From Methanotrichaceae archaeon (lineage in GTDB: Archaea; Halobacteriota; Methanosarcinia; Methanotrichales; Methanotrichaceae), in the NCBI GenBank assembly GCA_013178225.1, contig JABLXE010000007.1:62001-126000 (forward strand): DNA of 64,000 bases. The letters run 5' to 3'. Below the pieces are notes generated by a model that worked only from the letters and a program-made list of their open reading frames with translations, was not told the DNA's origin and did no database searches. Of this stretch, positions 1 to 64,000 are shown one piece after another. How positions within the stretch are numbered: position 1 is the stretch's first letter; the number at the start of each line of letters is the position of its first letter. Made by a program: the position numbers and the translations under genes.

Positions 1-200
1 TGCGAGATGCTGAGGGCTGGGCGCAGAATGAGGAGCGCAATCAAAGAGGCCGAGAGCAGCCTGGTGTTCTTGTCCCAGAAGAAGACGGCTGCCAGGGGAA
101 TAACTGTGTAAGGCCCGATGTAGGGAAGCAGTAGCACCATGAACCCTATGGCCAGCCGGGCAACATCCTCCTGCCGCATCAGCCACAAGACCTGCCTCAT
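1..200 (-). CDS. membrane protein, partial (cut by window edge)
   Basis: The frame opens with an ATG at 200 and runs off the left edge, giving about 66 residues. After a short charged start (MRQVLWLMRQEDVARL) there are two hydrophobic stretches, around residues 15-40 and 50-66, separated by a WDKN turn. This looks like the amino end of an integral membrane protein. It diverges from the cis-prenyltransferase-like gene with only about 40 bases between starts. I do not recognise the family from this fragment. Confidence 0.5.
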   Translation of the reverse strand, partial: MRQVLWLMRQEDVARLAIGFMVLLLPYIGPYTVIPLAAVFFWDKNTRLLSASLIALLILRPALSIS

Positions 201-241
201 CGCAAAAATACTTTGCCTTGAAGGATCTTTGGGTAGATTCG

Positions 242-853
242 ATGCTTCATCGCCTCTATGAACAATTTCTGGAGATAAGAATATCGCGCCGGGATCTGCC
301 GAAATGCGTAGCGGTGGTGCTCAACTCCGAGGACCTGGACCAGCCGGGACTAAAGCGGCTAAGAGATCTCATAGACTGGTGCAGCTCTCTTCCCATCCCC
401 TCTTTGGCGCTGTATGTGGACGAAGATTCCGCCGCCATGCAGCAGAAGATCGCCGAAACCCTCTCCGATGCCCCTGCGGAGATCTGCCTTCACACCGCAG
501 ACAGAGCTCTTCCTATGGGGAAGGGCGGCGAGATCAAGATGACCGTCTCCCTGGGAGTGGGCGGCAAACGCGAGGTGACTCTGGCTATGAGGGAGCTGTT
601 AAAGGAGGTGGAGGCTGGTAAATTGGAGCCCGAAGAGATAGACGAGGCCAAGATCGAGGCTCATCTCAGGTTCAAGCAGAAGCCGGATCTGGTGATCCGG
701 GCCGGAGGACGGCAGCTGAGCGATTTCATGATCTGGCAGGCTGCTTACTCCGAACTCTATTTCACCGATGTCAACTGGCGGTCCATGCGCAAGATAGACT
801 TCTTGCGGGCCATTCGGGACTCTCAAAAGAGAGATCGGCGCTTCGGGCGCTGA
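242..853 (+). CDS. cis-prenyltransferase (UppS)-like protein, probably non-catalytic subunit
   Basis: The C-terminal third carries the family signature: PDLVIRAGGRQLSDF, then WQAAYSELYFTDVNW and a basic RRFGR end, as in undecaprenyl/dehydrodolichyl diphosphate synthases. The N-terminal part aligns in layout (LYEQFLEI, then VAVVLNSEDL). However, the strand that normally carries the catalytic Asp-Gly-Asn-(G/R)-R motif reads LNSEDLDQ, so the Mg-pyrophosphate-binding motif is absent. The family has known non-catalytic partners (NgBR/Nus1 in eukaryotes, and a reported heteromeric enzyme in Methanosarcina) that keep the C-terminal RxG region. This protein probably pairs with a canonical UppS encoded elsewhere to make glycosyl-carrier polyprenyl phosphate. 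ATG 242 is chosen; an in-frame TTG at 218 would add 8 residues. It converges on kptA with 16 bases between stops. Confidence 0.75.
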   Translation: MLHRLYEQFLEIRISRRDLPKCVAVVLNSEDLDQPGLKRLRDLIDWCSSLPIPSLALYVDEDSAAMQQKIAETLSDAPAEICLHTADRALPMGKGGEIKMTVSLGVGGKREVTLAMRELLKEVEAGKLEPEEIDEAKIEAHLRFKQKPDLVIRAGGRQLSDFMIWQAAYSELYFTDVNWRSMRKIDFLRAIRDSQKRDRRFGR

Positions 854-869
854 ACCGATCCGGTGTTTT

Positions 870-1508
870 TTAGTTTTTCCTGAGGTCCTTGCAGGAGAGA
901 ATGCTCAGGTATTTGGGTGGAATCTTCTCCGAGATGATGATGTCCGGGTTGACGGTCATCATCTTGACCCCATCTCTTTGCGCTGCCGCAGCATCTGTTT
1001 GTATCACCCGGGGATTGCTGGTCCTGAAGGTGGCCACATGCCAGGCCTTCTCCGGAGAGGTGGAAAGATGCACGTACCGCTGCGAGGCGGGCTTGAGCCC
1101 GATCTCGATAATTCTGTCCGCCTCCTCCTCTGAGGCTCCGTAATACAGCTTGGGGAGAGTGTTGCTGGGATGGTCCAGCTCCACGTTCACGGAATGGCCG
1201 TAGCGGGCCCTGACCTTTCCCTCACGGATCTCGTATCTCTGTTTGGGGTCGGACTCAACCAGGGCGATCAGCATCTCTTCGCTGGCCCAGCGATGCCTCT
1301 TTCTGAGAGCGTCGCTCGCGCTGGTGATGTCCACCCACCCCCTGGAATCCATAGAGAGGCCCAGATCGCCAGGAAAATGGCGCAGCATCCCTGCAACCAG
1401 CCTTCCCAGCTGCTCGGTCTTGGCTTCATCCAGAATAAGCTGCCCGGCAAAGCCGCAATCGCACATCTCTCCTCTGAAGAAACCATGCTCAGGGCAACGC
1501 TTTATCAT
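870..1508 (-). CDS. kptA: RNA 2'-phosphotransferase (Tpt1/KptA)
   Basis: Transfers an internal RNA 2'-phosphate to NAD+, giving ADP-ribose 1'',2''-cyclic phosphate and nicotinamide. In archaea it may act in RNA repair or NAD-dependent RNA modification. The 212 residues start with a small zinc knuckle (Cys5, His8, Cys16, Cys18). The KptA core follows: LVAGMLRH with Arg43-His44, a GW pair at 57-58, RYGHS with Arg102 and His105, YYGA at 122-125 and RYVHLS at 144-149. These match the family's catalytic Arg/His set and NAD-binding segments. The ATG at 1508 has a GAGG box upstream and shares a TATA-bearing intergenic region with the mptA operon. Confidence 0.9.
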   Translation of the reverse strand: MIKRCPEHGFFRGEMCDCGFAGQLILDEAKTEQLGRLVAGMLRHFPGDLGLSMDSRGWVDITSASDALRKRHRWASEEMLIALVESDPKQRYEIREGKVRARYGHSVNVELDHPSNTLPKLYYGASEEEADRIIEIGLKPASQRYVHLSTSPEKAWHVATFRTSNPRVIQTDAAAAQRDGVKMMTVNPDIIISEKIPPKYLSILSCKDLRKN

Positions 1509-1541
1509 GGCACAAATCCTCTTTTATTGAGTAATCCTTCG

Positions 1542-1553
1542 CCTAGATATAGG
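1542..1553. promoter_or_regulatory. shared near-palindromic TATA element
   Basis: The 12-base element CCTAGATATAGG sits in the 80-base gap between the divergent kptA and mptA-operon starts. It reads as a TATA-like box on both strands. It lies about 34 bases upstream of the kptA ATG and about 40 upstream of the small ORF start, at plausible archaeal TATA spacing for short leaders. Assignment is by position and composition only. Confidence 0.4.
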
Positions 1554-1590
1554 TGACCATTACCGGGCAAAGCCTCAAATATGTTTGTTG

Positions 1591-1863
1591 ATGCATTTGT
1601 CCCACATGCCCGATTCGGATGCGGTCGCCCAGAAGCTGCGTCAGATGCTGCTTGATTTGGGCGACGATCAGGTCATGGCCGAGGCCGAAAGGGCTCTGCT
1701 GGAACTGTGCGAGCGTGACCGCCGGATAAACGAGACCATGGAAGAGCTTCTGCAAGAGGTGGACGACTTGCTGCTTCGCATGGACAGGCTGGATATCGAG
1801 GCTCTCGAGTCCGGAGAAGACGATTTCTGCGAAGAGGGGAGGTCTCATGAACCTCCTGCCTGA
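1591..1863 (+). CDS. small acidic coiled-coil protein upstream of mptA
   Basis: About 90 residues, rich in Glu, Asp and Leu with heptad-like spacing (e.g. [19 protein letters not shown]), predicting a helical coiled coil over roughly residues 10-75. No enzyme motif is visible and I do not recognise the family. Its last 17 bases overlap the start of mptA, so translation is probably coupled. The start is uncertain: ATG 1591 or ATG 1606, with no clear ribosome-binding site. It may be a regulatory or partner protein of the pterin pathway, on context alone. Confidence 0.6.
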
Positions 1864-2800
1864 CATTCAGGCCTGCGTTCCCGATTATCCCATAAATCTC
1901 ACCCGGGTAGGAGTGACAGGCGTCAAGAAGCTGGTGAAAGTCGAGCGCGGCGGCGATGAGCGCCCGGTGGTGTTAATCTCCAACTTCGAAGTATTCGTGG
2001 ATCTTCCCTCGGACCGGAAGGGAGCAAACCTGTCCCGCAACTTCGAGGTGATCGACGACGTGCTGGAGGCGGCCATAAACCGGCCGGTATATGAAATCGA
2101 GGAGCTCTGCGGGGAGATCGCCCAGAGGCTGCTCTCCCGGCACGAATACGCCTCGCGAGCGGAGGTGAAGATGAAGAGCGAGTACATCGTCCGCAGGCAG
2201 ACGCCCTACACCAGGGTTAACTGTCAGGAAGTGGTGGACATCTTTGCCGAGGCCGTGGCCAGGGCCGGGCCTGATGGTTACGTGAGAAAAAAAGTGGGTG
2301 CCGAGGTGGTGGGCACAACAGCCTGTCCCTGTGCGCAGGAGATCATGAGGGACAAGGTCAGGCAGGAGCTGGCAAAGCTGGGATTGTCCCTAAAGGAGGC
2401 TGCCGAAATTGCTGAGCGGCTTCCCGTTGCCACCCACAACCAGCGCGGGCGGGGAAGCGTCTCCATTGAGGTGCGCAACCAGCGCTGCGTGTCGATTGAT
2501 CGGATCATCAGGATCATCGAGGAATCCATGAGCTCCAAGGTCTACGGCCTATTGAAGAGGCCCGATGAGGCGATGGTGGTCGAGAGGGCACACAGCAACC
2601 CCAAGTTCGTCGAAGACTGCGTGCGGTCAATGGCCCAGAAGGTCGTGGACTCCTTTCCGGACCTGCCCGAGGATGCTGCGGTCACGCTAAAGCAGATCAA
2701 TGAAGAGAGCATTCATCAGCACAATGCCTTTGCCGAGAGGGTGGCCACCATGGGAGAGCTGAGAGCTGAACTGGCACATATGGGAAGGGACCAGGCTTGA
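1847..2800 (+). CDS. mptA: GTP cyclohydrolase MptA (archaeal GTP cyclohydrolase IV)
   Basis: Fe(II)-dependent conversion of GTP to 7,8-dihydroneopterin 2',3'-cyclic phosphate, the first step of tetrahydromethanopterin synthesis. Without that pathway the organism could not carry C1 units in methanogenesis. The 317-residue protein has the family's normal length and opening ([22 protein letters not shown]), a [10 protein letters not shown] segment near residue 160, [10 protein letters not shown] near 195 and [12 protein letters not shown] near 250. ATG 1847 has a strong GGAGGT box at 1838-1843 inside the preceding gene. Its TGA overlaps the TTG start of the next gene, so the three genes form a translationally coupled operon. 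Confidence 0.95.
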
Positions 2801-3555
2801 ACGGAATAGATGGCATTGCCGCATCGTTCAGAGATCTGTTAAACGACAGGCCGATCATTGCCCGCTGCGAGCTTTTGGCCCGCAGCTACGAGTTCGTGAG
2901 GTCGGCCGACCTCAGCCCGGCCGAGAGACAGGAGCTGGAAAAGACGGCCGGAAAGGACATCTCCTCCGGGATTTTCAGGAGCATCATGAACGGCGAGCCG
3001 GTCTTTTCATCTCTGCCAAAAATTGACACTTACACCACTTTAAATGGCAGGATCTTTCATTTCCTGCACACCTGCGAGTACGGCCGACAGGATTTCGATG
3101 ATGCCTACCGCAAGTTCCTGCAGCTGCGTCCCGGCCTGAAGGCATTGATGCGCGAGAATCTGGCCCAGATCATGAAGGATTTCATGAGCGAAGCGGGATA
3201 CGACCTGACTCAGGAAAACCTGCCGGAGATGACCTTTGAGGCCGGCTCAAGGAAGATCCGGGCCCTGATAGCCACAAGCGTCAAGTCGCTGGACTCAGAA
3301 CAGTGCAAGCCGGGGTCGGAATCGGAGCTGGTGGTGCTGGTTCCCAGCGGAGAGAGCCTCGAGCCCTTCATGCTGTTCTTCCGGGAGCACGGCCAGGACC
3401 TTACCGAGGCCGGGGCGCAGGTTTGGATCGCCAATCTGGAGAAGGGAACTGTCGATCCGTTCATCGGCTACACCACTGACATGGACATCTACGAACAGTT
3501 CAATAATCCCCGGCTGGCGGAGATGGTCAGGGCCAACTGGACAGTCAAGAGCTAA
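2797..3555 (+). CDS. conserved-looking hypothetical protein coupled to mptA
   Basis: A 252-residue soluble protein starting at TTG 2797, overlapping the mptA stop (TTGA). No signal peptide or membrane segment. The first half is helical (e.g. [20 protein letters not shown]). The second half alternates strands and helices, with [15 protein letters not shown] around residue 180 and [13 protein letters not shown] around 210. I do not recognise a family or catalytic motif. Tight coupling to mptA suggests expression with the pterin pathway but does not establish a role. The start is fixed by the overlap rather than by a ribosome-binding site. Confidence 0.7.
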
Positions 3556-3947
3556 GGCTTTTGCTGTCCGTTCATTTTTGTTCTTGCTGTCCATTCATCT
3601 TTGCTTTCGATTCCGGTTTTAATTCATCCTCATTTTGCCTTTGTTCTCATTTGCTGTAGATTTCGTCATCTATCAGCGGCTAATTGGCTATCGAGCAGAA
3701 AAGCCAGGGAGGCCGATCTCGACCGGAAGGTCATAAAAAAATTTTCGTAAATGGTCCTGGGTGTCCTGTCAATTGCCGGTTTTTGAAATCATTCATTGTA
3801 GCCTATTCTAAAAGGAGTCTATCTTCGATTATTACCATTAATATCATTAAAATATTTATTCGAATACCCTCGAACCTGAAGCAAGAGTTAAATAGGTGGA
3901 GCAGTACCTAAATACAGGTAGCAAACCCAGAGTGAAGGGTGGGGTGT
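3556..3947. other. intergenic region with promoter of the secreted protein
   Basis: 392 AT-rich bases with no convincing gene. A TATA-like stretch, AAAATATTTATTCG, lies at about 3849-3862, some 85-100 bases before the ATG at 3948. This suggests a leader of about 65-70 bases for the secreted protein. A purine-rich GGGTGGGGTG directly precedes that ATG. A 75-codon frame at 3684-3911 has no coding character that I can support. Confidence 0.4.
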
Positions 3948-5639
3948 ATGAGGTTAAAAATTTCTGCACTGGCTGCACTTTCAATTTCGGTCGCATTTTT
4001 AGTATTGTGTAGTGCCGCCTTGGGAGTAGTTGGCGATAGCGGGGTAACAAACGATGTCCCGGCCACAGCCTCTGGCCAGAATTATGCTGGGGCGGGCTTG
4101 GATTCCGCTTTGGGAACGATATCCGGGAGCTATCCGGACCCTCAAATGAGCACAGCTTTCAATTATCAGGGCGCCGGTCCAGGCAGCGGATATTCACAGG
4201 CCCAGGATTATCAGGGAAGCCCGGCAGGCTCTCAAGCCTACGGTTACACTGCACCGCAGGCCACAGGGCCGTATCAGGAGCGGCTTTCGCCTGACGACCT
4301 GAGGCTCTCCATGCCGCAGGCCGAGAGCTTCCAGCCGGACAGCAACAAGAATTTCGCTGCCGCAACGCTTCCAAGCAGCCTCTCCGTCGAGGGCTACAGC
4401 ACAACCCAGACCAAGGCCACCTGGTACTATCCGGAGTTCAGCAGCTCCAATAACCGGTTTTATGCTCAAACCAGTTCCGGGCTCACGACCACGGCTGCCT
4501 GCAGCGCCGGCGGCTATCTGCCCCTGTGGGCGGACGTGAAATCTGCCGGAAACCTCTATGTTTACGAATGGTATCCAAACCAGCAGACTCCGTACATCAC
4601 CTGGGGCGGCTGGAACTGGCAGGGATGGAAGAAAGGATGGTTCGGGGGCGACTCGCCGGGCTGGCATATCCTCTGCTACAACTGCAGGGATTGGTCCAAC
4701 TACGTCTACATCTACGTCTATCCGGCCAATGCCTACGCCAATAGCTATGGCAATACCTATGGTAACGCTCCCGGCAGCTATGGAAGCGCTTACGGATCTG
4801 CCTACGGAACCACCTACGGAACTACCTCCGGCTACGGAGCCACCTACGGCTCAGGCTATGGCTCAGGCTCGACGGGCCCGGTCACCAGCGGCCTTGTGGC
4901 CAGTCATCTTCCCTCGGGAGCGCCCACTCCGCCCAACATCGACTCCGAGAAGCTGGTATTCCCAGACTACACCCTGATTGCGCCCAGCTCCACCACCTAC
5001 CAGTCTTCGGCGCTCTATTATTCCCTGGCAGGCATGTCCGGGGCGTCCGGGTACTCGACCGCGGGCAGCTGTCCGGGATGCAACGCCCAGGGCCAGTACT
5101 TTGCGGCCTCCGGAGGCTCCACTGGAAGCTCCTCGGCGGGCTATCCCACAGCCTGGACCGCTCAGGGGGCGGCTCAGGGAAGCTGCACTGCCTGTGCTAC
5201 AGCAGCATCCGGCAATCAGGTGAGCGGCTGCACAGGCCAGGGCAACTGCCAGACCTGCGCCGTGCAGGGATTCACAGCTCAGCCGGCTCAGGTCGTCCAG
5301 ACCTACCAGACGGTTTTCCCAGGTCCGTCCACCTATAAGTGCAACGAATACTACCTGCAGAACTGGCAGGATAACCTGTGCACTGTGGGAAGCGCCAGGT
5401 GCAATGAGTGGCTGCCCCTGTGGTCCAAGATCAGTCAACCGGGAAATTATTGGTCCTTTGAGTGGACCATGTGCGGCAGCAACGCGTTCTGCTCGCCAGA
5501 GGTGAAGAACTTCGGCTGCAAGGGAGCGGGATGGCATATGACCTGGTTCAGGGGCAACAAACCAGGCTGGTACGTGCTGAGCTACCACTGCAACGACTGG
5601 TCGAACTACGTCTACATCTACGTCTGGCCCTCAACCTGA
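3948..5639 (+). CDS. secreted Gly/Ser/Tyr-rich protein with duplicated WSNYVYIYV module (possible sheath or surface protein)
   Basis: 563 residues. Residues 1-28 form a signal peptide (MRLKIS, hydrophobic core, AALG). Two copies of a 75-residue module lie at about 184-259 and 485-561. Both contain LPLW, PGN or AGN, EW, a WF-x-G motif, PGW and the nearly identical DWSNYVYIYV end. Between them are a YG-repeat linker (about 266-308, units such as SYGSAYG) and a Cys-bearing low-complexity stretch with three CxxC pairs (375-378, 413-416, 434-437). Residues 40-150 are Gln/Ser/Gly-rich. Aromatic, low-complexity and beta-rich composition fits an extracellular structural protein. Methanothrix filaments have an amyloid-like protein sheath, and this protein has comparable size and style; identity with a known sheath protein is untested. 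ATG 3948 is preferred to the upstream GTG 3939. Confidence 0.75.
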   Translation: MRLKISALAALSISVAFLVLCSAALGVVGDSGVTNDVPATASGQNYAGAGLDSALGTISGSYPDPQMSTAFNYQGAGPGSGYSQAQDYQGSPAGSQAYGYTAPQATGPYQERLSPDDLRLSMPQAESFQPDSNKNFAAATLPSSLSVEGYSTTQTKATWYYPEFSSSNNRFYAQTSSGLTTTAACSAGGYLPLWADVKSAGNLYVYEWYPNQQTPYITWGGWNWQGWKKGWFGGDSPGWHILCYNCRDWSNYVYIYVYPANAYANSYGNTYGNAPGSYGSAYGSAYGTTYGTTSGYGATYGSGYGSGSTGPVTSGLVASHLPSGAPTPPNIDSEKLVFPDYTLIAPSSTTYQSSALYYSLAGMSGASGYSTAGSCPGCNAQGQYFAASGGSTGSSSAGYPTAWTAQGAAQGSCTACATAASGNQVSGCTGQGNCQTCAVQGFTAQPAQVVQTYQTVFPGPSTYKCNEYYLQNWQDNLCTVGSARCNEWLPLWSKISQPGNYWSFEWTMCGSNAFCSPEVKNFGCKGAGWHMTWFRGNKPGWYVLSYHCNDWSNYVYIYVWPST

Positions 5640-5792
5640 GATCCAGATTGAGGTTGAATGAGATCGAGATGAGGTTGAGACGAGGTTGAGACTGAGACCG
5701 GGAGCCCTGTCGCCCGGGCGGCGGCGGACCTAGCTCGGTACAGCCCGGTCGCCAATCCGGCCGGGTACAGCCTATCTTTTTTAGGCGATCGG
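5640..5792. repeat. short direct repeats downstream of the secreted-protein gene
   Basis: Just after the stop codon, GAGGTTGAGAC is tandemly repeated at 5671-5692, with further GAGGTTGA-like units upstream from 5649. A GC-rich stretch (5700-5730) follows, then GGTACAGCC twice (about 5736 and 5765). It lies between a structural-protein gene and the rps3ae promoter. It may include a transcription-termination region, but I see no clear hairpin plus T-tract. Confidence 0.35.
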
Positions 5793-5800
5793 TTTATATA
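5793..5800 (+). promoter_or_regulatory. TATA box of rps3ae
   Basis: TTTATATA lies about 50-57 bases before the TTG start at 5850. With the usual archaeal spacing, transcription would begin near 5822. That gives a leader of about 28 bases containing the GGAGG box at 5838-5842. Confidence 0.6.
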
Positions 5801-5849
5801 GAGCTAGCTTTGATGGTGTTCGGATTATTACCTTCCTGGAGGATGTTTA

Positions 5850-6479
5850 TTGGCTAGAAGATCACAAAGAAAAGCAGAAAGCAGAAAGGCTAAGCAATGG
5901 TATAAGGTAATCAGCCCCGAGATGTTCGGAAGATCTCCTGTGGGCGAGACTGTGGCACTTGATCCCGAAAAAGTTGTGGGCAGGGTAATTGAGACCACTC
6001 TAGGCGACATCACAAACAATTTCTCAAAGCAGAACACCAAGCTCAGGTTCAGGGTCGACCGCGTGGCTGGAGATGCCGCGTACACCAAGTTCGTGGGCCA
6101 CGAGATGACCACTGACTACATCAGGTCCCTGGTCAAGAGGAGAACCTCCCGCATCGATGCCATCGTCGATGTAACCACCACCGACGGCTACGAGGTCAGA
6201 GTCAAGCCCAGCTGCTTCACGGTCAAGAGAGCGCGCGCGAATCAGGTCAAGAGCATCAGAGAGATCTCAAGAACTGTGATCGCCGAGAAGGTCAAGGGCC
6301 TGGACCTGAACCAGCTGATTCAAGAGGTCGTTTTGGGCAAGCTTTCTCTGGACATCTACAAAGAAGCCAAGATGGTCTATCCGCTGCGCCGCGTTGAGGT
6401 CAGAAAGACTGAGATACTGACCGAGCCAGCGATTTCATCTGCGCCTTCGGCTCCCGAGGCTCCGGCTCCGGTATCCTGA
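5850..6479 (+). CDS. rps3ae: 30S ribosomal protein eS1 (S3Ae)
   Basis: Structural protein of the small ribosomal subunit in archaea and eukaryotes. The 209-residue product has the basic N terminus (ARRSQRKAESRKAKQWYKV), then ISPEMFG, the DVTTTDGYEVRVKP strand and KEAKMVYPLRRVEVRKTE near the C terminus, all typical of S3Ae. The C-terminal 20 residues are a Pro/Ala-rich tail. The start is TTG 5850, preceded by GGAGG at 5838-5842 with good spacing and followed at once by the conserved Ala-Arg-Arg; no ATG lies nearby. It has its own promoter and appears monocistronic. Confidence 0.95.
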   Translation: MARRSQRKAESRKAKQWYKVISPEMFGRSPVGETVALDPEKVVGRVIETTLGDITNNFSKQNTKLRFRVDRVAGDAAYTKFVGHEMTTDYIRSLVKRRTSRIDAIVDVTTTDGYEVRVKPSCFTVKRARANQVKSIREISRTVIAEKVKGLDLNQLIQEVVLGKLSLDIYKEAKMVYPLRRVEVRKTEILTEPAISSAPSAPEAPAPVS

Positions 6480-6766
6480 AGCGCAAATCCGTCCGACGGC
6501 GCTCCTCTTGCCGCCCAGCGAGAGTGAGCGCTGAGAAGAGATTTTTGCGGGACTACTGTAGTCAGGTTAGCTGGGCTCAGAAGACGGGGCGCTTTTTAGC
6601 TTTGCGGTTATTCAGCGGGCGGGGGAACACTTTTTCAGCGTTTTGTCACTCCTTTCCGTCTTACGTCCAGAAAGACATCCTCTAATATTGTATATTGAGA
6701 CGCTTTTGCAGATCGAAAGCCCTATGGCAGAAGAGGCCAGAAGGCAGCTTGCCAAGTGGCAAAGAG

Positions 6767-7186
6767 ATGAACCAGAAAATGAAACCGGAAAATAAAGAGC
6801 TGATCGCCTCTCTTCTGCAGAGCAGCACCTCCCTTCAGGAGGACATAATCGACGATACCGAACAGATGCTGGGGACTGTTCCCTTCATCCTGCGGGTCAT
6901 GGCCCGCCGCCCGGAGTACATGATCTTCTCGACCCTCAAGGACTTTTACGCGCTGCGGCCGAAGAGTTTCGATGCCAAGACCGCAGAGCTGCTGGTGGTG
7001 GCAGCAGCAGCCAGCGCCGGGGCAGACCGCTGCCTGAAGGTGCACATGGCCGCCGCAGAGCGGGCCGGGGCCACCGAGGACGAGATCCTGGACACACTGT
7101 TAATCGCCGCCACCATCGGCCAGACCAAGGTTCTGGCTTCAGCCCTGAAGACCTTCCGGGACTTCGAGGGCCGCCCCAAGGAGTAG
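6767..7186 (+). CDS. AhpD-like / carboxymuconolactone decarboxylase family protein
   Basis: An all-helical protein of about 140 residues with the family pattern FDAKTAELLVVAAAASAGADRCLKVHMAAA followed by AGATEDEILDTLLIAATI. In peroxidase-type AhpD the helix start carries CxxC before the His; here only one Cys (RCLKVH) remains, so a disulfide-redox role is unlikely and the reaction is unknown. Starts at ATG 6767 or 6779 are possible, neither with a strong ribosome-binding site. A TATA-like TAATATTGTATATTG lies near 6681-6695. A 23-codon frame beginning at ATG 6724 overlaps the start and could be an upstream ORF. The gene converges on the DUF362 gene. Confidence 0.8.
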   Translation: MNQKMKPENKELIASLLQSSTSLQEDIIDDTEQMLGTVPFILRVMARRPEYMIFSTLKDFYALRPKSFDAKTAELLVVAAAASAGADRCLKVHMAAAERAGATEDEILDTLLIAATIGQTKVLASALKTFRDFEGRPKE

Positions 7187-7252
7187 CTGTCGAGCGGCGG
7201 AGCGGCGAGCAGCGGGGCCGCAAACTCAGGCCATCTAAAAGTGAGGGCGGTT

Positions 7253-8170
7253 TCAAGCCTCCGCCGCCAGGAGTTGTCCGACCTCCTCCGCGGCCTTCTG
7301 GCTGCGGGAGTCGAGAGGCACAAGCTCGATCTCTTCTGCCGATCTCACACCTATTCCCAGCTCGGCCGCTCTGGCTATCTGTTCCTGCTCAAATATCCTT
7401 CCTCTCATCACCTCGGGAGTGCTGCCAAAATAGCGGAGCAGGGCCACGCCCACGGCGTCGATTGCGATCCTGTCCGAGCTTGCCAGAATGAGATTGGGAG
7501 TGATCAGCTCTCCTTTCTCCGGGCCGCCGCGCGCAAATCCGGAGGAGGCATCCATGACCACCAGATCCACCCTGTAAAATGCATTGATCTCGGCAATCAT
7601 CAGCCTCTGATATGGAGACGAATGAAGCTCTCTCATGTAGTCCCGGCCAGCCTCCTCGGACCTTCCAGCAACCAGGCCTACTGAGTTCTTGAGGGACATG
7701 GTGAAGTGGCCGCCGAAGCGGTGGGTCTTGAGGCAGCAGGTTTGAACGATCCGGTCCGCATCCTGAAATATCCTGGCAATCTTAAAACCGCTTTTCCAGT
7801 GCAGAGAATCGGACTGTATGTCCAGCCAGCCGTTGGAGGCCAGGTTCTCCAGGTCGATCAGCTCGAAGCCCAGTTCACGGGCGAGGGCGAAGACGCCTCT
7901 GTTCTTCAAAACCCCAGGCGTATCCCCCATGCCGCTCCTCTCGGCCATCACCAGCTTGCTCGACCTGGCCGTCAGGTGCTCTGCCAGGGTCCTGAGGGTG
8001 TCAGGGTGAGTCGTTGCCGGAAAGGGATCGTCGCTGTTGTAGTTGGCCTTGAGAGCCACGGTTCCGCCGGACCCGAGGTCGAACCGTTCCAGAAGCGCCC
8101 TTATGGCTCGATTGCGATTGGAATCGGAGGAATCTATCAGAAATACTTTGGAGCTAGGAGTGGAATTCAT
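7253..8170 (-). CDS. DUF362 family protein
   Basis: 305 residues, matching the DUF362 domain: VALKANYNSDDPFPATTHPDTL near residue 45, VMAERSGMGDTPGVL near 80, a central CCLKTHRFGGHFTMSLKN near 145, and VDLVVMDASSGFARGGPEKG near 205. Many DUF362 proteins have an added 4Fe-4S ferredoxin pair; none is present here. The biochemical role of the family is not established. ATG 8170 is chosen over an in-frame GTG five codons upstream because a TATA box at 8193-8200 sits about 26 bases before it, predicting a leaderless transcript. Confidence 0.85.
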   Translation of the reverse strand: MNSTPSSKVFLIDSSDSNRNRAIRALLERFDLGSGGTVALKANYNSDDPFPATTHPDTLRTLAEHLTARSSKLVMAERSGMGDTPGVLKNRGVFALARELGFELIDLENLASNGWLDIQSDSLHWKSGFKIARIFQDADRIVQTCCLKTHRFGGHFTMSLKNSVGLVAGRSEEAGRDYMRELHSSPYQRLMIAEINAFYRVDLVVMDASSGFARGGPEKGELITPNLILASSDRIAIDAVGVALLRYFGSTPEVMRGRIFEQEQIARAAELGIGVRSAEEIELVPLDSRSQKAAEEVGQLLAAEA

Positions 8171-8192
8171 GATGATAATTAGCACAACAAAC

Positions 8193-8200
8193 TATAAAAA
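8193..8200 (-). promoter_or_regulatory. TATA box of the DUF362 gene
   Basis: On the minus strand this reads TTTTTATA. Its centre is about 26 bases upstream of the ATG at 8170, so transcription and translation starts should nearly coincide. Confidence 0.5.
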
Positions 8201-8313
8201 TTTGATTTTGATATTCGAAATATAAAAGGATGGATCCTGGTTCCTTATTCGGAACCATGAATCCAGTGGCTTCCTGACCGGAGCAAAAATTTGATTGGAG
8301 AAGGATATTGTAG

Positions 8314-8347
8314 AAAGTTGATTGATAAAGTTGATTGATAAAGTTGA
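8314..8347. repeat. 13-bp tandem repeat in the paaK-DUF362 gap
   Basis: AAAGTTGATTGAT occurs twice in tandem (8314-8326, 8327-8339), followed by a partial third unit (8340-8347). Related fragments (CGATTGATTGAG, AAAGTTGGTG) follow. It lies downstream of the paaK stop and upstream of the DUF362 promoter. No function is evident; it may be a slippage product. Confidence 0.6.
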
Positions 8348-8425
8348 GCGGAGTCGATTGATTGAGAAAGTTGGTGATGGTGAAATAAGATTGAGTGGAG
8401 AAGGGTTTTCCAAAAATCCCTCCCC

Positions 8426-9697
8426 TCACTTCTTGTAGAAAACCCTCTGCGCCTTCCCTTCCGTTCTGGGAAGCCCTCCTATGGGATAGATGTCTCCCTT
8501 GGGAGAGAAGCCCAGCGTCTCCTTGAGGGCCTTTTCCACCATGAATCCCGTCACTCCCGGCTCGGCCTCCACGTTTACCCGCACATCCTTCACCCCGTCG
8601 ATCTCCTCGACGATGATCTGGTAGTTGCTGCCGACACCCGGAATTCCCATCAGCGTCTGCTCCACCTGCTTTGGGAAGAAGTTCACGCCCTTGACGATGA
8701 TCATGTCGTCTATTCGGCCGGTTATGGGAGCGATTCGCAGATGCGTCCGGCCGCACTCGCATTTGTCGCGGGACAGGACCCTGGTCAGATCTGCAGTGCG
8801 GAAGCGGATCACCGGCAGCGCCTCGCGGGTCAGGGCCGTTACCACCAGCTCTCCGGTCTCGCCGTCCTCCACCGTCTCGCCGGTCTTGGGGTCGATTACC
8901 TCCAGCAGGTAGTGGTCCTCCCAGACGTGCAGCCCGTCGTGAGCCGAACAGTCCTGGCCTAAAGTTCCCACACCTCCGGTCTCGGTCATGCCGTAGATGT
9001 CGAAGACCTCCACACCCAGGCCCTCTGAGACCCTCTTCTTCATGGACTCGGAGAAGGACTCGGCCCCGAAAATTCCGATCTCCAGGTCGGGAAGCGTCTC
9101 GCCCATCTCCTCCATCACCTCGATGATGCGAATCCCGTAGCTCACCACCCCGGTCAGTATGCGGGTATTCAGGTCTTTAGCCAGCCTCACCTGGCGCTGA
9201 GTGTTGCCGGGACCGGCCGGAATCACGAACAGTCCTGCGGCCCGGGCTCCGTGGTACATGCCGAATCCGCCGTTGAACAGTCCGAACAGCGGGGTGATCT
9301 GCACCGCATCCCCCTCGCGCCCTCCGGCCATGTGGTAGCAGCGGGCCATGCACTCCGCCCACTGCTCGAGGTCTGCCGGAGTGTAGGGCATGATCACCGG
9401 CGTTCCGGTCGAGCCGCTGGACATGTGCATCTCCTTGACTTCCTTCCGGGGCACACAGCAGAGGCCCAGTGGATAGCTCTCCCGCAAAATCTCCTTGTTG
9501 GTCATGGGAAGACGTTTCACGTCCTCCAGGCTCCGGATATCTTCCGGCGCCACACCGTGATCGTCAAAGAGCTTCCTGTAGATCGGATTTGACCGGTAGA
9601 CGTGATCGACCACCGACCGCAGCCGCTTCTTCTGCAGCTCCTCTATCTCCTTTCGGGGTGCGGTCTCCATCAACTCGTTGTGAAAATTGCCCTTCAT
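8426..9697 (-). CDS. paaK: phenylacetate-CoA ligase family protein (AMP-forming)
   Basis: Activates an arylacetate (phenyl-, 4-hydroxyphenyl- or indoleacetate) to its CoA thioester through an acyl-adenylate. The 423-residue protein shows the PaaK layout: SSGSTGTP phosphate-binding loop near residue 92, IYGMTETGG near 235, GETGELVVTAL near 290, a RTADLT segment near 308, a CxCxR pair (DKCECGRTHLR) and the C-terminal GRIDDMIIVKGVNFFP hinge. Its ATG overlaps the iorB TGA (ATGA), so it is the third gene of an iorA-iorB-paaK operon. With the ferredoxin oxidoreductase it can link free arylacetates, arylacetyl-CoA and aryl-pyruvates, for aromatic amino-acid synthesis or breakdown. Confidence 0.9.
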   Translation of the reverse strand: MKGNFHNELMETAPRKEIEELQKKRLRSVVDHVYRSNPIYRKLFDDHGVAPEDIRSLEDVKRLPMTNKEILRESYPLGLCCVPRKEVKEMHMSSGSTGTPVIMPYTPADLEQWAECMARCYHMAGGREGDAVQITPLFGLFNGGFGMYHGARAAGLFVIPAGPGNTQRQVRLAKDLNTRILTGVVSYGIRIIEVMEEMGETLPDLEIGIFGAESFSESMKKRVSEGLGVEVFDIYGMTETGGVGTLGQDCSAHDGLHVWEDHYLLEVIDPKTGETVEDGETGELVVTALTREALPVIRFRTADLTRVLSRDKCECGRTHLRIAPITGRIDDMIIVKGVNFFPKQVEQTLMGIPGVGSNYQIIVEEIDGVKDVRVNVEAEPGVTGFMVEKALKETLGFSPKGDIYPIGGLPRTEGKAQRVFYKK

Positions 9698-10275
9698 ACC
9701 AAACTCCTGCCGGCCTCAAAGGCCTTGAGGTTCAACTCCCTGAACTTTTCCTTCACCGAGGCTGCAATCGCCTCTTGCCAGGCCTCGTCTGGCAGATCAA
9801 GACCCTGGGACACGGCTCCCAGGAGAACTATGTTTGCCGCCTGTATGTTTCCCAGATCTTTGGCCATCTCCGCGGCCTTGAGGTAGATCAGCTTCGGAAA
9901 CGCTTTCCAGAGCCGGCTTTCTATGTCCTGCGGATACTTCGCCGCACCCATTGACACCGTCACCGGCACGATGGCCTGGGCATTTACTACCGCCAGGCCG
10001 TCGGGAGCGAGGAGGTCCGCAAACCGCAGCGCTTCGATCTGCTCCAGCGCGCCCAGCACCAGAGCGGACTTCCTGGCCACCAGCGGGCTGTAAACCTCCG
10101 GGCCGTAGCGAACCTGGGCGATCACCGATCCGCCCCGCTGGGCCATGCCGTGCACCTCGTTGGTCTTGACATCGTATCCCGCAATCATGGCCGCCCTGGC
10201 CAGGACTTCGCTTGCGAGCAGAATTCCCTGGCCGCCGACTCCTGCCAGGACCACGCTTCTAATCTTCTCGCTCAT
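9694..10275 (-). CDS. iorB: indolepyruvate:ferredoxin oxidoreductase, beta subunit
   Basis: Smaller subunit of the TPP/iron-sulfur enzyme that interconverts aryl-pyruvates with arylacetyl-CoA, CO2 and reduced ferredoxin. The 193-residue product starts MSEKIRSVVLAGVGGQGILLAS and contains NEVHGMAQRGGSVIAQVRYG, both hallmarks of the gamma-type domain of 2-oxoacid oxidoreductases. The start is ATG 10275, overlapping the iorA stop at 10272-10274; a longer open frame upstream merely overlaps iorA. Its stop overlaps the paaK start. Confidence 0.93.
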   Translation of the reverse strand: MSEKIRSVVLAGVGGQGILLASEVLARAAMIAGYDVKTNEVHGMAQRGGSVIAQVRYGPEVYSPLVARKSALVLGALEQIEALRFADLLAPDGLAVVNAQAIVPVTVSMGAAKYPQDIESRLWKAFPKLIYLKAAEMAKDLGNIQAANIVLLGAVSQGLDLPDEAWQEAIAASVKEKFRELNLKAFEAGRSLV

Positions 10276-12008
10276 GGCTTTCCCTCCGTGGAGATGGCCC
10301 CCGCAGGACAGACCTGCTCGCAGAGTCCGCAGCCTGCACAGAAGATGGGATTGATCACCGGAAGCTCTCCCTGGTACTCGATGGCCGGACAGGCCAGCTT
10401 GAGGCACAGCTTGCAGCCCTTGCAAAGCTCAGGATTCACGACCCGCCGCATTCCCACCCGTTTCCTCTCCTTCAGGGGGCAAGGGGCCCTGAAGACTATG
10501 AGCGATGGAGCATCGGCCTCCAGTTCCCCGGAAATGGCCTCCAGGGTCGCATCCAGGTCGTAAGGGTCCTGAGTCAGGACGCGGTCTATGCCGCAGGCCC
10601 GGCCGAACTCCTCGATGGACAGGGCCTTCGTCGGTTCTCCGGATAGAGTCCTCCCGGTGCCGGGATGGTCCTGGTGTCCGGTCATGGCCGTGGTGCGGTT
10701 GTCAAGCACGATTATGGTTGACCGGCCCCGGTTGTAGCCGATGTCCAGAAGTCCGGTGATTCCGGAATGAAAGAAGGTGGAGTCTCCCACTATTCCCACT
10801 ACCTTTCGCGGCTCTCCGGCCTTTTCCAGGCCGTGGGCCATGGAGATCCCTGCTCCCATGCAGAGGATGCTGTCCATCCGGTCCAGGGGCTTGAAGGCTC
10901 CCAGGCTGTAGCAGCCGATGTCTCCGGTCACCACCACGTCGTGCTTTCCCAGCGCGTAGAAGACTCCCCGGTGGGGACAGCCCGGACAGAGCACCGGCGG
11001 CCTGGGCGGAAGGTCCTGACTAAAAGGCGAGGGCTCATCCTGCGGCATCTCGCAGCCTTCGAGCTTTGCCCGAGAGGCCCGCAGCCGGTCTATAGACAGC
11101 TCTCCTATTCCGGGCACGAACTTTCGGCCGGCGGCGGCGTAGCCCAGCGATTTGACGTGCTGCTCCAAGATATCATCTAGCTCTTCCACTACCAGGAGGC
11201 GCTCGATGCCGGAGGCAAACTGGTTGATCAGTGCGTCGGGGAAGGGATAGGAAAAGCCGAGCTTGAGGACTGAGGCCTCCGGCCAGACCTCCCGGACATA
11301 CTGGTAGGCGATAGAGGAGGTGATTATGCCCAGCTTCCGGTCCCGCCACTCGATGCGGTTGGCAGGGGAAGCCTCAGCCTCTTTCTTCAAAAGAACCAGC
11401 CGCTCCTCCAGCCGCTGCCTCATGGGCCTTCCCCAGACCGGAATAGGCACGAAGCGGGACGGATTCTTGACCAGGCCAACCGTTCCGGGAGCCCGTCTTT
11501 CCTCTTGGGCTACCAGGCTGCGAGAGTGGCTGACTCTGGTGGTGGAGCGCAGAATGACCGGAGTCTTGTACTTCTCGGAGATCTCCATGGCCAGCTTCAT
11601 GAAATCCTTAGCCTCCTGGCTGTCGGATGGCTCGAAGAGCGGAACCCTGGCAAAGCGGGCGTAGTTGCGGGTGTCCTGTTCGTTCTGGGAGCTGTGCATT
11701 CCCGGATCGTCGGCCACACAGGCCACCAGGCCCCCCTCGACGGTGATATAGGAAAGGGTCATCAACGGATCTGCGGCCACGTTCAGCCCCACGTGCTTCA
11801 TGGTCACAATTGAGCGCGCACCTCCCAAAGACGCTCCTGCTGCCACCTCGAAGGCCACCTTCTCGTTGGGGGACCACTCACAGTAAACTTCTGGCGCATA
11901 CCTGGCAAGGTTCTCGAGAATCTCAGTGGAGGGCGTTCCGGGATAGCCGGTTCCAACGGTCACGCCTGCCTCGTAGGCTCCGCGGGCGATGGCAGCATTG
12001 CCCGACAT
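10272..12008 (-). CDS. iorA: indolepyruvate:ferredoxin oxidoreductase, alpha subunit
   Basis: Large subunit with an N-terminal pyrimidine-binding domain (VTVGTGYPGTPSTEILENL), a TPP-binding domain near residues 345-480 (CPGCPHRGVFYAL, GDIGCYSLG, VGDSTFFHSGITGL), and a C-terminal ferredoxin domain with two clusters (CKGCKLCLKLACP and CAGCGLCEQVCP). Length 578 from ATG 12008. Homologues usually have a few residues before the GNxAIARGA motif, and here the frame continues upstream as K-H-L before Met without any ATG, GTG or TTG. A GGGAGGG box at 12029-12035 sits 8 bases before an in-frame ACG at 12018-12020, so the true start may be non-canonical. First gene of the operon with iorB and paaK. Confidence 0.93.
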   Translation of the reverse strand: MSGNAAIARGAYEAGVTVGTGYPGTPSTEILENLARYAPEVYCEWSPNEKVAFEVAAGASLGGARSIVTMKHVGLNVAADPLMTLSYITVEGGLVACVADDPGMHSSQNEQDTRNYARFARVPLFEPSDSQEAKDFMKLAMEISEKYKTPVILRSTTRVSHSRSLVAQEERRAPGTVGLVKNPSRFVPIPVWGRPMRQRLEERLVLLKKEAEASPANRIEWRDRKLGIITSSIAYQYVREVWPEASVLKLGFSYPFPDALINQFASGIERLLVVEELDDILEQHVKSLGYAAAGRKFVPGIGELSIDRLRASRAKLEGCEMPQDEPSPFSQDLPPRPPVLCPGCPHRGVFYALGKHDVVVTGDIGCYSLGAFKPLDRMDSILCMGAGISMAHGLEKAGEPRKVVGIVGDSTFFHSGITGLLDIGYNRGRSTIIVLDNRTTAMTGHQDHPGTGRTLSGEPTKALSIEEFGRACGIDRVLTQDPYDLDATLEAISGELEADAPSLIVFRAPCPLKERKRVGMRRVVNPELCKGCKLCLKLACPAIEYQGELPVINPIFCAGCGLCEQVCPAGAISTEGKP

Positions 12009-12363
12009 CAGGTGCTTCGTGGTCTGATCCCTCCCGTCCGTTCTCGACTCATTGACAATTCATTGATTCTTATTGATCGTTTGTGTTTATCTTTAGACAT
12101 TGCAGTCAGGTAGCGGTGCTGGTTTTTACGCTTATAACACTTCTGGTTTGGGCTGGCTAGGCGGTTGCGCGGCAAAATGGATAGAGTTCGATTTGGGTCC
12201 CAATACAAAAAAATCCTAAATTATATATAATTCTTTTGCAGTCGAATTCAGCTTCGAAAACGAACTCAAATAGGTCCTATTGGCAAATTATATATGAATT
12301 AATATCATGCCCATCTCTTGCCGACATGTTTTCAGGTCTGCAAATTAAAAAAATGGCATTTGG
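12009..12363. other. AT-rich intergenic region upstream of iorA
   Basis: 355 bases between iorA and the zinc-ribbon gene, both on the minus strand. Two AATTATATAT-type elements (about 12221-12233 and 12286-12297) could be promoter boxes. The iorA ribosome-binding site GGGAGGG lies at 12029-12035. I see no gene or RNA here. Confidence 0.35.
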
Positions 12364-12726
12364 TCATTTGGGTTTGAGGTGTCTACAAATTACCTCGTCT
12401 GAAATATTCACGTAGTGCTTTAAGACATCCGTGAATAGATTCTCCTGCATGTGCTTATCCATTCCGTAATTATCATCAATCCCCTGTCTTTCAAGTTCTT
12501 TGCATATTAGCCGCGTCTGAACCTTAGTGATCTTGATTTCCCTGCCAATTTCTGCTATTACATTGATATAATATCCAATTCTGCGGGGTTTTTCAGACGA
12601 CTCGTTCTTTAAAAGACCACAATCTTTGCAGAATAAATGGGGCTTTAGTCCTCGCTCTCTGCCCATATATTCATAGGGAAGCCAAACCCTTTCCTTGTCC
12701 CCGCAGCTTTTGTGATTGCACCGCAT
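12364..12726 (-). CDS. zinc-ribbon hypothetical protein
   Basis: A 120-residue basic protein. Near its start are CNHKSCG (residues 3-9) and, at 33-36, CKDCG, together giving a likely four-ligand zinc ribbon. The rest is helical (YYINVIAEIGREIKITKVQ). Small archaeal proteins of this type often bind nucleic acid, but I recognise no named family. Local composition is AT-richer than the flanking operons. No strong ribosome-binding site precedes the ATG at 12726. Confidence 0.7.
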   Translation of the reverse strand: MRCNHKSCGDKERVWLPYEYMGRERGLKPHLFCKDCGLLKNESSEKPRRIGYYINVIAEIGREIKITKVQTRLICKELERQGIDDNYGMDKHMQENLFTDVLKHYVNISDEVICRHLKPK

Positions 12727-13253
12727 ATCTTACCACTGGACCGAAAAATCCATGTTAATCCGCACATGATTTCAAGGAATTGATCATGAATTACAATATT
12801 GCTTTTATCAAGCAATTCATTAAGAGAGGCTCCAATTTAAAGTCTACGGAACTACTAATCGATGATATGAGGTAAGCAAGAAAATATAGAAAATATCATA
12901 AGTATTTAAAAAAATTTAACTTTTTTAAATTGAATATCTAGTTGTTTTAAATCACAACAGAAGAACCAGGAGTTCATGCTTCAGAAGCGAAGAAAAATGG
13001 AGCTATCTGACGAAACCTTTTTTTGTTAACTTCTCAAAGACAGAATTACTTATATTTATTATAAAAATTAGTTCATATAGTCTAGCGCGATTATATAACT
13101 AAATGCCCTGGAGTCTATTAAGGCTGATGGAAGGCAAGATAGATTCCAAAGCGGGTGTCAGCGATTGGAAAAAGTGGCCTGGGCTGCCAGGCCGCAAATT
13201 GCTCTGGAGACCTGAGGATCGTTCACCCAAAATCCGGGGATGGCCGGGAAGAA
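12727..13253. other. AT-rich intergenic region with inverted repeat
   Basis: 527 bases with no convincing gene. A perfect 10-bp inverted repeat (ATTTAAAAAA / TTTTTTAAAT, 7-base loop) lies at 12904-12930. TATA-like stretches occur near 13050-13063 and 13090. A 71-codon frame at 13103-13318 overlaps the phosphorylase 3' end and looks like a shadow. Confidence 0.35.
12904..12930. repeat. perfect 10-bp AT inverted repeat
   Basis: ATTTAAAAAA at 12904-12913 pairs with TTTTTTAAAT at 12921-12930 across a 7-base loop. It would form a weak A/T hairpin followed by an AT-rich tract. It could be a terminator-like element for transcripts from either side, or a chance product of the low-GC gap. Confidence 0.4.
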
Positions 13254-15767
13254 TTAATGATGCCACAGGATATGCGCATCCTCTATCGGCACCGAGGCCT
13301 CCGGGTGATGAGGTATGATCCTGGGGGTGAAATCTTCCGATGGCCGGTCGGCTGCGACTCTGCATTCATACCGGAACGCAGCCTCAGTTCCATCGACCGG
13401 CCCCTTCCTGGACATGGCAACTCTGACCGGCTGGTCTCCTTCGATTGGATCCGCATACAGCTCCACCCTTATCATCTCCGGCTTCATGCGCCCGAGATGA
13501 ACTGAGACCTCATAGATCCACCAATCGCCATCATTCAAGGTTCTCATATCGCCGAAATATAGGTCGCTCCAGTTCTTTGCCAGCTCTTTCTGCCAGCTCT
13601 GCAGTTCCGATGCCACCCTGGCTCCGTCGGCTATGCGACGGCGAAAGGCGGTGGCCGAAGGAAGGTACATCTCCTCCACGTACTCACGCATCATCCGGTA
13701 GCTGCTGAATTTGAGCGTGAGCCGTGACATGCTGGAGCGCACCCGCAAAATCCATTCCCTGGGAATTCCCTCCCCATCACGCCGGTAAAACTCTGGTATC
13801 ACCTGGTCTTCAAGCATTCGATATAGCTGGTCAGCCTCGGCAAAGTCCCATCCTTCGTCCTGGTGCTCCCTGCCGTCGCCCAGCGCCCAGCCCACCTCAG
13901 GACTGTAGGCCTCATCCCACCATCCGTCCAGCTCCGACAGGTTCAGGCCTCCATTGGCCAGCACCTTCATGCCGCTGGTGCCACAGGCTTCCATGGGACG
14001 CTGGGGGACATTGATCCAGAGATCGACTCCCGGCTCAAGTTTTTGGGCCAGAGCGATATCGTAATCCTCCAGGAAGACGATTCGGTGGGCTATCTCGGGA
14101 CGGGAGGCAAACCTGGCCATCTCCTGCACCAGCCTCCGGCCCTCCTGGTCATGGGGATGTGCCTTTCCGGCAACAATAAGCTGCACCGGACGTTCACTGT
14201 TCTGAAGCATCCTGGACAGGCGTTCCCGGTCCTTCAAAAGCAAGGTGGGCCTCTTGTAAGGGGCAAACCGCCTGGCAAACCCTACGGTCAGAGCGTCGTA
14301 GTCCAGGGCCAGGCTTGCCCTTCGGATTGCCTCCTCATCTGCCGCATGCTCTTCCAGCTGCCGAACCAATCTTTTCCGAACGTAATCTACCAGCTCTCTC
14401 CTGGCGTCGGACCTGAACTGCCAGAGCAGAGCATCGCTGATCTGCGACAATTCTTTGCATTCTGCGCCGCTCCCTTCGATCATTCCCCTGTCAGTTGCTA
14501 TCCGGCTCCATATCGAATAAGCCGGGAGCGAAGTCCAGGAGGGCATGTGGACTCCGTTGGTGACGTGGGTGACCGGCACCTCCGGTCTCGGCCAGCGGGG
14601 ATAAAGCGGCTGGAATATCTTCTGGCTCACCTTCCCGTGAAGCCTGCTGACTCCGTTGACCTGAAAGCTGCCCCGGGCGGCCAAGACCGCCATAACCAGA
14701 GGCGCTTCCTCGTTCTGGTATTCCATCCGGCCCAAATTGGGAAGCTGGTCCAGCGGGACCCCGACCAAATCCGCGTATTGTTGGGCATACTGTCTGATCA
14801 GATCGGGCTCAAAACTATCAAAGCCGGCTGCAACGGGCGTATGGGTGGTGAAGATATTGCCCGCGCGGGTGGCCCAGAGGGCAACGGATATGGGGACTTT
14901 GGCCTTCTTCATGAAAGAATAAGCTCTGGCAATGACCGCAAAGGCGGCATGTCCTTCGTTGAGATGGCAGACATCGGCCTCTATTCCAAGCTCCTCCAGA
15001 GCCATCCAGCCAATGAATCCCAGGATAATCTCCTGTATGAAGCGCCTTTCTTTCCCGGGATCGTACAGGTTGGCGGTAATGGTCCTGTCCCAGGGACTGT
15101 TCAGAGGATCGTTGGAGTCTAGGAGGTAAAGCTGCACCCTTCCCACCTGGGCCTCCCAGACCCGGATGAAGATCGACCTTCCAGGCAGGTGGAATTTCAT
15201 CCGCAGCCAGCTTCCGTCCGGCTTTAGGGCCGGAGATACCGGCAGGCTCATGGGATCGTTATAGGGAAAGGCCTCGATCTGGGAGCCGTCCCGGGCCAGC
15301 ACCTGGCGGAAGTATCCCTGCTGATAGAGGAGTCCCACTCCAACTACAGGAACGCCCATGTCGCTGGCTGTCTTGAGGTGGTCCCCGGCCAAAATTCCGA
15401 GACCGCCTGAATAAATGGGCAGGGCTTCGGACAGGCCGAACTCCATGCTGAAATAGGCAACTGTTCCTATAGATTTGTGGTATCCGTTCTCCTGGAACCA
15501 GTTCTGTTCCTCCATAGACCATCTCCTCCGTCTCAGCCAGAGGCTCAATAGCTCCTTCAGCTCTTCATCTTTGGCCGCTTCCTCCAATCTGCTCTGGGAG
15601 ATGTTCTGCAAGATCAGATATGGGTTGTGAGTCCTTTCCCAGGCATCAGGATCCAGGCGCTCCCATATCTGGTCATAGATCATTCGCTTGTTCCAGCGAA
15701 GGTCCAAAGCTAGCTCTAAAAGACCTTCCAATCCTTCAGGAAGGGTTCTCTGAAAGACCACACCCAT
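13254..15767 (-). CDS. glgP: alpha-glucan (glycogen/maltodextrin) phosphorylase, GT35
   Basis: Cleaves alpha-1,4-glucans with phosphate to glucose 1-phosphate, using pyridoxal phosphate. The 837-residue protein has an N-terminal segment typical of the archaeal/Thermotoga-type enzymes (residues 1-90), then YFSMEFGLSEALPIYSGGLG near 105, HLNEGHAAF near 270, THTPVAAGFD near 310, VTHVTNGVH near 405, and the PLP-lysine motif EACGTSGMKVLANGG near 610-625. The last 120 residues form an extra beta-rich tail (WWIYEVSVHLGRMKP). It probably mobilises stored glycogen. The gene stands alone, with a long AT-rich region on either side. Confidence 0.93.
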   Translation of the reverse strand: MGVVFQRTLPEGLEGLLELALDLRWNKRMIYDQIWERLDPDAWERTHNPYLILQNISQSRLEEAAKDEELKELLSLWLRRRRWSMEEQNWFQENGYHKSIGTVAYFSMEFGLSEALPIYSGGLGILAGDHLKTASDMGVPVVGVGLLYQQGYFRQVLARDGSQIEAFPYNDPMSLPVSPALKPDGSWLRMKFHLPGRSIFIRVWEAQVGRVQLYLLDSNDPLNSPWDRTITANLYDPGKERRFIQEIILGFIGWMALEELGIEADVCHLNEGHAAFAVIARAYSFMKKAKVPISVALWATRAGNIFTTHTPVAAGFDSFEPDLIRQYAQQYADLVGVPLDQLPNLGRMEYQNEEAPLVMAVLAARGSFQVNGVSRLHGKVSQKIFQPLYPRWPRPEVPVTHVTNGVHMPSWTSLPAYSIWSRIATDRGMIEGSGAECKELSQISDALLWQFRSDARRELVDYVRKRLVRQLEEHAADEEAIRRASLALDYDALTVGFARRFAPYKRPTLLLKDRERLSRMLQNSERPVQLIVAGKAHPHDQEGRRLVQEMARFASRPEIAHRIVFLEDYDIALAQKLEPGVDLWINVPQRPMEACGTSGMKVLANGGLNLSELDGWWDEAYSPEVGWALGDGREHQDEGWDFAEADQLYRMLEDQVIPEFYRRDGEGIPREWILRVRSSMSRLTLKFSSYRMMREYVEEMYLPSATAFRRRIADGARVASELQSWQKELAKNWSDLYFGDMRTLNDGDWWIYEVSVHLGRMKPEMIRVELYADPIEGDQPVRVAMSRKGPVDGTEAAFRYECRVAADRPSEDFTPRIIPHHPEASVPIEDAHILWHH

Positions 15768-16247
15768 ACTATTTTAATTTATCTTTATGGTGCTTATAGA
15801 TTTCGAAGGTTGATTGCGGTGAACAGGTTCGCGGAAAACCGGATCGATGTGCATCACAGGCTGAAATAGGCGTTTTTTTGCATTAAGATATCGGCACGAC
15901 CGTCTATTCGGGATCTTATGGCCCAGGTTCTTTATGGCCATGCTCTCCCTTTAAGATTTTCATGAAAGGTTAAAGGTATTTATCCTTTGAGAATTAAGTA
16001 AATCAGTTGTAGAACTGCCATAATTTACTGCAAAGCTGTCATACATTTATGTAGCAGATAACTGGCTGCAAAAGATAACTGGATGCAAAATTCTGGTATG
16101 ATGTCAGGAAGGAGCGGTTGGAGGACAGGGGCGATGGCTCGCGTTCTTCTCAGCGGTGTCCGTTGAGGATCGGTAGGGAAAAAGCCCTTTCGAAACTATG
16201 CAGCTATGGGGGATCGTCTCGAATAGAAGGCAGCGACTGGAGAAAAC
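15768..16247. other. intergenic region with promoters of divergent glgP and P-type ATPase
   Basis: 480 bases between divergent genes. It holds several AT-rich TATA-like stretches (e.g. GGTATTTATCC near 15975, CATTTATGTAG near 16045) and a 17-bp tandem repeat (16057-16090) described separately. A 62-codon frame at 16118-16306 overlaps the ATPase start and shows no coding character. Confidence 0.35.
16057..16090 (+). repeat. 17-bp tandem repeat upstream of the P-type ATPase
   Basis: GATAACTGGCTGCAAAA (16057-16073) is followed at once by GATAACTGGATGCAAAA (16074-16090), differing in one base. A related TTTACTGCAAAG lies at about 16024-16035. The position, about 160 bases before the ATPase ATG and just after a TATA-like box, would suit a regulator-binding site, but this is inference. 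Confidence 0.5.
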
Positions 16248-19004
16248 ATGTCATTGAATTCCGGCCAATCGGTATCAGATGTCAGCTGGTATCGTTTATC
16301 GTCTGAAGAGGTGGCCTTACGCCTGCAGGTCGATCCAGCCAGAGGGCTGAGTGGGTCCGAGGCAGCAGAGCGCCTGCAGAAATACGGGCCCAACCGCCTG
16401 TCTGAGCTGAAGAAGGAGTCAGGCCTCAAGGCCTTTCTGCGCCAGTACAAGGACTTGATGCAGGTCATCCTGGTTGCAGCGGCAGCAATCAGCCTGGTGG
16501 TCACGGGACAGCTGGGAACCTCTTTGCTGCTTTTCAGCCTGACGATCTTCAATGCCGTCCTCGGGCTCCGCCAGGAGGCAAAGGCCGAAGAGAGCCTGGC
16601 AGCTCTGCAGAAGATGATGAAGAACGTCACCCGGGTGCGTCGGGACGGGCAGGCCATCGAGATAGATGCCGAGCAGCTGGTGCCAGGCGACGTTGTGCTG
16701 ATTGAGGCCGGAAACCGGATCCCTGCAGACGGCCGTCTATTCTTTGCCGCAACCCTGGAGATCGAGGAGGCGGCCTTAACTGGAGAAAGCACCCCGGCAC
16801 TCAAGGGAACGGAGGCCATCGAGCAGGAGGAGACGGGCATCGGAGATCGCACCTGCATGGCCTTCATGAACACCTCGGCCACTCGCGGCCGCGGCGAAAT
16901 GATCGTGACCGGAACCGGCATGAACACCGAGATCGGCCACATTGCCGACCTGCTCAACAAGACCGAGGCCGACAAAACGCCGCTGCAAAAGCAGCTCGAC
17001 CGGCTAACTGTGGTCATAGCCGGGATCGCCGGCCTTACCTTCATCCTGATGGTGGCAATGGGCCTCCGGGCAGGGCAGCCCTTCCAGGAGCTGTTCATAG
17101 CCGGCGTGGCGCTGGCCATCGCGGCGATTCCCACCGGCATGCCGGCGGTTGTTACCACTCTTTACTCCATGGGCACCCGCGTTCTGGCCGGCCAGAATGC
17201 AATCGTCAAGCGCCTGCCGTCTGTTGAGACCCTGGGCTCCGTCTCCGCAATTTGTTCTGACAAGACCGGCACTCTCACGCTTAACAAGATGACCGCACGC
17301 GAGTTCACTGTTCCTGGCCAGAACCGCTTCAACGTCAGCGGCGAAGGATACAGCGCGACCGGTCAGATCCTGCATTCCGGAGGAGCCAAGTTCGACCTCG
17401 ATGCCATCCTGATGCCCATGGCCCTCTGCGCCGATGCCCGTCTCGACGGCGAGAGCCTCATCGGCGACCCGACCGAAGGGGCGCTAATCGTGCTGGCAGA
17501 GAAGGGCGGAATCGATGTGGAGGGAGCGAGGATGGCCTATCCCCGGCTGGCCGAGGTGCCCTTTGACTCGGAATACAAGTTCATGGCCACCTTCCACAAC
17601 ATGACAAGTGAGCAGGGTGCGCCGGTCGTCCGCTGCTTTGTGAAAGGCGCACCCGACGTCCTGATAGCAAGGGCGGGCTCGTACCTGATGCCGCAGGGCC
17701 AGGTTCTGGCGGCAACCGACGAGAACCGTCGGCTGGCGTTCGCCGAAAATGATCGAATGGCCCGGGCAGGCGAAAGGGTCATGGTGGTGGCCCGTCGCGA
17801 CTTCGATCCCCGATCCTTCGATCCCAAAGGTAGTCTGATCGATCTCATAAACGACCTCACCCTCCTGGCAATGATTGGCATCGTGGACCCGCCCCGGCCA
17901 GAGGCCAAAGCTGCAATTGCCAAATGCAAGAGCGCTGGAATCCAGGTGCGCATGATCACCGGCGACCATGCGGTGACGGCCGCTGCTATCGGCCAGGAGC
18001 TTGGAATACAGGGAGCTGCCCTCACAGGTGCCGAGTTTGCCGGAAAAAGCGATGAGGAGCTTTTAGGACAGCTGCCGGACATAGGCATCATAGCCCGGGT
18101 GGCTCCGGAGGATAAGATCCGGCTGGTGAGCTTGCTGCAGCAAAGCTCAAACATCGTCGCCATGACCGGAGACGGCGTCAACGATGCTCCGGCCCTCAAG
18201 AAGGCCGATATCGGTGTGGCCATGGGCATCACCGGAACGGAAGTGTCCAAAGAGGCCGCAGTGATGATCTTAACCGACGACAACTTTGCCACCATCGTCA
18301 AAGCGGTCGAGTACGGGCGGGCGATCTACGACAATCTGGCCAAGTACATCCGCTTTCAGATGGAAGCTCTGGTGGGATTCATCGCCAGCTTCCTCGGTGC
18401 AGCCATGTTCGGGATCGCTGGAGGAATTCCCTTTGCCCCGCTGGCGGTCTTGTGGGTTAACTTCTCCATCCAGGTTCCAATCGCCATAGCTCTGGGCTTT
18501 GATAAGCCCTCGCCGGGCCTGATGGAGCAAAAGCCCCGACCGCTGCACCAGCCGGTGCTGTCCCGGAAGCAGTGGCTTCGTATCGCCTTTCTGGGAATCA
18601 TCATGGCCGCCGTAACGCTGCTATTGGAGGCGTATTACGAAAGGATTGACGCTGTCCTGGCAAATACTATGGCCCTGACAACGTTTTCGCTGTTCAGCAT
18701 AGCTCTCGGTCTCAGCGCCCGCAATGAGATTCAAACCGCGTTCAACCGGGACATTTTATCTGACCGTCGCCAGGTCGAGATCTACGGACTTACATTGGTA
18801 CTGGTGTTCCTGGCAACGGAGCTGCACCTCCTGCAGCGTATCTTAGGCACCACGTCGATCAGCTCCGATAAATGGCTGATCTGTTTCGTGATTGCCTTAG
18901 GATTGCTGCTTGTCGATGAGGTGATCAAGCTGTTCATGCGCAAGAGCCGGGGATTGGGAGCGGCGCAAAAAAGGTCAGGTGGAGCCGGCCAGGAAGCTGA
19001 GTAG
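16248..19004 (+). CDS. cation-transporting P-type ATPase (P2-like, ion uncertain)
   Basis: 918 residues with the full P-type layout: actuator TGES near residue 178, phosphorylation motif CSDKTGTLT with Asp338, nucleotide-domain KGAPD, hinge MTGDGVNDAPA and about ten membrane segments. The overall order and the LPSVETLG segment resemble P2A calcium pumps. Ion-site residues differ. The M4 motif is PTGMP (295-299) instead of PEGLP, losing the acidic ligand, and M6 reads VNFSIQ (737-742) where calcium pumps have N-x-x-T-D. Calcium transport is therefore doubtful; sodium, proton, potassium or another cation is possible. ATG 16248 has GGAG just upstream. Monocistronic. Confidence 0.85.
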   Translation: MSLNSGQSVSDVSWYRLSSEEVALRLQVDPARGLSGSEAAERLQKYGPNRLSELKKESGLKAFLRQYKDLMQVILVAAAAISLVVTGQLGTSLLLFSLTIFNAVLGLRQEAKAEESLAALQKMMKNVTRVRRDGQAIEIDAEQLVPGDVVLIEAGNRIPADGRLFFAATLEIEEAALTGESTPALKGTEAIEQEETGIGDRTCMAFMNTSATRGRGEMIVTGTGMNTEIGHIADLLNKTEADKTPLQKQLDRLTVVIAGIAGLTFILMVAMGLRAGQPFQELFIAGVALAIAAIPTGMPAVVTTLYSMGTRVLAGQNAIVKRLPSVETLGSVSAICSDKTGTLTLNKMTAREFTVPGQNRFNVSGEGYSATGQILHSGGAKFDLDAILMPMALCADARLDGESLIGDPTEGALIVLAEKGGIDVEGARMAYPRLAEVPFDSEYKFMATFHNMTSEQGAPVVRCFVKGAPDVLIARAGSYLMPQGQVLAATDENRRLAFAENDRMARAGERVMVVARRDFDPRSFDPKGSLIDLINDLTLLAMIGIVDPPRPEAKAAIAKCKSAGIQVRMITGDHAVTAAAIGQELGIQGAALTGAEFAGKSDEELLGQLPDIGIIARVAPEDKIRLVSLLQQSSNIVAMTGDGVNDAPALKKADIGVAMGITGTEVSKEAAVMILTDDNFATIVKAVEYGRAIYDNLAKYIRFQMEALVGFIASFLGAAMFGIAGGIPFAPLAVLWVNFSIQVPIAIALGFDKPSPGLMEQKPRPLHQPVLSRKQWLRIAFLGIIMAAVTLLLEAYYERIDAVLANTMALTTFSLFSIALGLSARNEIQTAFNRDILSDRRQVEIYGLTLVLVFLATELHLLQRILGTTSISSDKWLICFVIALGLLLVDEVIKLFMRKSRGLGAAQKRSGGAGQEAE

Positions 19005-19118
19005 CTGATGCCGGAGGCTGTGGGCCCGAATATCTGGCACCGGGCATAGGGCAGCAAAGGCCGCCATTTCCGGCCTTTCCGGTCCGGCCCATGGCTCCGA
19101 GCCAAAAACCCTCCCCGA

Positions 19119-19595
19119 TCATCTTTTGATGCCTATGCTTTCAATCAGATCGGCGACCTTTGATGCCTTCAACTCATCGCCTTGACTAAAGGCTGCGACC
19201 ACGCTGCAGATGTGATCGTCGTCTATCCGGCAGAAGGCGCAGATGGCCTCTGAGCCCTCGTCGGTCATCAGAGCATAGTGCCAATCCATATCGGCCTTAT
19301 TCCGGCGGGGACCTCTGGCGATCTGTCCTGGTGAGTCCATGCCCTTATAGTTCCAGGCTGCCGGCCCGATATCGCGCAGCAATTTGAGGAAATGCTTCAA
19401 TCCTTTGTCGGAAAGCTCAGATCCGGTAAATATTTCGCGGAGACTGACGTATTCCAGTCCGACGGAGGCGAAAGTCGCCTGTTCCGACTTGATATACATC
19501 GCTGCCGGGCTGGCACTAATTATCTCCAGCCCCTCAAGGGACTTTGAGTCAAAAGATACGCTGCAAAGTCCATCTGTGAGAGAAATCTCGACCAT
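19119..19595 (-). CDS. hypothetical protein
   Basis: 158 residues, soluble and acidic, with no signal peptide. It begins with strands (MVEISLTDGLCSVSFDSKSL), has a helical middle (LKHFLKLLRDIGPAAWNY) and a C-terminal half with YALMTDEGSEAICAFCRIDDDHICSVV. Three Cys lie in the last 45 residues. I do not recognise a family. It converges on the P-type ATPase and diverges from the RuBisCO gene. Confidence 0.6.
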   Translation of the reverse strand: MVEISLTDGLCSVSFDSKSLEGLEIISASPAAMYIKSEQATFASVGLEYVSLREIFTGSELSDKGLKHFLKLLRDIGPAAWNYKGMDSPGQIARGPRRNKADMDWHYALMTDEGSEAICAFCRIDDDHICSVVAAFSQGDELKASKVADLIESIGIKR

Positions 19596-19787
19596 GAAAC
19601 TAATGGGACCTTCATATTCTAAATTTCTATCGACCCTTGAGCCCTCCGGATTCTGAGGATATGCAAGAGGAACCCGGTCTATCCATGTCGAACGGATCGC
19701 TTTCTCCAGCTGTCGTCGGTCCTCCTGTCAGCAAAACCATCAAGTAGCAGGCAGATAAAAGATGGGGAGCGAAGATGGTGAAAAATC

Positions 19788-21071
19788 ATGCGTGAATATC
19801 TGGATATTGGCTATACGCCATCGGACTCGGATATAATATCATTGTACAGAATGGAACCGGCTCCAGGAATGGACTTCTCAGAAGCCTGCAATGCTCTGGC
19901 CGGCGAATCCTCAATCGATACCTGGTCCGATATCCTGACTCTCAGCCCGGAGATCGCGGCAAAGATCAAGCCCCATGTATTTGAGGCCGACGAAACGGAA
20001 AAAATGGTCAAAGTCGCCTATCCCACTCAACTCTTCGAGATCGGAAGCATTCCCCAGATCCTCAGCGCCCTGGCGGGAAACATCTTCAGCATGAAGCTGA
20101 TCAGCGGACTCCGGCTCCAGGACATCTCTTTTCCAGGAGAAGTAATGCAGGCCTATGACGGCCCGGAGTTCGGAGTCGTTGGAGTGCGCAAGCTTCTGGG
20201 AGTCCGCGACCGGCCGCTGTGCGGCACTATCGTCAAGCCCAAAGTGGGGCTGAAGTCAAAAGATCATGCCAAAGTGGCTTACGACTCCTGGATGGGAGGC
20301 CTGGATCTGGTGAAGGACGACGAAAACCTGACCGACCAGAAGTTCAATCCCTTTGAGCAGAGGGTCACTGAGACACTGCAGTTGAGGGACAAGGCGGAGG
20401 AAGCAACCGGCGAGAAGAAGATGTACATGCCGAACATCACCGCTCCGACCTGCCGGGAGATGATACGCCGGGCCGAGTTCGTAAAGGAGGTCGGCGGAGA
20501 GTACGTGATGATCGACATCATTCCGGTTGGATGGTCCGCCCTGCAGACTCTGCGGGAGGAGAACAGATCCCTGAAGCTTGCGCTTCACGCCCACAGGTGC
20601 ATGCATTCCGCCATGACCAGGAATCCCAAGCAGGGCGTATCCATGCAGGTGATTGCCAAGCTCACCAGAATGATCGGGCTTGACCAGCTGCACATTGGAA
20701 CCGCCGTCGGCAAGATGCACGGAGGAGAGGCTGAGGTCTCGTCGCTTCTCAGGACCTGTGAGGGCCGGGAGGTCTCCGAAGACCGGGCCAACCACGTGCT
20801 GGCCCAAAACTGGCACGGCCTAAATCCGCTGCTGGCCGTGGCTTCAGGTGGGCTCCAGCCCGGGCATGTCCCGAGCGTGATGCGAATTCTCGGAAAAGAT
20901 ATTGTGATGCAGTTCGGAGGAGGAGTTCACGCTCACCCGTCGGGAACTGTAGCCGGCGCAAAGGCGGTTCGTCAGGCTATCGATTCCGTGATGGCAGGAA
21001 TAGACATCACAGAGTATGCCAAGAGCCATGAGGAGCTTTTCCTGGCCCTGGAAAAATGGGGGATTAAATAA
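19788..21071 (+). CDS. rbcL: ribulose-bisphosphate carboxylase, form III
   Basis: Carboxylates ribulose 1,5-bisphosphate to 3-phosphoglycerate. In archaea it serves nucleoside/AMP salvage or, with phosphoribulokinase, the reductive hexulose-phosphate pathway. The 427-residue protein keeps the active-site set: GTIVKPKVGL with Lys150, GGLDLVKDDEN with the carbamylated Lys176 and Asp178/Glu179, HAHR with His269-Arg270, VGKMHGG with Lys309, and SGG at 353-355. Length and sequence style are those of archaeal form III; there is no small subunit. No phosphoribulokinase, AMP phosphorylase or ribose-1,5-bisphosphate isomerase gene lies in the window. ATG 19788 is the only suitable start; an ATG at 19775 runs into a stop. 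Confidence 0.93.
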   Translation: MREYLDIGYTPSDSDIISLYRMEPAPGMDFSEACNALAGESSIDTWSDILTLSPEIAAKIKPHVFEADETEKMVKVAYPTQLFEIGSIPQILSALAGNIFSMKLISGLRLQDISFPGEVMQAYDGPEFGVVGVRKLLGVRDRPLCGTIVKPKVGLKSKDHAKVAYDSWMGGLDLVKDDENLTDQKFNPFEQRVTETLQLRDKAEEATGEKKMYMPNITAPTCREMIRRAEFVKEVGGEYVMIDIIPVGWSALQTLREENRSLKLALHAHRCMHSAMTRNPKQGVSMQVIAKLTRMIGLDQLHIGTAVGKMHGGEAEVSSLLRTCEGREVSEDRANHVLAQNWHGLNPLLAVASGGLQPGHVPSVMRILGKDIVMQFGGGVHAHPSGTVAGAKAVRQAIDSVMAGIDITEYAKSHEELFLALEKWGIK

Positions 21072-21251
21072 AATTGAAAGATCTCCGTTGGGCGCCCCCT
21101 CAAAACACGGGACTTGTAGGAATGAATCGAGCAGCCCATTTTCTTTTGGGAAACGTTTTTTCGTGCCTTACGGGATCGGGATCGAGCAGCTGCATTCGCC
21201 AAGCGGAAAGTTAAAAATATATGAATGAGCATAGTTAAACGGGGTTTTAAT

Positions 21252-21572
21252 ATGAAGGAAGAGGTATTTTTCGGCGAGGGCATGGTCCCGGTAAAGAAGG
21301 ACTATCCGGATCTCTATGAGGCCATAGTTGGCTTAAACGAGGCCTGCTATGCCGGAAAGGTCATCGATTACCGGACCCAGAAGCTGATAGCCCTGGGAAT
21401 TAACGCTGCAGCCTCGGATGACCGGGCGACGAAGAAGCAGATGATGAGCGCCATGAAGGAGTTCAACATCAGCAAAGACGAGATAGTTGACGTTCTGAGG
21501 GTGGTTCTGCTGACTTCAGGGATGCCTCCGTTCACCAAGGCCATGAAAATCCTGAAGGAATTGAAAGAATAA
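21252..21572 (+). CDS. small AhpD-like / carboxymuconolactone decarboxylase family protein
   Basis: 106 residues from ATG 21252. Pattern: DYRTQKLIALGINAAASDDRATKKQMMSAM followed by NISKDEIVDVLRVVLLTSGM, the typical CMD helix pair. The usual CxxC is absent, as in the AhpD-like protein at 6.8 kb, so a peroxidase role is unlikely. A TATA-like TTAAAAATATATG at about 21211-21223 puts the transcript start just before this ATG and argues against the in-frame ATG at 21225. Separate from rbcL, with a gap of about 180 bases. Confidence 0.8.
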   Translation: MKEEVFFGEGMVPVKKDYPDLYEAIVGLNEACYAGKVIDYRTQKLIALGINAAASDDRATKKQMMSAMKEFNISKDEIVDVLRVVLLTSGMPPFTKAMKILKELKE

Positions 21573-21640
21573 AAAATATTTTTATTAATTATTGAGATGT
21601 ATCGCTCCGGTTAAGACATGTCGCTCCGGGCCGTAGGCCT

Positions 21641-23191
21641 TCAGGTGCGAAGCGCCTTTTGCCTGAGCAGCCTGTGGTAGGCTATGGCAAAGCGGTGTGC
21701 TTCGTCCCTGATCTCCTGCACGAAGAGCGAAGCCCGATCGTTTCTATTTATGGGCAACGGCTGGTCCAGGCCGGGAACGTAGATCTCTTCTTCTCCCTTG
21801 GCAATTGAGATTACCGGAACCCAGACCCCGAGCTTGTCCAGCTCCTTCTGGGCTGAATTGAGCTGTCCCTGCCCACCGTCGATGATTATCAGATCGGGAA
21901 GCTCCCGCATCTCCTTCTTCAGGCGTGAATACCGCCTTCTGACGACCTCAGCTATAGACGCGAAATCGTCAATTCCGGCCACCTCTCGGATTTTAAAGCG
22001 CCGGTACTGGCTCTTGTCCGGCCTTCCGCCCCGAAACTGAACCATGGAGCCCACTGTGGCTGAGCCCATCAGGTGCGAGATATCGAAGCAATCGATGACC
22101 TCAGGCGGCCGGTCCAGCCGGAGGGCCTCCTGAAGGGCCTCAATCTTTTTACGATCGCCGAAGAACCCGGCCTCCACATTTCTCTCTGCCAGCTCCAGAA
22201 GCTCTTTTTTCTCACCCTGTTTGGGGACCGTGACCTTTACCGTCTTTTTCTTGCGGTGGGAGAGAAATGCCGCCAGAGATTCGTCAACGGTCTCTTCCAG
22301 GATCAGCTCTTCTGGAGGATCATTTTCGGAGTAATACTGGACCAGGAACTCCTCGACGAAGTTCTCAGACCAGGCAAAGATGAAGTCCTGCTTCTCCTCG
22401 AGAGTTCCACGGTAGACCTTGAAGAGCATCAGGTAGACCTGGCCGCCCTCGATCTTGTAGCTCAAAATATCCTGATCGTGCTTCTTCGCCTGTTCAACGT
22501 GCTGTCTCTCCTGCATCCTCTCCAGGGCACCTATCTGCGACCTCAGTTCCAGCGCTCGTTCATACTCCAGCAGCTCCGCTGCCTCCTTCATCTGCTCCTT
22601 TAAGGAGGCTAAAAGCTCGCGGGTCCTGCCGCGCAGCACGGACTCTGCTCGCTTCACCCTCTCCCGGTAATCGGCCTCGCTTATCTGGCCGATGCAGGGT
22701 CCGCTGCAGGCTCCCATGTGGTAGCGAAGACAGGCCCTTTTAGGGAGACGTTTGCAGGTGCGCAGTCCAAAGGTCCTCCTGAGAAGAGACAGAACGTAGT
22801 CCCTCTCGCGAGCCGAGACGAAGGGCCCGGAGAAGGTTCCCTTTCCCGAGGACTTCCTGGAGATGCAGATCCTCGGAAAGCTCTCGTCGGTCAGCTGAAT
22901 GCTGGCATAGCGGGAGGAGTCCTTGAGCTTGATGTTGTATCTGGGAGTATGCCGCTTGATGAGCGTATTTTCCAGAATCAGGGCTTCGACCTCGTTGTTG
23001 GTGACTATGAAGTCCACGGACTCTGCGCTCTCTAGCATGGCTGCGGTCTTGGGGTCGTGATCCTGCCGGTTCAAGTAGCTGCTCACACGTTTCTTGAGAT
23101 CTCTGGCCTTTCCCACATAGAGCACAAGGCCTTCGCTATCCTTGAAGAGGTAGCAGCCAGGAAGATGGGGAAGAGTGCTGGCGGATAGCAT
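21641..23191 (-). CDS. uvrC: UvrC excinuclease subunit, lacking the C-terminal HhH domain
   Basis: Makes both incisions in nucleotide excision repair with UvrA and UvrB. Domains in order: GIY-YIG nuclease (residues 10-90, GCYLFKDSEGLVLYVGKARD), a Cys cluster (CKRLPKRACLRYHMGACSGPC, 140-160), the UVR motif helix near 200-235, and the RNase H-like 5' nuclease (CFDISHLMGSATVGSMVQF, DLIIIDGGQGQL). The protein stops at 516 residues just after RDEAHRFAIAYHRLLR. Typical UvrC continues for 60-80 residues with a helix-hairpin-helix pair, which is missing here. Reading past the stop shows no continuation in frame. Confidence 0.93.
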   Translation of the reverse strand: MLSASTLPHLPGCYLFKDSEGLVLYVGKARDLKKRVSSYLNRQDHDPKTAAMLESAESVDFIVTNNEVEALILENTLIKRHTPRYNIKLKDSSRYASIQLTDESFPRICISRKSSGKGTFSGPFVSARERDYVLSLLRRTFGLRTCKRLPKRACLRYHMGACSGPCIGQISEADYRERVKRAESVLRGRTRELLASLKEQMKEAAELLEYERALELRSQIGALERMQERQHVEQAKKHDQDILSYKIEGGQVYLMLFKVYRGTLEEKQDFIFAWSENFVEEFLVQYYSENDPPEELILEETVDESLAAFLSHRKKKTVKVTVPKQGEKKELLELAERNVEAGFFGDRKKIEALQEALRLDRPPEVIDCFDISHLMGSATVGSMVQFRGGRPDKSQYRRFKIREVAGIDDFASIAEVVRRRYSRLKKEMRELPDLIIIDGGQGQLNSAQKELDKLGVWVPVISIAKGEEEIYVPGLDQPLPINRNDRASLFVQEIRDEAHRFAIAYHRLLRQKALRT

Positions 23192-23401
23192 CAGAGAACC
23201 CTAATTTGAATGTTTCCCAAAATGATCACGAATATGCCCGAAGCTTTTTGGCCCAGGACTATTTCAACTCTCTCCTGCCCAGGGATTCTCCTTGTGCCCG
23301 CAATTGCTGTCGAGCTGTTGTTGAGGGAAAAGCGCGCCGAGAAGGGCGGCGATATCCAATATCTTAACAAAAATTGGGTGGATGTATGGAAAAGATGGGC
23401 A

Positions 23402-23665
23402 TTAAGCCCGGATTTCTTGAAGGGTCTCCGATTCCGCTGAGGGGTGCAGCATTCCGCTATTGCCGGACGGCAATGATGGCAAGTATTTCTCCCAAGCTTT
23501 CCAAAGCTCAGTCGCACCTGACATCGCTTCCTCCACTCCTTCAGTTGGGAAAAGCTGCTCCCAGGGCTTAAGACAATCACGTGTTGGTGATTTTTTCTCA
23601 GCATTTGCTTCCTTTGGCAGATATCTCTCCCAGGAGTTCCAATGTCTTGCCTTCAAATTTATCAC
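23402..23665 (-). CDS. possible small protein with 23-residue tryptophan repeats
   Basis: An 87-codon frame starting GTG at 23665, in the 638-base gap between uvrC and uvrA. Three copies of a motif recur at exactly 23 residues: W9-NSWERYLP, LKPWEQLFP (Trp35) and W55-KAWEKYLP (Trp58). Trp12, Trp35 and Trp58 are invariant, each followed by Glu and, five residues on, Pro. Such periodic aromatic motifs suggest a real repeat protein. A TATA-like ATGAAAATTTATGAAC lies near 23711-23727. There is no ribosome-binding site, and downstream residues are Ser/Gly-rich. The remaining gap (23192-23401 and 23666-23829) shows no other gene. Confidence 0.4.
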   Translation of the reverse strand: MINLKARHWNSWERYLPKEANAEKKSPTRDCLKPWEQLFPTEGVEEAMSGATELWKAWEKYLPSLPSGNSGMLHPSAESETLQEIRA

Positions 23666-23829
23666 CAGAAATATTTGCTCTCTTTACGCTACTTATCTTT
23701 GTTTGTGAAATGTTCATAAATTTTCATAATAATCCCGATCGAAAAATCGGGCGGTCGCAAAAAGGGTTAAGACCATCCTCGACCGACCAGTTCCCGGTCA
23801 GTAGACGACCCCATGTGACGAGATAGAAG

Positions 23830-26640
23830 ATGAAATCCATAATTATCAAGGGTGCTCGTGAGCACAACTTAAAGGGCATCACTGTAGAGCTTCCCCGAGA
23901 CCGGTTCATCGTGATCACCGGAGTCTCGGGCTCCGGCAAGTCCACTCTGGCTTTCGACACCATCTACGCCGAAGGGCAGCGCCGGTACGTGGAATCTCTT
24001 TCTGCCTACGCCCGCCAGTTTCTGGGGCAGATGGACAAGCCCGACGTGGACAGCATCGAAGGGCTCTCTCCGGCCATCTCCATTGAACAGAAGACCACCA
24101 CCAGAAACCCTCGCAGCACTGTGGGAACGGTGACCGAGATCTACGATTACCTGCGGCTGCTCTTTGCCAGGATCGGGGTTCCGCACTGTCCGGTTCACGA
24201 CATAAGAATCGAGTCCCAGACCGCGGAGAAGATTGCGGATAGCATCTGCCAGGATTCTGAGGGAACCGTGACCATCCTGGCTCCGGTGATCCGGCAGAAG
24301 AAGGGCACCTACGGGCAGCTTTTCCGCGATCTTTACGCCGAGGGGTTCGCCCGGGTGCGGGTAAACGGAGAGGTCCGCAGGACTGATGAGGAGATCGAGC
24401 TGGACCGCTACAAGAAGCACGATATCGATGTGGTGGTCGATAGGCTGGACCCCTGCGATGACCGGTCCCGCCTGGTGGAGGCCTGCGAGATCGCTCTTAG
24501 GAAGGCGGACGGGCTGCTGATTGCCTTGCAGGCCGATCAAAAAACGCAGCTCTACTCTGCTAAAATGGCCTGCCCCATCTGCGGCATGGCCTTCGAGGAG
24601 CTTCAGCCCCGCATGTTCTCCTTCAACAGTCCCTTTGGAGCCTGCGAGGCCTGCAACGGCCTGGGCATAAAGATGGAGTTCGATCCCGATCTGATCATCC
24701 CCGACCGGGAACTGTGCATCGCCGACGGGGCGGTGGCGCTATACCGCAATGCAGTCGACGGCTGGAGAGGACAGTATCTGGGAGCAGTGGCCCGCCATTT
24801 CGGATTCGATGTCTTCACGCCCATCGAGAAACTCAGCCAGGATCAGTACCAGGCTCTGATGTACGGCTCCGGCGAGCGCATCCAGTTCAACATGAGCATG
24901 AAGAACGGCGATGCCTACTGGTCTCACCAGGGCGAATGGGAGGGCCTAATCCCCCAGTCGGAGAGGCTGTACGCTCAGACCAGCTCCGATTACCGGCGGG
25001 AGGAGCTGGAGAAGTTCATGAAGGTTCTTCCCTGTCCGGTCTGTCGCGGCCGGAGGCTGAAGGCCAAGACCCTGTCGGTCCGCATAGCCGGAAAGTCGAT
25101 AGCGGATGTGACCGACTTATCGGTCTCGCAAAGCCTGAAGTTCTTCGAAAGCCTCGAGGCCGGACTCGGGCCCAGGGAGACCGAGATATCGAGACAGGTG
25201 TTAAAGGAGATCCGCTCCCGGCTGGGATTCTTGCAGCACGTGGGCCTCAGCTATCTGACCCTGTCCAGGAACGCCGGCACCCTCTCCGGCGGAGAGGCCC
25301 AGAGGATCAGGCTGGCAACGCAGATCGGCTCTAACCTGATGGGGGTGCTCTACGTCCTGGACGAGCCCTCCATCGGGCTTCACCAGCGCGACAACGCTCG
25401 CTTGATTGAGACCCTCAAAGAACTCCGGGACCTGGGGAACACCCTGATCGTGGTGGAGCACGATGAGGAGACCATCAGGAGCGCCGATTTCGTCCTGGAC
25501 ATAGGCCCCGGCGCCGGGATTCACGGAGGACACATAGTTGCCGCAGGAACTCCGCAGCAGATCGAAGAGAACCCTGAGTCGCTGACCGGACAGTACCTAT
25601 GCGGCAAGAAAAGCATCGAGATCCCCGCTTCACGCAGGAAGAGCGGCTCATTCATCCGCCTCCGGGGCTGCCGGGAGAACAACCTGAAGGACATCGATGT
25701 GGAGATTCCGATAGGCGTCATGACAGTGGTGACGGGAGTCTCAGGCTCAGGAAAGTCGACCCTCATCTACGACACGCTCTACCGGGCCCTGATGAAGCGG
25801 ATCTACAAGTCCTGCCAGACTCCTGGCGAATACGACCAGATCCTCTTCGACTCCGAGATCGACAAGGTCATAGTGATCGACCAGAGCCCGATTGGCAGGA
25901 CTCCAAGGTCCAATCCCGCCACCTACACCAAGGTCTTTGATCCCATCAGGCAGGCGTTTGCCGAGACCCGCGAGGCCAAGATCAGGGGCTACAAGGCAGG
26001 ACGGTTCTCCTTCAACCTGAAAGGGGGCCGCTGCGAGGCCTGCCAGGGCGACGGCCTGATCAAGATCGAGATGAACTTCCTGCCCGATGTCTACATCGAG
26101 TGCGACGAATGCAAGGGCAGCCGCTACAATCGCGAGACACTGGAGGTGAAGTACAGGGGAAAGTCCATCGCTGAGGTCCTGGACATGACGGTTGAGGAGG
26201 CAGCAGAGCACTTCCAGAATGTGCCCGCTATCAGGGGCAAGCTGGAGACCCTGGCCCGGGTGGGACTGGGCTACATCAAGCTGGGGCAGAGCTCGACCAC
26301 CCTTTCGGGCGGAGAGGCCCAGAGGATAAAGCTGACCCGCGAGCTGTCCAAGAAGGGCACCGGCCGGACCATTTACCTGCTGGATGAGCCCACCACCGGC
26401 CTTCACTTCGATGACGTGAAGAAGCTGATCGCCGTCCTGAGCGACCTCGTGGACAAAGGCAACACCGTGGTGGTGATCGAGCACAACCTGGACGTGATCA
26501 AGTCGGCAGACTGGGCAATCGACCTCGGGCCGGAGGGAGGAGACGAAGGCGGGAGAATCGTGGCCGCGGGAACTCCGGAGGACGTGGCTCAGGTGAAGGA
26601 GAGCCATACCGGCAGGTTCCTGACCAGGTTTTTCGACTGA
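23830..26640 (+). CDS. uvrA: UvrA excinuclease subunit
   Basis: DNA-damage-recognition ATPase of nucleotide excision repair. The 936 residues have the complete UvrA layout: first Walker A ([15 protein letters not shown], residue 32 on), a zinc-finger region with [11 protein letters not shown] signature LSGGEAQRI near 485, second Walker A near 640 ([15 protein letters not shown]), second zinc finger (CEACQGDG...CDECKG) and second [11 protein letters not shown] near 830, with Walker [11 protein letters not shown]. All motifs are intact. The gene diverges from uvrC, while uvrB lies 11.4 kb away, so the three genes do not form one operon. Confidence 0.97.
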
Positions 26641-26747
26641 ATGTATCCGCGAGCGCTCGCAACTTTTTTGGATCTCTTTTTAGCTCTCCATTTGTCTCCG
26701 GCCTTTTTCGAATCCTTTTTAGGTCAGGTCCGATCAATGGAGCACTC

Positions 26748-27437
26748 GTGAAGCTGGGCGTCTTATTTTCCGGCGGCAAGGACTCGGTCTTCGCCTGCCG
26801 CCGGGCCATGAAGAGGAACCAGGTGGCCTGCCTGATCACTCTGATATCCGAGAACCAGGACAGCTACATGTTTCACACCCCCAACATCGACCGGGCCGGC
26901 GTCCTGGCCGAGGCCATGGACATTCCCATTCTGGCCTGGACCACCAGGGGTGAAGAGGAGCTGGAGCTAGAGGACCTGAAGGCGGCCATCGCTCGTGCCA
27001 GAGAAGAGTACGGCATCCAGGGGGTCGTGACCGGCGCCATTGAGTCCGTTTATCAGTCCTCGAGGGTGCAGAGGATATGCCGGGATCTGGACCTGTGGTG
27101 CTTCAATCCCCTGTGGCAGATCGACCAGGTCGGTTACCTGAGGCTTCTTCTCCGAGAGGGCTTCCGGGTAATGATCATCGGCGTCTTCGCCTATCCGCTG
27201 GATGAATCCTGGCTGGGAAAAGAACTTGATGAAGAGGTCATCGAGAAGCTGGAGCGGCTGCAGAATAGATACAGGATCAACCCCTCTGGTGAGGGCGGAG
27301 AGCTGGAGACCTTCGTCCTCGACGGTCCCATTCTCAAGAAGAGAGTGGAGGTCGTGAAGTTCAGCAAAATCTACGACAACTACCGGGGATGCCTGCAGAT
27401 CGCCGATCTGCGGCTGGTGGAGAAGCTGGAGAAATGA
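26748..27437 (+). CDS. dph6: diphthine-ammonia ligase family protein (Dph6)
   Basis: ATP-dependent amidation of diphthine on translation elongation factor 2. The 229-residue protein opens with the PP-loop LFSGGKDSVFA and has the Dph6 segments VVTGAIESVYQSSRVQRICRD and GEGGELETFVLDGP. Start GTG 26748, preceded by ATGGAGC. Its TGA overlaps the ATG of a glutamine amidotransferase gene (ATGA). Known Dph6 uses ammonium directly, so coupling to an amidotransferase is unusual and suggests that glutamine may supply the ammonia here; that is inference. Confidence 0.9.
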   Translation: MKLGVLFSGGKDSVFACRRAMKRNQVACLITLISENQDSYMFHTPNIDRAGVLAEAMDIPILAWTTRGEEELELEDLKAAIARAREEYGIQGVVTGAIESVYQSSRVQRICRDLDLWCFNPLWQIDQVGYLRLLLREGFRVMIIGVFAYPLDESWLGKELDEEVIEKLERLQNRYRINPSGEGGELETFVLDGPILKKRVEVVKFSKIYDNYRGCLQIADLRLVEKLEK

Positions 27438-27988
27438 TGCTGATTGTGGACCTGTGCTATGAGAAGGACTCGCTCTCCCGGTACGAGTTCGTCGATCCGA
27501 TAGTGCAGGTGGTCCGGAAAAGCGGCAGAAGGTACCGGATAAGGCACTTCTCGGATTTGGGTGGCGGCGAAACCGATGCCGAAGGTGGCGTCATTCTCTG
27601 CGGGACCGCTCTCAAGGATAACTCCTATGCCGGACGAATTGAGGAGTTCTCCTGGATCAGGACGTTTGATGGACCCATTCTGGGAATCTGTGCCGGTATG
27701 CAGGTCATAGCTTCGGTCTTCGGGGGAAAGATCGTTCCCTGGCCGGAGATCGGCCTGAAGGAGATCCAGGTCATTTCCGAAACTCCTCTCCTGGGAGAGC
27801 CGCGCTCAATCACCGGCTATCATCTGCACAATTACGGAGTCGACCTTCCCCCGGATTTCGATCTGGTGGCGGGGTCTTCAGATAATGTGCAGGCCTTCAA
27901 GCGCCGGGGGCATCAGGTCTACGGCATAATATTTCATCCGGAAGTGAGAAATAAATGGATTATCGAGAGGTTTTGCCAGCTCGAATGA
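27434..27988 (+). CDS. class I glutamine amidotransferase domain protein
   Basis: 184 residues with the class I triad: nucleophile Cys86 in GICAGMQ, and His168 with Glu170 in FHPEVRN. An oxyanion region, GVILCGTALKDN, precedes it. It hydrolyses glutamine to ammonia for a partner synthetase. The start is ATG 27434, overlapping the dph6 stop. The coupled partner is the PP-loop ATPase Dph6, so the pair resembles a two-subunit GMP-synthetase-like arrangement. Similar in length to GuaA-type amidotransferase subunits; a second partner elsewhere (for example a GuaA synthetase subunit) is the main alternative. Confidence 0.85.
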   Translation: MMLIVDLCYEKDSLSRYEFVDPIVQVVRKSGRRYRIRHFSDLGGGETDAEGGVILCGTALKDNSYAGRIEEFSWIRTFDGPILGICAGMQVIASVFGGKIVPWPEIGLKEIQVISETPLLGEPRSITGYHLHNYGVDLPPDFDLVAGSSDNVQAFKRRGHQVYGIIFHPEVRNKWIIERFCQLE

Positions 27989-28006
27989 GTTTTTTATATA
28001 TAACTT

Positions 28007-28034
28007 TTATGAAAATTAAGTTATGAAAATTAAG
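28007..28034 (+). repeat. 14-bp perfect tandem duplication
   Basis: TTATGAAAATTAAG occurs twice back to back (28007-28020, 28021-28034), just after a T-rich stretch (27990-28000) that follows the amidotransferase stop. It lies in the gap between two converging genes; the upstream T-run may end transcription. Confidence 0.6.
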
Positions 28035-28129
28035 AAATTATATAATTGTTTCTGAGGCCCGATCTTTCAATCAGATCTCTCGCAAAAGACGTCTGAGGCA
28101 TGGCGGCCCCCAACTTCAAGAGGCATATC

Positions 28130-28420
28130 TCAGCTATCCGGGAGAATGTCACATATTCCCGGAGCATCCCCATTTGGAATGAGCTTATATCTCTTTTCGT
28201 CAACTTTCAACTCCACATGGTCCTTTACAGGTCTCGCGTCATAATTATGGGTCGCCAGATAGAAAGCAAGGTCCTCAACTGTCATTTTAGTATCCTCAAA
28301 TGAGAGGATCAGGCTCTTCAGCTCCGAGATATCTCCTTCTGATGCCGAGACTGCGGAAGATAGCATGGCAATTGCGACGATCTCGGTGATAAGCCTCATG
28401 CAGACCTTCAACGTTTCCAT
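28130..28420 (-). CDS. small secreted hypothetical protein
   Basis: 96 residues from ATG 28420 (or 89 from ATG 28399). The N terminus is a signal peptide (MRLITEIVAIAMLSSAVSAS). The mature part is acidic then mixed, with a compact C-terminal segment (VKDHVELKVDEKRYKLIPNG) suggesting two strands. No Cys pair or enzyme motif is evident. I do not recognise the family; the protein is probably extracytoplasmic. Confidence 0.6.
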   Translation of the reverse strand: METLKVCMRLITEIVAIAMLSSAVSASEGDISELKSLILSFEDTKMTVEDLAFYLATHNYDARPVKDHVELKVDEKRYKLIPNGDAPGICDILPDS

Positions 28421-28528
28421 CCTCTCATATCCCTCTGGAAGATCCGGATCTGCAGGCCAAGACTGAAATCCCTGGACATAAAATGCCTCTATTCATCTTT
28501 TCTGGATAAAGTGTGAATTAAAGGCCTA

Positions 28529-30415
28529 TCAAAGGTCTATCCCGAGGTCGGTCTTCAGGTCATCGCTCATGACCGCCCCATCCAATCTGCAATTGGCTAT
28601 ATTCTGCAATGTAAATTCGTCATATTTAATACGCTCAAGGTTGGCCCCGCTCATATCCACATCTATCATCATGATCATAGACAGGTCGGCGCCTCTGAGA
28701 TCTGCACCGGCCAGACTGACGTTCTTCAGCAGTATCAAGTTCAATTTGGCGTTCTTCAAATCAGCCCTGCTCAAGTTGACGTTCTGAATTAACATAGGTC
28801 CCAGCAGCTCCGCCCGCCCGAGCTTTGCAACAAAGAAATTCGCACCCTTCAGGTTCAATCCCAATAGCTGTGCTTCTGTTAGGTCAGCTCCGGCCAGATC
28901 TGCCCCATCCAGTGTCGTAGAGTCGAGTTTGGCTGAATTCAAATTGGCGCCCTTGAGTTCCGCATTGGAAAGGTCAGTCCCTCCTAGATTCGCTTTCCTC
29001 AGGTTTGCTCCAGTCAGGTTTGCTCTCATCATGTACGCCCTGGTGAGGTCAGCCTCGCTGAGATTGGCATAGCTCAGATTGGTCCCAAAGAACTCGGACC
29101 TGGACAGCTGGCTCCCAGACAGATCGCTGCCACTCAGGTCCGCCCAGCTCATCCTTGACGCTATGGCATTTGCTCGGACCATGTACAAGCCCCGCATATC
29201 GCAGCCCATCAGGTTAGCCCAGAATAGCCTGATGCCATTGAGATTTGCTCCCCTTAAGTCTGAATATTCCATACAGGTACCTGTGGCGTCCGCCATGGTG
29301 AGATTGGCTTCCACAAGCCGAGCCTGGTGCATCTCAGCATCATTCAGTTTGACATAGGAAAGGTCAGCCCGGCTGAGATCGGCACCTTCCATGCAGGCTC
29401 CAGTGGCTTTTGCTCCTTTAAGATCAGCGTCCTCCAACCTGGCTCCGCGAAATCCCGCATGCTCCAAGTCGGCGTAGGAGAGATCCGCCCGGCTGAGATC
29501 GGCATCTTTCATGCAGGCTGCGGTGGCTCTTACTCCCTTAAGGTCAGCCTCCACCAGCTTGGCTTCGTGAAACTCTGCATGCTCCAGGTTGGCATACGAA
29601 AGGTCGGCCCCGGATAGGTCGGAATGAGATAAGCCTGAGGCGGTAAGTGCAGAGCAAGACAGATTTGCATCGCTCAGGTTAGTGCTGGTGAAGTTGGAAA
29701 AAACAAGGTTGGAACGGCTCAGGTCTGAGCCCATAAATTTTGCCTCATAAGCCCGTGCCTCTGAAATATCAGAGCCCCGAAGGTCGGTCTCTGTTAGATC
29801 GGTGTTGATCAGATTGGTCCCCACCATGCTGCAGCAACTCATGTTTGCCCCAACAAGTCTGGAATTCTGCAAACAGGCACGATGCAAATGCGCGCCAATG
29901 AGGCTCGCATCGCTCAAATCCGAGCTGCTCAAGTTTGAAGCAGTCAGGTTTGCATAGTCAAGACTCGTGCCGACCAAAACGGCGTTGCTGAGGATGGCCT
30001 GAGACAGAAACGCTCCTGCAAGGTTAGCATTTGTCAAATTACTGCTAAAAAGATCGGACAATAACAGATTAGCTCCCTGAAGATCTGCCCAAAAAAGATT
30101 GGAACCACGAAGATAGGTCTGCGCCATATCGGCGTAGCTCAGATTGGCCCTGATAAGCTGTGAATCGCTTATGGTTGCGCCTATCAGGCTGGCATGGCAG
30201 AGAACGGCATCATTGAGATTGCATCGATTCAGGTTGGAGCGGTTTAGCTGCGCACCTTCCAGGTTCAGTCCGCTGAGATTTGAGCCGCTTAAATCGGAAC
30301 AGTCTCCGAGATTGTATCCGGAGGCCATGCCGTTTTCCATTGCCGAAGAAAGATGAAGAAGCAAGATGATGAGCAAGCAATTGATAGGGGCAAACCTTGC
30401 GGAAGGACTAACCAT
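28529..30415 (-). CDS. secreted or membrane-anchored pentapeptide-repeat protein
   Basis: 628 residues. After an N-terminal hydrophobic segment (CLLIILLLHLSSA, about residues 13-25) nearly the whole protein is tandem pentapeptides of the A-(D/N)-L-x-x type (e.g. ADLSYANLEHAEF), over 100 units from about residue 37 to 610. This predicts one very long right-handed four-sided beta-helix. Two 40-residue blocks around residues 280-360 are near-duplicates (DLSRADLSYADLEHAGF), pointing to recent internal expansion. The signal-like N terminus places it outside the membrane, unlike cytoplasmic gyrase-protecting members. Function is unknown; a surface structural or adhesive role is plausible. A GGAGGT box precedes the ATG by 13 bases. 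Confidence 0.85.
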   Translation of the reverse strand: MVSPSARFAPINCLLIILLLHLSSAMENGMASGYNLGDCSDLSGSNLSGLNLEGAQLNRSNLNRCNLNDAVLCHASLIGATISDSQLIRANLSYADMAQTYLRGSNLFWADLQGANLLLSDLFSSNLTNANLAGAFLSQAILSNAVLVGTSLDYANLTASNLSSSDLSDASLIGAHLHRACLQNSRLVGANMSCCSMVGTNLINTDLTETDLRGSDISEARAYEAKFMGSDLSRSNLVFSNFTSTNLSDANLSCSALTASGLSHSDLSGADLSYANLEHAEFHEAKLVEADLKGVRATAACMKDADLSRADLSYADLEHAGFRGARLEDADLKGAKATGACMEGADLSRADLSYVKLNDAEMHQARLVEANLTMADATGTCMEYSDLRGANLNGIRLFWANLMGCDMRGLYMVRANAIASRMSWADLSGSDLSGSQLSRSEFFGTNLSYANLSEADLTRAYMMRANLTGANLRKANLGGTDLSNAELKGANLNSAKLDSTTLDGADLAGADLTEAQLLGLNLKGANFFVAKLGRAELLGPMLIQNVNLSRADLKNAKLNLILLKNVSLAGADLRGADLSMIMMIDVDMSGANLERIKYDEFTLQNIANCRLDGAVMSDDLKTDLGIDL

Positions 30416-30702
30416 ACTAGATAATGTACCTCCATACTATTAAAATAAATTGATTGGGATTCGAGGAAATATTGATTAAATTTTATCGTTCCTAAGATCG
30501 TTATGGCCAGATGGCCTCATTGCGGTATTTTCATTTTGGCAGCAACGAAGCTCATTTCTCATATCCTAGCAATAGGAACAAGAGGTTCCCTAAGAGGCCG
30601 ACTGTCTGCAGTCTTGACAGCTTCTTGCCATGCGGTCGCGGCACAGGATCAGCCTGATTGGCAGCTCCTCTCTCAGCCGTCGCTACTGACAATTTCAGCC
30701 TG

Positions 30703-31200
30703 CTATTTCTCAAGTTCAATTGCATACTCGCAATATGTGTCTCCTGTGCACATTCTCTTGCTGTACCTGATGACATAGCGCGGATTCAGGCTCTGTACAG
30801 AGCTTTGGCAGAATTCCTGGCAATGGAATGGTGTTCCAGAAGTCGGCCCATACCCCACCCTCCGGTGGGCATTGAGCATGGGACAGCCAGTCAATCTCAC
30901 AATCATCCGGTCTTCGTTGGCCTCCAAGATTTCGCTTTCGAATCCGGGTCCCATAAGTATGGTCGAGATGATGCCGAAAGCGTCTTCGATCTCCTTGGCG
31001 TTCTTGGCCGGAAGTCCAAGGGATTCGGCCATGACCTTTGCCTCCTTTCCTCCTTCTGACATTATCACCTTCCAGATCTCATCGACCTTGTCGCCGATGA
31101 TCTGTCTCACCAGCATGTCATACACCACGGACTGGCTGTTTGCAGCTTTAGTAGCTATCTCCCAGCGAACCTGTGCTGGAATGTCCTCGGTACTTGCCAT
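30703..31200 (-). CDS. L-2-amino-thiazoline-4-carboxylate hydrolase-like protein
   Basis: 165 residues resembling archaeal proteins annotated as ATC-hydrolase family. It has an N-terminal helical region (IPAQVRWEIATKAANS), then DRMIVRLTGCPMLNAHRRVGYG, CQEFCQSSVQ and a C-terminal CTGDTYCEYAIEL. Conserved Cys residues near 105, 128, 132, 152 and 158 may bind metal or form the active site. Substrate in methanogens is unknown, so the name is a family label. ATG 31200 has GAGGTG six bases upstream; TATA-like ATTTAAATAC lies near 31234-31243. Divergent from the QueG-like gene. Confidence 0.65.
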   Translation of the reverse strand: MASTEDIPAQVRWEIATKAANSQSVVYDMLVRQIIGDKVDEIWKVIMSEGGKEAKVMAESLGLPAKNAKEIEDAFGIISTILMGPGFESEILEANEDRMIVRLTGCPMLNAHRRVGYGPTSGTPFHCQEFCQSSVQSLNPRYVIRYSKRMCTGDTYCEYAIELEK

Positions 31201-31270
31201 AAGGGCACCTCACTCAGTTGTATTACTGGTAGTATTTAAATATCTTATTGGAGAAATCTTCCCTGGGCAG

Positions 31271-31280
31271 AATATATTTA
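31271..31280 (+). promoter_or_regulatory. TATA box of the QueG-like gene
   Basis: AATATATTTA centred about 28 bases before ATG 31304. It predicts a leaderless or nearly leaderless transcript and supports that start over a much longer open frame upstream. Confidence 0.55.
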
Positions 31281-31303
31281 GCTACAAATTGAAGCTTCAG
31301 CCT

Positions 31304-32104
31304 ATGGATGATCTGAAGCGATCTCTGCTGCAAAGATGCAGAGATATGGAGATTCCGCTTGTGGGCGTGGCCAGCGCAGAGAGATGGCGGCATCCTCCAT
31401 TTCAGCCCTGGCCGCCGGAGGAGTTCCATCCACAATCCATCTTCCCTGAGGTCAGATCGGTGATAGTAATTGGTCTTCCAATCACCCTTCCGGTTTTGGA
31501 GACCTCTCCCTCAATCTACTATCACGAGATGTACCGGACGGTCAATTCTCTGCTGGATCAGTACACCTACCGGCTGGCAAATTTTCTCAACGAGAAAGGC
31601 TATCAATCGGTCTTCGTTCCTAGGGATGGATACGCCGGCATCGATGTGCTGCTGAAAAATCCGGTAGCTTTCTTCTCCCACCGTCACGCCGCCTTTTTGG
31701 CAGGTCTGGGAACCTTCGGGGTGAACAACATGCTCCTGACACCGAAGTACGGCCCCAGAGTTCGCTTCGGCTCCGTCTTAACCGCTGCCGAGATGCCGCC
31801 AGACCCGCTGCCAAAAGAGGACATCTGCACTCGCTGTCAGCTATGTGTGCGCATCTGCCCGGCCGGAGCTTTGAACGAGCTGGACTATCCAGATGGACTT
31901 ACCGATAAGAAAGCATGCGCCATTTACAGTGCCGAGCTGAACAGCAAGGGGATCTCGCCCTGCGGAGCATGCATCAAGGTCTGCCCGGTAGGCGAGGATC
32001 GGATCCTATTCGGCAGAGAGAACCCTGCGATCTATAGCCATTCGCATCTGAATCCTGAGAGACACAGGTCGTGGGATCATGTCCGGAAGTACGGTGGGAG
32101 ATGA
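31304..32104 (+). CDS. 4Fe-4S protein related to epoxyqueuosine reductase (QueG-like)
   Basis: 266 residues. The N-terminal half resembles the cobalamin-binding part of QueG-type proteins (ASAERWRHPPF; AFFSHRHAAFLAGLGTFGVNNMLLTPKYG). The C-terminal half carries two 4Fe-4S motifs, CTRCQLCVRICPAGAL and CGACIKVCP. It is shorter than bacterial QueG (about 350) and lacks the HEAT-like tail, and archaea use archaeosine rather than queuosine. It is therefore more likely a related corrinoid-activating or other iron-sulfur reductase. The start is set by the TATA box at 31271-31280. Confidence 0.8.
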   Translation: MDDLKRSLLQRCRDMEIPLVGVASAERWRHPPFQPWPPEEFHPQSIFPEVRSVIVIGLPITLPVLETSPSIYYHEMYRTVNSLLDQYTYRLANFLNEKGYQSVFVPRDGYAGIDVLLKNPVAFFSHRHAAFLAGLGTFGVNNMLLTPKYGPRVRFGSVLTAAEMPPDPLPKEDICTRCQLCVRICPAGALNELDYPDGLTDKKACAIYSAELNSKGISPCGACIKVCPVGEDRILFGRENPAIYSHSHLNPERHRSWDHVRKYGGR

Positions 32105-32396
32105 TCACCGTATTTTCGGAAAAAGCCTGTTGACACCGACTGATGTTTAAGCAATAGACAGATTATGGCTGGAATATCCATGCCAGATTGGGCATGGTCT
32201 GCCCTTCTCTTTTCCATCCAATTAGTTCTAGGTGTCATCAATGATCGGACTGGAGTCCTGCTGAATCAGAGTCAATATTTATATATTAATATTAAAACTT
32301 ATATCTAAAATATTGCCGACCATGTTTTAAAGATTCTGACCTCAACTACAAAATACTTTTTACTCAGTCTCCCCAATAGTCCATGAGCTGGTGTCC

Positions 32397-33119
32397 ATGA
32401 AATGCAACATAATTTTAGTGGCCCTGATCCTCTGCGGCTTTACGGCTGCAGCCATTGGGGCCGGGGACTCTGCAGATAATACTACGACATACTGGAATGA
32501 CCAGGGAGACCTCCTGATGCTTCAGTACGAGTTTGAAGATGCGCTAAACGCCTACAATAATTCCCTGATGATTAACGGATCTAACGTGCCTGCCTTGATC
32601 GGTCAGGGAAGAGCCTTTATAAATTTGGGCTTGAGCAACGAGTCTTTAAAAAGCTATGAGAGTGCCATATCAATAAGCCCCGGTAACGTCAAGGCCTGGA
32701 TCGGAAGAGGTATTGTTTTGCAGGATCTGGGCAGATACAATGAATCTCTTCAAAGCTATAATCGGGCTCTGGAATTGGACCCCGCAGATGCGTACGCTTT
32801 AAACGACAAAGCCTGGCTGTACTATAAGCGGGGGAACTACGAAGAGGCCATAACCAATGTGGACCGGGCGATAGATATCTTCAACAGCGGCTTGGCTGCA
32901 GCTCTTGATACCAAAGCTGTCGCACTGGCAGCATTGGGAAGAAACGAAGAGGCTCTTGAATACATCAACCAGGCTCTGGAGATCGACCCGCAGGATTCTA
33001 TTATCTGGATTCATAAGGGCAACATCCTGAAGGCATTGGGAAACACTTCTGGCTCAGAGGCAGCCTTCGCCAAAGTAAACGAGCTTCCGGTCCAAAACCT
33101 GAATAACGAAAGCGTTTAG
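32397..33119 (+). CDS. secreted TPR-repeat protein
   Basis: 240 residues with a signal peptide (MKCNIILVALILCGFTAAAIGAG) and then about six tetratricopeptide repeats from residue 30 to 235 (e.g. AWIGRGIVLQDLGRYNESLQSYNRALELDP and ALDTKAVALAALGRNEEALEYINQALEIDP in outline). TPRs are protein-binding scaffolds; outside the membrane they may organise envelope complexes. Potential N-glycosylation sequons (N-T-T, N-N-S, N-E-S) are frequent. ATG 32397 is preferred over GTG 32391. The upstream 290 bases are very AT-rich, with several TATA-like boxes. Confidence 0.85.
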   Translation: MKCNIILVALILCGFTAAAIGAGDSADNTTTYWNDQGDLLMLQYEFEDALNAYNNSLMINGSNVPALIGQGRAFINLGLSNESLKSYESAISISPGNVKAWIGRGIVLQDLGRYNESLQSYNRALELDPADAYALNDKAWLYYKRGNYEEAITNVDRAIDIFNSGLAAALDTKAVALAALGRNEEALEYINQALEIDPQDSIIWIHKGNILKALGNTSGSEAAFAKVNELPVQNLNNESV

Positions 33120-33383
33120 ACGCGGGGGTATCTTTGATTTGGTGCGGGCGAGGGAAGATCTGAAGACGAACAGCCAGGCGGACTTAAATGGCAGTCCAGC
33201 CTGCCCATTTTCATTGCTTTGCATGTTGTCCTGGCCTTCTAGAAAGCTGCAATGGAAGTCATCCATCGCATGCCGAGTACCTCCTATCTCACATGCCGCA
33301 TTTCGGAAAGCTGCCAGGACATGGTTTTTATAATCTCATGAAAGACCGTATGTTATGAACGGACATCCAAGAGGCTGTGCTAA

Positions 33384-34160
33384 ATGACTCTTGCCCAAGA
33401 TGAAGGCACAAAACGCTGGGATAATAATGCAGAGCAATGGCACAGATTGTTCGGGGAAAACGACTTGAACCGCCGTGATCTGCTTGATCCGATGATTCTG
33501 CAGATCCTGGGAGATGTCAAGGGAAAGAGGATACTGGATGCAGGATGTGGAGACGGCTACCTGTGCCGCAAACTGGCAAGACTGGGTGCCTCGATCACCG
33601 GGGTGGAGCTATCGAAGAAGATGCTCAGTTTCGCTGTAGAGGAACAGAAACGGGACCCTTTATCGATCAGCTATCACAACGCCGACTGCTCTTCGCTGCC
33701 ATTTCTGACTGCATTCACGTTTGATATAGTTGTGACCAACAACGTAATTCAGGACCTGGCTGACTACCAGGGGGCATTCGCAGAGTTCAGCCGCCTATTA
33801 AAGCCGGGTGGAACTTATCTTCACATTGCCAACCATCCCTGTTTCATGACTCCTGTCTGGGGATGGGTAAGGGACGAAAAAGGCCAGCGGCTGCACAGAA
33901 AAGTCGACTATTATTTCAATCGAGGGCCGTTTCTTTGTCCGTGGGGACCGAGGAGCGGCATGGAACCTACTGTTTACTGGCACAGGACGCTTGGTGATAT
34001 CATAAATGAGTTGCTATCCTGCGGCTTCCGCATCAAACGGGTAATAGAGCCGGAACCGCCAGAGGCCTGGAGAACCGAGCATCATGAGCGCATGGATGGC
34101 GCTCGCATTCCGGATTTTCTGGTTCTGGTCTGTGATAAAATAGCAGATAAGGACCAATAG
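33384..34160 (+). CDS. class I SAM-dependent methyltransferase
   Basis: 258 residues with the Rossmann-fold methyltransferase motifs: motif I ILDAGCGDGYLCRKLA near residue 50, post-I ITGVELSKKML near 72, motif II DIVVTNNVIQDL near 118 and motif III LLKPGGTYLHIAN near 143. The C-terminal half (WYHRTLGDIINELLSCGF-like) resembles small-molecule methyltransferases of the UbiE/type 11 group. The substrate cannot be read from sequence. A TATA-like TTTTTATAATC lies near 33326-33336, about 50 bases before the ATG. No operon partner. Confidence 0.85.
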   Translation: MTLAQDEGTKRWDNNAEQWHRLFGENDLNRRDLLDPMILQILGDVKGKRILDAGCGDGYLCRKLARLGASITGVELSKKMLSFAVEEQKRDPLSISYHNADCSSLPFLTAFTFDIVVTNNVIQDLADYQGAFAEFSRLLKPGGTYLHIANHPCFMTPVWGWVRDEKGQRLHRKVDYYFNRGPFLCPWGPRSGMEPTVYWHRTLGDIINELLSCGFRIKRVIEPEPPEAWRTEHHERMDGARIPDFLVLVCDKIADKDQ

Positions 34161-34283
34161 TGGGAGATCATGCGGAATACATGGCGGATTAGGCGGAATC
34201 GAATGGGAATCGCATAGCCTGGTTGATCATCGCTTGATGTCCAGATCTTCAATTAGCCCTCAAATTATTGGTTTGCAGATTCA

Positions 34284-35195
34284 TTAAAGGATCTTGGGAA
34301 TGCTCAAAAAAGGTTTACCGGCGACCTTTCTGGGAAATTTTGAATCCTCTGCCTGCAGAGTGAAAACGGTGATTTCAGGAGGGCAGTTTATGCGCAGCCA
34401 GAACTCGTTGGTTCCCAGGCCGCGGTTGGTGTACTGAATCATGTCTTTTACCCGGTACATTCCCATCGGGTACTTCATGAAGAGCCTTACCGGCGTGCCG
34501 ATTCCGGGAAGGGCGATCTGCCCTCCGTGGGAATGGCCCGAGAGCTGCAGGCAGAAGCGGCCAGATGACGCGCTGACGTCGGCAAAGTCCGGTTCGTGAG
34601 CCAGCATTATCGCCGGCCCTGATGCTGGAAGTTCATGCAGAACCCGTTCCAGGCGGTCCTTTTTGAGCATCACATCATCCACGCCGGCCAGATGCAGCAT
34701 CTCGCCTTGCCGGTAAATGGTATGAACGGCATTGTTGAGATCGGTGATCTTGCCCTGCCCGAGAATCTCGCGCACTTTGCGAGCGCCCATCCAGTGATCG
34801 TGATTTCCGAGCACTCCCACAAACGCGTCCTTCGGCCTCAGCCTCGCCAGCCCGCGGGACAGATCTTCGGCGATTTCATCGACTTCATACGACACGGAGT
34901 CGCCGGTAAACGCCACCAGATCCGGTTTTTCTCGGTTTACCAGATCGACGATTCCATTCAAGCGCTCGGCAGTAACCCATTGGCCCATATGAATGTCTGA
35001 GATATGCGCTATCCGGTATCCATCAAAGGACGGGTCCAGGCCCGAGATGGGAAGCGAGATGCGCACTACATCGAAATCCTCAGGGCGAAATACGTTTCTG
35101 CCAAGCCTTTCCTGCGCCTTCGATGAAGCCAGTTGCAGTTTTCGAAGCAGTCGAAGAGAGACCTGGCCGCTGAGCGATGTATCGTAGACCGTCAT
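34284..35195 (-). CDS. calcineurin-like metallophosphoesterase
   Basis: 303 residues with the five metal-binding blocks of the family: ISDIHMG (DxH), FTGDSV (GDxx), LGNHDHW (GNHD/E), MLAHEPDFAD and LSGHSHGGQ (GHxH). Order and spacing match the YkuE/YaeI-like group. The substrate is unknown; relatives are often membrane-associated phosphodiesterases, sometimes acting on lipid-linked pyrophosphates. ATG 35195 is chosen because GAGGA lies about 10 bases upstream. A TTG-initiated frame from 35333 would add a hydrophobic 46-residue leader that could be a membrane anchor, so the start is uncertain. Confidence 0.85.
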   Translation of the reverse strand: MTVYDTSLSGQVSLRLLRKLQLASSKAQERLGRNVFRPEDFDVVRISLPISGLDPSFDGYRIAHISDIHMGQWVTAERLNGIVDLVNREKPDLVAFTGDSVSYEVDEIAEDLSRGLARLRPKDAFVGVLGNHDHWMGARKVREILGQGKITDLNNAVHTIYRQGEMLHLAGVDDVMLKKDRLERVLHELPASGPAIMLAHEPDFADVSASSGRFCLQLSGHSHGGQIALPGIGTPVRLFMKYPMGMYRVKDMIQYTNRGLGTNEFWLRINCPPEITVFTLQAEDSKFPRKVAGKPFLSIPKIL

Positions 35196-35392
35196 CGGCT
35201 TTGGTTCCTCGATTTCAAGGAGGGCTTCTTGATCGGCACAATAAAGTCCGTCGTGATCATTGATAACTGGTAATATTATAGCCAGGATGTAGATAATGGT
35301 TTGCCCCTGATGTAAGAAGAACCCAATATCCAAAAATTATATAGCAGATCAGGGAGACACTCTAAGAAAGTTGAAATTTGGAGGCATTGTTG

Positions 35393-35719
35393 ATGATTGG
35401 AGTCTGTCCTAATTGCGGAAAGCCCTTTAACATCGAGAAGAAGGGCGATGAATGGAGCTATTGCTCTGATGTGTGTATCGATCCGGCGTCCATGCCCACC
35501 GGGACCAGGCTGCTTTCCGATCAAGCCACAAAGGTTTATGTTGACGGGAACATGTCTGAACTCACACGCGAGGAGTACATCAAGAGACATGGCTTCGATC
35601 CTGAGCCCGTAATGCAGGCGGTCGACAAATGGCGAGAAGATCAGATAAGAAAGTGGGCCAGGTCATTCCAGAGCAAGGATGAAGTGGATGCCTGGATCAG
35701 GAGATTGACTGCAAGATAG
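35393..35719 (+). CDS. small zinc-finger protein
   Basis: 108 residues from ATG 35393, preceded by GGAGG at 35380-35384 with 8-base spacing. A zinc site is formed by CPNCG (residues 5-9) and Cys27/Cys31 in YCSDVC, like the treble-clef MYM/FCS or DUF2116 types. The rest is helical and charged (QAVDKWREDQIRKWARSF). A TATA-like AAAATTATATAG near 35333-35344 lies at suitable distance. Family not recognised; probably a nucleic-acid- or ribosome-associated protein. Confidence 0.75.
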   Translation: MIGVCPNCGKPFNIEKKGDEWSYCSDVCIDPASMPTGTRLLSDQATKVYVDGNMSELTREEYIKRHGFDPEPVMQAVDKWREDQIRKWARSFQSKDEVDAWIRRLTAR

Positions 35720-35859
35720 ATGGTTTTATTTCGTCCGCGTCAATCTATTTTTAAAATTTCAGATTTCCTGCCCTTCAAGCGTCTGGCATGCAGGGCACCT
35801 GATCGATTCACCAGTTGCTGATAGGCTCGTTTTCTCCAAACTCTCAAAAAGCACCCGGC

Positions 35860-35887
35860 ATTTCAATCGAGCTATTTCAATCGGGCT
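35860..35887 (+). repeat. 14-bp tandem repeat beside tRNA-Cys
   Basis: ATTTCAATCGAGCT (35860-35873) is followed directly by ATTTCAATCGGGCT (35874-35887), with one mismatch. It lies about 20 bases past the 3' end of the minus-strand tRNA-Cys gene, where it may be part of the trailer. No other role is evident. Confidence 0.55.
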
Positions 35888-35906
35888 GATGTTGTACTCA
35901 ATTTAA

Positions 35907-35978
35907 AGCCAAGGTCCGGATTCGAACCGGAGTGGTATTGCTCTGCAGGCAATTGCGTAGCCGCTCCGCCACCTTGGC
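35907..35978 (-). tRNA. tRNA-Cys(GCA)
   Basis: The minus strand folds as a tRNA. The 7-bp acceptor GCCAAGG pairs with CCTTGGC. The anticodon arm ATTGC/GCAAT has loop CTGCAGA, giving anticodon GCA. The T arm CTCCGG-TTCGAAT-CCGGA is standard. Discriminator base U is typical of tRNA-Cys. CCA is not encoded. A TATA-like CTTATTAACA (minus strand, near 36013-36022) lies about 39 bases before the 5' end, similar to the spacing at tRNA-Pro. Confidence 0.95.
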
Positions 35979-36193
35979 GCATTAATTGGCCTGGGACACG
36001 TATCCTGATTTGTTAATAAGGCTTGCGCTAGCAACAGTGGTCTCATATCCATAGGTGACCCGGGTGAGCTGGGCTTGCCAGGCAAGAGAATTTCGAACCT
36101 TCAGAATAAATGATGGTGATGAACGCCATCGCTCTCACAAATAGATTTATAGCCCCAGACCAAAATTATTGGTTGAAGTGACCAGGATCAGCC

Positions 36194-36430
36194 TCACTTC
36201 TTCAGCAGTTTCTTTATCTCCTCCACGCCCGGCGCCCGGCCGACTGCTTTGGCTTCGCCGTCTATGAATAGAGCGGGCGTCATCATCACTCCACGGTCCA
36301 TGATCTCCTGGAGGCTGTCCACCTTGACTATCTCGGCCTCGACTCCGGACTCCTGGACAGCCTTTTCCACGTTCTTGAGCAGGCTCTTGCACTTGGCACA
36401 GCCCGTTCCCAGCACTTCAATCGTAACCAT
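36194..36430 (-). CDS. small thioredoxin-like protein (redox-active disulfide protein 2 type)
   Basis: 78 residues with the thioredoxin fold in miniature: strand VTIEVLGTG, active site Cys11-Ala-Lys-Cys14, and the cis-Pro segment MMTPALFIDG. Members of this family are commonly encoded next to two-domain permeases of the ArsP/DUF318 type, as here. It is the third gene of an arsR-permease-thioredoxin operon, 61 bases after the permease stop. It may deliver electrons or pass a thiol-bound metal or metalloid to the permease; this is inference from context. Confidence 0.88.
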   Translation of the reverse strand: MVTIEVLGTGCAKCKSLLKNVEKAVQESGVEAEIVKVDSLQEIMDRGVMMTPALFIDGEAKAVGRAPGVEEIKKLLKK

Positions 36431-36491
36431 ATGTCCTCACCATTACATTGTTCGCAATCCACTTCATATGTTCCATCCTATCTATCATCTA

Positions 36492-37571
36492 TCAGGATAC
36501 GATCTCCCCATACAACATTCCCGCCAGCGTGGATGCGATCACCACCAGGCTGATGTAAACTGCAGCCTTTTTGGGCCCGATGACCCGCCAGATCACTATC
36601 ATATTGGGAAGAGAAAGCGATGGCCCTGCCAGCAGGAGCGCCAGAGCAGGTCCCGGAGCCGTCACTCCGGTGCTGTATCCAAACAGAGTGCCCACAATTG
36701 GAACCTCCAGCAGGGTGGGCATGTATAGCAGAGCGCCTATCACAGAGGCCACAAAGCAAGCCAAAAAGCTGCTGGTGCCGAATACGGAGCGCACCCACTC
36801 CACCGGCAGGAAATAGCCGATAACTCCCGTTATGAATGTTCCCACAATCAGCAGGGGAAAGATCCTCTTGGTCAGCCACCAGGTCTCTCCCAGGAAGGCT
36901 TCCCGCTCCTCCGGCAGGTAGTAGGTTTTCATCAAGAAAGTGGCGATAAGGATCAAAGCCCCAACGATTGCGGCCTTAACAGGCACAGATATGAGGCTGG
37001 TTGTGGCTATCAGCAGTATGGCCACCAGGACCGCCATGAAGAGTCCGGTCATATAGCCCGGCCGGCTTTTTTCTTCTGGGGCGTAATCGAGCTCTGCGGC
37101 TGGAGGGGCCGCCTCACACTTCTGGTCGGATCTCTCGAATATGGCCGCCATGATCAGGCCGATTACCACCGCCGTTGAGACCGCAGCCACCGCCCTGGCA
37201 ATTCCCAGATCCAGACCCAGAACCCGTGCAGTGAGTATTATGGCCAGGAGGTTGATGGCCGGTCCGGAGAAGAGGAAGGCGGAGGCAGGGCCGATGCCGG
37301 CTCCGCGCTTGGAAATTCCGGCAAACATGGGCAGAATGGTGCAGCTGCACACCGCCAGAATGGTTCCTGATGTCGCGGCCACGCTGTAGCACAGCCACTT
37401 GGGCGAATCTGCCCCGAAATACTTCAGCACCGTTTCTCTATGCAAGAGAGAAGAAATAGCCCCGGCAATGAAGAAGGCCGGGATGAGGCAGGTCAAGACG
37501 TGGGCTGACAGGTATTCAAGCAATGTAGCCAGCCCTGCCTGCAGAGCCGCCGAAATAGTCTCTACTACCAA
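36492..37571 (-). CDS. permease of the ArsP/DUF318 family
   Basis: 359 residues with about eight membrane segments in two halves, separated by an acidic cytoplasmic loop (about 150-178). Each half has the family motif: CSCTILPMFAGI with SGPAINLLA near 95-120, and MPTLLEVPIVGTLF with AGPSLSLPN near 285-320. Members export organoarsenicals or other soft-metal species; the Cys pair in CSC is a plausible ligand. Start TTG 37571 follows GGTGAG and lies 6 bases after the arsR stop. Expression is probably controlled by the ArsR protein. Confidence 0.88.
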   Translation of the reverse strand: MVVETISAALQAGLATLLEYLSAHVLTCLIPAFFIAGAISSLLHRETVLKYFGADSPKWLCYSVAATSGTILAVCSCTILPMFAGISKRGAGIGPASAFLFSGPAINLLAIILTARVLGLDLGIARAVAAVSTAVVIGLIMAAIFERSDQKCEAAPPAAELDYAPEEKSRPGYMTGLFMAVLVAILLIATTSLISVPVKAAIVGALILIATFLMKTYYLPEEREAFLGETWWLTKRIFPLLIVGTFITGVIGYFLPVEWVRSVFGTSSFLACFVASVIGALLYMPTLLEVPIVGTLFGYSTGVTAPGPALALLLAGPSLSLPNMIVIWRVIGPKKAAVYISLVVIASTLAGMLYGEIVS

Positions 37572-37577
37572 AGAATC

Positions 37578-37949
37578 TCACCTCACTGCAGCCGGGCTGC
37601 CTTGCGGCCGGTCAGCTTTTTTTAATTCCTCCAGAGTCCTTCCCGCATGGGACAGCTCTGAGATATAATCCAAAGCGATGGCATCGACATCTTTAATCAG
37701 GTCGAATATTCGCTCATTCTTGATACGGTAAAGGGTGCGCTTGCCGTCGATTCTGCGGTCCACGATTCCGGCCTCGTAAAGGATGCTCAAATGCTTGGAG
37801 ATGGTAGACTGGGAGCGGTCGAATGCGGGGATGATCTCGCAGACACAGCGCTCACCCTCAGATAGATATTCAAGAATGTCCAGCCGGGTGGGGTCGGAGA
37901 GGGCAGAGAGGATCCTGGCGCGCAGGTCCGAGATGGATTTCTGAGCCAT
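37578..37949 (-). CDS. ArsR/SmtB family metal-responsive repressor
   Basis: 123 residues with a winged helix-turn-helix (SDPTRLDILEYLSEGERCVCEII, then SQSTISKHLSILYEAGIV and the wing DGKRTLYRI). Cys35 and Cys37 in ERCVCE match the alpha-3 ELCVC metal site that binds As(III), Sb(III) or soft metals. It leads the operon with the permease and thioredoxin. A perfect 7-bp inverted repeat overlaps its promoter (37985-38004), implying autorepression relieved by metal or metalloid. Confidence 0.92.
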   Translation of the reverse strand: MAQKSISDLRARILSALSDPTRLDILEYLSEGERCVCEIIPAFDRSQSTISKHLSILYEAGIVDRRIDGKRTLYRIKNERIFDLIKDVDAIALDYISELSHAGRTLEELKKADRPQGSPAAVR

Positions 37950-37984
37950 AACCTGACGATCTAGGGTGCGCCAGCCTTATAAAT

Positions 37985-38004
37985 ATATCGCTTTATGGCG
38001 ATAT
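37985..38004. promoter_or_regulatory. predicted ArsR operator overlapping the operon TATA box
   Basis: ATATCGC (37985-37991) and GCGATAT (37998-38004) form a perfect inverted repeat with a 6-base spacer. On the minus strand a TATA box (TATATTTATAA, about 37978-37988) overlaps its proximal arm. It lies some 36-55 bases upstream of the arsR ATG. A dimeric repressor bound here would block TBP/TFB. Symmetry and location are direct observations; binding is inferred. Confidence 0.6.
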
Positions 38005-38064
38005 GTAGTTAATACGATGAACGTGGCTGTTTAGATGACCATGATCCGATCATATTGCAAAGCC

Positions 38065-40035
38065 TCACCCCACCCTCATCTCTTTCTCCAGCCTCTTGAT
38101 CGTGTCACGCAGCTGTATGGCCCTCTCGAACTCCAGGCGCTCGGCCGCAGCTCTCATCTCTGCGTCCATCTCGATTATCAGGTTTGGAATGTCGGATTTG
38201 GGAATATGCCGGGTATCGGTGACGTCCACCACCTTTTCCCGGATGGGCTTCCTGATGGTCTTGGGAACGATTCCGTGCTCTTCATTATAGGCCATCTGCA
38301 GGGCCCGCCTCTGCTCTGTGGTCTTCACAGCCTCTTTGACCGAGCCGGTCATGCTGTCGGCATACAAGACCACGCGGGAGTTCGCATTCCTGGAGGCCCG
38401 GCCGATGGTCTGGATGAGGCTTCTTGCGTCCCTCAGAAAGCCCTCCTTGTCCGCGTCCAGGATGCCGATGAACCCCACCTCGGGAATATCCAGGCCTTCC
38501 CGCAGGAGGTTGATCCCAACCAGCGCATCGAACTTCCCCAGGCGCAGCTCGCGAATGATCTCCGTTCTCTCCAGGGTGTCGATGTCGGAGTGTAGATATC
38601 GGGCGCGGATGCTGTTCTGGGCCAGAAAGTCGGTCAGCTCCTCGGCCAGCCGCTTGGTAAGTGTGGTCACCAGAGCACGATCTCCCCGCTCTGCCACAGT
38701 ACGGATCTCCTGCATTACGTCCTGCACCTGGCCCTGAACGGGCCGGATCTCTACTATGGGGTCCATAAGGCCTGTAGGCCGGATGATCTGCTCTGCCACC
38801 TGTGCTGAACGGGCCAGCTCGTAGTCTCCGGGGGTCGCGGAGACGAAGATCACGTTCCTCATGAACTCTTCGAACTCCTCGAAGCGCAGCGGGCGGTTGT
38901 CGTAGGCGCTGGGAAGCCGGAAACCGTAGTCGATCAGGCTCTTCTTGCGAGCGCGGTCGCCGTTGTACATGCCGTGAACCTGAGGAAGGGTCTGATGGCT
39001 CTCGTCTATCACCAGCAGGAAGTCTTCTGGAAAGTAATCGATCAGACAGTAAGGCCTTTCTCCCGGACTGCGGCCGTCGAAGTGGCGCGAGTAGTTCTCG
39101 ATTCCCTTGCAGCTTCCGGTCTCCTGGATCATCTCCATGTCGTGAAGGGTCCTCTGCTTGAGCCGGTGAGCCTCGATCATTCCCAGCTCCGGCAGCCGCT
39201 CTTCCATCTCCTGCAGGATGGAATCTATGGCCCTATTCTGCTGATCTTCAGGGATTATGTAGTGCCGGGCCGGATACACGTAAAAATAGGGGTGATTCTC
39301 CTTTTTCTCTCCGGTCTGTCGGTCGATCTCTGTGATGCGCTCCACCTGATCTCCGAAAAGCTCGATTCGAATTATGTCGGTGAAGTAGCCTGGTATCAGG
39401 TCTATGGTGTCTCCCTTGACCCTGAAGCGTCCGGGGGCGAGGTCTATGTCGTTCCTCTGGTATAGGATGTCCACCAGCCTGGCGACGATCTCCCTCCTGG
39501 CCAGTTGATCTCCGACCTTCAGCTCAAATCCCATCCCCTCAAAGGTCTCGGGATTTCCCAGGGAGTAGATGCATGAGACCGATGCCACCACGATTGCGTC
39601 TTTTCGGGACATGAGCGAGGCGGTGGTCGCAAGCCTCATCTGCTCGATCTTGGGATTTATGTAGGCGTCCTTCTCGATATACTGGTCCTTGGAGGGAATG
39701 TACGACTCGGGCTGGTAATAATCGTAGTAAGAGACGAAGTACTCCACCCGGTTATCCGGAAAGAACTCCCGGAACTCGTTGTACAGCTGGGCGGCTAAAG
39801 TCTTGTTGTGGGCCAGGATCAGGGTCGGCTTCTGCACCCGGTCGATCACATTGGCTATGGTGTAGGTCTTTCCCGAGCCGGTAACGCCGAGAAGCGTCTG
39901 CAACTGGGGTCCTGACTCCAGGCCGGATACCAGCTTCTCGATAGCCTGAGGCTGAGATCCGCGAGGAGCAAAGCCTGAGACCAGGTGGAACGGTTGCGCT
40001 TCTGTATCTTCACGGTGTAGGGCAGATCTGATCAT
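38065..40035 (-). CDS. uvrB: UvrB excinuclease subunit
   Basis: Damage-verifying helicase of nucleotide excision repair. The 656-residue protein has helicase motif I (LLGVTGSGKTYT, near 49), the beta-hairpin insertion (YYDYYQPESYIPSKD near 105), DESHQTLPQ (motif II, near 350), RARYLHSDIDTLER and QTIGRASRNANSRV (motif VI, near 550), and the C-terminal UVR motif (LIIEMDAEMRAAAERLEFERA). All essential motifs are present. Divergent from the ArsR operon side and about 90 bases from copB on the same strand; uvrA and uvrC are more than 11 kb away. Confidence 0.97.
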   Translation of the reverse strand: MIRSALHREDTEAQPFHLVSGFAPRGSQPQAIEKLVSGLESGPQLQTLLGVTGSGKTYTIANVIDRVQKPTLILAHNKTLAAQLYNEFREFFPDNRVEYFVSYYDYYQPESYIPSKDQYIEKDAYINPKIEQMRLATTASLMSRKDAIVVASVSCIYSLGNPETFEGMGFELKVGDQLARREIVARLVDILYQRNDIDLAPGRFRVKGDTIDLIPGYFTDIIRIELFGDQVERITEIDRQTGEKKENHPYFYVYPARHYIIPEDQQNRAIDSILQEMEERLPELGMIEAHRLKQRTLHDMEMIQETGSCKGIENYSRHFDGRSPGERPYCLIDYFPEDFLLVIDESHQTLPQVHGMYNGDRARKKSLIDYGFRLPSAYDNRPLRFEEFEEFMRNVIFVSATPGDYELARSAQVAEQIIRPTGLMDPIVEIRPVQGQVQDVMQEIRTVAERGDRALVTTLTKRLAEELTDFLAQNSIRARYLHSDIDTLERTEIIRELRLGKFDALVGINLLREGLDIPEVGFIGILDADKEGFLRDARSLIQTIGRASRNANSRVVLYADSMTGSVKEAVKTTEQRRALQMAYNEEHGIVPKTIRKPIREKVVDVTDTRHIPKSDIPNLIIEMDAEMRAAAERLEFERAIQLRDTIKRLEKEMRVG

Positions 40036-40123
40036 TCAGGGAGAAACATTCGCGCCCTTCGATAAATAGTTAACACGGGCTTTCCAGCCAGACCCGGCCA
40101 CAGCACGGTCTCTGAGGAATCGT

Positions 40124-42181
40124 CTATCTCCCATCCATTCTCAGGGTGCGGGCATTGATGGCCACGATCACCGTGCTGAGGCTCATGAGCAAGGCTCCTC
40201 CTGCCGGGCTCAAAAGGATCCCGTAGGAATAGAGGACACCGGCTGCCAGCGGTATGGCTATCACGTTGTAGCCTGTGGCCCACAGCAGGTTCTGAAACAT
40301 CTTGGAATAGGTCTTGGCGGAGAGTTCAATTATGCTGACCACGTCTCTGGGGTCGCTTCTGACCAGGATTACGTCTGCGGTCTCGATGGCCACATCCGTT
40401 CCGGCTCCTATAGCTATCCCCACGTCCGCCTGGGCCAGAGCCGGAGCATCGTTGACTCCATCTCCAACCATGGCCACTACCATCTCCTCCTGCACTTTCT
40501 TGATGACATCGGCTTTTTGGTGGGGAAGAACCTCGGCGAAGAACTCGTTTAATCCCAGCTCTTTGGACACCGTCCCGGCCACGAAGCGGTTGTCGCCGGT
40601 GAGCATCATGCACTTGATGCCCTTCTCTTGCAGCCGCTTTACGGCCTCTTTGGACTCAGCCCTCACCACGTCCGCCAGAGCCAGCGCTCCTACTGCCGTA
40701 TCTCCTTCCAGCAAGACCACCACGGTCTTTCCCTCTTGTTGCAGCTTATCCATCCTCTCATCCCGAACGGCTATTCCCTTATCCTTGAGATAGCCGGGGC
40801 TCACAACCTTCAGCTCCCTTCCCTCTACCAGGCCCTCGATTCCCTGGCCGGAGATGAGCCGGAACCGCTCTGCTGGAGCAATCGAGAGATCCCTTTCCCG
40901 CGCCAGATCGAGCACTGCCCTGGCTATGGGGTGCTCGGCCCGGGACTCGAGAGACGATGCCAGGGAAAGGACCTCCTCTTCTCCGGCCTCAGATAGCGAT
41001 ATGATATCGGTGACGCCGAAGCGGCCTTCGGTTAGCGTGCCGGTCTTGTCGAAGACCACCGCCTGTAGACTTCGGGCCGTCTCAAAGGCCTGCCTGTCCC
41101 TGATGAGGAGGCCGGATTTGGCGGCCAGAGATGTGGATACCGCCACTACCAGCGGTATGGCCAGCCCCAGGGCATGGGGGCAGGTGGTGACCATGACTGT
41201 TACCGAACGTTCCAGGGAAAAGGCGAAGTCCTGGCTGTAAAAAAGCCATGCCGCCAGGGTAACCGCACCCCCGAAAAGTGCAACTACCGTCAGCAAAAAC
41301 GCGGCACGATCGGCCAGATTCTGGGTCCTGGATCGGCTCTCCTGCGACTTTTTCACCAGCTCTATCACCTGGTTCAGGTAGCTGTCCTTCCCGGTCTTTT
41401 TCACCTCGAGAGTGAGAGAGCCCGAGCCGTTCACCGATCCGCCTATCACCTCATCTCCTGCCGCTTTGGATACCGGCCTGGACTCGCCGGTGAGCATGGC
41501 CTCATTCACATCGCTTTCTCCCTCCAGGACTGCGCCATCGGCCGGAATCTTCTCCCCCGGTTTGACCAGAACCCGATCTCCCGGTTGCAGCTCCTCCAGC
41601 CTGACATCACGGGCCTTGCCGTCCAGCAGGAGGTGGGCCTCAGAGGGCATGATCCTGGCCAGCTCTTCCAGGGCCTTGGAGGCACCTGCGACCGAGCGCA
41701 TCTCGATCCAGTGTCCAAGGAGCATGATATCGATCAGAGTGACCAGTTCCCAGAAGAAGTCCATCCCCTTCAGCCCGAATACAACCGCTGCGCTGTAAAG
41801 GTAGGACACGGTGATGGCCACTCCGATCAGGGTCATCATTCCGGGACTTTTCTTCTTCAGCTCGTCCCTGAGCCCCTTTAAAAATGGATAGCCGCCGTAG
41901 ACATAGACGATAGAGGCCAGCAGAAGAAGGAGGTACTGTGACCCTGAAAAAGACAGCTCAAATCCCAGCGCCTGCTGCACATGAGGCGATAGCACCAGAA
42001 CGGGTATGGTCAGTAGCAGCGATACTATGAGCCTCTTCTTGAAGTCCTCGATCATTCGATGGTGATCATGGCCCTCATGGCCGGAATGCTCTTTGGAGCC
42101 TGCCAGAGCCGCGGGATGGTGCTCTTCGTGCATCTCATGGCCCTCATGCTTTCCGGATTTGCGGTGCGAATCTTGATCCAC
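40124..42181 (-). CDS. copB: copper-transporting P1B-type ATPase, CopB subtype
   Basis: 685 residues with a His-rich N terminus (residues 5-45, many HEGH/HDHH units) in place of CxxC metal domains. It has the transmembrane CPH motif (TTCPHALGLAIP), TGES, DKTGTLTEG and GDGVNDAPALAQADVG, and the HP dipeptide in SRAEHPIA. CPH with a His-rich N terminus marks the P1B-3/CopB group, which exports copper (mainly Cu(II)) or silver. GTG 42181 is preceded by GGTGA with 5-base spacing. No copper-responsive regulator is adjacent. Confidence 0.93.
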   Translation of the reverse strand: MDQDSHRKSGKHEGHEMHEEHHPAALAGSKEHSGHEGHDHHRMIEDFKKRLIVSLLLTIPVLVLSPHVQQALGFELSFSGSQYLLLLLASIVYVYGGYPFLKGLRDELKKKSPGMMTLIGVAITVSYLYSAAVVFGLKGMDFFWELVTLIDIMLLGHWIEMRSVAGASKALEELARIMPSEAHLLLDGKARDVRLEELQPGDRVLVKPGEKIPADGAVLEGESDVNEAMLTGESRPVSKAAGDEVIGGSVNGSGSLTLEVKKTGKDSYLNQVIELVKKSQESRSRTQNLADRAAFLLTVVALFGGAVTLAAWLFYSQDFAFSLERSVTVMVTTCPHALGLAIPLVVAVSTSLAAKSGLLIRDRQAFETARSLQAVVFDKTGTLTEGRFGVTDIISLSEAGEEEVLSLASSLESRAEHPIARAVLDLARERDLSIAPAERFRLISGQGIEGLVEGRELKVVSPGYLKDKGIAVRDERMDKLQQEGKTVVVLLEGDTAVGALALADVVRAESKEAVKRLQEKGIKCMMLTGDNRFVAGTVSKELGLNEFFAEVLPHQKADVIKKVQEEMVVAMVGDGVNDAPALAQADVGIAIGAGTDVAIETADVILVRSDPRDVVSIIELSAKTYSKMFQNLLWATGYNVIAIPLAAGVLYSYGILLSPAGGALLMSLSTVIVAINARTLRMDGR

Positions 42182-42353
42182 AATTCACCACTTTCTATAA
42201 TTCAATATGATTAATTTTTTAGCCAGGATTAGACGTGATTTCAGTCTTTGCCATATTTCAGAATTATCATTAGTTTCTATAGTTGAAAAGCCCTTTCCCG
42301 GAAAGCTTCTTTAAGCTATGAACAGATGAATTATTATTATTAAGGTGAGACCG

Positions 42354-42956
42354 ATGAAAGATGAGCCGCTGCAGTCGTACCGCAAGAAAAGGGATTTTTC
42401 GCTCACCTCTGAGCCGCGAGGCGAGCTGCCGGGAGGTGACAGGAGCGCCGATGACAAAAGCACCGGCGAGCGCATATTCATCGTGCAGAAGCATGCTGCT
42501 CGCAATCTGCACTACGATTTCCGGCTGGAGGTGGATGGGGTTTTAAAGTCCTGGGCCGTTCCCAAAGGACCTTCGATGGACCCAAAGCAGAAGCATCTGG
42601 CAATTGCCGTGGAAGATCATCCCCTCGATTATGCCAGCTTCGAGGGCCGGATCCCTGCCGGCCAGTACGGGGCAGGCACAGTGATTGTGTGGGATACCGG
42701 AACTTATCGCAACCTGACCGAGCTGGACGGCCAGATCGTTCCCGTCTCTCGGGCCCTGGAAAACGGCCATATCTCAATATGGCTGGAGGGCAGGAAGCTG
42801 AAGGGAGGTTTCGCGCTCACCAGGACCGGCAGGGGCTGGATTATGGTGAAGATGAGGGACGAAGAGGCGAAGCCGTCCATGAATATTCTCAAGGCTGAGC
42901 CAGCATCTGTTTTAAGCGGAAAGACCCTCGAGGAAATGGAAAAAACGGGAGATTAG
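42354..42956 (+). CDS. stand-alone DNA ligase D-type 3'-phosphoesterase
   Basis: 200 residues matching the phosphoesterase module of LigD: FIVQKHAARNLHYDFRLE with catalytic His, His and Asp, SWAVPKGPS, HPLDYASFEGRIPAGQYG and VIVWDTGTY. This Mn-dependent enzyme removes 3'-phosphate and terminal ribonucleotides from DNA ends before sealing. No ligase or polymerase domain is fused or adjacent, as in other archaeal stand-alone members. ATG 42354 follows GGTGA at 42344-42348; an in-frame GTG at 42345 is less likely. It supports a bacterial-like end-repair activity next to the Uvr system. Confidence 0.9.
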   Translation: MKDEPLQSYRKKRDFSLTSEPRGELPGGDRSADDKSTGERIFIVQKHAARNLHYDFRLEVDGVLKSWAVPKGPSMDPKQKHLAIAVEDHPLDYASFEGRIPAGQYGAGTVIVWDTGTYRNLTELDGQIVPVSRALENGHISIWLEGRKLKGGFALTRTGRGWIMVKMRDEEAKPSMNILKAEPASVLSGKTLEEMEKTGD

Positions 42957-43079
42957 ACCGGCTCCTAAAAGTTGTAGAAAGATCGCCCCGCCCAATATTC
43001 TGAGCCCGGTGAATACGAGTGTCCTTCAGATTTGCCATCCAATCTTTCGCAGTGCAGCCCGCTATGCTGCTGGAGCTGT

Positions 43080-43277
43080 CTACTTTTCTGGCATCAGCCC
43101 CTTGGCTCTCTTTCCTTCTTCAATCAGTTCCTTAACCCGCTGACCGCCCTTATGGCCAATCATTTCGTAGAACTCTTTTCCGTGAGTCTGGGCGGTTCTC
43201 TGGCCTCCGCGCCTGCCTGCTTCCTGAACGGTCATTGACCCTTTGGACTCTTTTCCTTTTCTCTTCTCCTCTGCCAT
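43080..43277 (-). CDS. KGG-repeat stress protein (paralogue 1)
   Basis: 65 residues, strongly basic and hydrophilic. It has two glycine-rich repeats typical of the KGG/Em-like stress-induced group: EAGRRGGQRTAQTHGKEFYE and MIGHKGGQRVKELIEEGKRA. Such proteins are disordered and accumulate in stress or stationary phase. ATG 43277 has an excellent box (GGAGTGAT) upstream. A second, shorter paralogue lies immediately upstream on the same strand. Confidence 0.8.
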   Translation of the reverse strand: MAEEKRKGKESKGSMTVQEAGRRGGQRTAQTHGKEFYEMIGHKGGQRVKELIEEGKRAKGLMPEK

Positions 43278-43313
43278 TCTTGATCACTCCTTTTTTCGTG
43301 AATTATTCCTAAA

Positions 43314-43481
43314 TCACCGGGATATCTTTCTCAGCCCAAGAGATTCTCGGGCTCTTTTTCCTTCTTCGATCAGTTCCTTAACTTTTTTCCCGCCACGGCG
43401 GCCAGCCTCTCTCACGGTCATGGCTTCCCTTTCTGGTATCTGAGCCTCGTTGGAGTTCACAGGATCATCCTTTTCGGACAT
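43314..43481 (-). CDS. KGG-repeat stress protein (short paralogue 2)
   Basis: 55 residues: an acidic 20-residue start (MSEKDDPVNSNEAQIPE), then MTVREAGRRGGKKVKELIEE and GKRARESLGL. This is a single-repeat version of the neighbouring KGG protein; the block VKELIEEGKRA is identical in both. The 36-base gap and same orientation suggest one transcript and local gene duplication. No ribosome-binding site is visible before ATG 43481, so translation may be leaderless. Confidence 0.7.
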   Translation of the reverse strand: MSEKDDPVNSNEAQIPEREAMTVREAGRRGGKKVKELIEEGKRARESLGLRKISR

Positions 43482-44559
43482 TTTCGGTCCGCAATTGAGT
43501 CAATTTCCTGGTGGTCAGCTCCTCTCGCTATGCCGGCACCCGGAAACTCTCCAGCAGGCCGGTGAGGCTCGAAGGCCTTGGGTGGTCCCTGCCCGCTTAA
43601 AGACCGGTAAAGACCAGTATAATCTCTGGCTTGAGTTTGATTTTGCTTCTGAATCAGGTCTGAACTTTTTCTTTTAATTATTCTGAAATTATGTGCTTCA
43701 GACGACCTCACAATCTCTGATATCCTCAATTTAATTAGCCGATGTAATCGAATGGCGATATCCTTTTCGCCGCAGTTTCGCCAATGGATTGGCCCATAGT
43801 ATTAGTACTTCTTTGAATATTTATTTCTTGCGCTGACCTTTGGCTGATGAAATAGGACATCCTGAAGCATCAAATTAATTATATTGCCGGAAAGTGGAGC
43901 TATAAAAAGCTAAAGAAGTTAAATTTTACTTGAAGACTTAGCGATTCGTGACAATCCCCTAAATGATCAAAGAGGTGATCAATTAAGGCTCCCTGGATTA
44001 TGGATCTTTGGGATTCTCAAATTCCTGAAGCGATGAGATATCGTTCAACGCTGCCGGTATGAATTCTGACTTGAATCTCTTAACTGGAAATATTGCCTTA
44101 CAATCTTACGTACCAATCTGACTCGCAGTTAGAATTGAATGTTAATATTTCCATTACTTACATTCAATACTATTAGCTTGCTTGATTAAAATCGTCCCTC
44201 CGGAACTCGGGAAAACTTGAGGAGAAATCGCTCTCGCAAGGGTGCTTGATAGCCGTCAGCGAAATCTGCATCCAAATGGCACCAACCATTATTGAGATCT
44301 TCAAACACAATGGTATGGGGGCCCACTCAGAGGTTGCAAAAATTGTTCTCCCGGTCAGGGATGACACCCATTGAACGGGTGATGGCTATTCCTCCGATGC
44401 GCCCTATTAAATGAGGCCCATCATATTATTTATTTTTTATGACTGCTAAAAATCCTAGGGGTGTCCATCACAGCGCTGAAACGGGCTGAAATGAGTACCT
44501 GAATGAAGATTGAGGCTGAAAATGGCCAATCGAAATGTGAGTCGAATCCTAGTTTTAGC
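43482..44559. other. 1.1 kb gene-poor AT-rich gap
   Basis: No convincing gene on either strand. A TATA-like CTATAAAAAG lies at 43900-43909, and a good ribosome-binding-like AGAGGTGATC at 43971-43980, followed only by very short frames (e.g. 20 codons from ATG 44000). A frame from about 44189 to 44373 on the plus strand (ATG at 44276, 32 codons) and an overlapping 64-codon minus-strand frame compete; neither has support. The region may hold an unrecognised small RNA or decayed genes. Confidence 0.35.
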
Positions 44560-45696
44560 CTAAATTCTGGTTATGCTCATCTCCTGGGCCAGAGACAGGG
44601 CCATCTCTCTTAATCCCAGCTCATCCTCCCAGGCCAGCACCTGATCCAGCTTTGCCCTGGTGATCGGCTTTCTCGGAACCGCAGTACAGGACTTGGTCTC
44701 CTCGGTGACCTCATAGGTCCCTATCCTTCTGGCGATCTCGATTATCTCCGCCTTGTCCATGGCTATCAACGGGTGATAGATGGGTGCATCCATTCCCGCC
44801 TGCTCGGCCATGATGTTTTCCGGAGTCTGCGAGGCCACCTGGCCGAGAGAATAGCCGGTGACAATTCCCATGGCTCCCTGGATCTTCACGACTTCGGAGG
44901 CGATCCTGTACATCAGCCTTCGGCAGAGAACGCAGGTAGCCCGTGGGTGATGGGCAGCTATCTTCTCTATGCCTCTGGAGATGGGGACTTGAATGAAGTC
45001 GATTTTCCGGCCGGAGGACCATTGGGAGAGGACTTCAGCGGATCGCAGACACTGCCTGACCGAATCCGCAAAAGGGCGTGAATCGAAATGCAACAGCACA
45101 GCAGGACAGCCGCGCTTCATCATCATCCAGGCCGCAACCGGCGAGTCGATTCCTCCCGAGATCAGAGTCAGCATCTTCTGCTGGGACCCCAGCGGGAGGC
45201 CGCCAGGTCCCCTGGTGATATCGGTAAAAATGTAGGCTGCGTCTCCTCTGGCCTCGATGAAGATCTCCAGATCCGGATGGTCCAGGTTCACAGTTGAACC
45301 GGTTGAAAGCCTCACCGCATCGCCGACCGCCCGGCCGATCTCTTCGCTGGAGATTTTTCCCCCCGAGCGCCTGGGCCGAATGGCAAAAGAAGAAGGCCTG
45401 ATGAAGGAGGCAATTTCTGCCGCAGCTCCGGAGATCTGATCCAGTTCGGGAGCTACGGTTTGGGCCGGGCTTGCCGAAACCACGCCGAAGACCCGTGCCG
45501 CTATCTGCGTTGCACGCGGGTCTGTGGTGTGGATGAATATCCTGCCCTCGCTTCTGCTGATCCTGTGCTCCAGCCCTGCCCTTTTCAGATCAAATGCTAT
45601 GTTCGCTGCTAGGATGCGTTCCCAGCTCTGTCTGGTCCACCTGTCTTTCAGCGCGATCTCGCCGTAGCGTACTAGGACTACGTCCTGGGAGATCAT
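44560..45696 (-). CDS. thiI: tRNA 4-thiouridine synthetase ThiI
   Basis: Adenylates U8 of tRNA and inserts sulfur; in some organisms it also serves thiamine thiazole synthesis. The 378 residues contain an N-terminal ferredoxin-like/THUMP region (about 1-160) and the PP-loop LISGGIDSPVAAW near 178, followed by CVLCRRLMYRIA near 260 and CTAVPRKPITRA near 345. No rhodanese domain, as usual in archaea, where Cys residues in the catalytic domain are thought to carry the chemistry. Its ATG overlaps the stop of the upstream basic protein gene (ATGA). Confidence 0.93.
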   Translation of the reverse strand: MISQDVVLVRYGEIALKDRWTRQSWERILAANIAFDLKRAGLEHRISRSEGRIFIHTTDPRATQIAARVFGVVSASPAQTVAPELDQISGAAAEIASFIRPSSFAIRPRRSGGKISSEEIGRAVGDAVRLSTGSTVNLDHPDLEIFIEARGDAAYIFTDITRGPGGLPLGSQQKMLTLISGGIDSPVAAWMMMKRGCPAVLLHFDSRPFADSVRQCLRSAEVLSQWSSGRKIDFIQVPISRGIEKIAAHHPRATCVLCRRLMYRIASEVVKIQGAMGIVTGYSLGQVASQTPENIMAEQAGMDAPIYHPLIAMDKAEIIEIARRIGTYEVTEETKSCTAVPRKPITRAKLDQVLAWEDELGLREMALSLAQEMSITRI

Positions 45697-45872
45697 GTCC
45701 TGACTTGGGTGGCCTTCTCAGATCTCTTTATCTTCTTGATTCGTGAACCAGTAGCCGCATATCTCTGCATAGGTCCGGGCTTTTTGTAGGTTACCTCGGC
45801 CTTGGCGACTTGCCTGACCTGGCCCTTTCTGCCCTTAATCTTGACCCATTCAATACTTCCTGTCTTTCCCAT
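45693..45872 (-). CDS. small basic archaeal protein (DUF5350-like)
   Basis: 59 residues, very basic: MGKTGSIEWVKIKGRKGQVR, then QVAKAEVTYKKPGPMQRYAA and a Lys-rich tail. The pattern matches a small conserved methanogen protein family, which I believe is labelled DUF5350. Charge and size suggest RNA or ribosome binding. ATG 45872 is chosen because a TATA box (45897-45906) lies 29 bases upstream, predicting a leaderless message; an in-frame GTG at 45896 would lie upstream of that transcript start. Coupled to thiI. Confidence 0.8.
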   Translation of the reverse strand: MGKTGSIEWVKIKGRKGQVRQVAKAEVTYKKPGPMQRYAATGSRIKKIKRSEKATQVRT

Positions 45873-45896
45873 GGGGCCAAGCTTACGCAGAACCAC

Positions 45897-45906
45897 TATT
45901 AAATAG
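45897..45906 (-). promoter_or_regulatory. TATA box of the DUF5350-thiI operon
   Basis: On the minus strand this reads CTATTTAATA, centred 29 bases before ATG 45872. The divergent flippase-like gene has its own box, AAAACTTTTAACC, at about 45945-45957, some 28 bases before its GTG. Both transcripts would be leaderless. Confidence 0.5.
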
Positions 45907-45979
45907 CTTTCGTGAGCTTTCTCAGAGGACCCGGAGCCACAGCAAAACTTTTAACCGCTGCAAGAAACTCTACACTTCT

Positions 45980-47056
45980 GTGAGTCGAGAGCTAGAGCTT
46001 CCCACCCTGAAACCAAGAAAATCGATAGCTCTAATTGCCTTTGGACTGGGTGTGTACCTCATCTATCTCTATCAAATCGGCTTTCAAGACGTAATGGATA
46101 GCCTGAGGGACGTCGATCTGCGTTTATTTTCTTTGGCTGTTATCCTGGCGCTGGCCGGCATATTCTTCGACTCGCTGGCCTGGAAGAAGATCGCGGGAAA
46201 ATTCGATTACAGGGTGCCCATCAGCGATATCTTTTTCATTTACATGTCCAGCATCTTCATGAACAACCTGATCCCCTCCGGAAGCTTCTCAGGGGAGACT
46301 GCGCGCATCTACTTTCTGGAAAAGCTGGACGGAGGATCGCGAATCGACCGCTCTTCGGCAACCGTTGCCGCCACCAGGATAATCACCGCGGTGCCCTTCA
46401 TCCTGGGGACCGTGATTGGCTTGGCTTATATAGCCCTCAAGACCAACGCCCCCGCCTGGGCTCTGGCCACGTGCTCCGGAATCACCATCTTTCTGCTGTT
46501 CATCAATGTCATCTTTCTTGGGGTGTGCTTCGCCGATAACTGGCTGGAGAGGATAATATTCACCCTGGTGGATTTCGTGGAAAAGGTCTTCAAGGTCACT
46601 GTCGACCGGATGCAGTGCCTCGGCATCATGGATCGCTTTCATTCATCCATGAAGATGCTGGCTGAACACAAGCGCACGCTGTTCATCAGCACCTTCTGGG
46701 CGGTGGCGGGCTGGCTGTCCATGACCCTGGTGGCGGTGGTAATATTTCGCTCCATGGGCGTAAAAATTCCGGTTCAGGCGGTGTTCGCGGTCTATGCGGT
46801 GATGATTTTTCTGCAGATGCTGCCGCTGTTTCTTCCCGGTGGCGTGGGGCTGGTGGATATAGTTATGATCACCCTCTTCTCCGCCATCGGCGTGCCTACA
46901 AGCAGCGCGGTGGCAGCCACGATTCTCACCCGGTTGATTCAGCTATGGCTCCTGACCGCCATCGGCGGCATATCCACCGCATATCTGGTCAAGAAGGTGG
47001 ATCAGATCGCCTTAAAGAATGGCCTGTCCAAGGGCGGCCTAGCAAAAGGCTTTTAA
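45980..47056 (+). CDS. flippase-like membrane protein (UPF0104 / lysylphosphatidylglycerol synthetase TM-region family)
   Basis: 358 residues with about eight membrane segments. Family marks are NNLIPSGSFSGETARIYFL near residue 95 and the late segment LPLFLPGGVGLVDIVMITLFSAIGVP near 280. The bacterial relatives are the membrane part of MprF, which flips lipids. Archaeal copies stand alone and are proposed to move glycolipids or polyprenol-linked sugars. No catalytic domain is attached. The start is GTG 45980, close to the predicted transcript start. Confidence 0.85.
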   Translation: MSRELELPTLKPRKSIALIAFGLGVYLIYLYQIGFQDVMDSLRDVDLRLFSLAVILALAGIFFDSLAWKKIAGKFDYRVPISDIFFIYMSSIFMNNLIPSGSFSGETARIYFLEKLDGGSRIDRSSATVAATRIITAVPFILGTVIGLAYIALKTNAPAWALATCSGITIFLLFINVIFLGVCFADNWLERIIFTLVDFVEKVFKVTVDRMQCLGIMDRFHSSMKMLAEHKRTLFISTFWAVAGWLSMTLVAVVIFRSMGVKIPVQAVFAVYAVMIFLQMLPLFLPGGVGLVDIVMITLFSAIGVPTSSAVAATILTRLIQLWLLTAIGGISTAYLVKKVDQIALKNGLSKGGLAKGF

Positions 47057-47096
47057 ATGCCTTGGGAAACTAGGGATCACTCTTAATCTCTCTAAT

Positions 47097-47171
47097 GGGA
47101 CAGTGGGGTAGCCTGGTCTATCCTCGAGGGTTTGGGACTCTTGGACCGCGGTTCGAATCCGCGCTGTCCCA
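47097..47171 (+). tRNA. tRNA-Pro(UGG)
   Basis: Acceptor GGGACAG pairs with CTGTCCC, followed by discriminator A. The D arm includes GGGGTAGCCTGGTCTATCC. The anticodon loop is TTTGGGA (anticodon TGG), on a stem with two G-U pairs (GAGGG/CTCTT). The T arm CCGCGG-TTCGAAT-CCGCG is standard. CCA is not encoded and no intron is seen. A TATA-like CTTTTAAATG lies at 47049-47058, about 40 bases upstream. Confidence 0.95.
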
Positions 47172-47278
47172 TATGGTACTATTTTGCTGCGATAATTACG
47201 GCCATCATTTTATTTATTCTTGCGAATAAGGTCAATTTTCAGACCATAGGATCATAGAATAGAATTAGAAAACCTAAG

Positions 47279-47404
47279 TAAATTAGAAAAGATAAGAGAA
47301 GTATTAATTAAATTAAAAGTATTGGTTTAAATCAGAAATATTAACTGAGTTAGGAATATTAATCAAATTAGAAATAGTAATTAAATAAGGACCTTAATTA
47401 TTTA
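47279..47404 (+). repeat. degenerate 18-bp tandem repeat, about seven copies
   Basis: Seven consecutive 18-base units (47279, 47297, 47315, 47333, 47351, 47369, 47387) share a consensus close to TAGAAATATTAATTAAAT. Units at 47333 to 47386 are the best conserved. The array lies between tRNA-Pro and the stop of the converging methyltransferase-like gene, and its last bases overlap that stop. It could be a slippage-born microsatellite-like array or a binding array; no flanking terminal repeats are seen. Confidence 0.7.
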
Positions 47405-48403
47405 TATTATTATTATCTCCTCACAAGAACGGCAGGCTCGTTCCAGCTCCCCTGTATCTGCGCCGGGAAAATGATCTATAAGACAGAGGCGGGAAGGCTT
47501 GACCCTGGAAAACAGCTTTCTCAGATCGCTGAAATAGACCTCGATCTCACAGGTGCCGGAAGCTCTGCCCACCAGCACCGGCTCATCTGCCAGCTTTGCA
47601 GAAGGCATACTCAGGCGCTCGATCTCATCGATGGCCAGGATATTCCGGTTGACTTCGAGGTTCAGCATCACGTTTTCAATCGCCGGAAGCCAGGCGTCGT
47701 TCAAAACCACGCGCTCGGCTCCGGCCAGGGCGCAGGTCATCCCCAGCGTTCCCGGTCCGCAAAGCCCGTCCAGCACATCGGAGAGACGGCGTCGATAATA
47801 CAGATTTTCCAGCGCCTTCATCTTGGGAGCAGAGGCCCTGGGAAACTCCACGTGTATCCTGGACTGGCTCTTGTAGATCACCAGATCCCCGAAGGCGCTC
47901 TGGGCCAGGTCGCAGCGCAGGTCGCAGCCCGCCAGGAGGATATTTTGATGGGCACTGCCGTCGGCGGCCAGCCCCGGAACTCCCTGGGACAGGATCACCC
48001 CCTTGACCTCAGGCACCCGCTCTAAAATGGCCTCCGCTGTCGAGCGGTCGATTCGCTCAGCCATGAGAATTAAGCTGGCAGGGCCCAGGCGCGGCGGATA
48101 GGCCAGCGGAAATCCGACCTCTACCAGCGGCCAGCCCACGCTTCTAAGCCCTTCTTCAGGCTCGCGCATCCCGTGCTCCGCCAGGACCTGCAAGCAGTCC
48201 AGCATGACCCCATCCAAAGGCGCTTTTTCGCATGCTGGGCACCTCCTTATCTCCTCGGGCAAATCTCGCAAAGGAAGGCTTTTATCCAAAGCAGAATCTG
48301 GAGCACAGTGGCGGCATGCGATATACAGGCTATCCATGCTTTCCAGCACATCTTCCGCCGGCCGAACGCAATCTTTTCCGCAACAAGGGCAGGCCATTAG
48401 CAT
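47402..48403 (-). CDS. methyltransferase-like protein with N-terminal zinc ribbon
   Basis: 333 residues. The N terminus has CPCCGKDC (5-12) with CRHC (31-34), then CPACEK near 55, giving one or two zinc sites. The middle shows LDGLCGPGTLGMTCALAGAERVVLNDA (about 215-240), close to the SAM-binding motif and post-motif acidic residue of Trm1-like RNA methyltransferases. The following NVMLNLEVNRN also fits. The usual catalytic DPxG or NPPY motif is not evident; the equivalent region reads YFSDLRKLF. It may be a divergent or inactive RNA methyltransferase. A leaderless ATG 48403 is assumed. Confidence 0.65.
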   Translation of the reverse strand: MLMACPCCGKDCVRPAEDVLESMDSLYIACRHCAPDSALDKSLPLRDLPEEIRRCPACEKAPLDGVMLDCLQVLAEHGMREPEEGLRSVGWPLVEVGFPLAYPPRLGPASLILMAERIDRSTAEAILERVPEVKGVILSQGVPGLAADGSAHQNILLAGCDLRCDLAQSAFGDLVIYKSQSRIHVEFPRASAPKMKALENLYYRRRLSDVLDGLCGPGTLGMTCALAGAERVVLNDAWLPAIENVMLNLEVNRNILAIDEIERLSMPSAKLADEPVLVGRASGTCEIEVYFSDLRKLFSRVKPSRLCLIDHFPGADTGELERACRSCEEIIII

Positions 48404-48519
48404 GACAGATGCGGAATTCGAGTATTTCAGCTTTTCCGGGAAGATGATTGCGGAAGGCTGTTTCCGCCAGAAAGTTTGTAAATAAGAAGAGCATTAAGGC
48501 GGCGAAGGTGGTTTTGGAC

Positions 48520-49788
48520 ATGGCACAGAGAGGCATTAGGGAATTCGATGCAAAGCGAATGTTGGCCAAGTACCTTCCCGAGTACCTCAACGATTTCTCT
48601 TATAAGGGTAACCTCATCCTGGTCGGCCCCGAGACAAATCTGGAGGAGCTGGCGGCCGATTATCCCTGGCTCAAGTCCGAGCGGCTGGTGGTCAAACCGG
48701 ACCAGCTCTTCGGCAAAAGGGGCAAGCACGGTCTGGTTCTTCTGGACGCTCGCTGGGAGGAGGCGAAAAATTACCTGAAGAAGAATATGGGCGCTGAGGT
48801 TGTGGTTGGCGGCGTAGCCGGAAGGCTGACTCATTTTCTGGTGGAGCCGTTCGTTCCTCACAAGGAGGAGTATTACCTGGCCATCAGCTCTGACTACGAG
48901 GGAGACTGCATCTTCTTTTCCAGGGAAGGTGGAGTATTGGTGGAGGACAACTGGGACCGGGTAGTGCAGATCAAGGTGGACATCCTGAAGGGAATCGATG
49001 ATGTTGACATCAAATCAGCGCTTCCCGCAGGCCTTGCAGACCGGATGGAGGAGATCGAGAAGTTCATCCGCGCCCTGTACCGGTTCTATGCCGATTCAGG
49101 CTTTGTCTATTTGGAGATCAATCCGTTCACCTTTACTGCCGGCAGAATTGTTCCCCTGGACATGGTGGCCAAGCTTGACGATGCCGAGGAGTACTGGCAG
49201 AGGAAGCGGTGGGAAGGACTGGAGTTTCCAGAGCCCTTCGGCAGAACGCTCTCAGAAGAAGAGCTGTTCATCAAGGAGATAGATTCCAAGACCGGAGCCT
49301 CCCTCAAGCTCACGATTCTCAATCCCCAGGGCCGGGTGTGGACCATGGTCGCAGGCGGTGGCGCCAGCGTGATTTATGCAGATACCATCTGCGATCTGGG
49401 TTTTGCAGAGGAGATGTCCAACTATGGAGAGTATAGCGGCGATCCCAACACCGAAGAGACGTATTACTACACTAAGACCATCCTGGACCTGATGACCCGC
49501 GAGCCTGATCCTCAGGGCAAGGTTCTGCTGATCGGAGGGGCCATTGCCAACTTCACCGATGTGGCCAAGACCTTCAGAGGGGTGGTCATGGCCCTGAAGG
49601 AGTGCCAGGAACGGCTCCGAGAATGCAATGTCAAGATCTACGTGAGACGGGGCGGCCCCAACTACGAGCTGGGCTTAAAGCTCATGCGTGAGCTTGGAGG
49701 CACACTGGGAGTGTCAATAGAAGTTTACGGCCCCGAGATGCATATGACTCACATCGTTCCCCTGGCTCTGGGTGGTGCTTGTCAGTGA
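48520..49788 (+). CDS. aclB: ATP-citrate lyase, ATP-grasp (AclB-type) subunit
   Basis: 422 residues matching the N-terminal part of ATP-citrate lyase: MAQRGIREFDAKRMLAKYLP, then an ATP-grasp fold with LVVKPDQLFGKRGKHGLVLL (near 60), VYLEINPFTFTAG (near 200), and the CoA/citrate-binding domain with GGGASVIYADTICDLG, YGEYSGDPNTEETYYYTKT and LIGGAIANFTDVAKTFRG. With the next gene it makes a two-subunit enzyme like that of Chlorobium, which cleaves citrate with ATP and CoA to acetyl-CoA and oxaloacetate. ATG 48520 has AGGTGG at 48506-48511. The stop overlaps the aclA start (GTGA). Confidence 0.92.
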   Translation: MAQRGIREFDAKRMLAKYLPEYLNDFSYKGNLILVGPETNLEELAADYPWLKSERLVVKPDQLFGKRGKHGLVLLDARWEEAKNYLKKNMGAEVVVGGVAGRLTHFLVEPFVPHKEEYYLAISSDYEGDCIFFSREGGVLVEDNWDRVVQIKVDILKGIDDVDIKSALPAGLADRMEEIEKFIRALYRFYADSGFVYLEINPFTFTAGRIVPLDMVAKLDDAEEYWQRKRWEGLEFPEPFGRTLSEEELFIKEIDSKTGASLKLTILNPQGRVWTMVAGGGASVIYADTICDLGFAEEMSNYGEYSGDPNTEETYYYTKTILDLMTREPDPQGKVLLIGGAIANFTDVAKTFRGVVMALKECQERLRECNVKIYVRRGGPNYELGLKLMRELGGTLGVSIEVYGPEMHMTHIVPLALGGACQ

Positions 49789-51644
49789 AACCGAGCTACG
49801 CAATCTTCGACAAAAATACCAAGGCATTCGTGTACGGCTATCAGACCAATGCCATACAGAGGATGCTGGACTTCGATTACATCTGCGGGAGAGAGAGCCC
49901 GAGCATCGCTGCCATCATCAATCCCGGGCGCGCTGGAATTCACAAGGCCTTCTGGGGCACTAAAGAGATACTGCTCCCCATGTACAAGACCATTCCTCTG
50001 GCGGCAGGGGCTTATCCGGAGGCAGACGTCATGGTGAACTTCGCCTCTCACCGCTCCGCCTTCGATACCACGATGGAAGCGCTGGGTACGCCTACCATCA
50101 ACACAGTGGCAGTGATCGCCGAGGGCGTTCCCGAGAGAATGGCCCGGGTTATGGCCGCCACGGCGCGAAAGCTGAATAAGATCGTAATCGGGCCGGCAAC
50201 GGTTGGCGGAATCGCCGCCGGAGCCTTCAGGATCGGAAACACTGCCGGAACCATCGAGAACATAATTGCCTCCAAGCTCTACCGCCCGGGATGTGTCGGT
50301 TTCGTCTCCAAGTCCGGCGGCATGCTCAACGAGGCCTTCAACATCATCTCCCGAAACTCTGATGGCGTCTATGAGGGGATCGCCATCGGAGGCGATCGCT
50401 ACCCCGGGTCGACATTGCTCGATCACATCCTGAGATACGAGGCCAACCCGGCGATAAAGATGATCGCCTGTCTCGGTGAGCTGGGCGGCGAGGACGAGTA
50501 CAGGATCATCAAAGCTTTGCAGGAGGGGCGGATCAAAAAGCCTCTGGTGGCCTGGGTCACCGGCACCTGCTCGCCGTTCCTGCCTTCAAGCGTTCAGTTC
50601 GGCCATGCCGGCGCCAAAGCCGACACCGCCAAGGAGACGGCTCAGGCCAAGAACCAGGCCTTCCGCGATGCCGGCGCTTATGTGCCTGATTCCTTCGACG
50701 ACTATGGCGATAAGGTCCGCCAGGTCTATGAGATGCTGAGGGCGTCAGGAGAGGTGGCCGAGGTCGTTGAGCCTGAGGTTCCAAGGCTGCCCATGGATTA
50801 CGCCAAAGCCCTCTCCGAGGGGCTCATCCGAAAGCCCACCACCTTCATGTGCACCATCTCTGACGATAGCGGCGACGAGGTCCTTTATGGCGGACTGAGG
50901 CTTTCCGACGTGCTGGAGCGGCAGATGGGAATCGGCGGAGTGATAGGCCTGCTGTGGTTCAAGAAAGAGCTGCCGGATTACGCCGCCAAGTTCATCGAGC
51001 TGGTGCTGCAAATCACCGCCGACCACGGACCGGCTGTATCCGGAGCCCACAATGCAATAGTGGCCTCCTGTGCCGGAAAGGACCTGATCTCCTCGCTTTG
51101 CAGCGGCCTGTTGACCATCGGGCCCAGGTTCGGCGGAGCCATCGATGATGCCGCCCGGGAGTTCAAGCGGGCTAAAGAGAGCGGCCTTCCGCCCGAGCGG
51201 TTTGTGGCCGAGATGAAGCGGAAGGGGGTCAACATCCCTGGAATCGGCCACCGCATCAAGAGCTTGAAGAATCCCGATAAGCGGGTGCAGCTACTGATAA
51301 GTTATGCCAGAAGCCAGTTCCCCTCGACCGAGCTACTTGATTACGCACTGCAGGTGGAGCAGCTCACCACTGCCAAGAAAGGCAACCTGATCCTGAACGT
51401 CGATGGCTGCATAGGCATCCTGTTTCTGGATCTGATGAACTCCTGCGGAGCCTTCACCAAGGAGGAGATAGACGAGGTGGTGAAGCTCGGCTATCTCAAC
51501 GGTCTCTTTGCGCTCGGAAGGAGCATTGGCTTGATCGGGCACATCCTGGACCAGAAGAGGCTGGGCTCAAGGCTTTACCGGCACCCAACCGAGGACATAG
51601 CCTATATGCTGCCCTCAGAGGAAGATATCAAGTGTAAGAGGTAG
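49785..51644 (+). CDS. aclA: ATP-citrate lyase, catalytic (AclA-type) subunit
   Basis: 619 residues. The first half is a succinyl-CoA-synthetase-alpha-like domain with the phosphohistidine His274 in [11 protein letters not shown] and a CoA-binding Rossmann part ([15 protein letters not shown] near 172). The second half (about 340-619) is the citryl-CoA lyase domain related to citrate synthase, with [21 protein letters not shown] and [13 protein letters not shown] holding the expected His/Asp active-site residues. GTG 49785 overlaps the aclB stop and has GGTGGTG upstream; TTG 49779 is an alternative. A complete lyase is unusual in a methanogen. It could cleave citrate, or run in reverse to make citrate. 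Confidence 0.92.
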
Positions 51645-51646
51645 AA

Positions 51647-52888
51647 GTGGCCACCATCAGCCAGAAGATCCTGAGTCGAGCCGCGAGGCTCTCCCATACG
51701 GCAGAGCCGGGCGAGATCGTCGAGGCCAGGGTAGACTACGCCATGTCGCATGACGGCACATCGGTCCTGGCCATCAAGGCCTTCAGGGAGATGGGATCGG
51801 AGAGCGTCTGGGACCCCCAGAGGATCGTCGTTCCCTTCGACCACATCGTCCCGGCCAATAACGAGACTGCTGCCACTCTGCAAAAAGAGGTGCGCGGCTT
51901 CGTGAAAGAGCAGGGCATAACCAACTTTTTCGATTGCGGATACGGCGTCTGTCACCAGGTATTCTGCGAGGAGGGTTTTGCCCTGCCGGGATCTCTGGTA
52001 ATAGGAGCCGACTCCCATTCCTGCACCTATGGGGCCTTTGGAGCCTTCGGAACGGGGGTGGGCGCAACCGACATGGCCGAGATCTACTCCCGCGGCCGGC
52101 TGTGGCTCAAGGTCCCCGAGACCCTGAACATTGAGATTGAAGGAAAGCTCCGGCCTCTGGTAACGGCCAAAGATGTGGCGTTAATGGTCATAGGCGACCT
52201 GGGAGCCGACGGGGCCACCTACCGGGCCATCGAGTACACCGGGCCGGCAGTCGAAGATATGAGCATGTCTGGCCGGATGACGCTGTGCAACCTGGGCGTG
52301 GAGATGGGAGCCAAGGCTGCAATCGTTCCGCCGGACCAAAAGACCCGCGAATATCTGCAGGGGTGCGCCAGAGAGCAATACCAGCACGTGGTCTCCGATC
52401 CGGATTCGGGTGAGTGCCAGAGAGTTTACGATGTGAGCGACCTGGGGCCCATGGTGGCATATCCCTTCCGGGTGGATAACGTAAAGCCCGTCTCCGAGCT
52501 GGAGGGTACAGAGATCGACCAGGTCTTCGTCGGAACCTGTACCAACGGAAGGCTGGAGGATCTGGAGATGGTGGCAAAGATCCTGAAGGGGCAGACGGTT
52601 AAGGCCCGAACTCTGATCATCCCGGCCTCGCGCCAGGTGCTTTTGCAGGCTCTCTCCAGAGGCTTGATAGACATCCTGGTGTCGGCAGGAGCCATGGTTG
52701 CTCCTCCGGGTTGCGGCCCCTGTCTTGGCGCGCATATGGGCGTCCTGGGCGAGGGTGAGGCCTGTGTTTCCACCTCCAACCGGAACTTCCCGGGACGGAT
52801 GGGCAGGGGAGGACGCGTGTATCTGGCCTCTCCGGCCACAGCAGCGGCCTCGGCCCTAAAAGGTTATATCAGTTCTGCCTGCATATAG
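51647..52888 (+). CDS. hacA: aconitase-family large subunit (homoaconitase / isopropylmalate isomerase / aconitase type)
   Basis: 413 residues of the archaeal LeuC/HacA type. It has DHIVPANNE near 64, [20 protein letters not shown] near 123, and three Cys ligands for the 4Fe-4S cluster, in [12 protein letters not shown] and GCGPCLG, with [10 protein letters not shown] near the end. It isomerises citrate-like acids by dehydration and rehydration. Substrate specificity sits mainly in the small subunit, which is not in this window, so homoaconitase (coenzyme B synthesis), isopropylmalate isomerase and aconitase are all possible. It starts GTG 51647, two bases after the lyase stop, which favours a citrate role. 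Confidence 0.88.
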
Positions 52889-52895
52889 TCGCGTC

Positions 52896-53552
52896 ATGAG
52901 ATTCGACCTTCACGTTCATTCTATTTACTCGGACGGACACGATGAGGTGAAGGCCATTTTGGAGGCGGCCCTGATGAAGGGGTTGGGCGGCATATCGATC
53001 ACCGACCACGATACCCTCAAGGGCTCTCTCGCCGCCGAAAAGCTGATCCGGGAATGCAAAATGGATCTGGTTCTCCTTCCCGGCGTCGAAGTTACGACCT
53101 CAGAGGGCCACCTCATAGTATTGGGCGCGGAAGAGCTTCCGCCTAAAGGCAGGAGCCCGGAGGAGACTACAGATCTGGCCCACGACATGGGAGCGGTGGC
53201 GGTTGTGCCTCATCCCTACCATCCTTTCAGGCACGCTCTGGGACGAATTCCGGGTTGTGATGCGGTTGAGGTTTACAACTCCAAGCATCTCTTCGGGATT
53301 GCCAACGCTCGCGCCCGTCTGGAGGCCAGCCGGCGGAACATGCCGATGGTTGCGGGATCGGATTCGCACTTTGCGGCCACGGTAGGCCTGGGTGTGACCG
53401 AAATCGAGGCCGATGACGCAGAGGAGGCAATCAGAGCCATTCGCGAAGGACGCACGGCAATAGAAGGGCACAGGACATCGCCCAAGTATTTCATCGGAAA
53501 CACCTTCCAGGCCATCTACCGGGAGATTGGAAGGGGAATGCGCAGAATCTAG
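52896..53552 (+). CDS. PHP-domain phosphoesterase
   Basis: 218 residues with all PHP metal ligands: DLHVHSIYSDG at the N terminus (HxH, D), SITDHDTLKG (DHD), GVEVTTSEGHLIVLG (E, H), VPHPYHPFRH and a C-terminal GSDSHF. Relatives include YciV/RNase AM-type 5'-nucleases and histidinol-phosphate-type phosphatases; short archaeal members have unknown substrates. It follows the aconitase-family gene by 7 bases and is probably in the same operon, though no link to citrate metabolism is evident. Confidence 0.87.
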   Translation: MRFDLHVHSIYSDGHDEVKAILEAALMKGLGGISITDHDTLKGSLAAEKLIRECKMDLVLLPGVEVTTSEGHLIVLGAEELPPKGRSPEETTDLAHDMGAVAVVPHPYHPFRHALGRIPGCDAVEVYNSKHLFGIANARARLEASRRNMPMVAGSDSHFAATVGLGVTEIEADDAEEAIRAIREGRTAIEGHRTSPKYFIGNTFQAIYREIGRGMRRI

Positions 53553-53821
53553 GCAAGTGATCCGGCTTGTGTCTCTAGGGAATGGGATAATCAAATGTAT
53601 TATCAAATTTAATTTGCCATAACAGCCAAAAAATTTTTATAGCAATTGGCCCTATATCTCGATCGGTCCTTTTGATCATCCCCCGTGCGGCTTTTAGATA
53701 GAAATGAATATAGTGTATGAAGTTCTCTTACTATTACTGATGTGAAATAAGAAAAATTTATAAGTATCTAAGATAACATCACATTAGCATAAAAGCTAGC
53801 TAGAATAGCACTTGAACAGGA

Positions 53822-54283
53822 GTGGATTATATAATCGATGGGAGGGAGAAGTATAGAGAGGCCTTGAAGATATTGCTGGCCGAAGACGATCCCGTGCATC
53901 AGAGGGTTATGCAGCGCTGGCTAACAAGCGCTGGATACGACGTACATATAGCGAACAACGGCAAAGAAGCCATCACTTATCTTGAATCCAACTCCTGCGA
54001 TCTGCTCCTGATGGATGTCCAGATGCCTGAGATGGACGGCATAAAGACCACCATCGAAATTCGCAAACGCTGGCCGGAAAACCCGCGAATAGTTTTCGTG
54101 ACCGGGTGCTCTTGCTGCCGGGAGTCCTGCTTTGCTGCCGGAGGCGACGATTTTCTTGTAAAGCCAATAAAGAGGCCAGAGCTCAAGGCAGCCATCTTCC
54201 GCAACATGATGGTAGGCCAATCGAAACAGGAGGCTTTGGGAAGACAATCCAAATCTAGCCTGGAGCCTGAACCTGTAAGCTAG
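53822..54283 (+). CDS. stand-alone response-regulator receiver protein, Cys-rich
   Basis: 153 residues; a CheY-like receiver from residue 15. Acidic pocket Glu21-Asp22-Asp23, phospho-acceptor Asp65 (LLLMDVQMPEMDG), Thr94 and Lys114 (DDFLVKPI) are all present. There is no output domain; the tail (125-153) is Ser/Gln-rich. Unusually, the alpha-4 region reads GCSCCRESC, with Cys96, Cys98, Cys99 and Cys103, suggesting metal or redox sensing. GTG 53822 is used; TTG 53864, directly before the first beta strand, is an alternative. A TATA-like AATTTATAAGT lies near 53755. No histidine kinase is adjacent. Confidence 0.85.
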   Translation: MDYIIDGREKYREALKILLAEDDPVHQRVMQRWLTSAGYDVHIANNGKEAITYLESNSCDLLLMDVQMPEMDGIKTTIEIRKRWPENPRIVFVTGCSCCRESCFAAGGDDFLVKPIKRPELKAAIFRNMMVGQSKQEALGRQSKSSLEPEPVS

Positions 54284-54400
54284 CAGATATTGCGCCTTCC
54301 CGGGATTATCCAAAAATTTTGTATTTTCAAAGCCGGGCTATCTTCGAGTTTTTGATATTTCCATCTCTGATAGGGGATTTTTAAGCCCTGCTTCAGGTCA

Positions 54401-54410
54401 AATTTATATA
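54401..54410 (+). promoter_or_regulatory. TATA box of the DUF2254 gene
   Basis: AATTTATATA centred about 30 bases before GTG 54435. It predicts a transcript starting at or within a few bases of the start codon. Confidence 0.5.
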
Positions 54411-54434
54411 CTTATTAGATAAGAATTTTAAAAT

Positions 54435-55775
54435 GTGGGTATATCCATAAGGTTCATCGATTACTTGGATAGAGTTCGGTCCACTTATTGGTTCCTGCCG
54501 TTGATCATGACTGCCGCCTCCATGATTCTGGCCGTCCTATTGCTGGAGGTCGACCGGATGACCCCTGATTCTCTGCTGGAAGGCAAATGGTACATCCTGA
54601 ATGTCGATTCTTCAGACATCAATTCGATCCTGCTCAACATTGCAGGTGCGGCACTAGGTGTGATTGGAGTTGTCTTCTCAATTACGTTAGTTCCTTTAAC
54701 CATTGCAGCCTCTCAGTACGGCCCGATTCTCATCCGGAGTTTCCTGCGAGATACTACCACTCAGGTTGTTCTGGGAACATACAGCTCAACCATTGGATTT
54801 TGCGTGATGGTGCTCATGAGCTATGAGTCCGGCACGGATAGCGGCGGCGTTCCGCTAATCTCAGTGACATTTGCGGTTCTCATGCTCCTGGTCAGCTTGG
54901 CAATGCTGCTGTACTTCTTCCACCATGTAGCTGAAGGGCTGCAAGCATCTAAGATAATCGAAAATGTTGGAAACGAGGTGGAAAAGGAGATCCGGTTTGA
55001 GAGATGGTCTTCCGGACCCGCTGAAGGTCGCGGCGGGCCTGGGGAAGAAGACAAGCTGCGGTCCGTTACCATGCAGCAGGGAAAAGCCGTTGTCGCCAAC
55101 AAGTCGGGATATGTCCGGGCCATCGATTACGGTCAGCTGCTGAAGACGGCAGAAAAGAATGATCTGGTCTTTTATCTCAAACACATTTCAGGAGATTTCA
55201 TAGTCCCCGGCGATCAACTGCTGCTGGCCTGGCCGGGCTCGTTTGAGGTGATCAAGCTGGCTGCTGCTGTGAACGCGTCCTACATCCTGGGTGATAACCG
55301 AACTATGCAGCAGGATATCGAATATGGAATGACGTCACTGGTGATCATCGCTTCGCGAGCCCTTTCTCCGGCCATAAACGACCCGGTCACGCCGGCAATG
55401 TGCCTGAACCGGCTGGGTGTGGCGCTGAGCATGCTGGCAGATAGCAAGCCGAGATCGTCTTACTATTACGATAAATCCGGGAAGCTGCGGGTGATCGCAG
55501 ACCCGGTATCATTTGAACGTATGGCCGGTACTTCCTTTGATCTGATTCGTCAGTATGGCCGCGGCAATGCAGATGTAATGATCGCCATCTTGAAGACCAT
55601 CAATTCGGTGGCGGCTCATGCCAGCAGCGATGAAAAGCGGGCCATTTTATTCCGGCATGCTCAACTGGCCCTAAGCGACAGCGATACTTCGCTGCCTTCA
55701 CCCTATGATAGGAAACGGGTTCATCAGGCCTATGATGAGGTGCGAAAGTCGATAGAGGGAACCGGCATCAATTGA
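54435..55775 (+). CDS. DUF2254 family membrane protein
   Basis: 446 residues. Four membrane segments lie in the first 170 residues (STYWFLPLIMTAASMILAV; IAGAALGVIGVVFSITLVPL; GFCVMVLMSY; FAVLMLLVSLAMLLYFF), followed by a soluble domain. Family marks are ASQYGPILIRSFLRDTTTQVVLGTY near 95-120 and a C-terminal MTSLVIIASRALSPAINDPVTP. The N-terminal region resembles a minimal channel or anion-transport fold, but the family has no established function. The start is GTG 54435, leaderless according to the TATA box at 54401-54410. It is monocistronic. Confidence 0.85.
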   Translation: MGISIRFIDYLDRVRSTYWFLPLIMTAASMILAVLLLEVDRMTPDSLLEGKWYILNVDSSDINSILLNIAGAALGVIGVVFSITLVPLTIAASQYGPILIRSFLRDTTTQVVLGTYSSTIGFCVMVLMSYESGTDSGGVPLISVTFAVLMLLVSLAMLLYFFHHVAEGLQASKIIENVGNEVEKEIRFERWSSGPAEGRGGPGEEDKLRSVTMQQGKAVVANKSGYVRAIDYGQLLKTAEKNDLVFYLKHISGDFIVPGDQLLLAWPGSFEVIKLAAAVNASYILGDNRTMQQDIEYGMTSLVIIASRALSPAINDPVTPAMCLNRLGVALSMLADSKPRSSYYYDKSGKLRVIADPVSFERMAGTSFDLIRQYGRGNADVMIAILKTINSVAAHASSDEKRAILFRHAQLALSDSDTSLPSPYDRKRVHQAYDEVRKSIEGTGIN

Positions 55776-55835
55776 AGTAGGGATGGAACTTATGCGATCG
55801 TTGTGCCGCAGAAGAAACTCAAAAAATAGAGAAAC

Positions 55836-55982
55836 TTATTCCCCGGCGCTCAGCGAGCGCAAAAAGGGGCACTTCTTCTTGGCTATGGACAGCAAAACCA
55901 GCAGGCCGACCACTACCAATATCACTAATTTTATCTTTATGATAGTTTTTATAAAGCCCATCATTTTGATATCACCGAACAT
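55836..55982 (-). CDS. small single-span membrane protein
   Basis: 48 residues from ATG 55982. A basic N-terminal amphipathic part (MFGDIKMMGFIKTIIKIK) is followed by one membrane helix (LVILVVVGLLVLLSIA, 19-34), then KKK and a short polar end with one Cys. A TATA box (56001-56010) lies about 24 bases upstream, giving a leaderless message. These features are what a real small membrane-protein gene should show; the plus-strand frame over the same bases has none. Function is unknown. Confidence 0.6.
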   Translation of the reverse strand: MFGDIKMMGFIKTIIKIKLVILVVVGLLVLLSIAKKKCPFLRSLSAGE

Positions 55983-56000
55983 AATATAAGCCGCTGAAAC

Positions 56001-56010
56001 TATAAAAAAT
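56001..56010 (-). promoter_or_regulatory. TATA box of the small membrane-protein gene
   Basis: On the minus strand this reads ATTTTTTATA, centred 23 bases before ATG 55982. It overlaps the region just past the coaD stop, so the small gene is probably transcribed separately from the upstream cofactor operon. Confidence 0.5.
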
Positions 56011-56017
56011 GGGATGG

Positions 56018-56482
56018 TTAATGGTCGAGCACATTTCCGTGCTGGTCTATCTTTCCTTCCGAGATTCTGGTGGAGCTTATGCGTATTGCGTCCTTGGCCA
56101 TCTGATATTCGATCACTGATATCTCGATTGGCCGCAGGTTCCTCTTAGCTCTCAAACGGTTGATCTTCTCGGCCATGGGAAGGGTCTCCGGGGAGACCAC
56201 GATGAAATCGAAATCCTCGTAGATCGACGAACCGCACTGGTCGTCGATCTTCATCACCCTGAAGTCCTCGACCCCCAGCTCTCTCTTGAGGATCTCTCTC
56301 AGGTTGTTAAGTCTGGTCTGGAAATCCCCGACCGACCTGGTCCGGCTCTCTCTGGCCATTTCGTCTGAAGTGAGGCCGATGACCACCTCGCCGCTGCTGC
56401 CCAGCTCAAAGGCCCTCCTGAGCAGGGCCAGGTGCCCGTCATGAATCGGATCAAAGGTGCCGCCAACTGCTACTCTGGCCAT
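56018..56482 (-). CDS. coaD: phosphopantetheine adenylyltransferase, archaeal type
   Basis: Joins 4'-phosphopantetheine and ATP to dephospho-CoA, the penultimate step of CoA synthesis. The 154-residue protein has the nucleotidyl-transferase motif GGTFDPIHDGH (His14 and His17) and the ISSTRI segment near 140, in the pattern of archaeal CoaD/eukaryotic PPAT. ATG 56482 directly precedes the first strand and is preferred to an upstream in-frame start. It is last in the apparent operon pycA-birA-JAMM-ribL-coaD. Confidence 0.9.
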   Translation of the reverse strand: MARVAVGGTFDPIHDGHLALLRRAFELGSSGEVVIGLTSDEMARESRTRSVGDFQTRLNNLREILKRELGVEDFRVMKIDDQCGSSIYEDFDFIVVSPETLPMAEKINRLRAKRNLRPIEISVIEYQMAKDAIRISSTRISEGKIDQHGNVLDH

Positions 56483-56524
56483 ACAGGCCCCGCAAATGAA
56501 AGATCCGTATATCAACTTGACGCC

Positions 56525-56956
56525 CTAAACTCTGCGCCCGCGGTAGCGCTCCAGGGTCCTGGCGACGATCCTCCTCGAGCTGCAAAGCTCACAGGGCTCG
56601 TTCTCCTCGATCCGCACGACCTTCGTCGACAGCCCGCGCCGGGCCAGCTCGGCCCGGAGCCTCTGGGAGTCGAAATGCTGGTCGAATCCCAGGGTGATTA
56701 TGTCCGGACAAAGCTCTTCTATGGGCTGAAAGAGGTCCTTTTCGTCTCCCAGAATTGCCCGGTCAACGGCCTTCAAAGCGGCCACAACTTTGAGCCTCTG
56801 TTCTTCGGGCACTATCGGCTTGGGCTTATGTTTGACGTTTAAGTCCCTGGCCACGATTACCACCAGTTCGGTTCCCAGAGCCTTGGACCTCTCCAGATAG
56901 AGGACGTGCCCGGGGTGAAGGAGATCGAAGGTGCCTGTTGCCACTACGCGCGTCAT
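56525..56956 (-). CDS. ribL: archaeal FAD synthetase RibL
   Basis: Transfers AMP to FMN to make FAD. The 143-residue protein has the cytidylyltransferase-like motif GTFDLLHPGH (His14, His17) and a conserved C-terminal Cys pair region (EENEPCELCSSRRI), the signature of the archaeal RibL family, whose activity depends on reduced Cys residues. It is a close structural relative of the neighbouring CoaD. It follows the JAMM gene by 29 bases and precedes coaD by 42. Confidence 0.92.
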   Translation of the reverse strand: MTRVVATGTFDLLHPGHVLYLERSKALGTELVVIVARDLNVKHKPKPIVPEEQRLKVVAALKAVDRAILGDEKDLFQPIEELCPDIITLGFDQHFDSQRLRAELARRGLSTKVVRIEENEPCELCSSRRIVARTLERYRGRRV

Positions 56957-56985
56957 CTTGCAAGCCTTAGCAGTCTCTTTCGTCT

Positions 56986-57399
56986 TTATAAATCTTCGTC
57001 GAAATCGTCGTCTTTGAACTCGATATCCAGAATGGGAAGCTCGCGCATATTTCCGAGAATATCGTAGCAGGCCCAGCTCTCTTCGTTAAAGGGCGGTCCT
57101 ACGATGATATTGTAGTCCCCGGCGCGGGAGAAGAAGATGAGGTCCTGGTCTGATGGCCGGATATTGGCGGACGGATGGCTGTGAACCGAGCCCACAACCT
57201 GCATATTGGGAAGCATGTACAGTCTGACCAGAGCGCTCATGCGTGAGGACTCGGTGCCGGGAAGGATCAGAACCTCGGTTATCACGTCGCCATCGGTCTG
57301 CAGAAGTCCTGCGAACTCGTTGGGAATGGATGATCTGGAGGCCTCAAGTATGAACTTCAGGGTATCTCTGGCAATACCGCGGGCTTTTCTTCGTCTCAT
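56986..57399 (-). CDS. JAMM/MPN+ metalloprotease domain protein
   Basis: 137 residues with a complete JAMM zinc site: Glu28 (IPNEFAGLL), His73-x-His75-Pro, Ser83 and Asp86 (HSHPSANIRPSDQD). Archaeal members include desampylases, which remove ubiquitin-like SAMP proteins from targets or from sulfur-carrier adducts. The C terminus is a short acidic tail (EFKDDDFDEDL). It sits within a cofactor operon, 4 bases after birA. A link to a ubiquitin-like sulfur carrier is possible but no such gene is in the window. Confidence 0.87.
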   Translation of the reverse strand: MRRRKARGIARDTLKFILEASRSSIPNEFAGLLQTDGDVITEVLILPGTESSRMSALVRLYMLPNMQVVGSVHSHPSANIRPSDQDLIFFSRAGDYNIIVGPPFNEESWACYDILGNMRELPILDIEFKDDDFDEDL

Positions 57400-57403
57400 A
57401 ATT

Positions 57404-58354
57404 CTAAATCTCCCTTAAGTGAATGCAGTCTCCCGCCAGCACGCGAACGCTAGTTCCCTTGGACGCAACTATGAGAGCGCCGTCTGAAGACAGCTCCACT
57501 GCCTGCCCCACCACATCTCCACCGCCCGAAGTCACGCGGACCATCTTTCCTAAGGTGGCAGATCGGTCGCACCATTCGCGGTACAGATCTTTGAAGTCTA
57601 TACCTCCGAATATGATATCGATCTCCTGAAGAATTTTTTGGATCAGCTCAACCCGGGACACATCGCGGCCAAGCTCCTGCGAGAGTGATGTTGACTTCCA
57701 TTCGAGCGGAAAACCGGAGACATCAACGTTGGCGTTTATGCCGATTCCGACAACTGCGCAGTCTATCCGGTCGACTTCGGCGCTGATCTCCATCAGGATG
57801 CCGCACAGCTTTCGTTCCCCGATCAGGATGTCGTTCGGCCATTTGATGCGGGGGTCCAGTCCATAAAGCTTCGAGACGGCTCGAGCGACCGCGACAGAAG
57901 CGGCCATATTTATGCGGTGGGCATCGGGCAGTGGAAGGTCCGGCCGGAAAAGGATGCTCATCCACACCCCGCCAGTTGGAGATTGCCAGGACCGGGAGAG
58001 CCTCCCCCGGCCTTCGGTTTGGCGCTCTGATATGAACACCGCTCCGTTGGGGCAGTCGCGGGCCAGGGACCGGGCCACCCGGTTGGTGGAATCAACCTCT
58101 CTGAAGCACTGCACCCGGCAGCCTACAGCTCTGGTCTCCAGCCCGGAGCGTATCAGGGCCGCGTCAAGCAGATCGGGCCGGCAAGCGAGACGATAGCCTT
58201 TGCGGGTGGAGGATTCGATCTCATATCCTCTGGCCCTGAGAATCTTTATCTGCTTGCAGACCGCTGCCCTGGAGACGCCCTGCGATTCGGCTATCTCCTG
58301 TCCTGAAACCCATTCTCCTGAAAAAAGGCGGGATAGTACCCACTCGCTCTCCAA
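57404..58354 (-). CDS. birA: bifunctional biotin-protein ligase / repressor BirA
   Basis: 316 residues: an N-terminal winged helix (SGEWVSGQEIAESQGVSRAAVCKQI), the catalytic domain with FREVDSTNRVA, QTEGRGRLSRSW (biotinyl-AMP loop, about 115), KWPNDILIGERKLCGIL (about 170) and GIGINAN, and a C-terminal SH3-like part. It attaches biotin to the carboxyl-carrier subunit of pyruvate carboxylase. It starts at TTG 58354, two bases after the pycA stop, which ties it to its likely substrate; the HTH suggests it may also regulate biotin genes. Confidence 0.93.
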   Translation of the reverse strand: MESEWVLSRLFSGEWVSGQEIAESQGVSRAAVCKQIKILRARGYEIESSTRKGYRLACRPDLLDAALIRSGLETRAVGCRVQCFREVDSTNRVARSLARDCPNGAVFISERQTEGRGRLSRSWQSPTGGVWMSILFRPDLPLPDAHRINMAASVAVARAVSKLYGLDPRIKWPNDILIGERKLCGILMEISAEVDRIDCAVVGIGINANVDVSGFPLEWKSTSLSQELGRDVSRVELIQKILQEIDIIFGGIDFKDLYREWCDRSATLGKMVRVTSGGGDVVGQAVELSSDGALIVASKGTSVRVLAGDCIHLREI

Positions 58355-58356
58355 AG

Positions 58357-59841
58357 TCAGCTCTTCTCCTGGTCTTCCTCAGCGGTCATGTAGGCACCGA
58401 TGGCGGCGGTGATGGCCGCGATCTTGCGGGTGTCGGCTCCCAGAGCTGAGGCCAGCGACATTCCCTTTTCGTAGTCTTCAACCGCCACGGCCTTCACTGC
58501 CTCGCCTATGTTCTCTTCCTTGATGAAGTGGGTGTTGATGTCGCCGCTTCTGAACCTCTTGTTCCTGAGAACGGCCTTGTGGAAGATCAGGTTGGTCTTG
58601 ACTCCCACGATGATGTACTCGTACAAGGCCCGCTCCATCCTGGCGATGGCTTCCATGCGATCCCGGCCGTGGGCGACCAGCTTGGAGATTAAGGAGTCGT
58701 AATAGGGTGGTATTACATATCCGGTGTAAACGCCCGAGTCAACCCTTATTCCAGGCCCGCCGGGACTGCGATACCTCTTGATCTTGCCCGGGGCTGGGGA
58801 AAAATCGTTCAGCGGGTCCTCGGCGTTGATCCTGCATTCGATGGCCCAGCCTTTGATCTCAATATCGTTCTGAGAATAGGCCAGATCCTCGCCTGCTGCA
58901 ATCAGGATCTGTTCTTTGGCCAGGTCTACGCCGGTGACCATCTCGGTGATGGGATGCTCAACCTGCAGGCGGGTGTTCATCTCCAGGAAGTAGAAATCGC
59001 CTCTTGAGTACATGAACTCCACCGTTCCGGCGCTGACGTAGCCGATGGCCTTGGCGGCCTTGACGGCTATCGAGCCCATCTGCTCTCGCAGGCTCTCGTC
59101 CATCACCGGAGAGGGAGACTCCTCGATCAGCTTCTGGTGGCGGCGCTGAATCGAGCATTCCCGGTCTGAAACGTAGATGGTCTTTCCCCGCCGGTCGGCG
59201 AGAATCTGGAACTCGATGTGCCTTGGTTCAGTCAGATATTTCTCGATGTAGATGGTGTCGTCGCCGAAGGCCGAGCGGGCAACGGATTGCGAGGAGGAGA
59301 GGGCAGGCATTAGCTCCCGGTCGTTCATCACGATCTTCATGCCAATTCCGCCGCCTCCAGCCGCAGGCTTGAGGATTATCGGATAGCCTATACTGTCTGC
59401 AATCTCTGCCGCCTCCTGGGGGTCAGAGATGCCCTCCTCAATTCCGGGAACAATCGGCACCCCCGCGTCCTTCATGGTCTGGCGGGCGGTGATCTTGGAG
59501 CCCATGGAATCGATCGAGCTGCTGGGAGGTCCTATGAAGACGATACCATTGTCCTCGCAGGCAGAGGCGAAGGTGGTGTTCTCGGAAAGGAAGCCATAGC
59601 CGGGATGAATGGCTTCGGACCCGGTCTCCTGAGCAGCCTTGATGATGTTGTCAATGCTCAAATAGCTCTGCGACGAAGGGGACGGGCCGATATAAACGGC
59701 CTCATCCGCATATTTGGCGAAGAGGGCATTCTTATCGGCTTCGGAGTAGACGGCAACCGTTGAGATGCCCAGCTCCCGGCAGGCTCTCATCACACGTATG
59801 GCGATCTCTCCGCGATTGGCAACCAGGATCTTGTTGAACAT
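58357..59841 (-). CDS. pycA: pyruvate carboxylase, biotin carboxylase subunit A
   Basis: Carboxylates the biotin of the partner subunit PycB using ATP and bicarbonate; the complex makes oxaloacetate. The 494 residues have the biotin-carboxylase layout: [33 protein letters not shown] near 80, the ATP-grasp loop [12 protein letters not shown] near 160, [14 protein letters not shown] near 230 and [18 protein letters not shown] near 280. The PycB subunit is not in the window. ATG 59841 is used. It heads the cofactor operon and supplies C4 acid for biosynthesis. Confidence 0.93.
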
Positions 59842-59943
59842 CCCCAGCACTAAAGCTCTGCCAGGGTAAAACCTTTTTGGAGAGGGCGATAGTAGTAGGC
59901 AAAGAATTAAATCCCTGTTTCGTTATGTTTATATACTGATATA

Positions 59944-60186
59944 ATGTTCGGGCTGAATGTGGCGCTGGCCATGGGGGTGCTGGTGATCGTCACCGGGGTG
60001 GCTCTGGTCGGAGTTCAGGTTATGGAGGGAGGCGGCCAGGAGATGGAGGAGCACAGCTTTAAGCTGATCGGAGCGGAGGCGGGCTCCACCAAATTCCAGA
60101 TCGAGACCTCGTTTCCGGGGGTGGCGGTGATCGCACTGGGAATTCTCCTGATGATTGCCGGAGCGGCCATGTCGCGAGGGTCCTGA
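59944..60186 (+). CDS. small two-span membrane protein
   Basis: 80 residues with two hydrophobic helices (about 5-27 and 58-76) joined by a polar loop rich in Glu/Gly/Lys (GGGQEMEEHSFKLIGAEAG). A strong TATA-like TTTATATA at 59928-59935 lies only about 12 bases before ATG 59944. If that is the true box, translation would start at the in-frame ATG 59971, shortening the first helix; otherwise a weaker box near 59907 is used. Family not recognised. The gap to the next gene is 40 bases. Confidence 0.65.
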   Translation: MFGLNVALAMGVLVIVTGVALVGVQVMEGGGQEMEEHSFKLIGAEAGSTKFQIETSFPGVAVIALGILLMIAGAAMSRGS

Positions 60187-60226
60187 TGGCTAAAGCTATA
60201 ATCCATCAGTCGCAATAACTGCGGCC

Positions 60227-60655
60227 ATGAAGCCCAGGGTGCTCTCAGACGAAGAATGTCTTGGCCTGCTGGAAAAAACCAGATACGGCAGGCTCGGACT
60301 ATCGCTGAACGGCCAGCCGTACGTAGTCCCCATGTCTTATGTCTTCTCCGGCGGCAAGATATTCCTTCACTCCCGCGGAGGGGGCAGGAAGGTGGAGTAC
60401 GTGTCTCAAAATCCCCGGGTCTGCTTTCAGATAGACCTTCTGGATAAGAACCGCTGGGCTAGCGTAATCGCTCTTGGACGTGCCCGCCTCTCTGGAGACC
60501 TGGAGGCCAAGGAAAGGATGTTCGATGTCTTCACCGCCAAAGGACTGGGGGGACACGGAGGAAAGCAGTTTCAAAGGGAGGCGCTGGAGAAGATGCAGAT
60601 GACCATCTGGGAGATAGAGGTCGAGGAGATTTCCGGCAGAGAGGGCATGTGGTAG
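60227..60655 (+). CDS. pyridoxamine 5'-phosphate oxidase-like flavin-binding protein
   Basis: 142 residues of the split-barrel flavoprotein superfamily, closest in pattern to NimA-like members: LLEKTRYGRLGLSLNGQPYVVPMSYVF, IFLHSRGGGRKVEYVSQNPRVCFQID, and WASVIALGRARL. They bind FMN (or deazaflavin F420) and reduce various substrates, so the cofactor here could be either. Its TAG directly abuts the rfcL ATG, so the two genes are cotranscribed, though no functional link is known. Confidence 0.85.
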   Translation: MKPRVLSDEECLGLLEKTRYGRLGLSLNGQPYVVPMSYVFSGGKIFLHSRGGGRKVEYVSQNPRVCFQIDLLDKNRWASVIALGRARLSGDLEAKERMFDVFTAKGLGGHGGKQFQREALEKMQMTIWEIEVEEISGREGMW

Positions 60656-62167
60656 ATGGCGGTCAGGTGGACGGAGAAGTACCGGCCGGCCTCCCTGCGG
60701 GAGGTCCTGGGCAACAACAAAGCGGTAACTGATCTGCGAGAGTGGGCGGAGGCCTGGGAGAGGGGGAAGCCCATTTCCAGGGCAGCGATACTCTACGGTC
60801 CGGCAGGAATCGGCAAGACCTCGGCCGCTTTGGCGCTCGCCTCCGAGATGCAGTGGGACTGGATCGAGATGAACGCGAGCGACATTCGAACGGCAAGCAT
60901 GATCGAGCGGATCGCCGGGCCGGCCTCCAAAAGCCGCACCTTCTCCGGCCAGAGGAGGCTGGTGGTCCTGGACGAGGCCGACAACCTGCACGGGACCGCC
61001 GATCGCGGCGGCGCGGCAGCTATGCTCAAGCTGGTCCGAGGGGCGAGCCAGCCGGTTCTCCTGATCGCCAACGAGTATTATGAGATCGACAAGGCCCTGC
61101 GGGATGCGGCCAAGGGCATCCAGTTCCGGTCGGTGCGATCTCCCACCATCGCCTCAGCTCTGAGGGAGATCTGCCGCGCCGAGGGAGTTGCCTGCGACCC
61201 TGAAGCGCTGCAGCTCATTGCCGAGAGGGCCGGGGGCGATCTGCGAAGCGCCATAAACGATCTGCAGGCAGCAGCGGAGGGGCTGACAGAGCTCAACCTG
61301 AGCGACGTGGTCACGGCCGAGCGCGATGTGCGCTCATCCATATTCCGGGTTCTGGACACGATCTTCAAGGGCAAAGGGGCCAAAGAGGCGCTGGTGGCTT
61401 CCTACTCTCTGGACGAGAGCCCTGAGGACCTGATTCAGTGGGTGGACGAAAACCTGCCCCTGGCCTACAGGGGCCAGGACCTGTTCTGGGGCTTCGAGCG
61501 TCTGGCCAGGGCGGATGTATTCCTGGGAAGAGTCAGGAGACGCCAGACCTACGGGCTGTGGAGATACGCGGGCTTTCTCATGACCGCAGGGGTGCAGGCT
61601 TCCCGGTCTTCTGATCGTCACGGCTACATCGCCTTCCGGCCTCCCAGCCGGTGGAGGAGGCTGGGCCAGACCCGAAAGGCCAGGAACGTTCGCGACTCGG
61701 CCGCCAAGAAGATTGGGAGGCACTGCCATGTATCGGCCCGTTTCTCCCGGGCCGAGCTGATGGGCTTCGTGGGCCTGTTGCTCAAGAACAAGAAGCTAGC
61801 GCCAATGGTTGCGGCAGAGCTTGATCTGAACGCCGATGAGATCGCTCTTCTAATGGAGAGCAATCCTGCCACCAAAAAGGTGCAGACCATCTTCGAGGAG
61901 GCACAGAAGATCCGGGATAAAGAACGGGTGGAGGATATCGAGCTGGCCTGGCATGGCGCGGCTCCGGCGGACAGTAAAGTTCAGGCAGAAGGGCAGGAGG
62001 CATCTGAACCGGAAAAAGAGTTACCTCCCAGGAGAAGAGGCAGACCCCCCAAGGCCGGGGGAGCCAAAGCCGAACAGAATCCCGGTCCTGATGTCAGGAC
62101 TCCGGAAAAGTCTGAAGTCAGCAAGTCTGAAACCAGCAAGAAACAGCGATCTCTATTCGACTTTTAG
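60656..62167 (+). CDS. rfcL: replication factor C large subunit
   Basis: Clamp-loader subunit that opens PCNA onto primed DNA. The 503-residue protein has RFC box II (RWTEKYRP), Walker A GPAGIGKTS near 47, Walker B VVLDEADN near 103, sensor 1 LLIANEYYE, and sensor 2 AGGDLRSAINDLQ near 195. The C-terminal tail is charged with an AT-hook-like RRRGRPPK near 463, and ends in a PIP box, QRSLFDF, for PCNA binding. Size and tail are normal for archaeal RfcL. The small subunit gene is elsewhere. The ATG follows the previous stop without a gap. Confidence 0.95.
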   Translation: MAVRWTEKYRPASLREVLGNNKAVTDLREWAEAWERGKPISRAAILYGPAGIGKTSAALALASEMQWDWIEMNASDIRTASMIERIAGPASKSRTFSGQRRLVVLDEADNLHGTADRGGAAAMLKLVRGASQPVLLIANEYYEIDKALRDAAKGIQFRSVRSPTIASALREICRAEGVACDPEALQLIAERAGGDLRSAINDLQAAAEGLTELNLSDVVTAERDVRSSIFRVLDTIFKGKGAKEALVASYSLDESPEDLIQWVDENLPLAYRGQDLFWGFERLARADVFLGRVRRRQTYGLWRYAGFLMTAGVQASRSSDRHGYIAFRPPSRWRRLGQTRKARNVRDSAAKKIGRHCHVSARFSRAELMGFVGLLLKNKKLAPMVAAELDLNADEIALLMESNPATKKVQTIFEEAQKIRDKERVEDIELAWHGAAPADSKVQAEGQEASEPEKELPPRRRGRPPKAGGAKAEQNPGPDVRTPEKSEVSKSETSKKQRSLFDF

Positions 62168-62833
62168 TGGAGGGGCCTCTGTGGGGGTGCCCCGTCGCGC
62201 GTTTCCAGATCTAATGTTAGCAACAGGCATCAGAATTTGGCGTAAGATGATATCTTATTATCATTTTCCGGTGTTCAGCGGCTTAATCTTCTCGACAACT
62301 GTTATCTAAATTGTTATATGTAATTCAAATTCTTAACAGGCCACCTTTAGTATTAATATCCTGGAATTTTCCAATGTTATTATGATAAAGATGAAGGAAA
62401 TATTAAAAATGTTAATTATAACTGCAGCATCATTTTGTGTGATGGCACTGGTGCTGGTCGGCTGTTATGTAGCTGCATGCTCCTGATACGTTGCAGAAAC
62501 TGGCATAATTTTCAATTTTACAGAAAAATGCTCGTTTCGAGCACCGTATCATATATTTCAACTAATACTTAAATTATCCTGCTTTTATTTTGAACATATA
62601 TTGAATTCCTACAATCAAAAAATCTGAACCTGATAGAACTTCTGGTTGGTCAGGAATCTTTTTCTGCCCTGTTCTGCGACCTTTCTGAATCCCAAAGATC
62701 AGCTCAAGCGACCACCAGCTCAAGCGACCAAAATAATTATCAGGTTCGAACGCGGATGGAAGACCCGCGTGGTTGAGCGTATTCTAAAAGTCACTGGCCC
62801 AAAACATAGCGAAAGGCAGCGGAATTCGGCATC
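62168..62833. other. AT-rich intergenic region with one possible micro-ORF
   Basis: 666 bases between rfcL and the zinc-ribbon gene. A possible 34-codon hydrophobic ORF (62382-62486) is listed separately. A 63-codon frame at 62646-62837 has no membrane, motif or start-site support. No tRNA or other folded RNA was recognised. Confidence 0.4.
62382..62486 (+). CDS. possible hydrophobic micropeptide (34 aa)
   Basis: ATG 62382 (or ATG 62391, 31 residues) opens a short frame: a basic start (MIKMKEILKM), one hydrophobic helix (LIITAASFCVMALVLVGCYV) and an end AACS. A TATA-like TATTAATA at 62351-62358 lies about 27 bases upstream of ATG 62382, at leaderless spacing. Composition and promoter spacing are suggestive; length makes it uncertain. 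It could be a small membrane regulator or chance. Confidence 0.35.
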   Translation: MIKMKEILKMLIITAASFCVMALVLVGCYVAACS

Positions 62834-63451
62834 ATGACCAATCGCGCTGATGAGCTTGAGGCTGCTGCTGGGGCTATAAGTCCCGAGGCGCTGCAGATGG
62901 CAAAGGCGGCCGTAACCACCTCCTGCCAGGAGTATGTCCGGCTGTGCGGCCAATTCTCCCAAAGCCTTGAGACCGTTGAGCCCTCAAAGCTTCATAAGTT
63001 TGCCCGTGCCTTTTGCCTGACGATGCTCGGCCACCTTCCCGCCCGGCCTGAAACCTGCCCCTTCTGCCTCCAGTACGGTCAGGACCGGGAGTGTCGGGGC
63101 TGCGGCTACGCATTGACCCACGGTCGTTGCGATGCTGACGACTCGGCCTTCAGCCTTTTCATCGAGGCCTTTTACGAGCTGGGAAGAATGATATTTCAGG
63201 AGACCGGCATGGATGAATGCGCCTGTGAGCCTGAGGAGGCCAGAAGGGTTCTATCTTCATCAATTGAAGAGTCTTCCCGGTTGGCCGGCGAGATGCAATT
63301 GAGGATTGTTCCGCTTTCCGCACTTCAGCTGATGGAGCAGAAACAGATTTTCATAGATTGCATGATCGGCTGGCTTCCGCTGGGGATTTTCTCTAAAGAT
63401 GTACAGGAGCAGTGCCGCCTTCTGAGGGACCGGCTGAAAGGATACTGGTAG
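62834..63451 (+). CDS. hypothetical protein with zinc-ribbon motif
   Basis: 205 residues, soluble. Residues 76-99 hold a zinc site: CPFC, then CRGCGYALTHGRC (Cys, Cys, His and Cys candidates). Flanking parts are helical (EALQMAKAAVTTSCQEYVRL; FSLFIEAFYELGRMIFQ), with further Cys residues near 130-135 (ECACEPEE) and in the C-terminal helix. I do not recognise the family. The many Cys residues suggest metal binding in a strict anaerobe. The gene stands alone after a 660-base gap. Confidence 0.65.
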   Translation: MTNRADELEAAAGAISPEALQMAKAAVTTSCQEYVRLCGQFSQSLETVEPSKLHKFARAFCLTMLGHLPARPETCPFCLQYGQDRECRGCGYALTHGRCDADDSAFSLFIEAFYELGRMIFQETGMDECACEPEEARRVLSSSIEESSRLAGEMQLRIVPLSALQLMEQKQIFIDCMIGWLPLGIFSKDVQEQCRLLRDRLKGYW

Positions 63452-63851
63452 ATTAAGAGACTGCCAAAAAGAAAGTGCCCGATCTAAGTGAGATCGAAAA
63501 GGTGAATGGCCCCCGCGGTTTCATTCAGGCCTCATTTTGCCGATATGCTCCGATCTCTTTTGGTTTTTGGTTCAAGCGGCCGGTAATTTTCTGTCTTCTG
63601 GAAATGCAAAAAAACTCCCGGGCTTCCGGGCAAAAATCCGCTTGGCTAAATTGACTCAATCGAAAAGAGAATCATTTTGATCCATTTTGATCCATTTTTG
63701 CTCCATTGAATTGAATTCAATTTTGAATGATTATTTTCGATAAAAATTGAGGGCAACCGGGAGGGTCGAGCAGTATATGAGACACCAAATTGAGGCTCAG
63801 GGAACCAAAAAATTAAGACAAGGGAAAGAGTTAATTCAGAGGTCCAATTAC
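63452..63851. other. intergenic region upstream of the MFS gene
   Basis: 400 bases without a supported gene. It includes the perfect 14-base palindrome AATTGAATTCAATT (63709-63722), just after three short TTTTGATCCA/TTTTTGCTCC direct repeats (about 63675-63704). This could be an operator region for the transporter, but no TATA box in a fixed position makes that clear. Confidence 0.35.
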
Positions 63852-64000
63852 TTGCGGGATTCAATGGGGATCTGCTCTGAATCCGCGGCCAAGAATTATG
63901 TGCTCATAGTGGCGACCCTTACTTCCTTCTTGCCGCCCTTCATGGCCTCGTCCATCAACATCGCCCTTCCGGCCATAGGGGCGGAGTTTTCGATGGACGC
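63852..64000 (+). CDS. MFS transporter, N-terminal part (cut by window edge)
   Basis: About 49 residues before the edge. From Met at 63864 it reads MGICSESAAKNYVLIVATLT, then SFLPPFMASSINIALPAIGAEFSM. A first membrane helix with the ASSINIALPAIG pattern is typical of the 14-span drug:H+ antiporter (EmrB/QacA) branch of the MFS. TTG 63852 is favoured as the start because AGAGGT lies 8 bases upstream; ATG 63864 is the alternative. Substrate unknown. Confidence 0.75.
   Translation, partial: MRDSMGICSESAAKNYVLIVATLTSFLPPFMASSINIALPAIGAEFSMD

Follow-up and report, generated by a model that had tools for sequence, protein, structure and literature searches.

The window, by which we mean the whole 64,000-nucleotide stretch of Methanotrichaceae DNA analysed here, carries a gene for a secreted protein that is universal in its archaeal family and has a motif-linker-domain build, with two constrained immunoglobulin-like domains set among fast-evolving, disordered linkers. 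We take this protein to be a conserved accessory component of the cell envelope in Methanotrichaceae; its association would most likely be with the sheath, as a hoop linker, a sheath-to-S-layer bridge or a spacer-plug, and we would give this reading an even chance of being right. Few known biological tubes match the archaeal sheath in toughness, and only its hoop proteins have been identified. Methanothrix is one of the leading producers of methane and forms the backbone of anaerobic granules.

The coding sequence is intact, from an ATG at 3948, which agrees with the alignment of orthologs, to a stop codon at 5637-5639, and its product has 563 amino acids and a mass of 59.7 kDa (Table 1). The N-terminal hydrophobic signal bears out the original prediction that the protein is secreted; the protein lacks a membrane anchor and any sorting signal of a known type, and its C-terminus follows directly after the second module. 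The motif WSNYVYIYV occurs at residues 249 and 551, and the two modules that it closes align by BLASTP with 38% identity over 97 amino acids (E 3e-21), so that the homologous modules first claimed are a true internal duplication. The unit is longer than the 75 residues proposed, since a profile of both modules across orthologs sets it at approximately 98 amino acids. Of the 10 YG dipeptides in the protein, nine fall within 45 residues, a clustering reached in none of 5000 shuffles, and the total count is not unusual against shuffles (p 0.07). There are 18 cysteines, 17 of them outside the signal peptide, and four CxxC motifs.

Table 1. Features of the two-module gene and its conserved neighbours, in window coordinates.
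Feature	Position	Strand	Basis
mptA/folE2-type GTP cyclohydrolase, conserved upstream context	1847..2800	+	Pfam GCHY-1; upstream with the DUF6834 gene in >20/44 loci
DUF6834 protein, conserved upstream context	2797..3555	+	Pfam; upstream with mptA in >20/44 loci
CDS, 563 aa, secreted two-module protein	3948..5639	+	ORF; start backed by ortholog alignment
Signal peptide, residues 1-26	3948..4025	+	Hydrophobic N-terminus; A24/G26/G29 conserved in nearly all orthologs
Variable disordered Gly/Ser/Gln/Tyr-rich linker, residues 27-98	4026..4241	+	Pairwise identity 0.26, gap fraction 0.52; pLDDT ~30
Conserved linear segment GPYQE...L.L..P..ESF.PD..L.F, residues 99-145	4242..4382	+	Pairwise identity 0.52, gap-free in orthologs
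Module 1, predicted immunoglobulin-like sandwich, residues 168-260	4449..4727	+	Profile E 4e-42; AlphaFold2 pLDDT 89, pTM 0.79; dN/dS 0.06-0.14 (nine ortholog pairs)
Tyr-Gly repeat stretch peculiar to the window copy, residues 266-306	4743..4865	+	9 YG in 45 residues; whole orthologs have 0-6 YG
Conserved linear motif GAPTPP..SE.L..P, residues 321-345	4908..4982	+	Pairwise identity 0.57, gap-free; similar GAPTP...S..E.L in single-module paralogs
Cys-rich linker with CPGC, CTAC and CQTC, residues 375-437	5070..5258	+	Ortholog Cys mostly 8-17, CxxC 0-4
Module 2, predicted immunoglobulin-like sandwich, residues 464-561	5337..5630	+	Profile E 3e-46; same strand order in full-length model; dN/dS 0.05-0.16
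Ribosomal protein eS1 (S3Ae)	5850..6479	+	Pfam; near neighbour, normally directly downstream, in 34/44 loci

That the module lies outside known domains, as originally supposed, is upheld by profile and sequence searches. Pfam and NCBIfam offered no family for the protein at E values up to 1, no relative of the protein or the module was found among PDB sequences, and PHROGs returned a single meaningless match (E 0.086). A viral origin was rejected: in two scans of viral contigs neither the whole protein nor the module found a match, and a viral fold search gave only generic, mostly weak matches. AlphaFold2 models the full protein as two beta domains at a confidence of approximately 80 joined by disordered linkers, and a single module, predicted from an 85-row alignment, as nine strands with a mean pLDDT of 89 and a pTM of 0.79, in which WSNYVYIYV forms the last strand. 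Foldseek matches in the PDB are immunoglobulin-like domains almost throughout, with TM scores of 0.5-0.67 for the better matches and E values no better than 2e-3, so that the module conforms to the immunoglobulin-like fold (a Greek-key beta-sandwich of 7-9 strands) at the level of fold and not of homology. The module is an undescribed immunoglobulin-like domain with its own invariant pattern, EW...WF...GW..SNY.Y.YV.

This prediction bears directly on the original suggestion that the protein is itself an amyloid-like or otherwise insoluble polymer subunit of the sheath. Sheaths are amyloid-like (PMC6242892), and two imperfect repeats, aromatic beta strands and Gly/Ser/Gln-rich linkers would suit such a subunit; but the modules look globular rather than amyloid, the confident sandwich prediction and the immunoglobulin-like Foldseek matches together arguing against their being amyloid units, and the aromatic 'ends' become the last strand of a domain. 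The linkers, moreover, are variable, with a YG repeat peculiar to the window copy, and there is no homology to the known sheath proteins; we give a polymer subunit little credence. The sheath proteins described so far comprise MspA of M. thermoacetophila, with a mass of 60.9 kDa, and the SH family (PMC6242892, PMC11576556). Published sheath mass spectrometry has named only MspA-type proteins (PMC6242892), and MspA is rare in Methanotrichales (PMC11576556). We placed MspA (ABK14853.1) at G046:C1:1154521-1156248 in M. thermoacetophila on the basis of its mass and partner gene, the product having 575 amino acids and a mass of 60.9 kDa and another secreted protein being encoded alongside; the placement is likely and not certain, because the published text gives two cysteines and the placed reading frame has three. 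Comparison with it, by which the original prediction could be checked, gave E values above 1 by default blastp and of 1 by profile, and identity with MspA was rejected. The SH genes of M. thermoacetophila were picked by gene order, counting back from Mthe_0677, and an SH protein used as query matched multi-copy homologs, as published; homology of the window protein to SH proteins was likewise rejected by sequence, the best profile E being 0.13 and default BLAST E values above 1. MspA is absent from the window's genome, which has at least five SH homologs (among them G000:C22:335109-341229, C12:142274-143071 and C9:33410-34114), and this organism therefore probably makes a sheath of the SH type. 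Two of the SH homologs, on C22, flank a large membrane-protein gene.

The module has a wider family. Two single-module paralogs are present in the window's genome, together with a third and more distant module protein at C12:12319-13014 (L134:3319-4014, minus strand), whose closest relatives include proteins from family f11. A tree of 87 modules unites every second module with four single-module orthologs (support 99) and sets the paralogs apart in another group, which places the internal duplication before the spread of the family; the four single-module orthologs have probably lost module 1, to judge from their position in the tree. An AU test rejected module 1 as a single clade, a result that was traced to two truncated module-1 copies (L058 and L062) outside the named set. 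Since the conserved motif between the modules resembles that ahead of the module in the paralogs, the ancestral unit may have comprised motif, linker and module. Distant single-module relatives of approximately 240 amino acids occur in tandem (L125:3825-5018; L126:4722-6124 and 11943-13490, in genome G015; also L127 and L128). Genome G015 we take to be M. soehngenii, and there and in L127 the tandem genes adjoin secreted proteins with a Pfam Transglut_core domain, a possible cross-linking partner.

Conservation is concentrated in the modules. Among orthologs these have 67-69% pairwise identity and are almost gap-free, against 21-33% in the linkers, where at least half of the columns are gapped; nearly all full-length orthologs retain both modules, and two linear segments outside them (residues 99-145 and 321-345) are also conserved without gaps. 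Nine close pairs gave dN/dS values of 0.05-0.16 for the modules, which points to strong purifying selection on them, and of 0.13-0.38 for the linkers. Whole orthologs mostly have 8-17 cysteines, 0-4 CxxC motifs and 0-6 YG dipeptides. Hence the YG repeat and CxxC region to which the original prediction drew attention is present in the window protein but not conserved beyond it, and both stretches are, on the alignments, variable decoration. The same variability weighs on another explanation, that the protein is a secreted binding protein of the pseudoperiplasm unrelated to the sheath, handling a metal, a substrate or redox equivalents, with cysteine, tryptophan and tyrosine serving as ligands or in electron transfer. 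Its many cysteines and its content of aromatic residues (15.6% of the protein) would fit such a role, and a part in electron uptake has been suggested for aromatic surface proteins (PMC10470525), but the number of cysteines and of CxxC motifs changes between orthologs, there is no heme CxxCH motif and no redox domain was matched, and we think this explanation improbable. The orthologs from Methanothrix sp. MAG 280 (L049:5953-7272) and Candidatus Methanocrinis natronophilus Mx (L051:5953-7248) have five cysteines and no CxxC; strain Mx is an obligate alkaliphile.

The protein was found in 49 of 50 Methanotrichaceae genomes, the exception being 56% complete, and in none of 188 other Methanosarcinia genomes. 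Its named relatives all come from Methanothrix, Methanosaeta, Methanocrinis or other Methanotrichaceae, some being assigned only to order or phylum; the source organism is possibly not Methanothrix proper, because none of the other family members among the 50 genomes examined shares its genus code. Gene context was compared at 44 loci, that of the window included; eS1 is a near neighbour in 34 of them and the mptA and DUF6834 genes lie upstream in more than 20, indicating a single locus that has been kept vertically. No sheath genes lie near the gene at these 44 loci, where the neighbours are housekeeping genes such as eS1 and mptA. In the M. thermoacetophila group the gene has moved to another context. 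The M. thermoacetophila ortholog lies at about 1,857,000-1,858,340 on the minus strand of CP000477, and directly downstream of it is the gene for a 317-amino-acid secreted protein (L096:10807-11757, minus strand) that matches part of the module (E 3e-6) and has a CarboxypepD_reg domain, a neighbour kept beside the gene in this group only. Rfam gives one match above its gathering score in the window, a tRNA at 35907-35978 on the minus strand.

A link to sheathed archaea, which had been proposed from the outset, is supported by where the protein occurs, its distribution following that of archaea with sheath proteins. Three queries (the module profile, a sister-module profile built partly from f11 sequences, and an SH protein) were run against 393 genomes of the phylum. 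Module and SH occur together in all 14 Methanotrichaceae of this set; elsewhere, module relatives were found in five genomes, from families f10 and f11 only, and SH in six (one of them weak) from the same two families. Both are present in three of the five module-bearing genomes outside Methanotrichaceae, a coincidence with a hypergeometric probability of 1e-5 to 2e-5, the genomes being related and many of them incomplete. The f10 match is a secreted protein, and contamination of that genome is unlikely because the G+C content of its contig is close to that of the contig carrying SH in the same genome. Within f11 alone the overlap is two genomes (four with the module and ten with SH, of 51) and is not significant (p about 0.17); some SH-bearing genomes are without the module, and the distribution of the protein within Methanotrichaceae may simply follow descent. 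Methanocrinis, which has an ortholog (L051), grows in sheaths (PMC10598746).

Accessory factors that turn fibrils into a sheath, and plug proteins, have been reported as missing (PMC6242892, PMC11576556), and extra densities near the plugs and plug proteins without an identity have been described (PMC10593813, PMC6242892). The protein is a good and concrete candidate for such a part because it is secreted, near-universal in its family, encoded at a single locus and strongly constrained, and because its domain has kin only in families with SH sheath proteins. In proposing a mechanism, we suppose that after Sec export the protein would be free of any membrane anchoring, and that its two immunoglobulin-like domains, rich in invariant tryptophan and tyrosine, would bind at two places to an envelope partner, which might be an SH hoop, a plug, the S-layer or a glycan. 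The flexible, Cys-rich linkers would bridge the distance from one binding site to the other and disulfides would lock them, so that the protein, itself non-amyloid, would tether a sheath of amyloid type built of SH proteins; reducing agents are needed for sheath disassembly (PMC6242892). A bolder version, which we hold only tentatively, is that the window protein founds a family of accessory or plug proteins of non-amyloid type, common to sheath-making archaeal lineages, in which immunoglobulin-like modules on disulfide-forming disordered linkers would tie or cap the amyloid hoops of SH. Literature searches found nothing on the localisation, expression or proteomics of the protein, nor any paper on the estimated locus tags Mthe_1697-1702 in M. 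thermoacetophila.

The protein might instead be a surface adhesin or matrix protein, located on the sheath or shed from it, that attaches to other cells or granule polymers, its conserved surface aromatics recognising glycans or other proteins. Long disordered arms bearing immunoglobulin-like domains are typical of adhesins, the weak Foldseek matches include sugar-binding sandwiches such as the carbohydrate-binding domain of Wzt, and Geobacter cells attach to the sheaths of M. thermoacetophila (PMC10470525). Adhesins, however, usually vary between species in the number and sequence of their domains, while here the modules are among the most constant parts of a protein fixed at a single locus, and a membrane anchor or known sorting signal is lacking; we therefore judge an adhesin rather unlikely and prefer the sheath-associated accessory component.

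Several known proteins and domains invite comparison. With immunoglobulin-like beta-sandwich domains at large the module shares its fold and its 8-9 strands, Foldseek matching it to the V domains of antibodies and T-cell receptors, filamin and similar proteins, but it is without sequence similarity to any family model. The single-module paralogs (L002, L003; L073-L084), which occur in the same genomes, have the same module preceded by a similar motif, GAPTP..S..E.L, and differ in carrying one module only and in forming a separate group in the tree (SH-aLRT 99). MspA comes from the same archaeal family and is likewise secreted, about 60 kDa, low in charge and aromatic; the two are not homologous in sequence, however, and MspA is absent from the window's genome whereas the protein described here is family-universal. 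The SH proteins (Methanospirillum Mhun_2271; Methanothrix Mthe_0667/0668) are also secreted beta proteins of sheathed archaea, but they are multi-copy where the window protein is single-locus, and again sequence homology is wanting. Their published core consists of two six-stranded antiparallel, amyloid-like sheets that assemble into rings (PMC11576556); for the window protein the predicted strand layout and the Foldseek matches are immunoglobulin-like, with disorder in the linkers.
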